Below, one piece after another: positions 1-50,527 of a DNA stretch of 50,527 bases (within the stretch, counting starts at the first letter, position 1; every line of letters begins with the position of its first letter). The position numbers and the translations under genes were made by a program. Source of the DNA: Gammaproteobacteria bacterium (GTDB lineage: Bacteria; Pseudomonadota; Gammaproteobacteria; Steroidobacterales; Woeseiaceae); contig JAACFM010000007.1 of the NCBI GenBank assembly GCA_009937445.1, forward strand, positions 1 through 50,527. Reading direction: 5' to 3'. The notes below the pieces were generated by a model that saw only the letters and a program-made list of their open reading frames with translations, made no database searches and had not been told where the DNA came from.

Positions 1-1241
1 TGTCGCGGTCGTGCGATCTTACCTTTCGGATCTGCGATCATTTCGCGCCAGTGTGCCGTCCAGCCAACTGAACGGCCGAGCGCGAACATTACCGTGAACA
101 TTGACGTCGGAATTCCGAGAGCCTTGTAAATGATGCCCGAGTAAAAGTCGACGTTCGGATACAGATTCTTTTCGATGAAATAATCATCTTTCAAAGCGAT
201 CTCTTCCAGTTCCTGCGCAAGATCAAACAGCGGCGTATCCTTGCGGTCGAGCTTCTGCAAAATCTTATGGCACATGTCTCTGATGATCGTAGCGCGCGGA
301 TCAAAGTTCTTGTAGACACGGTGACCGAAGCCCATCAGTCGGAATGGATCGTTCTTGTCTTTGGCTTTCTCAACATACTTGCCGATCTGGCTGACATCAC
401 CGATCTCTTCAAGCATGTTCAATACAGCCTCATTCGCCCCGCCGTGCGCCGGACCCCAAAGCGCCGATATGCCGGCTGCAATTGCAGAATACGGATTCGC
501 GCCGGAGCTGCCCGCCATGCGCACTGTTGACGTTGAGCAGTTCTGCTCATGATCCGCGTGCAATATGAACAGCAGGTCAAGCGCCTCAGCCGCGATCGGG
601 TCGATCTCATAGGGCTCTGCCGGCACCGCAAACAACATGTGCAATAAATTCTCGCAGTAGTTGAGGTCGTTACGCGGGTAGATGAACGGCTGGCCGCTAT
701 TCAGCTTGTACGCTGCTGCTGCAATGGTTGGCAACTTCGCCAAAATACGATGAGCAAATATATCGCGGTGCCCTACATTCGAGGCATCCATCTCGTTGTG
801 GTAATAGGCCGACATGGAACCAACCACCGCGGACAGCATGGCCATCGGGTGGGCGTCGTAGCGGAAGCCTTTAAAGAAGCTCAGCATGCCCTCGTTGAGC
901 ATGGTGTGCATACGAATCGTATTGTCGAAATCGGCGAGTTCGGTCGCCGTTGGCAGCTCACCATGCAACAGGAGATATGAAACCTCGATGAAGCTTGAGT
1001 GTGCGGCCAGTTGTTCGACCGGGTATCCCCGATACATCAGGATGCCTTTCTCACCATCGATAAAGGTAATGTCCGACTCGCAGCTGCCAGTCGATACAAA
1101 CCCTGGATCGTAGGTAAACGCCCCGGTCTCTTTATAAAGACGTGCAATGTCGATCACGTCTGGCCCAACCGTTCCTTTCCTGACCGGCAACTCTATGCTC
1201 GAGCCGTCCGGGCTCCTCAGTCGATATGCTTCCTCGCTCAT
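1..1241 (-). CDS. gltA: Citrate synthase (3' end cut by window edge)
   Basis: Citrate synthase condenses acetyl-CoA with oxaloacetate, the entry step of the TCA cycle, in the cytoplasm. About 413 codons are visible. The frame is still open at base 1, in the stretch KIARPRQ that lies near the C-terminus of type II citrate synthases, so only some 12-15 residues are missing. The three family catalytic residues are recognisable: His in [10 protein letters not shown], His in [14 protein letters not shown] and Asp in [10 protein letters not shown]. The start [10 protein letters not shown] is preceded by AGAGG at good spacing. The gene is probably transcribed alone, because rpmE upstream on the same strand is separated from it by 116 bp and a palindrome. 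Identity is very secure. Confidence 0.96.
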
Positions 1242-1288
1242 CTCAAACCTCTATTCCCTGTAGCAAACTGGTCGAGCATAGCAGAGCT

Positions 1289-1302
1289 CCCGGCATGCCG
1301 GG
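1289..1302. repeat. 14-bp perfect palindrome between rpmE and gltA
   Basis: CCCGGCATGCCGGG reads the same on both strands and lies in the 116-bp gap between the rpmE stop and the gltA start. No T-run follows it on the minus strand, so it is not a standard intrinsic terminator. It may be an mRNA-stabilising hairpin or a protein site in the gltA leader. The function is unknown. Confidence 0.4.
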
Positions 1303-1357
1303 ATAGTGGTAAATCAGTATTTGGGGAACCTTTAGCGTCGTTATGACAGCTGCGGTC

Positions 1358-1561
1358 CTAGCCCATGCCGTACTTCTTGCGGAACTTGTCTACGCGTCCG
1401 CCGGTATCGACGATCTTCTGCTTGCCGGTGTAAAACGGGTGGCACGAGGAACACACTTCAATAAGGAGATCCTCGCCGAGCGTCGAGCGTGTTGAGAACT
1501 CGTTGCCACAACTACAGGTGACTTTGATGTCGTCGTAATTGGGATGTATATCGGCTTTCAT
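1358..1561 (-). CDS. rpmE: 50S ribosomal protein L31, zinc-binding form
   Basis: L31 is a small protein of the large ribosomal subunit that helps bridge the two subunits near the central protuberance. The 67-residue product carries the complete zinc-binding set Cys16, Cys18, Cys37 and Cys40, marking it as the zinc-containing type rather than the Cys-free YkgM paralogue made under zinc starvation. The beginning MKADIHPNY and the ending FRKKYGMG match the family closely. GGGAGA precedes the ATG at suitable distance. A sigma70-like promoter lies upstream at 1606-1634. Confidence 0.97.
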
Positions 1562-1605
1562 TATTCTGGCTCTCCCGAGCAGGCTACTGTACGAAAAGGG
1601 CGCGT

Positions 1606-1634
1606 AGGATATAGGGAAGCAGCTTTTGTCGCAA
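1606..1634 (-). promoter_or_regulatory. Putative sigma70 promoter of rpmE
   Basis: On the minus strand TTGCGA (1634-1629) is followed after exactly 17 bp by TATCCT (1611-1606), a reasonable match to -35 and -10 elements. It lies about 45 bp upstream of the rpmE start codon. The DnaA-box palindrome begins 11 bp further upstream, so DnaA bound there could touch this promoter. Predicted by inspection only. Confidence 0.5.
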
Positions 1635-1644
1635 GCCCCTATTT

Positions 1645-1680
1645 CTTATCCACAGAACCTGTGGATAAGACTGTGGATTA
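1645..1680. promoter_or_regulatory. Cluster of three DnaA boxes
   Basis: TTATCCACA on the plus strand (1646-1654) and the same box on the minus strand (1660-1668) form a perfect 11-bp inverted repeat, CTTATCCACAG, with a 3-bp spacer. A third box, TGTGGATTA (1672-1680), has one mismatch and the orientation of the second. Two full consensus boxes plus a near-match within 36 bp is far from random. The AT-richer tract 1681-1800 follows. The 386-bp rpmE-hemW gap contains no other gene that I can see. It could be a DnaA titration or reactivation site, a DnaA-regulated promoter region or an origin element; dnaA and mnmG are not in the window. Confidence 0.6.
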
Positions 1681-1849
1681 ATTTTGAGTGAATGCCCTAA
1701 GCTGCGGATTTTCAAGCAACCCTGTCAATATGACTAATTTGTGTCCACTTTTGATAGTTCTATAAAATCAATGAGTTACATGCCCTTTGCAAAGGGTAAA
1801 GTGAGATCGGTGCGTTCTTACACTGAAAACATAGGCTTACTCCCTGACT

Positions 1850-1858
1850 TGTGCATAA
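1850..1858 (-). promoter_or_regulatory. Additional DnaA box
   Basis: TGTGCATAA is the reverse complement of TTATGCACA and fits the DnaA-box consensus TTATNCACA. It lies 170 bp beyond the triple cluster in the same gap, with AT-rich sequence between. A single 9-mer is weak evidence alone; its value is the company it keeps. Confidence 0.4.
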
Positions 1859-1947
1859 ATGAATATCTCCGTGGTTTACTCCGGAATACCTGCAAATTAG
1901 TTTTCCCGGCATAAAACCGCGCGATTCAGGTCAGACATTAGTCGGTT

Positions 1948-3102
1948 CTATGCGTCGTCGGCGATAAACTGGGACTGCAAGTCGTTCAAAAATCGCCGAC
2001 CGAGTTCCGTTGGCCTCCAGTGTCCCCTTGCGTTGCGCGCAATCAAGCCTTTCTTGCGCGCCTCGATCGTTGCTGTCTGCAGATGACTCGCCGTCAGGCC
2101 GGTTCGCTCGATGAACAGCTCTTCGCTGAAACCGTCATTCAGCCGCAGCGTATTGAGCATGAATTCGAATATTAAATCGCCAGAACTCAGGAGTGACGGC
2201 GCCATCTGCGCAACATTCGACTCCTGAGCGACCATGTACTGCAATGGGTTCGCCGGTTTCTGGTAGCGGTATACGCCGCCATCCGTCGTTATTTTTCCGT
2301 GCGCCCCCGCGCCAACGGCGAGGTAGTCACCAAAAAACCAGTAATTCAGGTTGTGTTTACAACGCTGGCCATCTTTGGCGTAAGCCGATATCTCGTACTG
2401 CGCATAACCATGCTCGGCGAGCAGCGCCTGCCCTCGATCCTGTATTTCAGCGGCCAGATCGTCGTCCGGCAAGTTAGCCGGCGGCCGGGCATAAAAAATG
2501 GTGTTCGGCTCCAGCGTCAGTTGATACCAGGAAATATGGGCGGGCTCGAGGCTGATCGCGGCGGACAGATCAGCAAGTGCCATTTCGACACTCTGATCAG
2601 GCAGTCCGTGCATAAGATCAATATTGAAGTTGGCGAACCCACCTTCCCTGATCTCTTTCACGGCGCGAACAATATCGGCACCTGTATGAATACGGCCCAG
2701 CTTGGTCAGCAGTTTGTCATCAAAGCTCTGCGCTCCGATCGACAAGCGCGTAACGCCCGCCTCCCGGTAGCCCGCTGGCGATCCGTATTCGACCGTTCCC
2801 GGGTTCGCCTCCATCGTCACTTCTGCTCCCTCGATGAGTCCGAAAAGCGCTCTGATCCCGTCAAGGAGGTCATTGATTTCAGCGGGTGAAAACAGGCTCG
2901 GCGTGCCGCCGCCGAGAAAGACGCTCTCTATCGAGCGCCCCTTGGTGCGAACTGCCTCACGCCCCAGGTCCTCGAGCAGCGCCTCTACGTAGCGTTGCCT
3001 GGGCGGTGAATCTCCGGCCCGATGTGAATTGAAATCGCAGTAAGGGCATTTTTGCACACACCACGGCAGGTGAACGTACAACGACAGGGGTGGCAGGTTC
3101 AC
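1948..3102 (-). CDS. hemW: HemW, radical SAM heme chaperone
   Basis: HemW is the HemN-like radical SAM protein now viewed as a heme chaperone that inserts heme into respiratory enzymes. It is often misnamed coproporphyrinogen III oxidase. The 384-residue product has the 4Fe-4S motif Cys15-x3-Cys19-x2-Cys22, the GGGTPS SAM motif and the HNxNYW signature of the C-terminal domain that separates HemW from true HemN. The GTG start overlaps the rdgB stop in a GTGA junction, showing translational coupling at the end of the PP2C-rph-rdgB-hemW operon. A heme chaperone suits an organism whose oxidase genes lie nearby. Confidence 0.93.
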   Translation of the reverse strand: MNLPPLSLYVHLPWCVQKCPYCDFNSHRAGDSPPRQRYVEALLEDLGREAVRTKGRSIESVFLGGGTPSLFSPAEINDLLDGIRALFGLIEGAEVTMEANPGTVEYGSPAGYREAGVTRLSIGAQSFDDKLLTKLGRIHTGADIVRAVKEIREGGFANFNIDLMHGLPDQSVEMALADLSAAISLEPAHISWYQLTLEPNTIFYARPPANLPDDDLAAEIQDRGQALLAEHGYAQYEISAYAKDGQRCKHNLNYWFFGDYLAVGAGAHGKITTDGGVYRYQKPANPLQYMVAQESNVAQMAPSLLSSGDLIFEFMLNTLRLNDGFSEELFIERTGLTASHLQTATIEARKKGLIARNARGHWRPTELGRRFLNDLQSQFIADDA

Positions 3103-3698
3103 GAGAATCGATGTTCGATCAATGCAACCAGTTTGCGCAGGGCCTGGCCACGATGGCTGCGCGCGTTCTTTTGCTCCTGTGTCAGCTCAGCCGAACTACA
3201 GTCGCAATCAGGGACATAAAAAACTGGATCGTAACCAAAGCCACCGTCTCCCTGACGTTGCTTCAGTATGCTGCCTCGCCACTCACCTTCAGCAAACAGG
3301 GGTTTGCCGCCAGGCTCAATAAACGTCGCTACACAATGAAAAGCAGCAGAGCGATCACTAACGCCTTCGAGCTGGGTCAGCAGCTTGTCGTTATTCGCCT
3401 CATCGTCGCAGTCCGGGCCTGCGTATCGGGCCGAATAGACGCCCGGCGCACCGTCAAGCGCATCGACGACCAACCCGGAATCATCTGCAATTGCGGGTAA
3501 GCCCGTCGCGTCCGCAGCATGTCTTGCTTTGATCAGTGAATTTTCGCGAAAGCTTGTCCCGGTCTCCGCCGCGTCCTCGACAGCGAACGCGGACTGCGCG
3601 ACGACGTCGATACCGAGCCCCTTGAGGAGGCGTGCGATTTCCCGAATCTTGCCAGCGTTTCCGCTGGCCATGACTATTTGCTTCGGCCGTCCAGTCAC
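3099..3698 (-). CDS. rdgB: XTP/dITP pyrophosphatase (RdgB/HAM1)
   Basis: This house-cleaning enzyme hydrolyses dITP, XTP and ITP to monophosphates so that deaminated purines are not incorporated. Its 199 residues are the usual length. Family motifs are present: ASGNAGKIREI near the N-terminus, the metal-binding IADDSGLVVDALDG, the SARYAG element and FGYDPVFY. The start is GTG, whose G is also the last base of the rph TAG stop, so translation is coupled to rph. It overlaps hemW downstream by 4 bp. The pairing with rph and hemW is conserved in proteobacteria. Confidence 0.96.
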   Translation of the reverse strand: MTGRPKQIVMASGNAGKIREIARLLKGLGIDVVAQSAFAVEDAAETGTSFRENSLIKARHAADATGLPAIADDSGLVVDALDGAPGVYSARYAGPDCDDEANNDKLLTQLEGVSDRSAAFHCVATFIEPGGKPLFAEGEWRGSILKQRQGDGGFGYDPVFYVPDCDCSSAELTQEQKNARSHRGQALRKLVALIEHRFS

Positions 3699-4420
3699 TA
3701 CAGCGCCGCTGCGATAGCCTCATTCTGCGCGACGATGATCTCGGCAATGCCGCTGCGGGCCAGTGCCAGCATTGCGTTAAACTCGTCATCGCTGAACGCG
3801 TGGCCTTCGGCTGTACCCTGTACTTCGATAAATCGGCCGGCTTCGTTCATAACGATATTCATATCGGTCTCGGCCTGCGAGTCCTCGGCATAGTCGAGAT
3901 CAAGTACGGGGGTTCCACTGTAAATACCGACCGACACGGCCGCAACTTGTCCGTGGAGCGGGTTCTTTTTCAGCTTGCCGTTTGCCGCCAGGCGGCCCAT
4001 TGCTATGCATAGCGCAACGTAGGCGCCGCTGATTGACGCTGTTCTGGTCCCACCGTCTGCCTGGATCACATCACAATCGAGCACAATCGAGCGCTCGCCC
4101 AGCGCCTTCATATCGGTAACCGCGCGTAACGAGCGACCAATCAGTCGCTGAATCTCCAGTGTGCGACCGCCCTGTTTGCCCCGAGTTGCTTCACGACTGG
4201 AACGGGTGTGGGTAGCGCGTGGCAACATGCCGTACTCGCCGGTTACCCAGCCACTGCCTTTGCCGCGCATCCAGCCGGGAACACGCTCTTCAATGCTCGC
4301 TGTGCACAACACCTGGGTCTCACCGAAGGACGCCAATACGCTGCCCTCCGCGTGTTTCGTAAAATCAGTAATAAAGCGCACGTCGCGCATGCTGCCGGGG
4401 TCGCGTCCACTTGGGCGCAT
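3698..4420 (-). CDS. rph: Ribonuclease PH
   Basis: RNase PH is a phosphorolytic 3'-5' exonuclease that trims tRNA and rRNA precursors and acts as a hexamer in the cytoplasm. I place the start at 4420 because the canonical N-terminus [12 protein letters not shown] begins there and AGGAG lies 8 bases upstream; the reading frame stays open 42 bases further up without a ribosome site. The 240-residue length fits the family. The phosphate-binding region with [20 protein letters not shown] is intact, so this is not the inactive frameshifted form known from E. coli K-12. Confidence 0.96.
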
Positions 4421-4446
4421 AGTTGTTTCTCCTGAATACGGCTCGC

Positions 4447-5193
4447 TCAGCCGCACAGCCACCTTAACGCGGTACCCGTCGTATTGTCACTGTGGGGTGA
4501 ATTCACCGCCAGCGCCTTGACGCTCAATGCTTTCAGGTTTGCGGCGAGATTATTTTCTCCGGGCGCGCCAATTTCTGCCATGTCGTTGTCGCTCAGGCCG
4601 GACCAAAGACCGTCTGAGCATGCCAGCAACACATCGCCCGGCAACAAACCCATCCGCTGCGTAATACTCATGTCCGGCACCGGTGCATCACCGCCGATAC
4701 AGCACTCGACGAAGTTGCGCATAGGATGGTCTTGCGCCTCTTCCTCGGTAATCGCACCTTCCTGTATTAGCACTTCGACGTGACTGTGGTCTCGAGATCT
4801 GGTTAGAACGCGACCGTTCCGTACCTGATAAATCCGGCTATCACCAATGTGTGCCCAAAATGCTCCGCCTTCCTGCACGAGGCAAAGCGCGCCGGTTGCG
4901 CGCGGCCGGAAATCAACCGCGACGTCCTGACCGATCAGCACCACCGCATCGTGAGCGCGTGCCAGCGCCATATACAAAAATCCCTGCGGGTCAAAAATCG
5001 GCTGCGTCGCCGCCATGAACAGGTCCTGGACGACCTTAATCGCAGTTTCCGCGGCGCGAGCGCCATCGGAATGTCCACCCATGCCGTCAAAAACAAGCAT
5101 AAGTGCGGCATCGTTGGACGCAACGACCGCGGCGCGATCCTGATTGTCCTTACGATCACCGAGAGCTGAGACTTTGGCGTATTCGATCTGCAT
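4447..5193 (-). CDS. PP2C-type serine/threonine protein phosphatase
   Basis: A metal-dependent (PPM/PP2C) phosphatase expected to remove phosphate from Ser or Thr of proteins in the cytoplasm. All core motifs are visible in order in 248 residues: DRKDNQDR near residue 13, VFDGMGGH near 55, IGDSRIYQ in the middle, [10 protein letters not shown] and the late HSDNTTG that supplies a metal aspartate. There is no signal peptide or membrane segment. It is the first gene of the operon with rph, rdgB and hemW and is divergent from yicC. No partner Ser/Thr kinase lies in the window, so the target is unknown. It resembles Stp/PrpC enzymes. Confidence 0.88.
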
Positions 5194-5303
5194 ATTGATT
5201 CGTAGTGATTAAGTGGCCTTACACGGCGGCCACAGCTTAGAATGTTGTCCCCGCAAAAAACGTGACCCACGCAGCACTCGCGACACAATCTTTGGAGATA
5301 ATT

Positions 5304-6170
5304 ATGTTACACAGTATGACAGGCTTCGCGCGCGAGTCCGTGGAAACCGATCTCGGTACGCTGACTTGGGAAATTCGCGCGGTCAACCATCGCTACCTCG
5401 ATGTGCAGTTTAAGTTGCCCGAGGATATGCGGCCGAAAGAGCAGGCATTCCGGCAGCAGGCGAGCGCCGTACTCGGCCGCGGAAAAATTGAGTGCGGACT
5501 GTATTTCCGCCGCGCCGTTGATCAACAGACGGAAATGCAGCTCGACACGGATCTCGTCGAACTACTCGGTAATCGCATTTCCGAACTATCCTCGAAACTG
5601 CCCGCGACTGCTGCGATTAACCCGATTGAGATTTTGCGATGGCCGGGCGTAATGAAACAACCGGAGATTGACGCCGAACCGCTGTTCGAAGAAGCATCCG
5701 CGCTACTTGATACCGCGCTACACGCATTAAACGGCATGCGGCAGAGTGAAGGTTTGCGAATTGAAGACATGCTCGAATCACGTTGTGCCGACATTGAGGA
5801 AGTCGCCCGCACGGTGCGCAAGCGTATGCCTGAGGTTCTCGCTGCGTCGCGCATCAAACAACAGGAACGCATTGAGAAGCTCGACATAGAAGCGGATCCT
5901 GCGAGACTTGAGGTGGAACTGGCGCTGATCGCGCAGAAGATCGATGTTGACGAGGAACTCGACCGCCTTGAGAGCCACCTGGTCGAGATACGCGATGCAA
6001 TCGCGGGTGAAAAAGCGGTTGGCAGGCGGCTCGACTTTCTTATGCAGGAACTCAATCGTGAAGCGAACACGCTGGGTTCAAAGTCAGCGGATACCGAAAC
6101 AACGAAGGCTGCAGTGGACCTGAAGGTATTGATAGAACAGATGAGAGAGCAAATTCAAAATGTTGAGTGA
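5304..6170 (+). CDS. yicC: YicC family endoribonuclease
   Basis: YicC proteins are widely conserved and have been described as RNA-binding endoribonucleases that influence small RNA turnover. The start at 5304 gives the canonical N-terminus MLHSMTGFAR and is preceded by TTGGAGA at good spacing; an in-frame upstream ATG gives an atypical extension. The C-terminal domain (DUF1732) ends with the near-invariant block ELNREANTLGSKS followed by a helix. Length 288 is normal. It overlaps gmk by 11 bp, so the two are translationally coupled, an arrangement common in bacteria. Confidence 0.93.
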   Translation: MLHSMTGFARESVETDLGTLTWEIRAVNHRYLDVQFKLPEDMRPKEQAFRQQASAVLGRGKIECGLYFRRAVDQQTEMQLDTDLVELLGNRISELSSKLPATAAINPIEILRWPGVMKQPEIDAEPLFEEASALLDTALHALNGMRQSEGLRIEDMLESRCADIEEVARTVRKRMPEVLAASRIKQQERIEKLDIEADPARLEVELALIAQKIDVDEELDRLESHLVEIRDAIAGEKAVGRRLDFLMQELNREANTLGSKSADTETTKAAVDLKVLIEQMREQIQNVE

Positions 6171-6795
6171 CGACTTTAGCGCCGCGCCCAAACTGTTCGT
6201 ATTCGCGGCACCGTCCGGTGCCGGCAAGACAACGCTCGTTCACGCGGTCGTCAGAAAACATCAGGACGCCCTGCGGTTTTCTATTTCATACACAACTCGC
6301 GAACCACGCTCCAACGAGGCGAATGGTGTTGACTACATGTTTGTTAACGTCGATGAATTCATGCGCCTGCGCGATGCCGGCGAAATGCTCGAGTATGCGC
6401 AAGTATTCGACAACTATTACGCGACGAGCCGCAGCCAGGTTGAAAAACATCTCGATGAAAAACACAGCGTGGTCCTTGAAATCGACTGGCAGGGCGCGCA
6501 GCAGGTGCGCGAATCAATGCCGGACTGCGTCACGATATTTATCCTGCCACCGTCGGTTGCGGAACTGGAGCGTCGTCTGCGCGACCGGCGCACCGACCGT
6601 CCCGAGGTGATAGAGCGCAGGCTTCGAGATGCGCGCGATGACATGTCGCACTGGGTCGAATTCGATCACGTCATCATCAACGACGATCTCGACGAAGCGA
6701 TCGTCGCACTGGAGGCCGTCCTGCAAGGTAAGGGGGATGAGTCATCGACCAGCAATCCCGCGCTTCGCGAGGCGGTCCTGCGCATAGTGAATTAA
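6160..6795 (+). CDS. gmk: Guanylate kinase
   Basis: Guanylate kinase phosphorylates GMP to GDP with ATP, an essential step for GTP, dGTP and (p)ppGpp precursors. The 211-residue product has the P-loop APSGAGKTT at residues 17-25 and the GMP-binding segment ISYTTREPRSNEANGVDY; the lid region RLRDRRTDRPE follows. The ATG lies inside the end of yicC. The neighbours rpoZ and spoT are the classical gammaproteobacterial partners. Confidence 0.97.
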   Translation: MLSDDFSAAPKLFVFAAPSGAGKTTLVHAVVRKHQDALRFSISYTTREPRSNEANGVDYMFVNVDEFMRLRDAGEMLEYAQVFDNYYATSRSQVEKHLDEKHSVVLEIDWQGAQQVRESMPDCVTIFILPPSVAELERRLRDRRTDRPEVIERRLRDARDDMSHWVEFDHVIINDDLDEAIVALEAVLQGKGDESSTSNPALREAVLRIVN

Positions 6796-6864
6796 TCGCT
6801 TATAATATGTGGTTATATGGGCTCGTAATCCCTCCCATGGCTCACTTAGACTCTCCCACCTGCA

Positions 6865-6920
6865 CGAAAGGGCTTAAGAGTCCTTTTCGAACACACCAAC
6901 CAAAGGGGTCCTGACCCCTT
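6865..6920 (+). promoter_or_regulatory. Two tandem hairpins before rpoZ
   Basis: The 143-bp gmk-rpoZ gap holds an imperfect hairpin, CGAAAGGG paired with CCTTTTCG around a 9-nt loop (6865-6889), then a perfect inverted repeat AAGGGGTC-ct-GACCCCTT (6903-6920) followed by ATTT. The rpoZ ribosome site TAAGGA follows directly. The second hairpin could be a weak terminator of yicC-gmk or an attenuator of rpoZ. A TATAAT hexamer lies at 6801-6806 but has no clear -35. Confidence 0.4.
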
Positions 6921-6938
6921 ATTTAAGGAAACAGATTC

Positions 6939-7220
6939 ATGGCCAGAATTACGGTCGAAGATTGCCTGGACAATATCGAAAATATTTTTGAAATGGTGCT
7001 CGTAGCCGCAAAACGTGCGCGCCGCGTTGCTCACGGTGCCGACCCGATGGTCGAACTCGAAAACGACAAACCTACCGTAATCGCTCTTCGCGAAATTGCC
7101 GAGGGTCTCGTTTCACCGTCTATTCTCGAAGAAATCGAAGAACCAGTGACCGAGGATCTGCTGCAGGCTGAGTCCATCGATGACATCTTGCCGGTACGTG
7201 GTATCTCGATACGTGACTAG
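6939..7220 (+). CDS. rpoZ: RNA polymerase omega subunit
   Basis: Omega assists assembly of RNA polymerase by holding beta prime, and in proteobacteria it forms part of a ppGpp site. The 93-residue product begins [17 protein letters not shown] and contains the conserved [12 protein letters not shown] helix. AAGGA stands upstream of the ATG at good spacing. It lies just ahead of spoT, the ppGpp enzyme. The acidic C-terminal tail varies in the family. Confidence 0.95.
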
Positions 7221-7250
7221 GCGCGATTAACGCGCCACTGCACAGCAACA

Positions 7251-7280
7251 GCGACACCATCCCCGATCCGCGGGTATGAT
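7251..7280 (+). promoter_or_regulatory. Putative promoter giving a leaderless spoT mRNA
   Basis: GCGACA (7251-7256) and TATGAT (7275-7280) are spaced by 18 bp. TATGAT ends only 6 nt before the spoT ATG at 7287, so transcription would start at or very near the A of the start codon. There is no Shine-Dalgarno sequence. The same geometry recurs before other genes in this window. Confidence 0.4.
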
Positions 7281-7286
7281 CAGAGC

Positions 7287-9443
7287 ATGGACTACGCTGC
7301 AACAATTCTGTCAAAACTGCCGGGCGCGAATAAACGCGACCACGGTTTACGGCGGCTTGTCGAAACGCTGCAGTCTTATCTCCCCGAAGAGCAGGTCGCC
7401 TTCATCACTGCCGCCTATGAGTTTGGCGCAGAAGCGCATGCCGGCCAGTCCCGAAAAACCGGCGAGCCGTACATAACCCATCCTGTGGCCGTCGCCCAGG
7501 AGCTTGCCGAGATGCATCTCGACGCGCAGGCCATCACCGCGGCGATATTGCATGACACGGTTGAGGACACGTCCGCGTCCCTTGACGACATAGCGGACCG
7601 ATTTGGCAGTGAAGTTGCGATCATCGTCGACGGCGTTAGCAAACTCGATCAAATTCAATTCCGCAGCCGCGCTGAAGCACAGGCGGAGAGCTTTCGCAAA
7701 ATGATGCTCGCGATGATCGAAGATATCCGCGTCATCCTGGTAAAACTCGCCGACCGTCTGCACAACATGCAAACGCTCGGCGCTATGCCGATCGAAAAAA
7801 AGAAACGCATCGCGCGAGAAACACTCGATATTTACGCGCCGATCGCGAATCGTCTCGGCATCAACCGGCTAAAAATACAGCTCGAAGATCTCGGCTTTAA
7901 GCACCTCTATCCTTTTCGTTACCGCGTACTCGAAACCGCACTGAAAAAAAGCCAGGGCAGTCAGAAGCAGATCGTCAGAAAGATCTCGGAAGAGTTCAGC
8001 AAGGCGATGGCGGACGAGGGCATCAAAGGCACTGTGAGCGGTCGCCAAAAGCATCTTTACAGCATTTACAACAAGATGGCGCAAAAGAAGCGGCTGCTAT
8101 CGGACGTGGTTGATGTTTATGGTTTTCGCGTTATTTGCGACGACGTTAATAGCTGCTATCAGGTACTGGGTATTGTGCACGGCCTGTACAAGCCCATGCC
8201 CGGGCGCTTTAAAGACTACATCGCCATCCCGCGAATCAACGGCTATCAGTCATTGCACACGACGTTATTTGGGCCAAAAGGTTTGCCACTGGAAGTGCAG
8301 ATACGGACCCGCGATATGGATCGCCTTGCTGAATCAGGTGTCGCGTCACATTGGATCTACAAAGCCGATGAGAAGTCGGATGCAAGTCCCCAGCGCCGCA
8401 CACGTGAGTGGCTATCCAACCTCGAAGAGCTGCATCAGTCAGGAACATCAGAAGAGTTTCTCGAAAGCGTCAAAGTTGACCTCTTTCCTGACAAAATTTA
8501 TGTCTTTACTCCCAAGGGCGACATCATGCCGCTGCCGAAAGGATCAACGACAGTCGACTTCGCCTACGCTGTGCATACAGACGTCGGTGATCGCTGCGTC
8601 GCGGCGAAGGTCAACCGTGGTCTTGTTCCTTTGCGCTCCGAACTGCAAAACAGCCAGACCGTTGAGATCGTCACAGCCAAGGGGGCGAAACCGAACCCCA
8701 ACTGGTTAACGTTTGTACGAACTGCAAAAGCCAGAACGGCAATACGGCAGCACATGAAAAATCTGCGTGCGTCAGAGTCGGTTGACCTCGGTAAACGACT
8801 GCTCGATCGCTCTCTGAAAGACCTGGGGTCGTCGCTGCGCAAGGTCGGTAAGATTCGTATGGCCGCGGCACTGGAAGAGCTCGGTCTGAATAACAACACC
8901 GAACTTTTTGAGCAGGTCGGGCTGGGCGAGCGGCTCGCCCCGTTAACGGCACGTTTCCTTTCGGGGGTCAGCGAGGACGGGGAGGATGAAGAAAACACAG
9001 CAAGCTTGATCATCGCCGGCACGGAAGGCATGGTCGTCAGCTATGGCAAGTGCTGCTATCCGATCCCGGGTGATGACGTCATGGGTTATTTGACCGCCGG
9101 GCGTGGTGTCGTCATACACCGCAATCAATGCGGCAACCTGTCGAATTTCCGCAAGCAACCTGAGAAGTGGATCTCGGTAAACTGGCAGAAAGATATCGAT
9201 CGGGACTTTGCCTGCCAGATCCAGACTGACACCAGGAACAAGCCTGGCGTACTGGCGGAAGTTGCCGCAACTATCGGCGACTGCGGCTCAAACATCGAAC
9301 AGGTAGAGGTACTCGGGCGTCACGATGACTGCTCGGTTCTATCGTTTCTTTTGCAGGTGAAGGACCGCGTACATCTTGCCAGGATAATGCGTAGCGTACG
9401 CAACATGAAAAATGTCATACGTGTATCGCGCGACTGCGCGTGA
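7287..9443 (+). CDS. spoT: Bifunctional (p)ppGpp synthetase/hydrolase
   Basis: This enzyme makes and degrades the stringent-response alarmone. In 718 residues it shows an N-terminal HD hydrolase domain with HD at 89-90 in ILHDTVEDT, then a synthetase domain with [20 protein letters not shown] and EVQIRT. A TGS domain near [10 protein letters not shown] and a C-terminal ACT domain follow. The RFKD motif in the synthetase is that of bifunctional SpoT/Rel rather than monofunctional RelA, and the HD motif is intact, so both activities are expected. It follows rpoZ and precedes ridA and recG; E. coli has trmH between spoT and recG. No Shine-Dalgarno sequence precedes the ATG. Confidence 0.95.
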
Positions 9444-9459
9444 GCGTCAGGAATTTACG

Positions 9460-9840
9460 ATGAATAAAAAGCCCATTCACACCAACGACGCGCCCGCCGC
9501 GATCGGCACCTACTCGCAGGCCATTCAAGCCGGGAACCTGGTCTTTCTATCCGGACAGATTCCGCTTGTGCCGGCGACGATGGAGGTCGTTGACGGTGAC
9601 TTTGAGGCGCGCGCCAGACAGGTGTTTGAAAATCTTCAGGCTGTTGCTGCGGCCGCCGGCGGCAGCTTGAACGACGTCGTCAAGCTCACGATTTTTCTGA
9701 CGGACCTTGATAACTTCGCGACCGTGAACTCTGTAATGGAGAGCTTTTTTGAGCAGCCGTTCCCGGCGCGCGCCGCCGTCGGTGTTGCGTCGCTGCCCAA
9801 AGGGGTCGACGTCGAGGCGGATGCGATCCTTGTTGTTTGA
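9460..9840 (+). CDS. ridA: RidA enamine/imine deaminase
   Basis: RidA hydrolyses reactive enamine/imine intermediates such as 2-aminoacrylate released by PLP enzymes, protecting other PLP enzymes. The start at 9460 gives [10 protein letters not shown] followed by the family block GTYSQAI and LSGQIPL; the longer reading frame upstream overlaps spoT and is not needed. The catalytic arginine lies in [15 protein letters not shown]. Length 126 is typical. It sits 16 bp after spoT. Its function fits a genome with many PLP enzymes, such as the aminotransferase at 31.3 kb. Confidence 0.94.
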
Positions 9841-9865
9841 ATCCCGGGTATAAAGCCGCTCATAC

Positions 9866-11938
9866 ATGGCACAGAATACATCGCTAACCAGTCTCAAAGG
9901 CGTCGGTCCAGCGCTCGCAAAAACACTCGAAAAGCTGAACCTGCACCGGGTTGATGATCTGCTTTTCCTGTTGCCGTTGCGATACGAGGACCGCACGCAG
10001 CTGGTCAAGATCGGCGCCCTGGAAGCAGGCGCTCGCTGCCTGGTCAGCGGTGAAGTTTTACTCGCCGAAACAGTATTTCGGGGTCGGCGGAACCTGCTGG
10101 TTCGAGTTACTGATGGCAGTGGACAACTGACTCTTCGCTTCTTTCATTTTTCGCGCCAGCAACAGGCTCAATTTCACGTTGGGACAAACCTTACCTGCTT
10201 CGGTGAGGTTCGCCGGGGTGCGTCCGGTTTCGAGATGATTCACCCGGAATATCGCATAATGCGTGACGGCCAGGATGCAGAAACGAGCGACTCGTTAACC
10301 GCAATCTATCCGGCAACAGAAGGCGTTCAGCAACGGCGCTTGCGAAGTCTGACCGACCAGGCCCTGCAGCAAATGCTGGCGGCGCCCCCGGAGGAGCTGC
10401 TGCCCTCGGCAATTACGCGCAAACTCGGAATGCCGTCGCTGGCGGAGGCCATAAATTATCTGCATCGTCCGCCGCCAGACGCGGATACTCAGCGGTTGCT
10501 GGCGGGTACGCATCCCTGTCAGCAGCGGCTGGCCTTTGAAGAGCTGCTGGCGCATTACCTGAGCTTGCGAAACCTGCGCGTACTTGCGGCGGCGGAGGAT
10601 GCCATCGCATTGACGGATGGCAATGAAGACGTCAGCGGCTTTGTCAAAGAACTGCCGTTTCATTTGACCGGCGCTCAGGACCGGGTTGTCAACGACATCT
10701 TGGCGGATCTGGCCGAACCGCATCCAATGATGCGTCTGATTCAGGGCGATGTCGGATCAGGTAAAACCGTTGTTGCGGCAATCGCCTGTGTCAAGGCAGT
10801 CGCTTGCGGCGTACAAGCAGCCATCATGGCGCCTACCGAGATTCTCGCCGAGCAACATTGGCGCAGCTTCTCAGACTGGTTTCGGCCGCTCGGCATTGAG
10901 GTTGCCTGGCTCAGTGGCAGCCAGCGCGCCGCCGCACGACGAGAATCCCTGGAAGCAATCGCTAATGGTGGTGCGAAGCTGGTCGTTGGCACCCACGCAT
11001 TGTTTCAGGAGGGTGTCAATTTTCATAAGCTCGGTCTCGTCGTTATCGACGAGCAACATCGATTTGGTGTTCACCAGCGTATGGCGCTGCGTGACAAGGG
11101 CGTATCCGCCGACGGGCACCCCCATCAATTGGTCATGACCGCCACGCCGATACCGCGAACACTCGCGATGGCCGCGTACGCCGATCTTGATACGTCCGTT
11201 ATTGATGAATTACCACCCGGTCGGCAACCGGTCTCTACCGTGGCCGTACCGGAAGCGCGCCGCGACGAAGTTGTGGCTCGTGTCCGATCTGCCTGTGAGT
11301 CGGGACAGCAGGCCTATTGGGTATGCCCGCTGATCGAAGAATCAGAGGTGCTGGATTATCAGGCGGCGGAAGCCAGTTATCAGATGCTGAGCGCATCACT
11401 GCCTGACCTTCGCATCGGTCTTGTGCACGGCCGCATGCGACCAGCCGAGAAAGAGCGCGGCATGAAGGCTTTCAAAGACGGTCTGATTCAATTACTGGTT
11501 GCGACAACCGTGATCGAGGTGGGTGTCGATGTGCCAAACGCGAGCCTGATGATTATCGAGAATGCAGAACGCATGGGACTGTCGCAGCTGCATCAGCTGC
11601 GCGGACGTGTTGGCCGTGGTGCCGCGCAAAGCCATTGCGTTTTACTCTACAAGTCTCCCTTGGGTCGAATCGCGAAAGAACGCCTTGCTGTACTGCGGGA
11701 CACGAATGACGGTTTCGTCGTTGCACAGCGAGACCTTGAGTTACGCGGGCCAGGCGAGTTATTGGGGACCCGGCAAACCGGCTTACCCGATTACCGCATA
11801 GCCAACCTCGTCCGCGATGCCGAATTAATGCCACAGGTACAGATAACCGCAGAGTCCATCCGCAAGGAGTCCGAATCCCGGGCGGCCGCCATTGTTCGTC
11901 GCTGGTTGGGTGACGCCAGCCGATACGGGAAAGTGTAG
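9866..11938 (+). CDS. recG: ATP-dependent DNA helicase RecG
   Basis: RecG is a double-stranded DNA translocase that regresses stalled forks and processes Holliday junctions and R-loops. Its 690 residues hold the N-terminal OB-fold wedge domain, Walker A GDVGSGKT at 294-301, the Walker B/DEQH box DEQHRFG, motif III TATPIPRTLA and the late QLRGRVGRG. A TATAAA hexamer lies 11 nt before the ATG and no convincing Shine-Dalgarno sequence is present. The gene follows ridA and its end touches the region just before ubiA. Confidence 0.97.
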   Translation: MAQNTSLTSLKGVGPALAKTLEKLNLHRVDDLLFLLPLRYEDRTQLVKIGALEAGARCLVSGEVLLAETVFRGRRNLLVRVTDGSGQLTLRFFHFSRQQQAQFHVGTNLTCFGEVRRGASGFEMIHPEYRIMRDGQDAETSDSLTAIYPATEGVQQRRLRSLTDQALQQMLAAPPEELLPSAITRKLGMPSLAEAINYLHRPPPDADTQRLLAGTHPCQQRLAFEELLAHYLSLRNLRVLAAAEDAIALTDGNEDVSGFVKELPFHLTGAQDRVVNDILADLAEPHPMMRLIQGDVGSGKTVVAAIACVKAVACGVQAAIMAPTEILAEQHWRSFSDWFRPLGIEVAWLSGSQRAAARRESLEAIANGGAKLVVGTHALFQEGVNFHKLGLVVIDEQHRFGVHQRMALRDKGVSADGHPHQLVMTATPIPRTLAMAAYADLDTSVIDELPPGRQPVSTVAVPEARRDEVVARVRSACESGQQAYWVCPLIEESEVLDYQAAEASYQMLSASLPDLRIGLVHGRMRPAEKERGMKAFKDGLIQLLVATTVIEVGVDVPNASLMIIENAERMGLSQLHQLRGRVGRGAAQSHCVLLYKSPLGRIAKERLAVLRDTNDGFVVAQRDLELRGPGELLGTRQTGLPDYRIANLVRDAELMPQVQITAESIRKESESRAAAIVRRWLGDASRYGKV

Positions 11939-11948
11939 AATTCCGTCC

Positions 11949-12854
11949 ATGAAAAATCTCCTTGCCCCCAACTTCGCGCCGGAACTGGCCAGCCAGCTTC
12001 GCAACTACAGCAAACTGATGCGCATCGACAAGCCGATCGGCATTTGGCTGCTGTTGTGGCCGACACTGTGGGGTCTTTGGCTGGCCGGGGAGGGCACGCC
12101 CGATCAGGGCTTGTTTGTAGTTTTTGTTCTGGGTGTGATTGTTATGCGCTCTGCTGGCTGCGTTCTTAACGATTACGTCGACCGTAATATCGATCCCTAC
12201 GTCGAACGCACCAGGACCCGCCCTATCGCCTCCGGTGCGGTAGCGCCGATGGAGGCGTTGATTCTGTTTGCGGCGTTGAGCCTGATAGCCATTGGCCTGG
12301 CATCCATGCTCAATCGACCCGCACAGCTACTCGCTATTGTCGCCGGTGTTCTGACTGTGGCGTACCCTTTCGTCAAGCGCTTCGTTTCTATTCCACAATT
12401 TATTCTTGGCGCGGCTTTCGGCTGGGCCGTTCCAATGACATTCGCCGCACAAACCGGTGGGACCCCTGAACTTGCCTGGCTGGTCTTCGGCACCGCAATG
12501 ATCTGGGCCATAATCTACGATACGTTTTATGCGATGGTCGATCGCGAGGACGACCTCAAGGTTGGCGTCAAGTCGACGGCTATCTTGTTCGGCGAGGTTG
12601 ATATTTTCGTCATCGCCGGTTTGCAGCTACTCATGCTCGTTGCACTTTTTTTGATCGGCGTTCGCGCGGATCTTAGCGCCTGGTACTACCTGTCGGTATT
12701 GATAGCGGGATTCATGATGGCCTACCACCTCTGGCTGGCACGGGACCGTCAGCCAGCCGGTTGTTTTTCTGCTTTCCTGCATAACCACTTCATCGGCATG
12801 ACCGTCTTTATCGGCATTGTTTTGCATTACACGTTCAACCCGGTGACCGGGTAG
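11949..12854 (+). CDS. ubiA: 4-hydroxybenzoate polyprenyltransferase
   Basis: UbiA prenylates 4-hydroxybenzoate in the inner membrane, the first membrane step of ubiquinone synthesis. The start at 11949 gives MKNLLAPNFAPE; a longer frame would overlap recG. The two aspartate-rich prenyl-diphosphate motifs are seen: NDYVDRNIDPYVERTRTRP and DTFYAMVDREDDLKVGVKS. About eight hydrophobic helices and a 301-residue length fit. TAGAAT ends 7 nt before the ATG and no Shine-Dalgarno sequence is visible, a leaderless-type arrangement. Ubiquinone links to the respiratory genes downstream. Confidence 0.95.
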   Translation: MKNLLAPNFAPELASQLRNYSKLMRIDKPIGIWLLLWPTLWGLWLAGEGTPDQGLFVVFVLGVIVMRSAGCVLNDYVDRNIDPYVERTRTRPIASGAVAPMEALILFAALSLIAIGLASMLNRPAQLLAIVAGVLTVAYPFVKRFVSIPQFILGAAFGWAVPMTFAAQTGGTPELAWLVFGTAMIWAIIYDTFYAMVDREDDLKVGVKSTAILFGEVDIFVIAGLQLLMLVALFLIGVRADLSAWYYLSVLIAGFMMAYHLWLARDRQPAGCFSAFLHNHFIGMTVFIGIVLHYTFNPVTG

Positions 12855-12901
12855 AAACGTGGCCCGTGCTGGCGATGCTCGCTTACTAGTCGCCCGGACG
12901 C

Positions 12902-13570
12902 TTAGCCGGCTCGCGCGAGAGTCAGCACGCTTACCTTGCGCACCCCATTGCCAAGTGCGACTTTCGCAAGCGCACGAGCGGTCGCCCCTGTTGTAAGAAC
13001 GTCATCTACAATCAGTACATGATTGTGCGTCAATATCCGCGTTGCCTGGAATGCCCGGCGAAGATTTCGCACCCGCTCTTTTGCCGCCAACCCTGACTGA
13101 AACGGCGTCGCCTGATCGCGCTGAATACCGCGCAGCAAAGGAACACCGAGCAACCCGGCGAACGGTTTTGCTATTTCCGTCGCCTGATTGAATCCTCGGT
13201 GAGCCTTTCGGCGCCAATGGAGCGGCACGGGCAGAACCGCATCGATACCCTCCGGCAGGCTTTCTGCTGCTCTGCAAAGCACCTCGGAAAAGGCGGGTAC
13301 GTAAAATAGTTTGCGATTGAACTTGAGCGCCTTGATAGCGACATCAACCGGAAACGAGTAGTGCAACATGGCAATGGCACACTCAAAAACGCCGGGTGTC
13401 GGCGAGACTGACGGCTCATTCCACGGCAAGTCCTGAAAACAGCCCGCACAAATACTTTTCTCGCCAGGCGCACTCGGGGTCCCACAAAACACACAGCTCA
13501 GCGGGGCTAACAGGTCAACAATATTCACAGGCAAATTGTGGCAGGTGCTGCTACTGACCGTGCGTCGCAA
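12902..13570 (-). CDS. comF: ComF family phosphoribosyltransferase-like protein
   Basis: ComF/GntX proteins are needed for uptake or handling of transforming DNA in several bacteria and for use of DNA as nutrient in others. The 222-residue product has an N-terminal zinc-ribbon-like set of cysteines (CVFCG then CAGC) and a C-terminal type I PRTase fold with the PRPP loop VLIVDDVLTTGAT. The start is uncertain: the frame opens at 13570, but a GTG at 13528 (VNIVDLLAPL) is also plausible and neither has a strong ribosome site. It is divergent from bioC with a very short gap, a pairing common in proteobacteria. Confidence 0.86.
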   Translation of the reverse strand: MRRTVSSSTCHNLPVNIVDLLAPLSCVFCGTPSAPGEKSICAGCFQDLPWNEPSVSPTPGVFECAIAMLHYSFPVDVAIKALKFNRKLFYVPAFSEVLCRAAESLPEGIDAVLPVPLHWRRKAHRGFNQATEIAKPFAGLLGVPLLRGIQRDQATPFQSGLAAKERVRNLRRAFQATRILTHNHVLIVDDVLTTGATARALAKVALGNGVRKVSVLTLARAG

Positions 13571-13611
13571 ATGCGGGTATTCCTTTGTAAAAGCGTGCTA
13601 ACGTCTCGCCG

Positions 13612-14460
13612 ATGTTGAACACCAAGCATATTCGCCAGCGGTTCGAGCGCGCTGCAGACCGCTTTGATGAGGCTGACTTCGTGCATGCCGCAACACGAGA
13701 AGGGCTGCTATCACGACTCGACCCGCTTTTGATCGAAGCGAAAACAGTCGTCGACCTGGGCGCTGCCACTGGCGCTGCCAACCGCAGTCTTGCAAAACGA
13801 TTCCGGGCGGCGCACGTCATTTCAGTCGATCTCGCTCGCAACATGCTCATCAAGGCGCGCGCGAAGAAATCATGGTTATCGAAAGCGTCTTTCGTACAGG
13901 CTGACGCCCGGGCACTGCCGTTCCCCGATGAGAGTGTCGATGTCATCTTCTCGAATTTGCTCCTGCCCTGGTTGGGCGACCCCGATCCGGTCTTTTCGGA
14001 AGTCGCGCGGGTATTGAGAAAGGGTGGCGTATTCGCGTTTGCGACGCTGGGTCCGGACAGCCTGCAGGAAATTGCTCGTGCCTGGGGTCAGGTTGACGAT
14101 AACGTTCATGTGAACCGGTTTCCGGACATGCACAATCTGGGCGATGGCCTGGTCAATGCCGGCCTGTCCGACCCCGTTCTGGACGTCGACCGCCTCTCGG
14201 TGAGCTACACAAACACGGACCGCCTGTTCGCCGACCTGACGGCCAGCGGCGCACGCAACGCGCTTCGGGACCGGACAAAAGGCCTGACAGGCCGGCGGCG
14301 TTTTGCGGCGATGGTAACGGCGCTGGATGAGGCCGCCAGCAGCGGCAATATCGCCCTGGATCTTGAGCTCGTATATGGCCATTGCTGGGGCACCGGGCTG
14401 AAAAATGATCCCGGAAACTTCAAGATTGACGCCAATCGGATACCGATCCGCCGTCCCTGA
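13612..14460 (+). CDS. bioC: Malonyl-ACP O-methyltransferase BioC
   Basis: BioC methylates the free carboxyl of malonyl-ACP so that fatty acid synthesis can build the pimeloyl chain of biotin. The 282-residue protein has SAM motif I VVDLGAATGAANRSL, the acidic-loop region FVQADARALPFPDESVDVIFSN and the BioC-type RFPDMHNLGDGLVNAGL. No other biotin genes are in the window. TAACGT ends 7 nt before the ATG with no Shine-Dalgarno sequence. The alternative is another class I methyltransferase, but the BioC features and the comF neighbour favour BioC. Confidence 0.88.
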   Translation: MLNTKHIRQRFERAADRFDEADFVHAATREGLLSRLDPLLIEAKTVVDLGAATGAANRSLAKRFRAAHVISVDLARNMLIKARAKKSWLSKASFVQADARALPFPDESVDVIFSNLLLPWLGDPDPVFSEVARVLRKGGVFAFATLGPDSLQEIARAWGQVDDNVHVNRFPDMHNLGDGLVNAGLSDPVLDVDRLSVSYTNTDRLFADLTASGARNALRDRTKGLTGRRRFAAMVTALDEAASSGNIALDLELVYGHCWGTGLKNDPGNFKIDANRIPIRRP

Positions 14461-14537
14461 TCCTGGCGACAAATTCGGTCGTCACGTAAGTCTTTGTAAA
14501 ATAGACAATTCATTCTTTCGCTACTACCTATCCGGCA

Positions 14538-14566
14538 TTGCATGGCCGAACTGATTTGAGTACACT
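14538..14566 (+). promoter_or_regulatory. Putative sigma70 promoter of the cox cluster
   Basis: TTGCAT (14538-14543) is followed after exactly 17 bp by TACACT (14561-14566). This predicts a leader of about 150 nt before coxB. The 260-bp bioC-coxB gap shows no other gene. The 11-mer TTGAGTACACT containing this -10 also occurs 40 bp upstream of the AbgT gene. Predicted by inspection. Confidence 0.5.
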
Positions 14567-14720
14567 TCGCGAGCTTTCTGGCGGCTTGAGCCCGTCAGAC
14601 CGGCCGACAGACGAAATCCGGGTGCACCCGGGCCAAACAGAACCCGCCGGTTCAACCTTTCGTCACATCCGGAAAACATAGGTAGTGCGACCGCTATGCG
14701 GCTCGCAAGGTGGACAATTA

Positions 14721-15506
14721 ATGATACGAAACACGATTTTGAGCTTGCTCGGCCTGTCTCTGGCCGGCACGGCGAAAGCCGACTGGGCGCTTAATATGCC
14801 CAAGGGCATCACAGACCTCAGCCTCGAAACATACAACCTGCACATGATGGTGTTCTGGTGGTGTGTCGCGATTGGCATTGTTGTATTCGGAGTAATGATC
14901 ATCTCTTTGATCAAGCACCGAAAATCAAAGGGTGCTGAGTCCGCGACGTTCTCGCACAGCACAACCGCTGAGATAATCTGGACCGCTATCCCGGTCATCA
15001 TCCTTATCCTCATATCGGTTCCGACCGCTGAGACGATGGTGAAGCTGGAGGACTCCAGGAATCCGGACATGTCGATCGTGATCACTGGCTATCAGTGGAA
15101 ATGGCATTACAAATATCAGGACTCGGACATCGAGTTTTTTTCCAGCCTGGCGCGCTCCAGTGTCGAAGCTCGCCGCAAGGAGTCGGGCGTCGATCCGTTT
15201 TCGGTTGAGAACTACCTGCTTGATGTTGATAACCCGGTCGTCGTTCCACGGGGTGCCAAGGTCCGACTCCTGTTCACGTCAAATGACGTTATCCACTCCT
15301 GGTGGGTTGTTGGTCTGGCGATAAAGAAAGACGCGATTCCCGGGATCGTGAACGAGGCCTGGTTCCGGGCGAACGAAACCGGAACCTACCGTGGCCAATG
15401 TGCCGAATTGTGCGGCAAGGATCATGGCTACATGCCGATCGTTGTTGAAGTCGTCGAGCCAGAGGCCTATGCAGCCTGGGTCAACAGCCATGACGCGGAG
15501 CAATAA
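14721..15506 (+). CDS. coxB: Cytochrome c oxidase subunit II
   Basis: Subunit II accepts electrons from cytochrome c through its binuclear CuA centre facing the periplasm. The start at 14721 gives a 20-residue signal peptide ending GTAKA and is preceded by AAGGTGG. Two transmembrane helices follow (about 40-63 and 80-100), then the cupredoxin domain. The CuA ligands are complete: His in NDVIHSWWV and the CxxxCxxxHxxM set in QCAELCGKDHGYM. No C-terminal heme c motif is present, so it is aa3 rather than caa3 type. It is the first gene of the oxidase cluster. Confidence 0.95.
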   Translation: MIRNTILSLLGLSLAGTAKADWALNMPKGITDLSLETYNLHMMVFWWCVAIGIVVFGVMIISLIKHRKSKGAESATFSHSTTAEIIWTAIPVIILILISVPTAETMVKLEDSRNPDMSIVITGYQWKWHYKYQDSDIEFFSSLARSSVEARRKESGVDPFSVENYLLDVDNPVVVPRGAKVRLLFTSNDVIHSWWVVGLAIKKDAIPGIVNEAWFRANETGTYRGQCAELCGKDHGYMPIVVEVVEPEAYAAWVNSHDAEQ

Positions 15507-15509
15507 GAA

Positions 15510-17126
15510 ATGAATACGGACGTAAGCAACGCTCACGACGAGCACCACGACGCGGATCATGACGATCACGGCCCGGACAAGGGCATTGGTCGCTGGCTGT
15601 TTTCGACGAACCATAAGGACATCGGCACGATGTACCTTATCTTCAGCCTCACGATGTTCTTCATTGGCGGCGCAATGGCAATGGTCATTCGCTCAGAGCT
15701 GGCGATTCCGGGGCTGCAGTTTGTGCACCCTGAGTTTTTCAACCAGATGACAACAATGCACGCGCTGATCATGGTTTTTGGTGCCGTCATGCCAGCGTTT
15801 GTTGGTCTGGCCAACTGGATGATCCCGCTGATGATCGGCGCACCGGATATGGCCCTGCCACGCATGAACAACTGGTCTTTCTGGATTCTGCCGGTCGCCT
15901 TCGGCATTTTGCTGTCGACGCTCTTCATGCCGGGCGGTTCTCCCGCCGGCGGCTGGACCATGTATCCGCCGCTCGTATTGCAGACCGGTGATGCGTTTCC
16001 GTTCCTGATCTTCTCGGTTCACCTGATGGGTATCTCATCCATCATGGGTGCCATCAACATCATCGTAACGGTTATCAACATGCGCGCGCCGGACATGTCG
16101 CTCTTGAAGATGCCGATGTTCGTCTGGACCTGGCTGATTACGGCTTACCTGCTCATCGCGGTAATGCCCGTGCTCGCAGGCGCGGTAACCATGCTACTCA
16201 CCGATCAGTTCTTCGGCACCAGCTTCTTCCTCGCGGCCGGCGGTGGTGATCCCGTCATGTTCCAGCACATCTTCTGGTTTTTTGGACACCCCGAGGTCTA
16301 CATCATGATTCTGCCGGCGTTTGGCGTTGTGTCAGAAATCATTCCGACCTTTGCCCGCAAGAAGCTGTTTGGTCACGACTCGATGGTATACGCCGCGTCC
16401 TGCATCGCATTCCTGTCGTTCATCGTCTGGGCGCACCACATGTTTACCGTCGGCATGCCGTTGACCGGCCAGCTGTTCTTCATGTTTGCCACGATGCTGA
16501 TCGCCGTGCCAACTGGCGTGAAAATTTTCAACTGGGTCGCAACAATGTGGCGCGGTTCGATGACTTTCGAGACGCCTATGTTGTTCTCGCTGGCCTTTGT
16601 CTTTTTGTTCACCATCGGTGGGTTCTCCGGACTGATGCTCGCGGTTGCCCCGGCCGATGTGCAATATCACGACACCTATTTCGTTGTTGCTCACTTCCAC
16701 TACGTGTTGGTACCCGGGTCGGTGTTCGCTATTATGGCCGGCGCTTATTACTGGCTGCCAAAGTGGACCGGCCACATGTACAACGAAACGGTTGGCAAAC
16801 TGCACTTCTGGTCGTCGACGATTTTCGTCAACCTCACGTTCTTCCCGATGCACTTCCTTGGCCTTGCCGGAATGCCGCGCCGCATACCGGACTACTCAAC
16901 GCAGTTTTCAGACTTCAACACGATCGCAAGCATTGGCGCGATCGGCTTCGGACTGTCGCAGTTGATCTTTGTCTGGGTCATTCTGACGGCGAAGCAAGGC
17001 CCGAAAGCAACGGATCGTGTCTGGGAGGGATCGCACGGACTTGAGTGGACAGTCCCATCTCCCGCTCCTTACCACACCTTCGAGACACCGCCGCAGGCGC
17101 GCATAGCCAACGAAGCATTCGAGTAA
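15510..17126 (+). CDS. ctaD: Cytochrome c oxidase subunit I
   Basis: Subunit I holds the low-spin heme, the heme-CuB oxygen-reduction site and the proton channels. In 538 residues one sees MTTMHALIM (low-spin heme His), GHPEVYIMILP (CuB His and the His-Tyr crosslink), WAHHMF (two CuB His) and HDTYFVVAHFHYV (heme ligands). The last Glu-Ser region and D-channel Asp in GAPDMALPRMNN indicate an A-type heme-copper oxidase. GGAG lies before the ATG. It follows coxB by 3 bp. Confidence 0.97.
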   Translation: MNTDVSNAHDEHHDADHDDHGPDKGIGRWLFSTNHKDIGTMYLIFSLTMFFIGGAMAMVIRSELAIPGLQFVHPEFFNQMTTMHALIMVFGAVMPAFVGLANWMIPLMIGAPDMALPRMNNWSFWILPVAFGILLSTLFMPGGSPAGGWTMYPPLVLQTGDAFPFLIFSVHLMGISSIMGAINIIVTVINMRAPDMSLLKMPMFVWTWLITAYLLIAVMPVLAGAVTMLLTDQFFGTSFFLAAGGGDPVMFQHIFWFFGHPEVYIMILPAFGVVSEIIPTFARKKLFGHDSMVYAASCIAFLSFIVWAHHMFTVGMPLTGQLFFMFATMLIAVPTGVKIFNWVATMWRGSMTFETPMLFSLAFVFLFTIGGFSGLMLAVAPADVQYHDTYFVVAHFHYVLVPGSVFAIMAGAYYWLPKWTGHMYNETVGKLHFWSSTIFVNLTFFPMHFLGLAGMPRRIPDYSTQFSDFNTIASIGAIGFGLSQLIFVWVILTAKQGPKATDRVWEGSHGLEWTVPSPAPYHTFETPPQARIANEAFE

Positions 17127-17128
17127 AC

Positions 17129-17239
17129 ATGACTGATATCGAGCGCAAGAAGAACATTCGCCGAACAACATTGATTGTGTCGTTGGTCGCGCTCGCTTTC
17201 TTTCTGGGATTTATCGCAATGGGTGTAGCACGTGCCTGA
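17129..17239 (+). CDS. Small single-TM cytochrome oxidase assembly protein
   Basis: A 36-residue reading frame, [15 protein letters not shown] at its start, begins 2 bp after the ctaD stop and overlaps the GTG start of ctaG by 8 bp. A basic N-terminus is followed by one hydrophobic helix of about 20 residues, predicting an inner-membrane peptide with its N-terminus in the cytoplasm. Proteins of this size and pattern between ctaD and ctaG are annotated in other proteobacteria as cytochrome oxidase small assembly proteins. Its exact role is unknown. It is shorter than most gene finders accept. Confidence 0.75.
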
Positions 17240-17777
17240 GAACAAGGAAAACAAGTCGTTAGTTCGGCAGCTGCTCATTGTGGCCGCCGGCAGCTTCGCT
17301 TTCGGTGTTTTCCTGTTGCCGCCGATGTATGACGTATTTTGCGAGATCACCGGCTTCGGTGGCCGCACGAACGCCGAAGCCGCGACCGTTGAAGAGAACC
17401 CGGACCTTAGCCGCGAAATCCGCATCGAATTCGTAACGACCGTGAACTCCTACGCTCAGTTCGAGTTCGCCGCCGATACGGACAGCATGACGGTAAATCC
17501 GGGCAAGATGTATTACGCGACATTTACCGCGAAGAACCTGAGCGCGGAAGACAAGGTCGCACAGGCTGTACCCAGTGTCGCGCCGACAACAGCGGCCGAG
17601 CACTTCACGAAGATCGAGTGTTTTTGTTTTACGAGTCAGGAATTTCTGGCGGATGAAGAGCGGGCTATGCCGCTGCAGTTCATAGTCGACCCGGACCTGC
17701 CCGACTATGTCGACACCATTACTTTGCAATATACGTTTTTTGACACCGCTCCGGTAGCGGCGAATTTCGAGAATTAA
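17232..17777 (+). CDS. ctaG: Cytochrome c oxidase assembly protein CtaG/Cox11
   Basis: CtaG delivers copper to the CuB site of subunit I. The 181-residue product has one N-terminal membrane helix (about 9-30) and a periplasmic immunoglobulin-like domain with the copper-binding motif CFCF in [18 protein letters not shown] third Cys lies just after the membrane helix ([10 protein letters not shown]), as is usual. The start is GTG at 17232, overlapping the small protein gene, so translation is coupled. Confidence 0.95.
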
Positions 17778-17778
17778 C

Positions 17779-18648
17779 ATGACCCCACATTCTGACGAAC
17801 GTTATTACGTCCCTCATGGCAGCCACTGGCCGGTTGTCGGCTCTGTTGGCCTGCTGTTCCTGATGGTTGGCGTATCATCCTGGCTCAACGGCGCTGATAC
17901 CGGTTTCTACATCATGCTCGCCGGGCTTGGGATCATCATCTTCATGATCACCGGCTGGTTCAGTACCGTTATTGGCGAAAGCGTCGGCGGCCTGTACAAC
18001 GCGCAGGTTGACAAGTCCTTTCGCCAGGGAATGTTCTGGTTCATCTTTTCTGAGGTCATGTTCTTCGCCGCGTTTTTTGGCGCGCTGTTCTACGCCCGTA
18101 ACATGTCGATTCCCTGGCTTGGCGGCGACAGCAACAACTTTTTTACCAACCTGTTGCTGTGGGAGGGCTACGAAAGCACCTGGCCCACCAATGGACCGGG
18201 CAATGTCGGCGGCGACTATGAGGCGATGCCGCCCTTTGGCCTGCCACTGATCAATACGGTCCTGCTGCTGACGAGCTCCGTCACTCTTACGATCGCTCAT
18301 CACGCACTGCTCGCGGGTAAGCGCGCTCAGGTGAACGCATTCCTCGCTGCAACGTTCGTGCTGGGCTTTATCTTCGTGTACTTGCAGGGCGTTGAGTACA
18401 TCGAAGCGTATCAGCACATGAACCTGAAGCTGACGTCTGGCATCTACGGGTCGACCTTCTTCATGCTGACCGGCTTCCACGGCATGCACGTGACCATCGG
18501 CGCGATCATGTTGACGGTCATCTGGTTCCGCGTATTAAAGGGTCACTTTTCGGCGGACAAGCACTTCGCCTTTGAGGCTGTTGCCTGGTATTGGCACTTT
18601 GTAGACGTCGTCTGGGTTGCCCTGTACGTCTTCGTCTACTGGATGTAG
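17779..18648 (+). CDS. coxC: Cytochrome c oxidase subunit III
   Basis: Subunit III stabilises the oxidase core and its proton uptake. The 289-residue product has seven hydrophobic helices and family blocks FRQGMFWFIFSEVMFFAAFF, LLLTSSVTLTIAHHAL and GFHGMHVTIGAIML, ending VAWYWHFVDVVWVALYVFVYW. The ATG is 1 bp after the ctaG stop. Its 3' end overlaps the convergent minus-strand gene by 13 bp. Confidence 0.96.
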   Translation: MTPHSDERYYVPHGSHWPVVGSVGLLFLMVGVSSWLNGADTGFYIMLAGLGIIIFMITGWFSTVIGESVGGLYNAQVDKSFRQGMFWFIFSEVMFFAAFFGALFYARNMSIPWLGGDSNNFFTNLLLWEGYESTWPTNGPGNVGGDYEAMPPFGLPLINTVLLLTSSVTLTIAHHALLAGKRAQVNAFLAATFVLGFIFVYLQGVEYIEAYQHMNLKLTSGIYGSTFFMLTGFHGMHVTIGAIMLTVIWFRVLKGHFSADKHFAFEAVAWYWHFVDVVWVALYVFVYWM

Positions 18649-18821
18649 CCCATATAATAGGAAACCACGAGAAAGAGAATCAGGATAGCCGACAGCGCCA
18701 CCCTGATTTTCAGGGCAGTAAGGACTTTGCGCGAATCAGATTCATCGCGGGACAGGAAAAAAAGACCTGAACCAAGGCTGATAATGATTGCTGCGAGCAG
18801 CGCGAAGACGATGAGTTTCAT
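18636..18821 (-). CDS. Twin transmembrane protein (DUF2909-like)
   Basis: A 61-residue protein, MKLIVFALLAAIII at its start, with two hydrophobic helices (about 2-23 and 39-58) joined by a charged cytoplasmic-type loop containing SRDESDSRKVLTALKIR. Small twin-TM proteins of this kind, encoded opposite the oxidase genes between coxC and surf1, are found in many gammaproteobacteria. The start is chosen at 18821. There is no Shine-Dalgarno sequence, but TATACT ends 6 nt before the ATG, predicting a leaderless mRNA. Its promoter overlaps the surf1 ribosome site, so the two genes may interfere. Confidence 0.75.
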   Translation of the reverse strand: MKLIVFALLAAIIISLGSGLFFLSRDESDSRKVLTALKIRVALSAILILFLVVSYYMGYIQ

Positions 18822-18835
18822 TCGGGGAGTATAGC

Positions 18836-19549
18836 GTGAACGAAAAGTCCGGGAAGCCACTACCAACCTGGCTGCCGCTGGTTGTCGGCACATTTCTCGT
18901 TATTCAGTTCGCCGCTCTTGGCGCCTGGCAGGTCTCTCGAGGCCTGGAGAAACGCGCAACCCAGCAAATTTTTCAGGCGGAGTCTGTCTATACCCCCTGG
19001 CATGACGGAATGGACGTGCGTTCTTTCCAGAACCTCAGCGCGACCGGCACCTTTGACGCTGATCGTCAGCTGGTGCTCGACAACATCATCATCAACAGTC
19101 GCTACGGGCACTACGTCCTGACACCACTTGAGATCGCCAAGGACCAACCGCTGCTGCTCGTCAATCGCGGCTGGATTGAGAAAGATGCGAACGGCATAGA
19201 CCCCGGGCGCCTGGCGTTACCCGCAGGCAAGGTCACCGTCAGAGGTCGCGCCGGATCATTGCCAAAGGCTGGCTACAAGATGGGTGATGCCATTCCTACC
19301 AGCGATGCGTGGCCAAAACACGCCGTCTATCCATCGTCGGAAGAGGTGTCGGCGGCGCTGGGGCGCGAGTTGCAGCCCTTTGTCCTGCTCATGGACCATA
19401 ACGAGGAAGGCGGTTTTCTCCGCCACTGGGTGCCCTCCGAGTTCGGGCCCGGCAAGCACTTCGGTTACGCGCTGCAATGGTTTGCCATGGGGGCTGTGCT
19501 GTGCGGTTTGCTGGTCTGGAACTACCGCAAGAAGCGATTTGATTCATGA
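18836..19549 (+). CDS. SURF1 family cytochrome oxidase biogenesis protein
   Basis: SURF1/Shy1 proteins assist insertion of heme a into subunit I. The 237-residue product has an N-terminal helix (about 10-27), the family signature GAWQVSRGLEK, the conserved LLVNRGWI and a C-terminal helix before a short basic tail, so most of the protein is periplasmic. The start is GTG at 18836 with GGGGAG upstream. Its 3' end overlaps the next gene by 4 bp (ATGA). Confidence 0.9.
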   Translation: MNEKSGKPLPTWLPLVVGTFLVIQFAALGAWQVSRGLEKRATQQIFQAESVYTPWHDGMDVRSFQNLSATGTFDADRQLVLDNIIINSRYGHYVLTPLEIAKDQPLLLVNRGWIEKDANGIDPGRLALPAGKVTVRGRAGSLPKAGYKMGDAIPTSDAWPKHAVYPSSEEVSAALGRELQPFVLLMDHNEEGGFLRHWVPSEFGPGKHFGYALQWFAMGAVLCGLLVWNYRKKRFDS

Positions 19550-20118
19550 CAGAGAAGAAGACAACCTGGGCGCGAGTACAGATGCTTTTGATCGCATCCG
19601 TTTTTTTTGGCCCGCTGGCCGTTGCCACGTGGATGTACTACGGGGGTTACTTTCAGCCTGAGGGCCGCACCAACCACGGCGCCTTGCTCGAACCCATCAT
19701 CAACGTAGCCGAGGAAGTACCCGGCTCGACCGTGACAAACATCGGCGACGGTTATTGGGTGCTCATATATCCGGATGACAGCGCGTGTACGGAACGCTGC
19801 AAGAATGCCCTCTACACGATTCGCCAGTCGCAAAAGATGCTGGGCAAGGAAATGGACCGCTTGATAAGGGTCTTCTTGCACGGCGAATCGTCCCCGGATA
19901 CAGTGTTTCTCGCTGATGAGCATGCAGGGCTCGTCGCCGTGAGGGATGAGCGGGTGTCAGCGCTTCTGAAAAACAAGAAACCTGCTGAACTATCGGCTGG
20001 CGGATATTTTCTGATGGACCCCCTGGGCAACCTCGTGATGTATTTCGAGCCGACCATTGACCCCAGCGATATGGTCATAGACATCAAGCGTCTTCTGAAA
20101 CTGTCGCGCATAGGCTAA
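19546..20118 (+). CDS. Membrane-anchored thioredoxin-fold protein with CxxxC motif
   Basis: A 190-residue protein with a single N-terminal membrane helix (about 11-30) and a periplasmic domain. DSACTERCKNALYTIRQSQ places CxxxC after a beta strand ending WVLIYPDD, as in SCO-type copper chaperones and thioredoxin-fold oxidase assembly proteins. The later GGYFLMDPLGNLVMYF resembles the SCO/AhpC beta hairpin. SCO proteins also need a distal His, which I cannot place here with confidence. It is encoded between surf1 and ctaB, where many gammaproteobacteria have this conserved uncharacterised protein. It may handle CuA-site thiols or copper. Confidence 0.75.
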   Translation: MTEKKTTWARVQMLLIASVFFGPLAVATWMYYGGYFQPEGRTNHGALLEPIINVAEEVPGSTVTNIGDGYWVLIYPDDSACTERCKNALYTIRQSQKMLGKEMDRLIRVFLHGESSPDTVFLADEHAGLVAVRDERVSALLKNKKPAELSAGGYFLMDPLGNLVMYFEPTIDPSDMVIDIKRLLKLSRIG

Positions 20119-20130
20119 ACACATAAAACT

Positions 20131-21030
20131 GTGAATACAGAAGCAGAAACACGAGTTGACTGGCGCGATTACTACGAGCTGACAAAACCACGCGTGGTGA
20201 TGCTCATCGTATTCACGGCCGTCGTCGGTATGTTTCTGTCCGTACCCGCTTGGCCCGCTGTCATGCCGGCCATCTTCGGCACGATCGGCATCGGCATGGC
20301 GGCGTCATCCGCGGCCGTTTTTAATCATGTACTGGACCATCGCATTGACATTTTGATGATGCGAACGCGCGGTCGGCCGTTACCACAGGGCAAGCTCACC
20401 GAAAAATCGGCGCTGATGTTCGCGGCCGGCCTCTGCGTCACCTCGATGATCATCCTGTGGTTTCTCGTCAATCCACTGACGGCCATACTGACTTTTTTCT
20501 CGTTGATTGGTTATGCCGGCATTTACACCGTATGGCTCAAGCGGGCAACGCCACAAAATATCGTCATCGGTGGCGCTGCCGGTGCGGCGCCGCCCATTCT
20601 TGGCTGGACCGCCGTGACCAACGAAGTCACCAGCGGAGCATTGCTGCTGTTTCTGATTATCTTCGTCTGGACGCCGCCGCATTTCTGGGCACTGGCCATC
20701 GCGCGGCTGGAAGAGTACCGGAAAGTAGAAATTCCGATGTTGCCTGTTACGCACGGCGTGCCTTACACACGGCTCAATATTCTTCTTTATTCAATTCTGC
20801 TGCTGCTCGTCACGATCATGCCCTACCTGATCGGCATGAGCGGTCTGATTTATCTCATCGCAGCACTCGGACTCGGCGGCTATTTCCTCTACTACGCCAT
20901 CCGTATGTATCGTGACCATGAAGATGAAGAACTGCCGATGCAGATGTTCAGGTACTCAATCAGCTATCTTGGCTACCTGTTTCTGGCACTTCTGATCGAT
21001 CACTACTTTTTCTACCAGATAAGTTTCTAG
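20131..21030 (+). CDS. ctaB: Protoheme IX farnesyltransferase (heme O synthase)
   Basis: CtaB/CyoE attaches a farnesyl chain to heme b, making heme O. The 299-residue membrane protein has the N-terminal YYELTKPRVVMLIVFTA, the diphosphate motif NHVLDHRIDILMMRTRGRP and the conserved WTPPHFWALAI, with about eight helices. The start is GTG at 20131. It follows the CxxxC gene by 12 bp. The heme A synthase gene ctaA, which usually stands directly before it in such clusters, is absent here. Confidence 0.95.
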   Translation: MNTEAETRVDWRDYYELTKPRVVMLIVFTAVVGMFLSVPAWPAVMPAIFGTIGIGMAASSAAVFNHVLDHRIDILMMRTRGRPLPQGKLTEKSALMFAAGLCVTSMIILWFLVNPLTAILTFFSLIGYAGIYTVWLKRATPQNIVIGGAAGAAPPILGWTAVTNEVTSGALLLFLIIFVWTPPHFWALAIARLEEYRKVEIPMLPVTHGVPYTRLNILLYSILLLLVTIMPYLIGMSGLIYLIAALGLGGYFLYYAIRMYRDHEDEELPMQMFRYSISYLGYLFLALLIDHYFFYQISF

Positions 21031-21074
21031 CTCGTTTTTTCGCCTGCCAAGCAGTTGAAATGGGAATTACGCAC

Positions 21075-21102
21075 TTGCAGCGCAGGCACAACATTCTAAA
21101 CT
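21075..21102 (+). promoter_or_regulatory. Putative promoter of the ECF sigma operon
   Basis: TTGCAG (21075-21080) and TAAACT (21097-21102) are spaced by 16 bp. The -10 ends 9 nt before the ATG and there is no Shine-Dalgarno sequence, so the mRNA would have almost no leader. A GGAATT element at 21063 does not have the spacing expected of an autoregulated ECF promoter. Confidence 0.35.
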
Positions 21103-21111
21103 GCCGGTGTA

Positions 21112-21651
21112 ATGAGCTCGGTACATCACCAACAAACGTTCGAGAAACTGGTACGGCCGCATTTTGACCGCCTTTACCGTCTCGCCTGGCGCCTGACCGG
21201 CCAAAAGGCCGAAGCTGAAGACTTGTTTCAGGAGCTTCTTATCAAGGCCTATGGAAAGCTCGATCAACTCGTGAAGATCGATGCGCCCGGGCCCTGGCTG
21301 TCGCGCGTCATGTACAACCTGTTTATCGATGAACGACGACGCTTTGCCCGTCGTCGGATGCAGACGGTCGAAGAGAGCGAGATGTCCGGTGATGGACTCG
21401 CAGGGCTGCCGGGGATCGAAAACCCGGCGCGGGATTACGAACGCCAGGAACAACTGGTGAAGCTCGACGCAGCACTCTCAAAGCTTAGCGATGAACACCG
21501 CCTGATAGTGCTTCTGCACGACAATGAGGGTTATAAACTGACTGAAATTCAAGAGCTTACAGGGGTTCCGGTTGGCACCATCAAATCTCGACTGCACCGC
21601 GCCCGGGCCCGTTTGCGTGAAATGCTGGTCGCAAGCGGAACCTTTTCCTGA
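21112..21651 (+). CDS. ECF-type RNA polymerase sigma factor
   Basis: A 179-residue sigma factor with region 2 (YRLAWRLTGQKAEAEDLFQE, -10 recognition) and region 4 (a helix-turn-helix in YKLTEIQELTGVPVGTIKSR followed by LHRARARLREM), joined by a short linker without sigma regions 1 or 3. It is followed after 35 bp by a membrane protein resembling an anti-sigma factor and then by a secreted acidic protein and, past a terminator, a TPR-barrel protein. The target genes are likely these neighbours, but no clear repeated ECF promoter was found. The inducing signal is unknown. Confidence 0.88.
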   Translation: MSSVHHQQTFEKLVRPHFDRLYRLAWRLTGQKAEAEDLFQELLIKAYGKLDQLVKIDAPGPWLSRVMYNLFIDERRRFARRRMQTVEESEMSGDGLAGLPGIENPARDYERQEQLVKLDAALSKLSDEHRLIVLLHDNEGYKLTEIQELTGVPVGTIKSRLHRARARLREMLVASGTFS

Positions 21652-21686
21652 AGCTCAACGTGTAAGGGATCAAGCAGGACGTATTT

Positions 21687-22235
21687 ATGCAAACCGAAAA
21701 CTCAAAAGCAGATCTGGACAAACAGGATCAGGAGATTCTGGCGCTATTAAAGGACTATCCGAAGCCACAAGCCTCAGCCGCTTATTTTGACCAGGCGCTG
21801 GTGCGAGCAACGCACGAAGGCTCTCGCCGGCAGCGCAACCACTGGCTGATGACGGGTTTCGGGTCTGCAATAGCCGCTGGGTTGGCGCTCTGGCTGATCG
21901 GCGGTTTTTTCCTGACGCCGCCTGATTTGCCTCTGGTCGATCCATCGATTCCCGGCATCACCATGACGCTGGAAGAACCGCGCACGATCAATCTGGTTTT
22001 CGCCTCCGCCGAGGCACTCGACGCAGCAACTTTGACCGTACGCTTACCCCCGGGTATCGAAATGTCGGGTTTTCCCGGTCAACGAGAAGTGACCTGGGAA
22101 ACCAGCCTGAAAACAGGCAAAAACCTGCTACCTCTCAAATTGATTGCCACGTCGCCCGTGGGCGGCGAGATATTTGCAACCCTAAAACACGACGACCGCG
22201 GGCGAACCTTTCGTCTGCGGGTAGACATCAGCTAA
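21687..22235 (+). CDS. Probable membrane anti-sigma factor
   Basis: A 182-residue protein with a charged cytoplasmic N-terminus of about 50 residues, one membrane helix (about 53-75, within MTGFGSAIAAGLALWLIGGF) and a C-terminal periplasmic domain of about 100 residues predicted to be mostly beta. Its position directly after the ECF sigma gene and its single-span topology fit an anti-sigma factor. It has no recognisable zinc HxxxCxxC motif, so it is not a ZAS-type factor. The assignment rests on context rather than on a family match. Confidence 0.6.
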   Translation: MQTENSKADLDKQDQEILALLKDYPKPQASAAYFDQALVRATHEGSRRQRNHWLMTGFGSAIAAGLALWLIGGFFLTPPDLPLVDPSIPGITMTLEEPRTINLVFASAEALDAATLTVRLPPGIEMSGFPGQREVTWETSLKTGKNLLPLKLIATSPVGGEIFATLKHDDRGRTFRLRVDIS

Positions 22236-22247
22236 CGGAGTAGAACG

Positions 22248-22691
22248 ATGCGACAGCTCAATACCTTTGTGGCGGTGCTGGCACTCACCGTCATGAGCTT
22301 TTTCCCGGCGGTAGCTCGTGCGGACGAAGAAATGGATGGCCTGGATGTGACGATGATCGTTCTCGACGATGCAGACGACCTCATGGAAGCCATGAGTGAG
22401 ATGGACGGCCCGGATGACGATGACGTCGATGACGAGGACTGGGAAGACGAATCTGACGACGAAGCGGATGACGACTCAGACCACGAATCTGATGATGAAT
22501 CTGAAGACGAGTCAGACGATGACATGGACGACGAGTTTGAAGATGAAATGGAAGATGAGTTCGAAGACGACGAATTCGAAGACGATGAAGACGAGATGGA
22601 AGAAGACGATGACTTCGAGGACGGCGATGAAATCGACGATGACGAACTCGACGATGACGACGATCCGGAAGACAATGGCGACGATGACTAG
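22248..22691 (+). CDS. Secreted, extremely acidic low-complexity protein
   Basis: The 147-residue product starts with a Sec signal peptide (MRQLNTFVAVLALTVMSFF to ARA, about residues 1-25). The mature part of about 122 residues contains roughly 54 Asp and 28 Glu, with no Lys or Arg; Ser, Met and Phe are scattered among the acidic runs. No folded domain is visible after about residue 55, so it is probably disordered. Such proteins can bind calcium or other cations with low affinity and high capacity. It is the third gene of the ECF operon, 12 bp after the anti-sigma gene, and is closed by a terminator. The function is unknown. Confidence 0.8.
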   Translation: MRQLNTFVAVLALTVMSFFPAVARADEEMDGLDVTMIVLDDADDLMEAMSEMDGPDDDDVDDEDWEDESDDEADDDSDHESDDESEDESDDDMDDEFEDEMEDEFEDDEFEDDEDEMEEDDDFEDGDEIDDDELDDDDDPEDNGDDD

Positions 22692-22707
22692 GTCGGTCTA
22701 ATCGACC
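22691..22707 (+). other. Small hairpin after the acidic gene
   Basis: GGTCG (22691-22695) can pair with CGACC (22703-22707) just after the acidic-protein stop. It stands 24 bp before the main terminator and has no T-run, so it probably only protects the mRNA end. Confidence 0.25.
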
Positions 22708-22730
22708 CACTTCTGTCAAAAGATGCAAAT

Positions 22731-22763
22731 CCCCTCGTTTGTCACGCAAACGGAGGGGGTTTT
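22731..22763 (+). terminator. Intrinsic terminator of the ECF operon
   Basis: CCCCTCGTTTG (22731-22741) pairs with CAAACGGAGGGG (22747-22758), with one bulged G, and is followed by TTTTC. It ends the sigma/anti-sigma/acidic-protein unit and separates it from the TPR-barrel gene. Confidence 0.8.
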
Positions 22764-22841
22764 CTCGACTGCGTCATGGTTTTCAGGGCACTAAAGTCGG
22801 TACTCTTCCAACCTGACAAAACACAACCCAAATCTGGACGT

Positions 22842-24449
22842 ATGACTTACAGGTCCCACCCTTTCGGCTGCCTTATCCTGCTAGCGCTTGTTGCTGCTTT
22901 TGTGCCAGTACAAAGTGCGCAAGCACTAACAGCTGAACAGTACTTCGCCGATGGCAACCGGTTGTTTCGCGAGGACCTCTATTGGGCCGCTCTGTTGCGC
23001 TACCGCCAGGCCGGGGAAGAGGGGCTCAACACTCCGCTGCTGCATTACAACATGGGCATCGCGCACTACCGCGCCGGACAGCATATTCGGGCACGCGATT
23101 CGTTGTTGAAGGCGCTTGATGACCCGACCATCAGAGTCGCCGCACATTACAACCTCGGACTCAACGCGCACGCGCTCGGCGACACGGACGAGGCGCTGCG
23201 CTGGTTTCGTCTGGCACGTGACCAGGATCAGGATGAGAAGTTACAGGCGTTTGCCGTTGTCGCAATTTCCAGAATTCGCGAGCAAAGAGCAACGCCGGAC
23301 GAGTACGAAATCCGCGCTGCGGAGCGCGAGAAGAAACGCGATTTTTCGGAGCTGATGCTGCGCGCGCATGTCGGTTACGGTACAGACGACAATGTGTTCC
23401 GCTCACCCGACCGGCCGTATATCGACCTCTCCGACCGACTTCGACCCGTCATTATTCCCGACGTAAAAAGCGGCGCTTTCGTGCCCGTCAGCCTGAGTGC
23501 TAAATACAGAATCAACAGCCTCGAACACGAGGGGTTTTTTGTCGCCTATCGGCTGGCCGGTCGCTATTACACGGACAAAGAACTTGAGAACGGGAATGAG
23601 TACCTGCATGAGGCAAGTTTCGGGAGTGACTATCATCGCAAGGAAGGTGCGCGAGAGCGCTCTGTGAATAGCGCTTTTAAGATCGCGCATCACGACGAAA
23701 CCTATTACGACCCTGACGATGGCGATAGCCGGAATGTCGACGGCATTGATATCGATGATCGCATGAACTATCTGCGTTATGGCCCTGAGCTAACGTTTCG
23801 CCAGTCACACCAGCGCGTTGCGATCGGTGCAAAATTCAAGGCCCAGCTGTGGAACTACGAGGAGCAGGAAGTCGTTGCCGAATATGACCACGAGTATTTT
23901 TTCGCGAGCGTCTACGGTCAGTACAAGTTCACCAAGTCTGCGCTGTTCCGGGTCACGTTTGAGGGGTATAGCCGCCGCTACGGTGACCGCCCTGGATTCG
24001 ATCTTGATGGAGGGCAGCGCCCCGGCAATCCCACCATTCGTTACGACTATTACTCGCTGGAGCTGACTGCCAGACAGCGAATTACACCAAGCATGTGGTT
24101 CGGCTTTGAGGTGGAACGAACTGAGCGAGCTGATAAATATGTCGGCTACAACGACTACACGCGCGACAGCGTTGGTTTCGAGTTCCACTGGACAGCAGCC
24201 AGGCGCTTTGACCTCGAAGCCGGCGGCGTTTATCGACTTTACGACTTTCCCAATGCCTTTGCTTTTCACGAGCCGGTTGCAGGTCGCAAGACCCAGGAAT
24301 CAGCCGAGCTACGGCTGATTGGCTCGTTCAAAATGACTCGCAACCTTAGTCTGGTCGCGGAAGCGCGCTATCGAGAAACGGTGTCGAATGACACCCGTAT
24401 TCAATATGAGCGAAATCAGTACGTATTAGGTGTCCGCTGGGAACAGTAG
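22842..24449 (+). CDS. TPR plus outer-membrane beta-barrel protein (Slam-like architecture)
   Basis: A 535-residue exported protein. The start at 22842 yields a signal peptide (about 1-28, ending VQSAQA); the frame extends further up without need. Residues about 30-155 form three or four TPR-like helical pairs (EQYFADGNRLF, LLHYNMGIAHYRAGQ, AAHYNLGLNAHALGD). After a charged linker, about 200-535 alternate in amphipathic strands rich in Tyr and Arg, and the last residues LGVRWEQ form a terminal strand. This periplasmic-TPR plus barrel layout recalls Slam lipoprotein translocators (DUF560) and TPR-linked export barrels, but I cannot confirm the family. It follows the secreted acidic protein. 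Confidence 0.7.
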   Translation: MTYRSHPFGCLILLALVAAFVPVQSAQALTAEQYFADGNRLFREDLYWAALLRYRQAGEEGLNTPLLHYNMGIAHYRAGQHIRARDSLLKALDDPTIRVAAHYNLGLNAHALGDTDEALRWFRLARDQDQDEKLQAFAVVAISRIREQRATPDEYEIRAAEREKKRDFSELMLRAHVGYGTDDNVFRSPDRPYIDLSDRLRPVIIPDVKSGAFVPVSLSAKYRINSLEHEGFFVAYRLAGRYYTDKELENGNEYLHEASFGSDYHRKEGARERSVNSAFKIAHHDETYYDPDDGDSRNVDGIDIDDRMNYLRYGPELTFRQSHQRVAIGAKFKAQLWNYEEQEVVAEYDHEYFFASVYGQYKFTKSALFRVTFEGYSRRYGDRPGFDLDGGQRPGNPTIRYDYYSLELTARQRITPSMWFGFEVERTERADKYVGYNDYTRDSVGFEFHWTAARRFDLEAGGVYRLYDFPNAFAFHEPVAGRKTQESAELRLIGSFKMTRNLSLVAEARYRETVSNDTRIQYERNQYVLGVRWEQ

Positions 24450-24452
24450 TCC

Positions 24453-24461
24453 TGATACACT
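24453..24461 (+). promoter_or_regulatory. Extended -10 promoter candidate for uvrD
   Basis: TGATACACT (24453-24461) matches an extended -10 element (TGnTAnnnT). The upstream -35 position is poor, as extended -10 promoters allow. It lies 35 bp before the uvrD start, just after the barrel gene stop. Confidence 0.35.
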
Positions 24462-24495
24462 TTCGCGCTCTCTTAAGTGCGGCAACGGCTCCCCA

Positions 24496-26667
24496 ATGGA
24501 CGTCACTCCAATCCTTGAAAACCTGAATGACGCGCAGCGTCAAGCCGTGACTGCGCCTTCGGAACCCGCGCTGATTATCGCCGGTGCCGGCAGCGGCAAG
24601 ACGCGTGTCCTGGTCCACAGGGCTGCCTGGCTCATTGACGTTGAGGGTGTTTCGCCGCAAAGCCTGCTGGCGGTGACCTTCACCAACAAAGCCGCGGCAC
24701 AGATGCGCAGCCGTATCGAGACCTTGCTGAATGTGCCCGTACAACACCTCTGGATCGGCACCTTTCATGGCTTGGCTCATCGCATGCTGCGTCGCCACTG
24801 GCGAGAAGCGGGTCTGCCGCAGAATTTTCAGATCATCGACTCGGATGACCAGCTGCGCCTGATCAAGCGCCTTCTTAAGGGCCTGGAGGTCGATGACAGC
24901 CGCTGGGTACCCAAGGAGATTCAGTGGTTTATTAACGGTCAAAAAGATGAAGGCTTGAGACCCAAGCACATTGATGACGAGAATGAGCCGGACCGGCGCC
25001 AGCTAATTTCTTTTTATCAGTCCTACGAGGAAATATGCCAACGTGGCGGCCTGGTTGATTTTGCAGAGCTGTTGCTGCGCGCTCATGAGGTCCTTCGCGA
25101 TAATACGGAGTTGCTTGAGCATTATCGCCGCCGTTTTCAGCATCTTCTCGTTGACGAATTTCAGGATACCAACGCGATCCAGTACGCCTGGCTGCGATTA
25201 CTGGCGGGCGACAAGGGTGTGCCCTTTGTCGTCGGTGACGACGACCAGTCAATCTATCGCTGGCGCGGTGCGCGCGTGGAGCATATCCATCGTTTCCAGA
25301 AGGACTTCCCGGGTACCCATGTCGTCAAGCTGGAGCAGAATTATCGGTCGACGCAAACGATTCTGAATGCGGCGAATGCGGTTATCTCGAACAATGGTTC
25401 GCGCATGGGCAAAAACCTGTGGACCGATGGCACCGAAGGCGAGGCAATCAAGATCTACTCGGCGTACAACGAACGCGACGAAGCAGATTTCGTGATCGGT
25501 CGTTTACGTGACTGGATCGCACAAGGACATGCGCGAGCCGATGCGGCTATTTTGTATCGATCAAATGCGCAATCCCGTGTTCTGGAGGAGGGGCTTATCA
25601 ATGCCCGTATCCCGTACCGTGTCTACGGTGGTCTGCGCTTCTTCGAGCGTGCGGAAATCAAGGATGCACTGGCGTACCTGCGCCTGACTTCGAACCGTGA
25701 CGACGACAGTTCCTTCGAGCGCATCGTAAACAAACCCACCCGGGGAATTGGTGCGCGGACCGTCGAAATGATGCGCTCATACGCGCGCGCGAACGCCTGC
25801 TCAATGTGGCGTGCGGCAGGCGCTATCGCAAGCGATGACCTCAACGGTCGCGCGGCGAATGCGGTTAATACATTTATGTCGCTCGTCGAGCGTATGGCTC
25901 GCGAGACCGTTGGTCTCGAGCTGCATGACAAAGTTGATCATGTTATCCACCTGAGCACGCTGGTCGACTTCTTCAAGAAGGACAAGGGTGAAAAAGGTGA
26001 AACACGCATCGAGAACCTTGCGGAACTTGTCAGCGCAGCCAAAAGTTTCGAGCCGGATCCGGCCGAAGAGATGTCGCCGCTGGATGAGTTCCTGTCGCAC
26101 GCGGCACTTGAGGCGGGAGAAGGCCAGGCGGACGCCTGGGAAGACTGCGTGCAATTAATGACGATGCACTCAGCCAAAGGTCTGGAATTCCCACTGGTAT
26201 TTATGTGCGGCCTGGAGGATGGCCTGTTTCCCCACCAGCGCTCAGTCGCCGACGTGAACGGTCTGGAGGAAGAGCGGCGGCTTTGTTACGTCGGGATCAC
26301 TCGAGCGATGCAGACGCTGTACATAACGCACGCCGAACAACGTCGCCTGCACGGCATGGATAATTTTTCGCAGCCTTCACGATTCATCGCTGAGATACCA
26401 AACGAACATGTCGAAGAAATTCGGCCACGTGTGCAGGTTGCCCGCCCCATGCGTTCTGCACCGCCGGTGCAACGCAGAACAGCTATCGGCGGGGCGGGTA
26501 GTGAGATCGGCATTCGACTCGGTCAGCGCGTTCATCACAAGAAATTTGGAGATGGAGTGATTCTCAACTGTGAGGGTCAGGGGGCGCACGCGCGTGTAGA
26601 GGTCAATTTCGAGTCGGCGGGGACAAAATGGCTCGTTCTCAGTTATGCAAATCTCGATCTGATGTAA
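24496..26667 (+). CDS. uvrD: DNA helicase II (UvrD)
   Basis: UvrD is a 3'-5' superfamily 1 helicase of nucleotide excision repair, mismatch repair and RecA filament removal. The start at 24496 gives MDVTPILENLNDAQRQAV. The 723-residue protein has Walker A GAGSGKTR, motif II DEFQDTN, motif III GDDDQSIYRWRGA, late motif V TMHSAKGLEFPLVF and motif VI YVGITRAM. The C-terminal tudor-like segment RLGQRVHHKKFGDGVILN is the RNA polymerase-interacting domain of UvrD/PcrA, which favours UvrD over Rep. No Shine-Dalgarno sequence is evident. Confidence 0.94.
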   Translation: MDVTPILENLNDAQRQAVTAPSEPALIIAGAGSGKTRVLVHRAAWLIDVEGVSPQSLLAVTFTNKAAAQMRSRIETLLNVPVQHLWIGTFHGLAHRMLRRHWREAGLPQNFQIIDSDDQLRLIKRLLKGLEVDDSRWVPKEIQWFINGQKDEGLRPKHIDDENEPDRRQLISFYQSYEEICQRGGLVDFAELLLRAHEVLRDNTELLEHYRRRFQHLLVDEFQDTNAIQYAWLRLLAGDKGVPFVVGDDDQSIYRWRGARVEHIHRFQKDFPGTHVVKLEQNYRSTQTILNAANAVISNNGSRMGKNLWTDGTEGEAIKIYSAYNERDEADFVIGRLRDWIAQGHARADAAILYRSNAQSRVLEEGLINARIPYRVYGGLRFFERAEIKDALAYLRLTSNRDDDSSFERIVNKPTRGIGARTVEMMRSYARANACSMWRAAGAIASDDLNGRAANAVNTFMSLVERMARETVGLELHDKVDHVIHLSTLVDFFKKDKGEKGETRIENLAELVSAAKSFEPDPAEEMSPLDEFLSHAALEAGEGQADAWEDCVQLMTMHSAKGLEFPLVFMCGLEDGLFPHQRSVADVNGLEEERRLCYVGITRAMQTLYITHAEQRRLHGMDNFSQPSRFIAEIPNEHVEEIRPRVQVARPMRSAPPVQRRTAIGGAGSEIGIRLGQRVHHKKFGDGVILNCEGQGAHARVEVNFESAGTKWLVLSYANLDLM

Positions 26668-26677
26668 ACTACTCGCG

Positions 26678-28054
26678 ATGAAAATTCTCATTCTCGGCGC
26701 AGGTCAGGTTGGTTCATCCGCGGCATATCATTTGTCTCGCGAAGAGGCCAACGAGGTCACCCTCGTTGACTGGCGTCCAGACGTCCTGCGCGAGTTGCAG
26801 GATCGCCTCGATATTCGAACCGTGGTCGGTCATGCCGCATACCCGGACGTGCTTGAGCGCGCCGGCGCCAGTGATGCAGACATCGTCGTTGCGCTGACCA
26901 ACTCCGACGAAACCAATATGGTCGCGTGCCAGATCGCTTACACGAACTTTCGCACGCCCACCAAAATCGCCCGCATTCGCTCTGCAGAATATATGAATGC
27001 GCATCAGTTGTTCACGCAGGATGCGATTCCGATCGATGTTCGCATCAGCCCGGAGCAGCTCGTGTGTTCGCACATAGAGCAGCTCATTCTTTATCCCGGC
27101 TCTTCGCAGGTACTCGACTTCGCCGACGGCCGGGTGCGTCTTGTCGGTGCCAAGGCAGACCGTGAGGGCCTGCTGGTCGGCCAACGGATTGCGACGCTCA
27201 AGGATCACATTCCGAACACAGAGGGTCGAATAGCCGCCATCTACCGCGACGGTAAGGCCATGCTGCCCAAGGGCGACACGGTTATTCAGGAAGGTGATGA
27301 GGTCTTCTTCATCGCCGATCGCAAGGACATTCGCGTCTTCATGAGTGAAATGCGGCGTCTGGAAGAGCCGGTTCGCCGTGTGGTTATTGCCGGTGGCGGA
27401 AACATTGGCGTGCGCCTCGCGCTTGCGCTGGAGCAAACGAATCAGGTCAAGCTAATCGAGCGTGACCCGGTTCGCGCACGACTTATCTCCGAACAGCTCA
27501 ACAAGGCGATCGTGCTCGTAGGCGATGCGGCCGACGAGGAGTTGCTGCTTGAAGAAAATATCGACAACATCGATGTGTTCTGCGGCTTAACCAACTCGGA
27601 AGAGGCCAACATCCTCAGCTCGATGCTGGCGAAACGCCTGGGTGCACACAAGGTGATGGCGCTGATCAATCGCGCATCTTACGTCGATCTGGTTGAGGCG
27701 GGCAGCATCGACATCGCTATATCGCCCCAGCAGATCACCATCGGATCGCTGCTTTCACATGTGCGTCGAGGTGACGTGGTCAAAGTACACTCGCTGAGAC
27801 GGGGTGCGGCAGAGGCGATGGAGGCCATCGCTCACGGGGATAAAGACAGCTCCAAAGTGGTTGGACGAAAGATCGAAGATATTGAACTGCCGAAGGGTAC
27901 CGCCATCGTTGCGGTTGTCCGTGGCGATCAGGTCATTATCGCGCATCACGACACGGTGATTGAGACAGATGACCACGTCATTCTGTTTATGACAGATCGC
28001 CGCAAAATCGAACACCTGGAGAGTCTCTTCCAGGTTGGCGTTTCGTTTGTCTAA
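26678..28054 (+). CDS. trkA: Trk potassium uptake regulatory subunit TrkA
   Basis: TrkA is the peripheral NAD(H)-binding gating subunit of the Trk potassium channel system. The 458 residues form two RCK modules, each starting with a Rossmann motif: LILGAGQVGSSAA at residue 3 and VVIAGGGNIGVRLA near 232, each followed by a TrkA_C domain. TAAACT (26665-26670) ends 7 nt before the ATG and no Shine-Dalgarno sequence is present, a leaderless-type start. The stop is immediately followed by the trkH ATG, so both are made together. Confidence 0.96.
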   Translation: MKILILGAGQVGSSAAYHLSREEANEVTLVDWRPDVLRELQDRLDIRTVVGHAAYPDVLERAGASDADIVVALTNSDETNMVACQIAYTNFRTPTKIARIRSAEYMNAHQLFTQDAIPIDVRISPEQLVCSHIEQLILYPGSSQVLDFADGRVRLVGAKADREGLLVGQRIATLKDHIPNTEGRIAAIYRDGKAMLPKGDTVIQEGDEVFFIADRKDIRVFMSEMRRLEEPVRRVVIAGGGNIGVRLALALEQTNQVKLIERDPVRARLISEQLNKAIVLVGDAADEELLLEENIDNIDVFCGLTNSEEANILSSMLAKRLGAHKVMALINRASYVDLVEAGSIDIAISPQQITIGSLLSHVRRGDVVKVHSLRRGAAEAMEAIAHGDKDSSKVVGRKIEDIELPKGTAIVAVVRGDQVIIAHHDTVIETDDHVILFMTDRRKIEHLESLFQVGVSFV

Positions 28055-29506
28055 ATGAACTGGACTGTCGTACAGCGGATACTCGGGCTCCTGCTGATGA
28101 TGTTCAGCCTGACGATGCTGCCGCCCATCGCTTTCAGCATTTATTATGAAGACCATTTCTGGTTGCCCTTTGTCCAGGGCTTCGGGCTCACGCTGGCCGC
28201 AGGCTTCCTCATCTGGCTGCCGGTTCATCGTTCTCGCAAAGATCTGCGACTGCGCGATGGCTTTCTTGTGGTCGCCTCCTTCTGGACGGTACTCGGTACA
28301 TTCGGGGCTGCACCGCTGTATTTCGCAGGCGGTCTGGATCTGTCAATCACCGACGCTGTCTTCGAGTCGATGTCCGGACTGACCACGACCGGCGCAACAA
28401 TACTAACCGGGCTCGATCAGCTGCCGGTTTCAATTCTCTACTATCGTCAGCAGCTGCAGTGGCTGGGCGGCATGGGCATCATCGTATTGGCGGTCGCCGT
28501 CTTGCCCATGCTGGGCGTTGGCGGCATGCAGTTGTATCGGGCAGAGACACCGGGGCCGGTAAAGGACACAAAGCTGACGCCACGTATTACCGAGACGGCC
28601 AAGGCGCTTTGGTACGTTTACCTCGCTTTTACAATTGCGTGCATGCTCTGCTACAGGCTGGCGGGTATGGGCTGGTTCGACGCGTTGTGCCACGCTTTTT
28701 CGACCGTTGCGATCGGTGGTTTCTCAACTCACGACGCGAGCATGGCCTATTTCGACAGCGGGCTGGTCGACTGTGTTGCTATCGTCTTCATGTTCGCCGC
28801 TGGTATCAATTTTTCATTGCACTTTTTCGCCTGGCGATACGTGTCCGTAAAGCATTATGTTCGGGACCCGGAGTTCAGGGCGTACGCCTTTATATTATTG
28901 TCTCTGTCGACCATCGTCGTCTTTTCACTGTTTTACTATGGCGGCCTGAACAATCCGGACCAGACCCTTATCAAGGGTATTTTTCAAGCCGTGTCCATTG
29001 CAACAACCACTGGGTTTACAACAGAGAATTTCGCCTTGTGGCCAGGCGCGCTGCCTGCGTTACTGATTTTCGCGAGCTTTATCGGCGGATCCGCCGGTTC
29101 GACGGCCGGTGGCATCAAAGTCATTCGCTGGTTGCTTATTTATAAGCAGGGCGCGCGCGAGGTGGTGAGGCTTGTCCACCCAAGCGCGGAAATTCCGGTG
29201 AAGCTCGGGAACGCAGCCATCCCACCTCGCGTTGTGGATGCCGTCTGGGGTTTTTTCTCGGTCTACATCGTCGTGTTTGGTCTGATGCTGCTGATAATGA
29301 TGTCAACAGGGCTTGATCAGGTAACGGCCTTTTCGGCGGTCGCCGCGACGCTAAATAATCTGGGCCCCGGCCTCGGCGATGTAACGTCCGGATTTATGTC
29401 TGTGAGCGATACGGCAAAATGGGTTTCTGTTGCGGGAATGTTGTTGGGGCGTCTGGAGATTTTCACGCTGCTGGTACTGATTACACCGACTTTCTGGCGG
29501 CACTAG
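28055..29506 (+). CDS. trkH: Trk potassium transporter membrane subunit TrkH
   Basis: TrkH is the potassium-translocating membrane subunit. The 483-residue protein has four M1-P-M2 repeats with pore signatures SMSGLTTTGATIL, STVAIGGFSTHDAS, ATTTGFTTENF and LNNLGPGLG, each with the selectivity-filter glycine, and ends in the family block GMLLGRLEIFTLLVLITPTFWR. It abuts trkA with no gap, and the TRAP small permease gene begins 1 bp after its stop. Confidence 0.96.
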   Translation: MNWTVVQRILGLLLMMFSLTMLPPIAFSIYYEDHFWLPFVQGFGLTLAAGFLIWLPVHRSRKDLRLRDGFLVVASFWTVLGTFGAAPLYFAGGLDLSITDAVFESMSGLTTTGATILTGLDQLPVSILYYRQQLQWLGGMGIIVLAVAVLPMLGVGGMQLYRAETPGPVKDTKLTPRITETAKALWYVYLAFTIACMLCYRLAGMGWFDALCHAFSTVAIGGFSTHDASMAYFDSGLVDCVAIVFMFAAGINFSLHFFAWRYVSVKHYVRDPEFRAYAFILLSLSTIVVFSLFYYGGLNNPDQTLIKGIFQAVSIATTTGFTTENFALWPGALPALLIFASFIGGSAGSTAGGIKVIRWLLIYKQGAREVVRLVHPSAEIPVKLGNAAIPPRVVDAVWGFFSVYIVVFGLMLLIMMSTGLDQVTAFSAVAATLNNLGPGLGDVTSGFMSVSDTAKWVSVAGMLLGRLEIFTLLVLITPTFWRH

Positions 29507-29507
29507 A

Positions 29508-29993
29508 ATGCTGGATCGCTTTAGCGAGCGCCTTGGTAAGGCCGCATCATGGCTGACGCTTTTCATGGTCCTCGTGACCTTCGTTGTCGTCGTCATGCGT
29601 TATGTGTTCGACATGGGCTTTATCTGGCTACAGGAGTCTGTGGTCTGGATGCATGCCTTCGTGTTTATGGTGGGTGCGGCATACACCTTGCAACAGGAAG
29701 AGCATGTACGAGTCGATATTTTCTACCGGGACATGTCAGCCAAGGGCCGCGCCTGGGTCAATATTCTCGGCATCCTTCTATTTCTTTTTCCACTGTGCGC
29801 GTTTCTCGCGTGGGCGGCTTTTGATTTTGTTGCCGTGTCGTGGCGACTGCAAGAGGCATCGCGTGAGTCCGGTGGCTTGCCCTATCCTCTGCTTCCGCTC
29901 CTCAAGTCGATTCTCGTCGTCATGCCGATTACGGTAAGTCTGCAGGGCTTTTCGCTGTTGGCCCGCAGCCTGAAAGAACTGCGGAGCAACTAG
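29508..29993 (+). CDS. dctQ: TRAP transporter small permease (DctQ)
   Basis: The small membrane subunit of a tripartite ATP-independent periplasmic transporter, a Na+-coupled importer of organic acids or related solutes. The 161 residues form four helices with the family pattern VTFVVVVMRYVFDMGFIWLQE and QQEEHVRVDIFY. It starts 1 bp after trkH and ends 1 bp before dctM. The matching periplasmic binding protein is not adjacent; the only one in the window is at 37.5 kb on the other strand. Confidence 0.93.
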   Translation: MLDRFSERLGKAASWLTLFMVLVTFVVVVMRYVFDMGFIWLQESVVWMHAFVFMVGAAYTLQQEEHVRVDIFYRDMSAKGRAWVNILGILLFLFPLCAFLAWAAFDFVAVSWRLQEASRESGGLPYPLLPLLKSILVVMPITVSLQGFSLLARSLKELRSN

Positions 29994-29994
29994 C

Positions 29995-31371
29995 GTGGAA
30001 TGGGTCGCCGCACTGCTGTTCATTAGCGTCATCCTGATACTGCTGGCGGGTTTTCCCGTTGCGTTTACGCTCGGCGGAACCGCCCTGCTGTTCGCAGGGT
30101 TCGGTGTGCTCGGCGGTGGTTTTAATGAAGCGTTTCTATCGGGCCTGCCAAATCGTATCTTTGGCATCATGACCAATGAAACATTGGTCGCCGTTCCGCT
30201 TTTCGTTTTTATGGGGGTAACACTCGAGCGAGCACGCATCGCTGAGGACTTGCTTGAAACGCTGAGTGCGCTGTTCGGTACATTACGGGGCGGTCTTGGT
30301 ATATCGGTCACCCTGGTTGGGATGCTACTCGCCGCCAGCACCGGCATTGTCGGCGCGACCGTCGTAACGATGGGGCTGTTATCGCTGCCAACCATGCTAA
30401 AGCGCGGATACTCACCCGAAATTTCAGCGGGCACGATTTGCGCGTCTGGCACGTTGGGTCAAATCATTCCCCCGTCGATCATTCTGGTGATGCTCGGCGA
30501 TGTCATGACCACGGCCTACCAGCAGGCGCAGCTGGATATGGGCATTTTCTCTCCGAAAACCGTATCGGTGGGCGACCTGTTTGCCGGCGCCTTGATTCCG
30601 GGTCTCCTGCTGGTGTTTTTGTACATCATTTACATACTCGCGGTTGCCTTCTTTAAGCCCAATACGATGCCAGCTCACCACCGCGAGCCAGGCGAGAGCG
30701 TGTCTGTTCGCGACGTTTTTCGTGCGCTATTGCCGCCGTTGCTGTTGATTTTCGCCGTTCTTGGATCGATTCTGGGTGGTTATGCCACACCAACCGAGGC
30801 GGCGGGGGTAGGCGGCATGGGCGCGCTCGTGATGGCTATCGCACGCCGACAATTGAATCTCGAGCGCCTGCAAGAAATCATGCGGAGCACGTTGCGTATC
30901 AGCAGCATGGTGTTCCTGATTCTGATCGGGGCCTCGATTTTCTCGCTGGTCTTTCGGGGTTACGGCGGTGACGATGGTGTACGGGCGTTGCTGGAGTCGC
31001 TCCCCGGGGGGGTTGTTGGTGCGGTTATTGTCGTTATGCTGGTCATGTTCCTGCTGGGATTCGTACTCGATTTTATCGAGATCACGTTTGTTGTTGTGCC
31101 CATCGTTGGGCCAGTATTGCTGGCGATGGGTCTGGACCCTGTCTGGCTCGGCATCATGATCGCGATCAACTTACAGACCTCATTTCTGACGCCACCGTTC
31201 GGCTTTGCTTTGTTTTATCTTCGCGGTGTCGCGCCGCCGTCAATTACTACGGCACAAATCTATCGCGGGGTCATACCTTTTGTTGCGATACAGATCTTCG
31301 CCTTGCTGTTACTCGCCGCATTCCCTGAGCTTGTAACCTGGCTACCAGGGAAGATTTACGGCGGCAATTAG
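29995..31371 (+). CDS. dctM: TRAP transporter large permease (DctM)
   Basis: The large permease subunit, an elevator-type transport protein with about twelve helices in 458 residues. Family blocks include NETLVAVPLFVFMGVTLERA, LLAASTGIVGATVVTMGLLS, SGTLGQIIPPSIILVMLGD and LQTSFLTPPFGFALFYLRGV. The start is GTG at 29995. The 3' end overlaps the convergent aminotransferase gene by 30 bp, which places the transport and catabolic genes in close contact. Confidence 0.95.
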   Translation: MEWVAALLFISVILILLAGFPVAFTLGGTALLFAGFGVLGGGFNEAFLSGLPNRIFGIMTNETLVAVPLFVFMGVTLERARIAEDLLETLSALFGTLRGGLGISVTLVGMLLAASTGIVGATVVTMGLLSLPTMLKRGYSPEISAGTICASGTLGQIIPPSIILVMLGDVMTTAYQQAQLDMGIFSPKTVSVGDLFAGALIPGLLLVFLYIIYILAVAFFKPNTMPAHHREPGESVSVRDVFRALLPPLLLIFAVLGSILGGYATPTEAAGVGGMGALVMAIARRQLNLERLQEIMRSTLRISSMVFLILIGASIFSLVFRGYGGDDGVRALLESLPGGVVGAVIVVMLVMFLLGFVLDFIEITFVVVPIVGPVLLAMGLDPVWLGIMIAINLQTSFLTPPFGFALFYLRGVAPPSITTAQIYRGVIPFVAIQIFALLLLAAFPELVTWLPGKIYGGN

Positions 31372-32658
31372 TTTCTCCACTAACTCCTCCTGACCCCTGT
31401 CATCGAGATTGTAGGGCGGCGCCAAAAGGATGTGGTCACCGCGTCGCCCATCAATTGTGCCGCCCATCCCATAACAAAGAAGGCCGTCGTCCATCGCCTG
31501 CGCCTGAATTTTGTTATGTAGTTTTAGCGCCGGGTCGAACGGCTTCTTGCTTTGCCGGTCCTGCACAAACTCGACGCCAATGAACATGCCACGACCACGA
31601 ACATCGCCAACGTAGGGATGATTCGCAAACGCCTTGCGGAGCTGCGTCTTTATTTGCTTACCTCTCCGCGCAACGTTGTCGAGCAAGTTCTCGTCTCTGA
31701 TTACTTGCTGCGCGGCGAGTGCGGCCGCCACCGCGGTCGCGTGTCCCATGAATGTGTGACCGTGTTGAAAATAGCCGCTGTTGTTTCTTAGCGTCTCGAC
31801 GATCTTGCGGGTACACAGTAATGCGCCCACGGGTTGATAGCCGGCCGCAAGTCCCTTCGCCATCGTGACGATGTCGGGTTCAATCTGCTCTTGCTGGTAC
31901 GCCATCATGGAGCCGGTTCGGCCTGTCCCGCACATGACTTCATCGAGAATGAGATGAATCCCATAGCGGTCGCAGATTTCTCGAATACGGCTGAAGTAGC
32001 CGGGTATCGCGACAACCGCACCTGCCGTCGCGCCGACGACTGTTTCAGCGACAAAAGCAGCGACGTTTTCCGCGCCCAGCTCCTCAATCTTGTCTTCAAG
32101 CTCAAGAGCCACCCGCTCGCAATAATCTTTCTGCGTTTCCTCGGTGTTTCGCTCGCGGTACTCGAAACATGGTGCTATGTGATGGCCGTCAACCAGAAGT
32201 GGCCGAAACGATTCGCGTCGCCACTCGTTTCCGCCTACCGCCAGCGCGCCGAGGGTGTTGCCGTGATAGCTCTGGCGACGAGCGATAAAGAGGTGCCTTT
32301 GTGGCTCTCCGGACTCCAGGAAATATTGCCGGGATAATTTCAGCGCGGCTTCGACCGCTTCGGACCCACCGGACAAAAGCAGCACCTTGCTCATGCCCGG
32401 CGCACCGGTAACCAGGGTTTCCGCGAGCTCTTCCAGAACGTCCGTCGTGAAGAACGATGTGTGCGCATAGGGAAGTTTTTCGACCTGTTTTTGAATGGCC
32501 TCGATGATGGCGGGGTGGCTGTGGCCAAGACAGGAAACGGCGGCGCCACCGGACGCATCAAAATAGCGTTTTCCCGCGCTGTCGATCAGGTGGGCACCGT
32601 CACCCCTGACCGCGCGCGGCGGCCTCTTCAACAGATTTCTGTGCAACGCAAAACTCAT
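31342..32658 (-). CDS. Class III PLP-dependent aminotransferase
   Basis: A fold type I omega-aminotransferase of 438 residues. The PLP lysine is Lys268 in TMAKGLAAGYQPVGA; the ring-nitrogen aspartate is Asp239 in LILDEVMCGTGRTG, and LSGGSEAVEAALKLSRQ near residue 95 binds the phosphate. These enzymes move an amino group between an amine or amino acid and a keto acid such as pyruvate; the substrate cannot be read from sequence. It lies 7 bp after the RpiR regulator gene in the same operon, within a group of uptake genes and an FAD amine oxidase, so a role in catabolism of the imported compound is likely. Confidence 0.9.
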   Translation of the reverse strand: MSFALHRNLLKRPPRAVRGDGAHLIDSAGKRYFDASGGAAVSCLGHSHPAIIEAIQKQVEKLPYAHTSFFTTDVLEELAETLVTGAPGMSKVLLLSGGSEAVEAALKLSRQYFLESGEPQRHLFIARRQSYHGNTLGALAVGGNEWRRESFRPLLVDGHHIAPCFEYRERNTEETQKDYCERVALELEDKIEELGAENVAAFVAETVVGATAGAVVAIPGYFSRIREICDRYGIHLILDEVMCGTGRTGSMMAYQQEQIEPDIVTMAKGLAAGYQPVGALLCTRKIVETLRNNSGYFQHGHTFMGHATAVAAALAAQQVIRDENLLDNVARRGKQIKTQLRKAFANHPYVGDVRGRGMFIGVEFVQDRQSKKPFDPALKLHNKIQAQAMDDGLLCYGMGGTIDGRRGDHILLAPPYNLDDRGQEELVEKLIAAVNLPW

Positions 32659-32665
32659 GTCGTGA

Positions 32666-33532
32666 TTACCAATAGGCGCTGATTCGTGACAGCTGCTTTT
32701 CAGCGTCTTCGGCGATTTTCACCGCGTCGCCGCCTGCCTTCGTAACGAGCATCGTTACCAGCGCTTGCGTAACGGCCAGCGCTCCGGTGAATGAGTGGTA
32801 GAAAGAAGGCGATTGATTTCTCGTAACGATAGTGTGCGCAGCTGCGTTGGCCGCGGGTGAGGCGATACTGTCGGTCACTGCCACGATGTCTGCTCCGGCG
32901 TCTGCCGCGTATTCCACTGCGTCAATCGTAAGTCGCGTATACGGCGGAAAGGAAATCACCAACAGGCAGTCCCCTGCACCGATACCGCGCAGCTGGTCCG
33001 CAAAAATGCCAGCTGCAGCGTCAACCAGCTGGCTTTTGTCCTGGAATAACTGATAGGCATAGTGAAACAGGAATGCGGGGGCATGGGCGCCGCGCATTCC
33101 CAATACGTAGACCCTTCGACTGTCATGTATCGTTTGCGCCGCGGCGTCCATGACCGCGTAGTTGGCGTCGGACAGCGAACCATTGATATTGGCTATCTCC
33201 TGCGTGCGAAGATCGTCGAACAATGCCTTCTCGCCTGATTGCCCAAGGTGCTGCACGCGCTGCAGTTTTCTGGCGAAGTCCGGAGAGGCGGCTCGAAGAC
33301 GCTGTCGGAACGGCTCGCGGAGCGATTCGTAGTCGCTAAAGCCCAGGGTTTTTGCCAGCCGGGTAATCGTCGCCGGCTTTACGCCCGCCTCTCTGGCAAC
33401 GCCGCGCATTGAATTCAGACCGACTTCTTCAGGATGATCCACCATGAAACGGGCCGCCTTTTGTAGTTCGGGCGTCAGTTTCGGGTACGAATCGATAAGC
33501 AGTCTGATGGTTTCAGGGTATCGGCTGTGCAT
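32666..33532 (-). CDS. MurR/RpiR family transcriptional regulator with SIS domain
   Basis: Residues about 1-80 are an RpiR-type helix-turn-helix (NSMRGVAREAGVKPATITRLAKTLGFSDYE); about 115-255 are a SIS domain with YVLGMRGAHAPAFLFHYAYQ and LLVISFPPYTR, which in this family senses phosphosugars or other metabolites. The start at 33532 is chosen over an in-frame GTG at 33559, which has no ribosome site. The gene leads the aminotransferase operon and is divergent from the TonB receptor, with two repeated 13-mers in the gap that are probable binding sites. It likely controls the whole locus. Confidence 0.9.
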   Translation of the reverse strand: MHSRYPETIRLLIDSYPKLTPELQKAARFMVDHPEEVGLNSMRGVAREAGVKPATITRLAKTLGFSDYESLREPFRQRLRAASPDFARKLQRVQHLGQSGEKALFDDLRTQEIANINGSLSDANYAVMDAAAQTIHDSRRVYVLGMRGAHAPAFLFHYAYQLFQDKSQLVDAAAGIFADQLRGIGAGDCLLVISFPPYTRLTIDAVEYAADAGADIVAVTDSIASPAANAAAHTIVTRNQSPSFYHSFTGALAVTQALVTMLVTKAGGDAVKIAEDAEKQLSRISAYW

Positions 33533-33579
33533 GCACTCGCTTCTTGCTGTGCGCCGCACATAGAATCAACGGCACGTAA

Positions 33580-33622
33580 TGAAACATTTGTTTTATAGAT
33601 AGACTATAGTGAATCATTCGTT
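33580..33622. promoter_or_regulatory. Probable RpiR operator: two 13-bp direct repeats
   Basis: TGAAACATTTGTT (33580-33592) and TGAATCATTCGTT (33610-33622) differ at two positions and start exactly 30 bp apart, about three helical turns. The first extends to a near-palindrome (33580-33595). They lie between the divergent regulator and TonB receptor genes. Same-face spacing is typical of sites bound by two dimers of one regulator. Confidence 0.6.
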
Positions 33623-33701
33623 GCATTGATATAACTCATCCGCTAGGTTTACGGGTTGAGCCAATAAAACTAATTGGCACGGTGCGTATCGCAAGATTGT
33701 T

Positions 33702-33731
33702 TAGTTATATTTTTTGTCTAGTTATATTTTT
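33702..33731 (+). repeat. 13-bp direct repeat in the TonB receptor leader
   Basis: TAGTTATATTTTT occurs at 33702-33714 and again at 33719-33731, a period of 17 bp, ending 17 bp before the receptor ATG. Each copy contains a possible -10 (TATATT). It may be a duplicated promoter element or an AT-rich enhancer of translation; it is too AT-rich to judge by eye. Confidence 0.4.
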
Positions 33732-33747
33732 CCGGGGGAAAAACAAA

Positions 33748-36135
33748 ATGAGTAAGAAATCCATTTCCTATGGCGCGCTAGCGCTCGTGCTTGGTTGCTC
33801 GGGCCTGACGTTCCAAAGCGCACTTGCGCAGGACGATGAAATGATCGAAGAGGTCATTACGATCGGCTCGCGCAGCATGAAGCCGCGGTCGGCATCAGAT
33901 TCAACCGTTCCGATCGACGTTATCAGCGCTGATGACTTTAGCTCTGTTGGCAGCACCGCTGACCTGACCGACAACCTGAAAGCACTGATTCCGTCTTATA
34001 CCGCGACACCAGCAACCGGCGACGGCAGCGCATTTGTTCGTCCGACGTCGCTTCGCGGCACCGCACCGGACCAGTCACTGGTTCTTGTCGATGGCAAACG
34101 CCGACATCGTTCTGCATTGGTGCAGTTCTTCGCACCGGCTGCCGGTAATGGCGCGCATGGCGCTGATGTCGGCATGATCCCGGGTATCGCGGTCAAGAGT
34201 GTCGAAGTACTGCGTGACGGCGCATCGTCACAATACGGATCAGATGCTATCGCAGGCGTTATCAACTTCGTAATGAAAGACGCGTCTGAGGGCGGCTCGG
34301 TACAGGTTACTTATGGCGAACACTATGAAGGCGAGCAAAGCACGAAGCTCGCGGCTAACGCTGGTTTCGCTTTAGGCGACAGCGGCTTTGCGAACGTCAG
34401 CCTGGAATACGTTGACAACGACGGTCTTTCACGCGGCATACAGCGCACCAGCAACTACGACGCGCTGATCGACCTGGGCGTCGACCCAAGCGTTATCGGT
34501 GCTGATGCGCCGTTTGGCGACGCACCCCTTCTGCAGTCGTGGGGTCGTCCGGAAACAGAAGGCATTCGCTTCTTCCTGAATTCGGGCTTCGACATTAGCG
34601 ATACGTCCGAAATCTATGCTCGCTTCAGCGCCGCTGAGACAGACGGTCGCTACCGCTTCTTCTACCGCACCTACGATCACAGCACGCTGGCGCCACTGCG
34701 CGACATGGGCTTTACCGGCCTGCCCGCTGGCTACACGCCATTCCTCGACGGCAATCAGCAAGATGCCAGTCTGGTCCTTGGTATGCGGGGCGAGTTTGAC
34801 AATGGCATGCTGTACGACGTCAGCTACGGTTACGGCAAAGACGAACTCAGCTATTACCTGAACAATACCGTCAATGTTGATCTTGGCCTGGATGACAGCC
34901 TGAATATTCCCCAGATGGGTTTTGACATGGGTGGGTACATTCAAGAAGAGAATAACTTCAACCTTGATTTCTCTCTGCCAATTAGCGACAGCGTAAATCT
35001 TGCTTTCGGTGCTGAAGCGCGCGAAGAGAAATTCAGTGTGATTGCTGGTGAGCCAGCCGCGACCTTCCGTGGCGGTCCCAGTGGTATGACGGCCAGCCGT
35101 CCGGCTGAAGCCGGTGAATTTACCCGTGACAACATAGCGATTTATGCAGACGTTGAGCACGATGTTTCTGATGCGCTTCTGATGCAGTACGCCATTCGTT
35201 ACGAAAACTTCTCCGATTTTGGTCCTACAACAAACGCCAAAATTGCGGGTCGTTACCGTGTCAGCGACACGCTCGCTTTCCGCGGTGCTGTTTCGACAGG
35301 TTTCCACGCCCCAACACCGGGCCAGGCAAACGTCAGAACCACCATCACCACATTTGACGGAAGCTCGGGACTGCAGCAGGAAGAACAGCTCGTTGCACCA
35401 ACATCGTCACTCGCACTTGAAAATGGTGGCGCGCCGCTGACTGAAGAGAAGTCCTTGAACTTCAGCATCGGCTTCGCATCCGACATTTTTGACAACTGGA
35501 CGCTCACGGCTGACTACTATCGTATCGAGGTGTCCGACCGTATTTACCGCGTTGGCGACATAACTATCGACGACCCGTTAATTTCGTCAATTTCGTTTTA
35601 CACGAATGCGCTGGACGTCAGTCATCAGGGTATCGACCTGGTTGTAACGGGTGGTATCGGAGACAACACCGACCTTACCTTCGCGTATGCATTCAATCAG
35701 ATCAGTGTAGACGGTCAGTCGCTGATAAACGGAATCCCGCCGGTAAGCGATGGAACAGTTGAAGACATTGAGAACAACTATCCGGAACATCGCTTTACGT
35801 TGTCGGCCAATACGCAGTTCACTGATAAGTTGGATCTGATGGCTCGCGCTACCTACTACGGCGAACATTATGATGAGCGCGGCACGATTGGTGCAGCGGT
35901 GGATCCAAGCGCCAAGATCGGTTCAACGATCTATCTTGATATGGAACTTGGCTTTCAGGCAACCGACAGTCTGCGCGTCGCTTTGGGTGCCGTAAACATA
36001 CTTGATGAGTTCGTCGATACGATCGGCCCACCAAACGCCAATCGTCTGAGCGTTGGTCTGCAATACCCACGTCGCAGTGCCGCGAACTACGAGGGTGGCT
36101 CCTGGTACCTGAAGGGGATTTACTCCTTCCAGTAA
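33748..36135 (+). CDS. TonB-dependent outer membrane receptor
   Basis: A TonB-gated outer membrane channel of 795 residues. The start at 33748 gives a signal peptide of about 26 residues (ending SALAQ) and has GGGGGAA upstream. A TonB-box-like EEVITIGSR follows, then the plug domain (about 45-190, with FVRPTSLRGTAPDQSLVLVD and GVINFVMK), and a 22-strand barrel ending WYLKGIYSFQ with the terminal aromatic expected for BAM. No siderophore or vitamin B12 gene lies nearby; its neighbours are a RpiR regulator, TRAP permeases and PLP and FAD enzymes, so an organic nitrogen compound, not iron, is the likelier cargo. Confidence 0.92.
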   Translation: MSKKSISYGALALVLGCSGLTFQSALAQDDEMIEEVITIGSRSMKPRSASDSTVPIDVISADDFSSVGSTADLTDNLKALIPSYTATPATGDGSAFVRPTSLRGTAPDQSLVLVDGKRRHRSALVQFFAPAAGNGAHGADVGMIPGIAVKSVEVLRDGASSQYGSDAIAGVINFVMKDASEGGSVQVTYGEHYEGEQSTKLAANAGFALGDSGFANVSLEYVDNDGLSRGIQRTSNYDALIDLGVDPSVIGADAPFGDAPLLQSWGRPETEGIRFFLNSGFDISDTSEIYARFSAAETDGRYRFFYRTYDHSTLAPLRDMGFTGLPAGYTPFLDGNQQDASLVLGMRGEFDNGMLYDVSYGYGKDELSYYLNNTVNVDLGLDDSLNIPQMGFDMGGYIQEENNFNLDFSLPISDSVNLAFGAEAREEKFSVIAGEPAATFRGGPSGMTASRPAEAGEFTRDNIAIYADVEHDVSDALLMQYAIRYENFSDFGPTTNAKIAGRYRVSDTLAFRGAVSTGFHAPTPGQANVRTTITTFDGSSGLQQEEQLVAPTSSLALENGGAPLTEEKSLNFSIGFASDIFDNWTLTADYYRIEVSDRIYRVGDITIDDPLISSISFYTNALDVSHQGIDLVVTGGIGDNTDLTFAYAFNQISVDGQSLINGIPPVSDGTVEDIENNYPEHRFTLSANTQFTDKLDLMARATYYGEHYDERGTIGAAVDPSAKIGSTIYLDMELGFQATDSLRVALGAVNILDEFVDTIGPPNANRLSVGLQYPRRSAANYEGGSWYLKGIYSFQ

Positions 36136-36166
36136 GCCAAAGTAAAAAGGGCGCTTAGCGTCGAAG

Positions 36167-36200
36167 AAACCGGTCATCGCAAGGTGGCCGGTTTTTTTTC
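36167..36200 (+). terminator. Intrinsic terminator after the TonB receptor
   Basis: AAACCGG (36167-36173) pairs with CCGGTTT (36188-36194), extended inward by three further pairs, and runs into eight Ts (36192-36199). It ends the receptor transcript 16 bp before the convergent oxidase stop. Confidence 0.88.
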
Positions 36201-36215
36201 GTCTACAGAACCTGG

Positions 36216-37511
36216 CTATAACAGGCCTTTGTTTTGAGTCGCCGCCAGATCCGACATGAGCTCTTCGTTATCGAGTCTCGCAAGACTCAGGTCGGCGGCA
36301 TACGCTGGCAACCTGTCGCCACAAACAGTGTCTGCGCAAAGTTTACCCGCCGCACACGCGGCCATGGTTCCGAATCCGGAGAGCGCACCAACGACAAAGG
36401 CTCCGCGCCGATCCAGCGGGCCAATCAGGGGCCAGTTTTCTGCTGTCATCGTGTAATAGCCGCCGTAATGGCTGAAGCGAGGCGGTGGCTGACTCACATA
36501 AGCCGCCATCGCCGGGAGGAAACTCGCCGCACCTCGAATAACGATTTCGGGAAAGCTCGGGTCGATCGCCGGTTCGTTGGCGAGATCTTCCTGCGCTGCA
36601 GAGGTCTGTTGGTTGTACGCCCAACCGAGCTTGACCCACTCGCCGTTAGCGCCACCCTCCGGTCGGCAGTGTGTCCCACTGGGTAATGTCTCGGTAAGCC
36701 AGGCGAGCGCCGGATCTTCCACGAGCATTTCTCGTTCTTCGTCGGTCCAGTTCAGTCGTTTGGCGTCGAGGTCGATCGAAAACGGCATATCGCGCGGGAT
36801 CACGCCAAGGTGGTCCTGGAAGGCGATCTTTTGCTGAAATACGTTTTTCACGGGCAGATCGACGCCCAGCATTCGAGCGATTCGAGCAACGAACGGTCCC
36901 GCGGCATTGACGATCATTTCGGCCTCTACGGTTCGCAGACCGGACTCTGTCATGACGCTCAATTGGTATTGATTCTTGTCAGCAATCGCCGTTACTTCTC
37001 CGCGCAGCCGCCGGCCACCGCCTGCGTTGAATTCTTGCAGCAAGTACTGGGCGAGTTGCTGCCCACTGATATCGCCACCGCGGCGGATGTGGACAACGTT
37101 TCGAATATCGGACGACAGCGCGGGAAAGCGCTCTCGAATTTTTTGACCTGTCGTCAGGACGTCTACGTCGATATCACCAGGGATCGCGGCCAACATGTCG
37201 TCGAGGTCTTTCTTGCGCGTCGCGAGACAATAACCGCCTCTTCTCATATGAAAGACATTTTCAGATTCTCGCGCCAGACGATCCAGCTCGTCGATGCTGT
37301 CGTTGGTAAAGTCCGTCATCGTGCGATGCGGCCACCAGTTCCTGTAGTTGTCCCCCGACTGCGCGCTGGTGAAGCTCATCGGTTGACGGCTGTCGATGAG
37401 CAACACGGACTTCTTGTTACGCACGGCGCACAAGTAATACGCCGTGGCGATGCCGGCGATGCCGGCACCTATGATTGCTACCTCAACTGTCTGCTCAGCT
37501 TTGCCGTGAAT
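36216..37511 (-). CDS. FAD-dependent amine/amino acid oxidoreductase (DAO family), non-standard start
   Basis: A flavoprotein of the D-amino acid oxidase/sarcosine oxidase superfamily. The Rossmann motif VAIIGAGIAGIATAYYL is in frame upstream of the first standard start codon (TTG at 37433), so a product starting there would lack the FAD site. In frame, only ATT at 37511 lies between that motif and a TGA stop; the sequence reads ATT then HGKAEQTVEVAIIGAG. The likely full protein is about 431 residues and overlaps dctP by 17 bp. Later blocks MRRGGYCLATRK, AEMIVNAAGPFVARIARMLG and the C-terminal GPLDRRGAFVVGALSGFGTM support the fold. Substrate unknown; an amine or N-substituted amino acid fits. 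Confidence 0.8.
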   Translation of the reverse strand: MHGKAEQTVEVAIIGAGIAGIATAYYLCAVRNKKSVLLIDSRQPMSFTSAQSGDNYRNWWPHRTMTDFTNDSIDELDRLARESENVFHMRRGGYCLATRKKDLDDMLAAIPGDIDVDVLTTGQKIRERFPALSSDIRNVVHIRRGGDISGQQLAQYLLQEFNAGGGRRLRGEVTAIADKNQYQLSVMTESGLRTVEAEMIVNAAGPFVARIARMLGVDLPVKNVFQQKIAFQDHLGVIPRDMPFSIDLDAKRLNWTDEEREMLVEDPALAWLTETLPSGTHCRPEGGANGEWVKLGWAYNQQTSAAQEDLANEPAIDPSFPEIVIRGAASFLPAMAAYVSQPPPRFSHYGGYYTMTAENWPLIGPLDRRGAFVVGALSGFGTMAACAAGKLCADTVCGDRLPAYAADLSLARLDNEELMSDLAATQNKGLL

Positions 37512-38589
37512 TCAGGTAGGCCCTTTCAGAAATGTTGGTGTTGGCTTCCATTTTCTCGAGATATTCGTAAAACGCTTTGCCAATCTTTTCCGAAGCCGGA
37601 TCCTTCGCCATCAGCTCGGAGACAATATCGGCCGTTATTGATTTCAGGTGCTGCAATACCTCGTTTGGAAAGGGTCGCACTTCAATATTAGGGTCAGCCA
37701 ATATCTGTTGCAGAGAATTCGCATTTCCGTTCGTGTACTCCGCAGCCATGTCGACGGTGATCGACTGGCAGCTTATTTCGACCAGCGCTTGCAGGTCCTC
37801 CGGCAGTGACTCCCATGCATCCTTGTTAATCATACACTCGAGTCCCGCGCCGGGCTCTTGCCACCCCGGGTAATAATAGTATCTGGCCGCCTTGTGCAGC
37901 CCGAACGAAACATCGTTATACGGCCCGACCCATTCGGTCGCATCGATTGCGCCGGTTTGCAAAGACGTAAAGATCTCGGAGCCCGGCAAGGTAACCGGCG
38001 TTCCACCGGCGCGGCGCAAAACCTCTCCGCCCAGTCCGGGGATTCGCATTTTGAGACCTTGCAGGTCATCAACACTGTTGATTTCCTTGTTGAACCAGCC
38101 ACCCATTTGCACACCCGTGTTGCCGCACAGAAAGGGTACGAGATTGAAGGGCTCATAAAGCTCCCGCCATAAGGCGTGGCCGCCCCCATAGTGAATCCAG
38201 GCGTTGAGCTCCATGTAGTTGAGCCCAAAGGGAATGGCGGTAAAAAACTGTGCAGCGTCTACTTTGCCCTTGTGGTAATACGATGCATCGTGGCCCATCT
38301 CCACCGTCCCGCGGCTAACCGCATCGAACACCTCAAAGGGCGGAACCAGCTCTCCACCACCGTAGACCTTTATTTTCAGGCGCCCGCCAGAAGCCCTGTC
38401 CAGTCGTTCGGCGAGATTCTCGACCGCCATTCCAAGACCCGGAAACCTTGGTGGCCACGATGTCACGCAAGACCACTCAAAGGACTCCGTCGGGACATTC
38501 ACCCCGGTGGTGCAGTCGCTTTGTGGTTTCGCGCAGCCGGCCAATCCTGCTGCAGCGGCGAGGCCGCCAACAAATTCTCTTCTTTTCAT
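37495..38589 (-). CDS. dctP: TRAP transporter substrate-binding protein, TakP-like Tat lipoprotein
   Basis: The periplasmic receptor of a TRAP transporter, 364 residues. The N-terminus has a twin-arginine motif (KRREFVGG) and a lipobox LAGC with Cys19, so it is probably a Tat-exported lipoprotein. The core blocks GGWFNKEI, LKMRIPGLGGEVLRRAG, IDATEWVGPYNDVSFGLHKA and YYYYPGWQEPG match the TakP group, whose studied members bind 2-keto acids such as pyruvate. It is translationally linked to the oxidase gene downstream. It is the only TRAP binding protein in the window, so it probably serves dctQM at 29.5 kb. Confidence 0.9.
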   Translation of the reverse strand: MKRREFVGGLAAAAGLAGCAKPQSDCTTGVNVPTESFEWSCVTSWPPRFPGLGMAVENLAERLDRASGGRLKIKVYGGGELVPPFEVFDAVSRGTVEMGHDASYYHKGKVDAAQFFTAIPFGLNYMELNAWIHYGGGHALWRELYEPFNLVPFLCGNTGVQMGGWFNKEINSVDDLQGLKMRIPGLGGEVLRRAGGTPVTLPGSEIFTSLQTGAIDATEWVGPYNDVSFGLHKAARYYYYPGWQEPGAGLECMINKDAWESLPEDLQALVEISCQSITVDMAAEYTNGNANSLQQILADPNIEVRPFPNEVLQHLKSITADIVSELMAKDPASEKIGKAFYEYLEKMEANTNISERAYLNSRQS

Positions 38590-38678
38590 TGTGATTTCAG
38601 TCCCTGACGTTGACCGTTAGTCTATTCGGACACTGGGCCGCACTCAATGGGCAAAACCCTGACCGGGAAGCATTAAAT

Positions 38679-38709
38679 GTGGGAAAATAAATATATTATT
38701 AATTCCCAC
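38679..38709. promoter_or_regulatory. Inverted repeat upstream of dctP
   Basis: GTGGGAA (38679-38685) and TTCCCAC (38703-38709) are perfect inverted arms around a 17-bp AT-only spacer. It lies 90 bp upstream of the dctP start. This is a good operator shape for a dimeric regulator and differs in sequence from the repeats near the RpiR gene. An alternative is a hairpin in the leader RNA. Confidence 0.5.
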
Positions 38710-38756
38710 TAACTGGTTTATATTTGCATATTAAATGAGTAATAAAACCACTTTTT

Positions 38757-38922
38757 GCCAAAAATGGGCCCCGACCGCAGGCCGGGGCCCTCCTTCCGTG
38801 GTCCGACCGACGGGTTTTGTCCCGGCGACGCCGTCCCTGGCAGACCAGGGGGACGAACATCGAGCGCGCCCACCCACCGGTCGGTAGGCTCAGTCTCGCA
38901 GAAGCTCGATTTGGGGTAGCTA
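38757..38922 (-). ncRNA. Putative small RNA, orphan transcript with terminal hairpin
   Basis: The region has no credible protein gene, yet the minus strand ends in a strong intrinsic terminator (38760-38790). No minus-strand gene lies upstream, since dtd is on the plus strand, so a transcript must start between about 38800 and 38990. Reading the minus strand 5' to 3': a long-range stem (38904-38910 with 38859-38865), an inner hairpin (38888-38873), a hairpin at 38854-38833, a hairpin at 38824-38811 and the terminator. Three GGA triplets lie close together near 38791-38804. No family recognised; it is not an obvious 6S, 4.5S, tmRNA or RNase P RNA. The 5' end is approximate. Confidence 0.45.
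38760..38790 (-). terminator. Strong intrinsic terminator, minus strand
   Basis: GGGCCCCGACC (38766-38776) pairs with GGCCGGGGCCC (38780-38790), 11 bp with one mismatch and a 3-nt loop. On the minus strand it is followed by ATTTTT. On the plus strand no T-run follows, so it works towards the dctP side. Confidence 0.75.
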
Positions 38923-38987
38923 TTCGTTTGTGCTTGATGCATTAATAAAGGCTCGAAAAGCATCAAATACGGACACCCGGAACAGAA

Positions 38988-39425
38988 ATGATAGGACTCC
39001 TGCAGCGCGTCACAGGCGCCAGCGTCACTGTCGACGACCAAGTCATCGGCAAAATAGATCGTGGGCTGCTCGTGCTGGTCGCCGTTCACCGCGACGATGA
39101 GGAGCGCGACATCCAGCGTCTCGCCGAGCGGATCCTGACCTACCGCGTATTCCCGGACGCTGCAGGCCGCATGAACCTTAGCGTCCAGGACGTTTCGGGT
39201 GGTCTGCTGCTGGTGCCGCAGTTCACGCTGACGGCCGATACACGCAAGGGCACCCGCGCCAGCTTCACGAAGGGTGCTGATCCCGAAAAGGCCACGGCTT
39301 ACTTCGACAGCCTGGTCGGCGCATGCGCTGAGCACCTCGACATTGTCGAAACCGGTCGCTTCGGCGCAAACATGCAGGTCGGACTGGTCAATGATGGCCC
39401 GGTGACCTTTTGGCTTGAGACCTGA
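38988..39425 (+). CDS. dtd: D-aminoacyl-tRNA deacylase
   Basis: Dtd hydrolyses D-amino acids, and glycine mis-attached to tRNA-Ala, from tRNA as a homodimer. The 145-residue length and blocks MIGLLQRV, LLVPQFTLTADTRKGTRASF and the cross-subunit loop LVNDGPVTFWLET match the family; the usual SQFTL is here PQFTL. GGAACAG precedes the ATG. Synthesis of D-amino-acid clearance near an FAD oxidase of the DAO family is noted but probably coincidental, since dtd is a core gene. Confidence 0.95.
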   Translation: MIGLLQRVTGASVTVDDQVIGKIDRGLLVLVAVHRDDEERDIQRLAERILTYRVFPDAAGRMNLSVQDVSGGLLLVPQFTLTADTRKGTRASFTKGADPEKATAYFDSLVGACAEHLDIVETGRFGANMQVGLVNDGPVTFWLET

Positions 39426-39533
39426 TCAAATCGCAGGCGGCGTGTGACACCGGTACGGTTTTGTTGCACTCGCAGGCGTATCATGAACATAATTCGCGCC
39501 CGGCTTTTGCCGGTGCCTATAGTCCAAACCTGC

Positions 39534-39576
39534 AAAAGGGAATCAAAACCCTTTTGGAAAAGCGGGGCAACGCCCC
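39534..39576 (+). terminator. Hairpins between dtd and tatA
   Basis: AAAAGGG (39534-39540) pairs with CCCTTTT (39549-39555), a weak terminator whose T-run is part of the stem. A second hairpin GGGGC-AAC-GCCCC (39564-39576) ends directly before the tatA ribosome site AGGAG (39577-39581) and could affect its access. The rest of the 163-bp gap shows nothing clear. Confidence 0.45.
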
Positions 39577-39588
39577 AGGAGTAATAAG

Positions 39589-39819
39589 ATGTTTGCCAAT
39601 ATTGGTCCATGGCAGTTATTGATCATTCTGGTCATCGTGCTGGCCATTTTCGGCACGAAACGCCTTTCGTCGCTGGGATCTGATCTCGGTAAGTCTGTTA
39701 AGGGCTTTCGTTCCGCCATGAATGAAGCTGAGGAAGAGAGCGACAAGATCAGCGACGACTCTGATGCTGATTTCGACAACACGCCGGTTGACGAAACCCG
39801 CGAGCGAAAAGACGCCTAA
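39589..39819 (+). CDS. tatA: Sec-independent translocase protein TatA
   Basis: TatA forms the transient pore of the twin-arginine pathway that exports folded proteins. The 76-residue product has a short N-terminal helix ([17 protein letters not shown], residues about 6-22), the FGTKRL hinge, an amphipathic helix ([16 protein letters not shown]) and an acidic tail. AGGAG lies 7 bp before the ATG. It heads tatABC. Confidence 0.95.
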
Positions 39820-39828
39820 GTCCCTCCT

Positions 39829-40119
39829 ATGTCCGGGATCGGTGGTTCGGAATTTATTCTCCTGTGTTTGATCGGGCTCCTGATTCTGGGGCCCGAGAGG
39901 CTACCGCGCGTGGCGCGTCAAATTGGTGGCTGGATGGGGAAAGCCCGTCAGATGACCCGTTCACTGCAGCGCCAGCTTGAAGAAGAGGTCAGCATCAAAA
40001 AGAACTTTGGTATAGACCCCAAAGACCTCAACCCCAACGAACTATTGAAACCGAACGACAACGACACGTTTTCGCCGCTGCATAATGACGAGGACGAAGA
40101 CGAGACGCCGGCCAAGTGA
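39829..40119 (+). CDS. tatB: Sec-independent translocase protein TatB
   Basis: TatB binds TatC and receives the twin-arginine signal peptide. The 96-residue product has the characteristic early Glu in GGSEFILLCLIGLLILGPERLP, then a long amphipathic helix and an acidic tail rich in Asp. It follows tatA by 9 bp and overlaps tatC by 4 bp. At 96 residues it is short for TatB. Confidence 0.92.
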   Translation: MSGIGGSEFILLCLIGLLILGPERLPRVARQIGGWMGKARQMTRSLQRQLEEEVSIKKNFGIDPKDLNPNELLKPNDNDTFSPLHNDEDEDETPAK

Positions 40120-40865
40120 CACAGGAACCTGAGAAAGAAGAAGAAGGCCTCGCAGAAGGTTCGCTGATGTCGCACCTCGTCGAGCTGCGCAGCCGGCTGT
40201 TCAAAGTCTTTGGCAGCGTGTTTGGTGTGTTTATTCTGCTGGTACCCTTTTCCCGCCATGTTTTCGACTTCGTGGCAACACCATTGACCCGCTTCGTTCC
40301 CAGTGGTGAGCTTCAATCAATAGGGGCCGTTACGCCCCTGACAGCAACAATTTCTCTGTCGTTTTATCTATCACTGTTTCTCGCCATGCCCGTCATCCTG
40401 TATCAAGTCTGGGCGTTCGTCGCGCCAGGCCTGTACAAGAAAGAAAAACATTTCGCGTTTCCACTGCTCGCGTCCAGCATCCTGCTTTTCTACGCGGGTT
40501 TGGCCTTTGCCTACTACGTGGTGTTTCCGCTCATTTTCGGTTTCGTATCGACGTTCACACCGGACATGGTCGAGTGGAAGCCGGATATGGCTGAATACGT
40601 TAGTTTTGTAATGATGGTGGCACTGGTGTTCGGAATCGCGTTCGAGACACCTATTGCAACCATGTTGACGGTATCGACTGGCCTGACGACAACAGACACG
40701 CTGGCCAAGGCCCGCCCTTACGTCTTTTTGGGTGCCTTTGTCGTCGGTATGCTTTTAACGCCACCTGATATCATCAGCCAGACGGTGCTCGCGATTCCCG
40801 TATACCTCTTATATGAACTTGGAATCTTCATGGCGAAACTGTTCAAGTCTCGCCCTGTCAAGTAG
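40116..40865 (+). CDS. tatC: Sec-independent translocase protein TatC
   Basis: TatC is the six-helix membrane receptor of twin-arginine signal peptides. The 249-residue product shows the family start MSHLVELRSRLFK (here preceded by an acidic stretch), the conserved LPVILYQVWAFVAPGLYKKEK-type loop read here as AMPVILYQVWAFVAPGLY, and FAYYVVFPLIFGF. The start is GTG at 40116. Tat export is needed for the predicted twin-arginine dctP at 37.5 kb, and for other enzymes elsewhere. Confidence 0.95.
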   Translation: MTQEPEKEEEGLAEGSLMSHLVELRSRLFKVFGSVFGVFILLVPFSRHVFDFVATPLTRFVPSGELQSIGAVTPLTATISLSFYLSLFLAMPVILYQVWAFVAPGLYKKEKHFAFPLLASSILLFYAGLAFAYYVVFPLIFGFVSTFTPDMVEWKPDMAEYVSFVMMVALVFGIAFETPIATMLTVSTGLTTTDTLAKARPYVFLGAFVVGMLLTPPDIISQTVLAIPVYLLYELGIFMAKLFKSRPVK

Positions 40866-40950
40866 GAAGCCGTAAGCAAATAGTGTCTAATGCTTAGCCC
40901 TTAGGCTCAAGAAAATCTAATAGGCGCCAGGCGCCAACCGGGGAAAAATA

Positions 40951-42765
40951 ATGACCGAAGCCGTTGCCGGATCACCGGACGACCTATCCAAGCAAGCCGA
41001 ATTTCTCGGCCATCCTGTTGGCCTGTATGTCTGCTTCACAACGGAGCTTTGGGAGCGCTTTTCTTTCTACGGAATGAAATATCTTCTGCTTCTGTATTTA
41101 ACGAAGTATCACCTGTTTACCGACGCAGCCGGCCTTGACGTTCTCGGGTCCTACGCAGGACTTGTCTACGCATTGCCATTGATTGGCGGCATGATCGCCG
41201 ATCGCTACCTCGGCATGCGTAAGTCAGTTTTGTTTGGTGGCGTCATGTTGTCACTGGGTCACATCCTGATGGCTGTTGAGGGCCACGCGGCGAAGTTTTA
41301 TGCGGCGGGTACGACTCTCGCTGAAAATCTGACGCTGGCCTCCGGCGAAGTCATCGCCGCCGGTACCGTTCTTGCAAACGACATCACCATGCGAGATACC
41401 GCAGCACTCGACGTCTTTTATTTCGCTCTCGCGTTAATCGTTATGGGCGTCGGCTACTTGAAGCCGAACATTTCAACGATCGTCGGCAAGCTGTATTCGC
41501 AGGATGACCCTCGCCGTGACGGCGGCTTCACAATTTTCTACATGGGCATCAATATCGGCTCGTTCGCAGCAACACTGTTGTGTGGCTGGCTCGGTGAAAC
41601 CTTCGGCTGGCGATACGGCTTCGGCGCGGCGGGTATCGGCATGATCATCGGTCTCATCACCTTTACTCTTGGCCAGAAGTACCTCATGGGCCTTGCTGAA
41701 CCAACGGAACCCGAAAAGCTGAAGAAGAAGCTTTTCGGGCCGATCAATGTCGAGTGGGGCATCTACTTGGCCAGCCTGCCGTTCCTCGTTGTGTTCTGGT
41801 TCCTGGTGCAGAATGAGCCGGTTGTCCTGATTACGCAGAATGTATTTCTGATCGTGGCGATTGTCAGCCTCATTCTTTACTCGATGGTGCACACGAAACA
41901 GGATGCCAACAATAACGTCGCCTACGCCATAGCCGCGATAGCGATCATTTCCGGCATTCTTGCGGTCATCGCGAATCTGCACCCGGTTGGCGGTCTTGAA
42001 GCCGTCGCCGACGAAGTGCTGTACTTGTCGATTCTGCTCATCCTCGGTTTCGTCGTTTACGGGTTCCTGACTCACTACTCTCCGGAGTTCGGGCGGACCG
42101 TTGTGTTGATGATCCTGATTCTCTCAACGGTTGTCTTCTGGGCGCTGTTTGAACAGTCGGCAGGCTCAATGACGCTGTACGCCGATCGTGTCGTTGATCG
42201 CTCGCTTGGAAACACGACCTTCACGGCATCTCAGTTCGGCTCGCTGAACGCTGGCTTCATCATGCTGCTGGCGATCCCGTTTGCCGCACTCTGGACCTGG
42301 CTCGCAAAGAAGAATCTCGAGCCAAATACGCCAGTGAAGTTCGGTTTGGGCATCATGCAGGTCGGACTTGGCTTCGGTGCGCTGGTTATGGGTGCTGAAT
42401 TCCCGGACGCGGCGGGGCAGGTCGGTATGATCTGGCTGATTCTCGCTTACCTGTTACACACCACTGGCGAACTGTGTTTGTCACCTGTCGGCTTGTCAGC
42501 TGTAACCAAGCTGTCCATTGGCAGCGTGGTTGGTGTCAGCATGGGAACCTGGTTCCTGGCGACGGCGCTGTCTGAAACAGTTGCTACCCGCATCGGTAAG
42601 ATGGCGGCAATCGATACGTCAGCAGGTGAATCTGCGAACGTGGCTGTGGCCCTCGCTTCGTACACGGAGCTGTTCTCATTCCTGATGTGGTTCGGCATAA
42701 TTGCCGGCGCATTTATGATTCTGATCTCACCGATACTCAAGCGCTGGATGCATGGCATTCACTAA
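40951..42765 (+). CDS. POT family proton-coupled di/tripeptide transporter
   Basis: Proton-dependent oligopeptide transporters import di- and tripeptides. The 604-residue protein carries the POT motif E32-x-x-E35-R36 in TELWERFSFYGMKYLL, followed by a conserved YFALALIVMGVGYLKPNIS and FYMGINIGSFAATLL, with about fourteen helices and a C-terminal GELCLSPVGLSAVTKL block. A good ribosome site GGGGAA precedes the ATG. It is followed 30 bp later by a peptidyl-dipeptidase lipoprotein, which could supply dipeptides in the periplasm. Confidence 0.93.
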   Translation: MTEAVAGSPDDLSKQAEFLGHPVGLYVCFTTELWERFSFYGMKYLLLLYLTKYHLFTDAAGLDVLGSYAGLVYALPLIGGMIADRYLGMRKSVLFGGVMLSLGHILMAVEGHAAKFYAAGTTLAENLTLASGEVIAAGTVLANDITMRDTAALDVFYFALALIVMGVGYLKPNISTIVGKLYSQDDPRRDGGFTIFYMGINIGSFAATLLCGWLGETFGWRYGFGAAGIGMIIGLITFTLGQKYLMGLAEPTEPEKLKKKLFGPINVEWGIYLASLPFLVVFWFLVQNEPVVLITQNVFLIVAIVSLILYSMVHTKQDANNNVAYAIAAIAIISGILAVIANLHPVGGLEAVADEVLYLSILLILGFVVYGFLTHYSPEFGRTVVLMILILSTVVFWALFEQSAGSMTLYADRVVDRSLGNTTFTASQFGSLNAGFIMLLAIPFAALWTWLAKKNLEPNTPVKFGLGIMQVGLGFGALVMGAEFPDAAGQVGMIWLILAYLLHTTGELCLSPVGLSAVTKLSIGSVVGVSMGTWFLATALSETVATRIGKMAAIDTSAGESANVAVALASYTELFSFLMWFGIIAGAFMILISPILKRWMHGIH

Positions 42766-42795
42766 GCACGATTAACAGGTCTACTGGATCCTGAT

Positions 42796-44616
42796 ATGAA
42801 AAAACTCGCTGGATTTTTTGCGGGCGCATTGCTCGTGGCTGCGATTAGCGCCTGCTCGCAACAGGCCGCTGATGAAGTCGCTGTTACTGCTCCTGCAGAA
42901 ACGGCTGAAGCGTTCGTCGCCCGCGCAAACGCCGAGCTGAAAGCCCTTGGCCGCGAAGCCATTGCCGCCAACTGGGTTCGCGCAACCTACATTACTGAGG
43001 ACACGGCCATCATTGCCGCTAGCGCGCGCGAGAAGTACGCGAAGTGGCATGGCGGCATGGTGCAGCAGGCGCTCGCCTATGACGATCAGGAGCTGGCCCC
43101 GGCAACGCGGCGGGCGATTGATCTGCTAAAACTGGGCACATCCCTGCCGACGCCAAACGACGCGGCAAAACGCAAAGAGCTTGCGCAAATCGCGACTGAT
43201 CTTAGCGGCATGTACGGTGCTGGCAAGTACTGCCGGAATGACGGCGACTGCCTTTCCGGATCTGAGCTCGAAGTTCTGATGCAGAGCTCCAAAGATTACG
43301 CCGCGCTTGAAGAGTACTGGAGCGGCTGGCGCACGATTGCACCACCAATGCGTGAGAAGTATCAGCGTTACGTTGAGCTGGCGAACGAGGGGGCGGGCGA
43401 ACTCGGCTACGGTGATCTCGGCGAAATGTGGCGCGCTGGCTTCGACATGAGTCCGGCTGAGTTCCAGGACGAAGCCGCGCGGCTCTGGGAACAGGTAAAG
43501 CCCCTGTATGAGGAGCTGCATTGTGCGGTTCGCGCGAAACTCGGCGAGCACTACGGCGAAGACAAAGTGCCCGAGGGCGGTCCGATCCCCGCACACCTGC
43601 TCGGCAACATGTGGGCCCAGGAGTGGGGAAACATTTACGACATTATGGAACCCTATCCCGGTGAGTCAGATCTTGACGTTGATACAACATTGAAGAACAA
43701 AGATTACTCACCCCAAGAGATGGTCCGATTAGCCGAGAGCTTTTATGTGTCCCTTGGTATGGATCGGCTGCCTGATACGTTCTGGACCCGCTCGCAATTC
43801 ACCAAACCGCAGGACCGCGAAGTGGTTTGTCACGCCAGCGCCTGGGGTCTCGATGGCGGTAACGACCTGCGTATCAAGATGTGTATCAACCAGAGCTACG
43901 AGGATCTGCGTGTGATTTATCACGAGCTTGGACACAATTACTATCAAGGCGCTTACAAAGATCAGCCTCCGCTGTTTCAGGACAGCGCCCACTCCGGTTT
44001 CACCGAGGCCGTCGGCGATACGGTAACGCTGTCAATGACACCGGGCTATCTGAAAGAAATCGGACTCGTGAGCTCTGCCAAGATCAGTAACAAGGCAATC
44101 ATCAACCGACAGATGCGGATGGCGCTCGACAAAATCGCTTTCCTGCCGTTTGGCAAGCTTATCGATGAGTGGCGCTGGGGAGTGTTCTCCGGCGACATCA
44201 AGCCAGAGGACTACAACAAGGCCTGGTGGGATATGCGCCTGAAGTATCAAGGGCTCGCACCGCCGAACGAACGTAGTGAAGCAGACTTTGATCCGGGTTC
44301 GAAATTTCACATCCCGGCCAATGTATCTTATACGCGCTACTTCCTCGCGCGCATATTGCAGTTCCAGTTCCAGCGTTCTTTGTGTGCAACCGCAGGGCAC
44401 GAAGGCCTTCTCGCATCGTGTTCGATCTACGGCAGCAAGGAGGCGGGCAAGAAATTCTTCGACATGATGGCATCTGGCCAAAGTGAGCCCTGGCAGGATG
44501 CGCTTGAGAAATTGACGGGCACGCGGGAAATGGATGCGACCGCGATCATCGATTACTTCGCGCCCTTGATGACTTACCTGAAAGAGCAAAATGCGGGACG
44601 CAGCTGCGGCTGGTAG
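42796..44616 (+). CDS. M2 family peptidyl-dipeptidase (ACE-like) lipoprotein
   Basis: A zinc metallopeptidase of the angiotensin-converting enzyme family, which removes dipeptides from the C-terminus of peptides. In 606 residues the zinc motif is His376-Glu377-x-x-His380 in IYHELGHNYYQG, and the third ligand is Glu404 in FTEAVGD, 24 residues on, exactly the M2 spacing. The N-terminus is a lipoprotein signal (VAAISAC), so the enzyme is probably tethered to the outer or inner membrane facing the periplasm. Position after the POT transporter suggests that it feeds peptides to it. Confidence 0.94.
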   Translation: MKKLAGFFAGALLVAAISACSQQAADEVAVTAPAETAEAFVARANAELKALGREAIAANWVRATYITEDTAIIAASAREKYAKWHGGMVQQALAYDDQELAPATRRAIDLLKLGTSLPTPNDAAKRKELAQIATDLSGMYGAGKYCRNDGDCLSGSELEVLMQSSKDYAALEEYWSGWRTIAPPMREKYQRYVELANEGAGELGYGDLGEMWRAGFDMSPAEFQDEAARLWEQVKPLYEELHCAVRAKLGEHYGEDKVPEGGPIPAHLLGNMWAQEWGNIYDIMEPYPGESDLDVDTTLKNKDYSPQEMVRLAESFYVSLGMDRLPDTFWTRSQFTKPQDREVVCHASAWGLDGGNDLRIKMCINQSYEDLRVIYHELGHNYYQGAYKDQPPLFQDSAHSGFTEAVGDTVTLSMTPGYLKEIGLVSSAKISNKAIINRQMRMALDKIAFLPFGKLIDEWRWGVFSGDIKPEDYNKAWWDMRLKYQGLAPPNERSEADFDPGSKFHIPANVSYTRYFLARILQFQFQRSLCATAGHEGLLASCSIYGSKEAGKKFFDMMASGQSEPWQDALEKLTGTREMDATAIIDYFAPLMTYLKEQNAGRSCGW

Positions 44617-44708
44617 CCGCCCTCAGAAACGGCCGTTGGCCAACGGTACGGCGCGAAAACGCCGATCCTGTACTAAACTGGAAGTGTGATAATTCTGAAT
44701 TGAAGCAC

Positions 44709-45260
44709 ATGAAGATCATATCCATTGCCACGCTCGTTACCCTGCTGCTTGGCGCTCCGGCTGCTGCGCAGGACAGGCCGAAGCCGAGTGGGGGTGGGGC
44801 GCGCGGCCAAGATAGTTCCGCAAGCATCGGCAAGCCGGCCTACGAAATGGGCCCGATATCCGAGTCGCCAGGTGTCACCAGGTCCGACATGAAGGCCCTC
44901 CAGGCCGGTATTGGTATCTGCCTGATTGGCGAAAAATACGGTTATATCGACGAAATCGCAGATGCCGACAAATGTGATGCTGTGTTGTGGGCCAATACCG
45001 TCCTCTGGGCAGCCAACCAGCGCAAACTTATTGATCAGTCGACGCTTGCCGGGGACAGCAGTACGACGGCTGAAGGCGAAACAATCTGTCGTAGCTGTTC
45101 CGGTATCTGCCAAACAGTATTGTTACCGATCAAAGATTCCAAGTACGAAGACGTCGAGTCCGACGATGGACAAAGCCCCAGCAATTGCCTTGCCAGCATC
45201 AGGGCGATCTGCGAGGCGATGCCCTACCGACATCTCGCGAGCGCGCGCTGTGGCAACTGA
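44709..45260 (+). CDS. Secreted cysteine-containing protein of unknown function
   Basis: A 183-residue protein with a Sec signal peptide (about residues 1-20, ending PAAAQ) and a Gly/Ser-rich linker, then a domain of about 140 residues holding eight or nine cysteines, among them CRSCSGIC, so disulfides or a metal site are likely. The start at 44709 is chosen over a TTG nine bases upstream. I recognise no family. It stands alone between the M2 peptidase and the AbgT gene, on the same strand as both. Confidence 0.6.
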   Translation: MKIISIATLVTLLLGAPAAAQDRPKPSGGGARGQDSSASIGKPAYEMGPISESPGVTRSDMKALQAGIGICLIGEKYGYIDEIADADKCDAVLWANTVLWAANQRKLIDQSTLAGDSSTTAEGETICRSCSGICQTVLLPIKDSKYEDVESDDGQSPSNCLASIRAICEAMPYRHLASARCGN

Positions 45261-45334
45261 ACAAGGCCCGACGAACGCGACGCCACCGCACTGATTGAGT
45301 ACACTCCCGTGTAAATAATAAGCAGGGGGCTCGC

Positions 45335-46870
45335 ATGTCTGAACAAAATCAAACCGCCGCACCGGGCGGCTTTCTTGCTACGGTTGAACGCGTCGGTAAC
45401 AAACTGCCCGATCCAGCCGTATTGTTCATTGCGTTGCTGTTTATCGTTTGGCTGCTCTCCTGGCTGCTGTCCTACGTCACGTTTAACGTTGTAGACCCGC
45501 GCTCGGGCGAGGCGCTGGTCATCAATAACCTGCTGTCAGGCTCTGCATTGACTGAGTTTATGTCAGTGATGGTGACGAACTTCTCGCACTTTCATCCCGT
45601 CGGCGTTGTTTTGGTTGCCATGCTCGGTATCGGCGTCGCCGAAGCGACCGGCTTTATCAACACGGGACTGCGCGCGCTTTTGAATGTCACCAGCGACCGC
45701 TTCCTGACGCCGATGGTAATCATGGTAGGGATCGCCAGTCACACGGCGGCCGATGCCGGTTACGTTCTGGTTATTCCATTGGGCGGTGTCATCTTCTACG
45801 CAGCAGGCCGGCACCCGCTGGCAGGAATCGCCGCGGCTTTCGCCGGCGTCTCGGGTGGTTTCTCCGCAAGCTTTATTCCCTCATCCATCGATCCGCTGCT
45901 GCAGGGCCTCTCGCAGGCCGGCGCCCGAATTCTGGACCCGGCGATTGAGCTCAACCCGCTGAACAACTATTTCTTCACGACGGCATCCTCAATACTGATC
46001 ATCGGCATTGGCTGGTACGTCACCTCGAAAATCATCGAGCCCCGCCTTAAAGGCACGGAAATTGACGGCGATGCTGAGGACCTGCCGGAGATGCACGACC
46101 TGCAGGAACAGGAACGCAAAGGCTTGCGCTGGTCACTGATCGCCATGCTTCTCGGCATCATTCTTTTAATCGCCACCGCCCTGCCGGCAGGCTCACCGTG
46201 GCGTGACGCCACGGGCAACATATCCAGCTTCCAGGCGCCCCTGATGCGCTCGATTGTATCGCTGATCTTCTTCTTGTTCCTGGTGCCCGGGGTGGTCTAC
46301 GGCATCGTTGCCGGAACCGTCAAGAGTTCAAAAGACATTATTGTCGGTATGACAAAGTCCATGCACAGCATGTCGTATTACCTTGTCATCATGTTCTTCA
46401 TCGCCCAATTTGTTTACGCCTTTGGTCAGTCGAATCTCGGCGTCCTGCTGGCATTGCAGGGTGCCGCCTTCCTGAAGGCGCTGGCGATGCCGGCCGCTGT
46501 AACCATCATCGGCATCATCATCCTGACGGCCGTTGTTAACATTTTTGTCGGCTCGGCCTCTGGCAAGTGGGGCCTGCTCGCGCCCATATTCATACCGATG
46601 CTGATGTCGCTTGGGATATCGCCTGACCTGACTCAGGCGGCCTACCGCGTCGGCGACTCCAGCACCAACATCATCACGCCTCTGATGCCGTACTTCCCGC
46701 TGGTCGTCGTGTATTGCCAGCGCTACGTGAAGGGCACCGGTATCGGCACTTTGACCGCGCTGATGTTGCCGTACTCGATGAGCTTCCTGGTGTTGTGGAC
46801 GATCTTCCTTCTGGTCTACTTCGCAATCGGTTTACCGCTCGGAATTCAGTCGAGTTATACCTACCCATAA
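45335..46870 (+). CDS. AbgT family transporter
   Basis: AbgT proteins carry p-aminobenzoyl-glutamate in E. coli, and other members (MtrF, YdaH) export sulfonamides. The 511-residue membrane protein has the family blocks LPDPAVLFIALLFIVWLL, GIASHTAADAGYVLVIPLGG, AGVSGGFSASFIP and the C-terminal AYRVGDSSTNIITPLMPYFPL. GGGGG lies before the ATG. It follows a peptide-related pair, so a dipeptide-like substrate is possible. The downstream ATPase gene begins 12 bp after it. Confidence 0.92.
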   Translation: MSEQNQTAAPGGFLATVERVGNKLPDPAVLFIALLFIVWLLSWLLSYVTFNVVDPRSGEALVINNLLSGSALTEFMSVMVTNFSHFHPVGVVLVAMLGIGVAEATGFINTGLRALLNVTSDRFLTPMVIMVGIASHTAADAGYVLVIPLGGVIFYAAGRHPLAGIAAAFAGVSGGFSASFIPSSIDPLLQGLSQAGARILDPAIELNPLNNYFFTTASSILIIGIGWYVTSKIIEPRLKGTEIDGDAEDLPEMHDLQEQERKGLRWSLIAMLLGIILLIATALPAGSPWRDATGNISSFQAPLMRSIVSLIFFLFLVPGVVYGIVAGTVKSSKDIIVGMTKSMHSMSYYLVIMFFIAQFVYAFGQSNLGVLLALQGAAFLKALAMPAAVTIIGIIILTAVVNIFVGSASGKWGLLAPIFIPMLMSLGISPDLTQAAYRVGDSSTNIITPLMPYFPLVVVYCQRYVKGTGIGTLTALMLPYSMSFLVLWTIFLLVYFAIGLPLGIQSSYTYP

Positions 46871-46882
46871 GGACGAGGTTGG

Positions 46883-49276
46883 ATGCAAGACTTCGAGAAA
46901 CTTGGCGCCTTCTACGTCGGCAAGCGCTATGACACAGACTCTGAAAAACTCACAGAGGATTTGGTTCTCTATGACTCGAAGGACCTGACAACCCACGCCG
47001 TTATTATCGGCATGACGGGCTCCGGGAAGACGGGGCTCGGAATCGGCTTGCTCGAAGAGGCTGCGCTTGACCACATTCCGGTCATCGCGCTCGATCCGAA
47101 AGGCGATATGGGCAACCTGCTGCTGACTTTTCCTCAGTTGAAACCGGAGAGCTTTCGCCCCTGGATCAACACCCGCACAGCAACGGACAAGGGCCAGACC
47201 CCGGCCGAGTTTGCAGCCGGGCAGGCTGCGCTTTGGACGAAGGGGCTGGCAGCGTGGGGACAAACCGCAAAACGCATCGCGCAATTTAGAAAAAACGTCG
47301 ACCTCGCCATCTACACACCCGGCAGCAACGCGGGTTTACCCATATCGGTGCTGCAATCATTCAACGCGCCCGACCAGGGGCTGATCGATGACCTCGATCT
47401 TTATAGAGAGCGGGTCCAGTCGACGGCGACCGGCATACTGACCTTGCTGGGCATTGATACTGACCCGGTTGCCAGTCGAGAGCACATTCTGCTTTCGCGA
47501 CTGCTCGACCATGCCTGGCAAGCGGGGCGCAGCCTTGACGTACCCAACCTGATTGCTGAAATTCAGGATCCACCGATCACGCGGGTTGGCGTGATGAATC
47601 TCGACGCCTTCTTCCCCGCAGAAGATCGCTTTGCGCTGGCCATGCGACTTAACAACCTGCTCGCCGCGCCAGGCTTTGAGGCCTGGATGCAGGGCGAACC
47701 GCTAAACACGAAGAACCTGCTCTATACCGCAGAGGGCAAGCCGCGTATTTCCGTGATGTCGATTGCTCATCTCGATGACGCACAGCGCATGTTCTTTGTC
47801 TGCATGTTGTTGAATGACCTCATTGCGTGGATGCGTGCGCAGCAGGGCACCTCAAGCCTGCGGGCCATTTTGTATATGGACGAACTGTTCGGCTATATGC
47901 CGCCGGTTGCAAACCCACCGTCCAAGAAGCTGTTCCTCACTTTGTTAAAGCAGGCCCGTGCCTACGGTCTTGGCCTGGTGCTATCGACGCAGAACCCGGT
48001 GGACCTCGACTACAAAGGTTTATCCAATACCGGCACGTGGTTCATTGGGCGCCTGCAGACAGAGCGCGACAAAGCTCGCGTCATGGAGGGCCTGGAGGGT
48101 GCCAGTGGTGGGAACTTCGACAAACAGGCCATGGAGCGCACGATCGCAGGACTCGGCAAGCGACGCTTTCTCCTGCACAACGTTCACGAGAATGAAGCGG
48201 TTGTTTTCAATACTCGATGGGTGATGTCCTATCTCGCCGGTCCGCTGACGCGCGACCACATTCGTACGCTAATGTCGAAAGCGAAAAACAAAATCTCGGC
48301 TGCGGCCAAAGCGGTGTCGAAACCCAAACGCAAGAGCAGTGACTTCGCTCCGGCACTGCCGCCCTCTATCGAGCAGTATTTCGTGCCCGGACAGGGCGAC
48401 GACATCGTCTACCATCCGCGCCTTGTCGCCGGCGGTGACGTCGTCTTTAGCAGCTCGCGCTACAATATCGAAGACGAACGTCCGGTGCTGCATGCGGTGG
48501 AATTTGGCGACGGACCCATCGCGGTGGACTGGGATTATGCCGAGTCGCTGGCCGTGTCGATCGATGACCTTGCGAGCGCGGGTTCACAAGCGGCCAGCTA
48601 CGCCGAATGTCCGGCTGCTGCTGACAACCCGAAAGCTTACGCCGGCTGGAGCAAGGACTACAAACGCTGGTTGCGACAGAATGAAAACGTCACCCTCTAT
48701 CGAAGCAAGCGTTTTCGCCTGACATCGGACGCCGGCGAAACAGAAGGGGACTTCCGGGCGCGGCTCCAGGACGTTGCCAGCGAGAAGCGTGATCTGGCCA
48801 TCGCGAAGGTGCGCAAGCGCTACGCCGGCAAGGTCAATACGCTCGAAAACCGCTTGATGCGGGCAGAGCAGGCTATCGCCGTTCAGACGCAACAATCAAC
48901 CAAGAAGAAGCTCGATACGGCCATTTCATTTGGCACGGCGATTCTCGGTGCCGTTCTTGGCAGAAAGCGATTTTCGAGCGCGTCGGCGTCGAAGATGGGT
49001 ACAGCGATCCGCACGGCGGGGGGCACCACAAAAGAGGCGGCTGACGTTGAGCGGGCGAAGCAAACGGCGGAGAAAGTGAAGTCTGATATCGCCGCTCTGA
49101 GCGCGGAACTTGAAAAAGAGGTTGCGGCGCTTGATACGTCCTTCGACGCACAATCTGAAGAGCTGGACGAAATTGTGGTGCGTGCGAAAAGCACCGACAT
49201 CCATATCGCCATCACCGGATTGGTGTGGCTTCCCTACAAGAAGGGCGAGAGGGGCCGCTTAAGCCCCGCCTGGTAA
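46883..49276 (+). CDS. Large HerA/FtsK-like ATP-binding protein (DUF853/DUF87-type)
   Basis: A 797-residue P-loop ATPase. Walker A GMTGSGKT is at 43-50, Walker B ILYMDELFGYMPP follows at about 330, and STQNPVDLDYKGLSNTGTWF resembles the sensor region of HerA helicases. The N-terminal 500 residues form the motor; about 500-600 is a variable domain and about 620-770 is a long coiled coil rich in Lys, Arg, Ala and Glu. A serine-rich loop GRKRFSSASASKMGTA lies in it. There is no membrane helix or nuclease motif in view. HerA-type motors pump DNA or proteins; its role is unknown. It is the end of the AbgT transcript unit and convergent with the Kazal gene. Confidence 0.75.
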   Translation: MQDFEKLGAFYVGKRYDTDSEKLTEDLVLYDSKDLTTHAVIIGMTGSGKTGLGIGLLEEAALDHIPVIALDPKGDMGNLLLTFPQLKPESFRPWINTRTATDKGQTPAEFAAGQAALWTKGLAAWGQTAKRIAQFRKNVDLAIYTPGSNAGLPISVLQSFNAPDQGLIDDLDLYRERVQSTATGILTLLGIDTDPVASREHILLSRLLDHAWQAGRSLDVPNLIAEIQDPPITRVGVMNLDAFFPAEDRFALAMRLNNLLAAPGFEAWMQGEPLNTKNLLYTAEGKPRISVMSIAHLDDAQRMFFVCMLLNDLIAWMRAQQGTSSLRAILYMDELFGYMPPVANPPSKKLFLTLLKQARAYGLGLVLSTQNPVDLDYKGLSNTGTWFIGRLQTERDKARVMEGLEGASGGNFDKQAMERTIAGLGKRRFLLHNVHENEAVVFNTRWVMSYLAGPLTRDHIRTLMSKAKNKISAAAKAVSKPKRKSSDFAPALPPSIEQYFVPGQGDDIVYHPRLVAGGDVVFSSSRYNIEDERPVLHAVEFGDGPIAVDWDYAESLAVSIDDLASAGSQAASYAECPAAADNPKAYAGWSKDYKRWLRQNENVTLYRSKRFRLTSDAGETEGDFRARLQDVASEKRDLAIAKVRKRYAGKVNTLENRLMRAEQAIAVQTQQSTKKKLDTAISFGTAILGAVLGRKRFSSASASKMGTAIRTAGGTTKEAADVERAKQTAEKVKSDIAALSAELEKEVAALDTSFDAQSEELDEIVVRAKSTDIHIAITGLVWLPYKKGERGRLSPAW

Positions 49277-49294
49277 GACACCCCTCAGGTAGAT

Positions 49295-50164
49295 TCAGCC
49301 GCCGACACACGCCCCGGCATAGGCTTTTTGCACGCCAGCATTATCGAGCTGGCAGGCATTGTCGTAGGTTTCACCGTCCATACCGCAAACTGGCAGCAAG
49401 TCGTTCGGGCAATTTTCGCCAAGACTTTCACAGACGCCGGCGTATTCGATCGATACACCGCGGCGCTCCGCAAAGCAGGCGTTTCCGTAGGTCATCGCAT
49501 CTTCGCCGCAAACCGGTACAAATAGCCGCGGGCAAGGACGAACGTTACAGAGCCCTTCGGTGAAATTCGCTACGCCGGCCTTCTCGCCGAAGCATGCGTT
49601 GTCGTAGGTAACACCGTCCTCACCGCAAACCGGCGCATACACTTTCGGACAGTTGTCGATATCGCAGTTACCTCTTCGCTGCACAAGTATCCTCTCGGCT
49701 TCGGCCTCACAGCGGTTCACAAACGTTCTGCCGTTCATGCCGCAAACCGGGTCCTCGTAACTCGGACAGCCGTTAGGTGTACAAGCACCCAGTCCGGCAA
49801 TCTCGACTACAGATTTCTGTGCGAAACATTCGTTGATGTAGGTGTTTCCGTCGTCCCCGCAGACCGGGTCAAAAACGTCCGGACAACCATCCGGGTCTGC
49901 GTCAGGACACGCGCCGGCACTTATCACCGCGACGCCCGACGCCCCCGCCACACAATCATTGCTGTACGTTTTCCCGTCTTCACCACAGACCGGGTCATAC
50001 TGCATCGTGCAGGCCACCTCGCCCTGCGCGGCCACAAGCGCACTGTTGGACGCAGGAAAAATGCTCTGCAGGTCGACATCACCCGCCATCGCAGATCCCA
50101 ATGATGTCGCCAGCCATGCGATCACCAGAAGTCGGTTTCGAAGTTGTTTCTTCATCATCCTCAC
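49295..50164 (-). CDS. Secreted protein with six Kazal-type protease inhibitor domains
   Basis: A 289-residue exported protein: signal peptide about 1-27 (ending SAMAG), a spacer, then six repeats of about 35 residues, each with four cysteines (24 in all, first at 52, last at 286) and the core PVCG-x-(D/N)-G-x-T-(Y/F)-x-N-x-C, slightly altered to GEDAMTYGNAC in repeat five. These lack the C1-C5 disulfide of six-cysteine Kazal domains. The residue two after the first cysteine, the expected P1, reads Met, Asp, Ser, Lys, Arg, Asn in repeats one to six. The GTG start is supported by AAGG seven bases upstream. It may guard against foreign or own proteases outside the cell. Confidence 0.88.
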   Translation of the reverse strand: MRMMKKQLRNRLLVIAWLATSLGSAMAGDVDLQSIFPASNSALVAAQGEVACTMQYDPVCGEDGKTYSNDCVAGASGVAVISAGACPDADPDGCPDVFDPVCGDDGNTYINECFAQKSVVEIAGLGACTPNGCPSYEDPVCGMNGRTFVNRCEAEAERILVQRRGNCDIDNCPKVYAPVCGEDGVTYDNACFGEKAGVANFTEGLCNVRPCPRLFVPVCGEDAMTYGNACFAERRGVSIEYAGVCESLGENCPNDLLPVCGMDGETYDNACQLDNAGVQKAYAGACVGG

Positions 50165-50189
50165 TTAGAGCCTTGAGAGGCGCGTCGGT

Positions 50190-50527
50190 TCAACGAATTG
50201 TCGCCGCACCCCAGTAGTTGTAACTCAGCGCCTTGATTCCGGGGATGTACATCCGATTATCGTCACTGATTTCAAATCCAGCCGCGGCGAGGGCCGCGGG
50301 TATGTCGCGGTTCATGTTGCACCCACCCGCAATTTTTTTCCACGCCGGATTCAGTCGCTCCTGCCACTTCATGACATTCGCATCCGGCGCCATGCCGTGC
50401 TCACAAAACAACAGCTGGCCGTCCGGTCTCATTACCCGTCGCGCACCCTTAAGGGCGCTTGCCATATCCGGTATCGTGCAGAGCGTATAAGTGATCAGTA
50501 CCGTATCAACACAATTATCATCAAGTG
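50190..50527 (-). CDS. Class I SAM-dependent methyltransferase (5' end outside window)
   Basis: The C-terminal part of a Methyltransf_11-like protein; the frame is still open at the window edge, so the start and SAM motif I are missing. Visible blocks are CVDTVLITYTLCTIPDM, the motif IV/V region of class I methyltransferases, and VMRPDGQLLFCEHG, the post-V strand. The ending KALSYNYWGAATIR resembles small phospholipid- or quinone-type methyltransferases. Substrate unknown. It is upstream of the Kazal gene on the same strand. Confidence 0.8.
   Translation of the reverse strand, partial: LDDNCVDTVLITYTLCTIPDMASALKGARRVMRPDGQLLFCEHGMAPDANVMKWQERLNPAWKKIAGGCNMNRDIPAALAAAGFEISDDNRMYIPGIKALSYNYWGAATIR

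Follow-up and report, generated by a model that had tools for sequence, protein, structure and literature searches.

Do the genes around dctP in a 50,527-nucleotide stretch of Woeseiaceae DNA (here called the window) form a single route of uptake and deamination, or more than one unit? A preliminary description had named a TonB-dependent receptor, a TRAP system, an RpiR-type regulator, an aminotransferase and an FAD oxidase within 9 kb on both strands, and had read them as one complete route. Woeseiaceae are abundant in sea sediments and their diet is poorly known. The protein types are familiar; the arrangement, and an oxidase that starts without an ordinary signal, look unusual. Judged by title and the start of the abstract, no paper concerning this gene cluster is among the matches listed in our literature searches, and the main text of a Woeseiaceae paper (PMC12175321) contains no occurrence of TRAP or of aminotransferase.

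Layout of the locus

A profile search finds all the named genes in place, each above its Pfam cut-off. They fall into two units, a core TRAP transporter (dctQ, dctM and dctP) and a four-gene cassette lodged between the tail-to-tail ends of dctM and dctP:

29508..29993, + strand: dctQ, TRAP small membrane subunit, core transporter, outside the cassette (PF04290, 80.1 bits against a cut-off of 28.3)
29995..31371, + strand: dctM, TRAP large membrane subunit, core transporter (PF06808 and TIGR00786 over cut-off)
31342..32658, - strand: class III aminotransferase, NCBIfam PRK07483 family, cassette gene 1 (NF005685, 709.5 bits against a cut-off of 485)
32666..33559, - strand: RpiR-type regulator, HTH_6 and SIS, cassette gene 2 (PF01418 and PF01380 over cut-off)
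33579..33596, no strand: putative RpiR operator site 1, 18-bp palindrome, 1 mismatch to ATGAAWCAWWTGWTTCAT
33609..33626, no strand: putative RpiR operator site 2, 3 mismatches to ATGAAWCAWWTGWTTCAT, 30 bp from site 1
33748..36135, + strand: TonB-dependent receptor, cassette gene 3 (PF07715, Plug, and PF00593, barrel, over cut-off)
36216..37511, - strand: FAD-dependent amine oxidase/dehydrogenase, DAO family, cassette gene 4 (PF01266)
37495..38589, - strand: dctP, TakP-type keto-acid binding protein, core transporter (PF03480)

The 3' ends of the aminotransferase gene and dctM overlap by 30 bp. Rfam and tRNA scans of the window find nothing, and sigma-70 and terminator scans give matches no more numerous than in shuffles.

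We lean towards reading the four genes as a regulated cassette that scavenges an amino compound and is set in the junction of a core keto-acid TRAP transporter. The receptor would carry an amino compound that is scarce or bulky, and probably N-substituted, through the outer membrane; the amine of this compound would be oxidised by the DAO-type flavoenzyme, and the class III aminotransferase would take an amino group off the oxidation product. Cassette membership, its site, the overlap, the conserved palindromes and the family assignments are seen directly in the sequence; substrate class, reaction order, the direction of regulation and translational coupling are inferred. The cassette would be a small, testable gene set, with a predicted operator, for a nitrogenous compound.

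Distribution in the genus

Orthologues of dctP are present in 55 of the 61 sampled genomes of the genus, with dctM matches 81-93% identical where found; the TRAP transporter is core to the genus. Cassette genes occupy the dctM-dctP junction in 15 of these 55 genomes. In eight, the window genome included, all four are complete and contiguous with identical order, strands and site, and in seven more the cassette is partial or rearranged. The junction is seen without any cassette gene in 36 of the 55. Both the intact cassettes and the cassette-free junctions argue for a separable cassette. The proposed linkage of the whole gene set is supported for the aminotransferase, regulator, receptor and oxidase genes, and not supported for the TRAP genes as part of one route.

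On the tree all 16 carriers (the 15 plus L030, added from another collection) lie on one side of a branch with 29 genomes (SH-aLRT 99; four genomes are placed by DctP only), and 13 cassette aminotransferases form one clade, which again favours the cassette reading. The simplest history fits one gain followed by repeated losses. At least 10 changes are needed on the tree to explain presence and absence, and single genes are missing in some carriers: the aminotransferase has no match in L030 and rpiR none in G068, the oxidase is absent in G070, and G009 has only receptor and oxidase. Both points count against the cassette reading. Given the missing genes, the four need not act as one pathway, though the genomes concerned are draft assemblies. 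Alignment A1 leaves out L032, which has one in-frame stop. Habitats can be compared within a single genus, which offers 15 carriers and as many as 40 non-carriers.

The junction could instead be an insertion hotspot at which four genes became neighbours by accident, forming no functional unit. Both dctM and dctP were found in 36 cassette-free genomes, and ten of these hold 1.2-6.6 kb of other DNA at the junction, two of them with a receptor-like gene as judged by eye. We give this reading little probability, for the same four genes lie together, in the same order, on a Henriciella metagenome-assembled contig that is placed in another bacterial class and has a comparable but weaker pair of palindromes. 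On this contig the oxidase is on the other strand, behind the receptor. Against 348 genomes of the Henriciella order its oxidase gives three matches at 1e-70, itself and two at 48-49%. The Henriciella set and the palindrome pairs support the cassette reading, and the four genes cluster both in the genus and outside it. In a further locus (L145 of genome G077) homologues of the receptor (43%) and of the aminotransferase (52%) lie beside an FAD amine oxidase of a different kind, together with cuyB and cuyA, all on one strand; receptor, flavoenzyme and aminotransferase thus co-occur in a second way, which likewise speaks for the cassette reading.

The TRAP transporter and DctP

All three TRAP subunits score above cut-off (PF03480, PF04290, PF06808). 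The PDB neighbours of DctP are 5cm6, 4pet, 7ug8 and 2hzk, and its match to 2hzk, the TakP entry from the TakPQM transporter of Rhodobacter sphaeroides, is at 2.8e-75. PMC1839085 gives Tyr100, Gln156, Arg177 and Trp215 as residues of the pyruvate and cation site of TakP. The corresponding DctP motifs ASYY, GVQMGG, MRIPG and EWVGP begin at 102, 159, 181 and 219 and carry the same residue types. Glu214 is a further residue of the TakP binding site. The correspondence, drawn by motif and by alignment with the keto-acid binder 7ug8, holds in 7ug8 as well except for a Phe at the Trp position. DctP is therefore TakP-like, as had been suggested, and is predicted from these motifs to bind 2-keto acids; the keto-acid-binder matches are also in keeping with the cassette reading. 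By eye, the DctP signal resembles that of a twin-arginine lipoprotein. The takP, takQ and takM genes form one operon, whereas here dctP is separate from and convergent with dctQM and, in carriers, its 3' end is overlapped by the oxidase frame.

A single dedicated route, in which TRAP imports the substrate or its keto form, would account for the grouping of all genes within 9 kb, for the similarity of DctP to keto-acid binders and for the overlap of oxidase frame and dctP end in all 14 oxidase loci examined. We nevertheless consider it improbable. TRAP junctions are free of cassette genes in 36 of the 55 genomes, the Henriciella cassette genes have no TRAP match in their 21-kb stretch (the part of that genome searched), and dctP has no operator-like site ahead of it (see below). 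TakP, moreover, is described in PMC1839085 as disfavouring charged or polar ligands. TRAP as the inner-membrane step of a complete route is thus not borne out. Under the cassette reading TRAP would import pyruvate-type 2-keto acids and would at most supply an acceptor or recover a product.

The regulator and a putative operator

The regulator is of the RpiR type (HTH_6 32.5 bits against a cut-off of 28.3, SIS 62.9 against 25). In all 11 loci that have both genes, the gap between rpiR and the receptor gene contains two palindromes with a spacing of exactly 30 bp; the weaker Henriciella pair is 31 bp apart. Sites 1 and 2 are the only places in the window with four or fewer mismatches to the operator pattern. 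The pair is likely, on sequence conservation, to be the RpiR operator, and its conservation suggests that the regulator acts on cassette genes, as had been supposed. On sequence evidence, neither outcome that would have refuted the preliminary description, genes that never cluster elsewhere or a regulator that controls none of them, has come about. RpiR would sense a ligand through its SIS domain and bind the twin palindromes, controlling the two divergent units that begin with rpiR and the receptor gene. Two points weigh against this part of the cassette reading: the consensus was derived from the same loci in which matches were then counted, and for the half-pattern in the window alone 10 of 100 shuffles had as many matches.

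Ahead of dctP the best match has 5-8 mismatches in 15 of the 16 carriers (G017 offers too little sequence) as against 4-8 in 40 non-carriers, and hence there is no operator-like site. The rest of the genome has three other operator-like places with 2 mismatches each; as judged by eye, one of them precedes an Lrp-type regulator gene and the other two fall within coding sequence.

The TonB-dependent receptor

The receptor has both Plug and beta-barrel domains. By inspection its start is most likely ATG 33748, with a GGGGG stretch ahead, and not GTG 33682 of the ORF list; the region ahead of this ATG contains a stop codon in three relatives. A PDB sequence search yields only weak matches to siderophore, colicin and B12 receptors, over the plug. 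The closest standalone receptors adjoin arginine and citrulline hydrolase genes and not amine oxidases, a point against the cassette reading. All five of the standalone receptors of the cassette lineage examined adjoin genes like CtlX and arginine dihydrolase (five of six were examined with flanks; that of G026 lies on a 3.7-kb contig).

The aminotransferase

The aminotransferase scores far above the curated cut-off of PRK07483 (NF005685), although the substrate label of this model stops at 'aspartate aminotransferase family protein'. No paper on the PRK07483 name was found in the literature searched. Outside the cassette there are 19 matches (16 + 3), of which 17 were examined with flanks (G019:C80 and G024:C46 were left out).

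These flanks bear on a narrower-substrate version of the cassette reading, in which the enzyme would convert a beta-amino acid to a beta-keto acid that is then cleaved with acetyl-CoA by a beta-keto acid cleavage enzyme (BKACE), encoded elsewhere in the genome of the window strain. Nine of the 17 loci have a BKACE gene within 5.2 kb, six of them adjacent on the same strand (Henriciella and Pelagibius included), and the strain's own genome has two BKACE genes. We hold this version to be rather unlikely. No BKACE gene occurs in the stretch read of 13 Woeseiaceae cassettes, and the two own genes give no tblastn match to the aminotransferase-linked Henriciella BKACE at 1e-8. The nine linked loci are not independent, since L153, L177 and L178 are close relatives and L169, L170 and L172 share a distant family branch. 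Other aminotransferase homologues, furthermore, stand with cysteate genes: in other Woeseiaceae they adjoin cuyA and cuyB, once (L145) together with a receptor homologue and an FAD oxidase. Queries with CuyA and CuyB have no hit in the window sequence searched, and neither gene belongs to the window cassette. The strain carries a CuyA gene on a separate contig; in the 20 kb read at that place nothing matches the aminotransferase or the receptor.

The FAD oxidase and its start

The frame of the oxidase carries the motif IIGAGIAGI (GxGxxG), and its model (pLDDT 87) has the DAO fold. The fold search gives Z up to 41, with proline dehydrogenase, sarcosine oxidase and glycine oxidase as best matches. 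With these amine oxidases (proline dehydrogenase beta, sarcosine oxidase, glycine oxidase and dimethylglycine dehydrogenase) the modelled protein shares its fold at Z 35-41 but is only about 16-20% identical, and the cassette oxidase lacks about 33 residues found in most of its nearest relatives. Its dN/dS is 0.09-0.16 in three pairs, which, like the fold matches, is in favour of the cassette reading; in two of the three pairs it is the least constrained of the compared genes, which is not. Homologues of the oxidase lie near electron-transfer flavoprotein genes, suggesting a cytosolic enzyme.

In another narrower version of the cassette reading, the substrate would be an opine of marine animals (an N-carboxyalkyl amino acid), which the oxidase would split into an amino acid and a keto acid, the latter being recovered by the TakP-type DctP. 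Structural matches of the model include flavin opine dehydrogenase (7fgp) and iminodiacetate oxidase (6pxs), the arginine-related neighbours of the five standalone receptors would suit such a substrate, and a homologue (48%) adjoins an amino acid transporter on plasmid pAtK84c of Agrobacterium K84 (seven of 14 plasmid matches were examined). The fold, however, occurs widely among amine oxidases and is not specific to opines, none of the cassette genes is recognised as an opine gene and nothing relevant is among the matches listed in the literature searches; we regard this route as quite improbable.

The frame is open from 37511 and not from 37433, where a TTG start would remove the GxGxxG FAD motif. 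Between the preceding stop and this motif the window oxidase has no in-frame ATG, GTG or TTG. This open frame, in +1 relative to dctP, shares up to 17 bp with it. Across the 14 copies compared (L030 included; G070 and G024, with oxidase absent or a remnant, left out) none has an ATG near the overlap.

A very improbable explanation is that the oxidase is made in part as a +1 frameshift fusion to DctP and hence has no ordinary start. Given the twin-arginine appearance of DctP, the imported compound would in that case meet its oxidising flavoenzyme in the periplasm, attached to DctP, and DctP would pass the keto product on to the membrane subunits of TRAP. Several observations speak against this: a +1 frame that is no longer in carriers than in controls (median 38 versus 47 codons, p 0.17), the lack of any recurring slippery motif noticed by eye, the electron-transfer flavoprotein genes near the homologues, which suggest a cytosolic enzyme, the Henriciella oxidase, which is not behind dctP, and a GTG directly after the dctP stop in G009. 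Under the cassette reading the oxidase would be read from the dctP transcript, its translation coupled to the dctP stop. The oxidase offers a natural example of a gene that has stayed intact through long divergence without an ATG near its start, and half of its copies (seven of 14) carry no ATG, GTG or TTG there.

Gene content of the locus

The genes claimed in the preliminary description are all present, and a profile search of the window placed each above its Pfam cut-off. They are arranged as follows.

trkA (by eye), trkH, dctQ and dctM: + strand, consecutive
aminotransferase and rpiR: − strand, after dctM
TonB receptor: + strand, between rpiR and the oxidase, likeliest start ATG 33748
oxidase and dctP: − strand, beyond the receptor

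The host genome is a 3.3 Mb draft in 175 contigs (90% complete) and its closest named relatives, judged by the oxidase gene, are Woeseiaceae or Proteobacteria MAGs. DctP matches solved keto-acid receptors and has the TakP site motifs. Structural neighbours of the oxidase model (pLDDT 87), at approximately 16–20% identity, include proline dehydrogenase beta, sarcosine oxidase, glycine oxidase and D-arginine dehydrogenase; the fold points to amine oxidation without singling out an amine.

The cassette is seated in the junction of a widespread TRAP transporter

In a sample of 61 genus genomes, taken from a larger group, 56 had a dctP match at a threshold of 1e-60. Identity was at least 66% in 55 of these; the match in G018, a paralogue with only 38% identity, was excluded from the count. 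The sequence downstream of dctP could be read in all 55, the far side being limited by contig ends. Cassette genes (aminotransferase, rpiR, receptor, oxidase) lie beside dctP in 15. The cassette is complete and contiguous in eight genomes (G000, G014, G017, G028, G029, G030, G061 and G081) and partial or rearranged in the other seven: receptor and oxidase in G009, receptor and an oxidase remnant in G024, no rpiR match in G068, no oxidase in G070, a match to the end of rpiR only in G083, and parts on two contigs in G016 and G080. The break in G016 (L025, L176) falls between receptor and oxidase and each contig extends further; it is either a rearrangement or an assembly fault. Among the 40 non-carriers, the match ends of dctM and dctP are at most 100 bp apart in 21, 101–1000 bp apart in five and separated by more than 1 kb of other DNA in ten; dctM is outside the fetched stretch in four, in two of which (G020 and G060) the contig stops near dctP.

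This survey identifies the TRAP transporter as the widespread unit, with the cassette seated in its tail-to-tail junction. The uptake-and-deamination route first proposed is partly supported: the non-TRAP genes are a linked set with a likely operator, but a single route with the TRAP system as one of its steps is not supported. The cassette is accessory and conserved, and its proteins are of familiar types; the arrangement was not found in the literature searched.

Receptor-like genes other than that of the cassette were seen by eye in or beside the junction of cassette-free G021 (L194) and G007 (L188), and G060 (L204), also cassette-free, has one with a 31% match. The junction looks as if it attracts receptors.

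History of the cassette

On a tree of DctP plus DctM, all 16 carriers (including L030, from another collection) fall on one side of a 29-genome branch (SH-aLRT 99), a side that also holds 13 non-carriers. At least ten changes are required, and branches with good support force seven of these. The shared site, gene order and strands make one gain with many losses the simpler account, for which the tree by itself is no proof. All 13 cassette aminotransferases group in a single clade (support 99), and five standalone receptor homologues are nested within the cassette receptors.

A putative RpiR operator

The gap between rpiR and tonB contains two ATGAAWCAWWTGWTTCAT-like palindromes exactly 30 bp apart in all 11 loci having both genes, with 0–3 mismatches for one site and 3–5 for the other. 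The pair are the only matches with four or fewer mismatches in the 50.5-kb window. In the whole genome there are five matches with two or fewer mismatches, the rpiR–tonB pair among them; a reversed control pattern gave zero at this level. The 17-base one-site pattern has two window matches against 0.51 expected, a number reached in 10 of 100 shuffles, so the case for an operator rests on conservation and place, not on match count. A search upstream of dctP found no operator-like palindrome. From these gap sites and the lack of one before dctP, RpiR probably controls tonB and rpiR–aminotransferase through the putative operator, with the oxidase going with dctP.

Elsewhere in the same genome, a match to the half-pattern of the operator-like palindrome (two mismatches; L229:3866, on another contig) is flanked by an Lrp-type regulator gene and, in the opposite orientation, a gene that by eye encodes a dioxygenase.

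The oxidase frame opens at the end of dctP

We compared the junction at 37495–37511 of the window with that in L021–L031, L190 and L211. The oxidase frame opens within the dctP 3′ end, in the +1 frame, in all 14 loci. From 12 codons before to eight after the dctP stop there is no ATG in any of the 14; GTG or TTG occurs in seven, and none of the three in the other seven, including the window. There, ATT 37511, nine bases past AAAGGG, is the single near-cognate codon listed for the interval from the preceding stop to the motif. The frames are free of stops. In three pairs, dN/dS for the oxidase is 0.13 (two copies that both lack an ordinary start close to the junction), 0.09 (synonymous change near saturation) and 0.16; in two of the three it is the least constrained gene. 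The base before the dctP stop is C in 13 of 14 oxidase carriers versus 18 of 40 non-carriers (P = 0.002, kinship ignored). Carriers and non-carriers do not differ towards a longer +1 frame in carriers (P = 0.17), whose +2 frame is, however, the shorter (P = 0.006). Together these observations favour oxidase translation coupled to dctP termination from a weak start; a frameshift fusion with dctP is less likely and has no positive support.

Relatives of the cassette genes

A Henriciella MAG contig (L039), assigned to a different class of bacteria, carries BKACE with all four cassette genes, at 52% (aminotransferase), 30% (rpiR), 61% (receptor) and 54% (oxidase) identity to the window proteins. 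Its rpiR–tonB gap has a weaker palindrome pair (spacing 31 bp, 4 and 5 mismatches). Receptor and oxidase share a strand here, with the oxidase downstream, and the regulated promoter could thus be common to both. Around 33 residues present in most other relatives are missing from the L039 and Woeseiaceae oxidases alike. Non-cassette oxidase relatives lie near ProC-like reductase genes in L042 (Pfam match), in L044 and L045 (same cluster by similarity) and, by annotation, in plasmid matches H1, H3, H4 and H6. Also nearby are transporters of the amino acid or TRAP type, and ETF genes, which carry that annotation at H1 and H4 and were recognised by eye in L044.

All five standalone receptors (L140, L141, L143, L146, L148) adjoin a second large receptor-like gene and CtlX-like and arginine dihydrolase-like genes. 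In L141 Pfam assigns no family to the second receptor-like gene, CtlX is above its NCBIfam cut-off and arginine dihydrolase below. Some of these loci then have an M61 peptidase-like gene, a weak family match.

The aminotransferase is a PRK07483 family member. BKACE is within 5.2 kb of its homologue in nine of 17 non-cassette loci (adjacent on the same strand in six) and near it in none of 13 cassette loci. Cysteate genes stand beside the homologue in seven of the 17, identified above NCBIfam cut-offs in L153, by similarity in L145, L177 and L178, and by eye in L142, L144 and L149. Such neighbourhoods place the relatives in more than one pathway and do not name the substrate of the window cassette.

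Cysteate racemase and sulfo-lyase genes adjoin the homologues, joined by BKACE in L153, L177 and L178. L145 (G077) has, on one strand, homologues of the receptor and aminotransferase, a pipecolate-oxidase-like FAD gene, cuyB and cuyA. These four loci, and also L142, L144 and L149, possibly represent a separate organosulfonate cluster. In L169, L170 and L172, and in L051 of the window's own genome, BKACE (by profile) is near an acetylpolyamine deacetylase-like gene (by eye); in the first three an aminotransferase homologue is also within 5.2 kb of BKACE.
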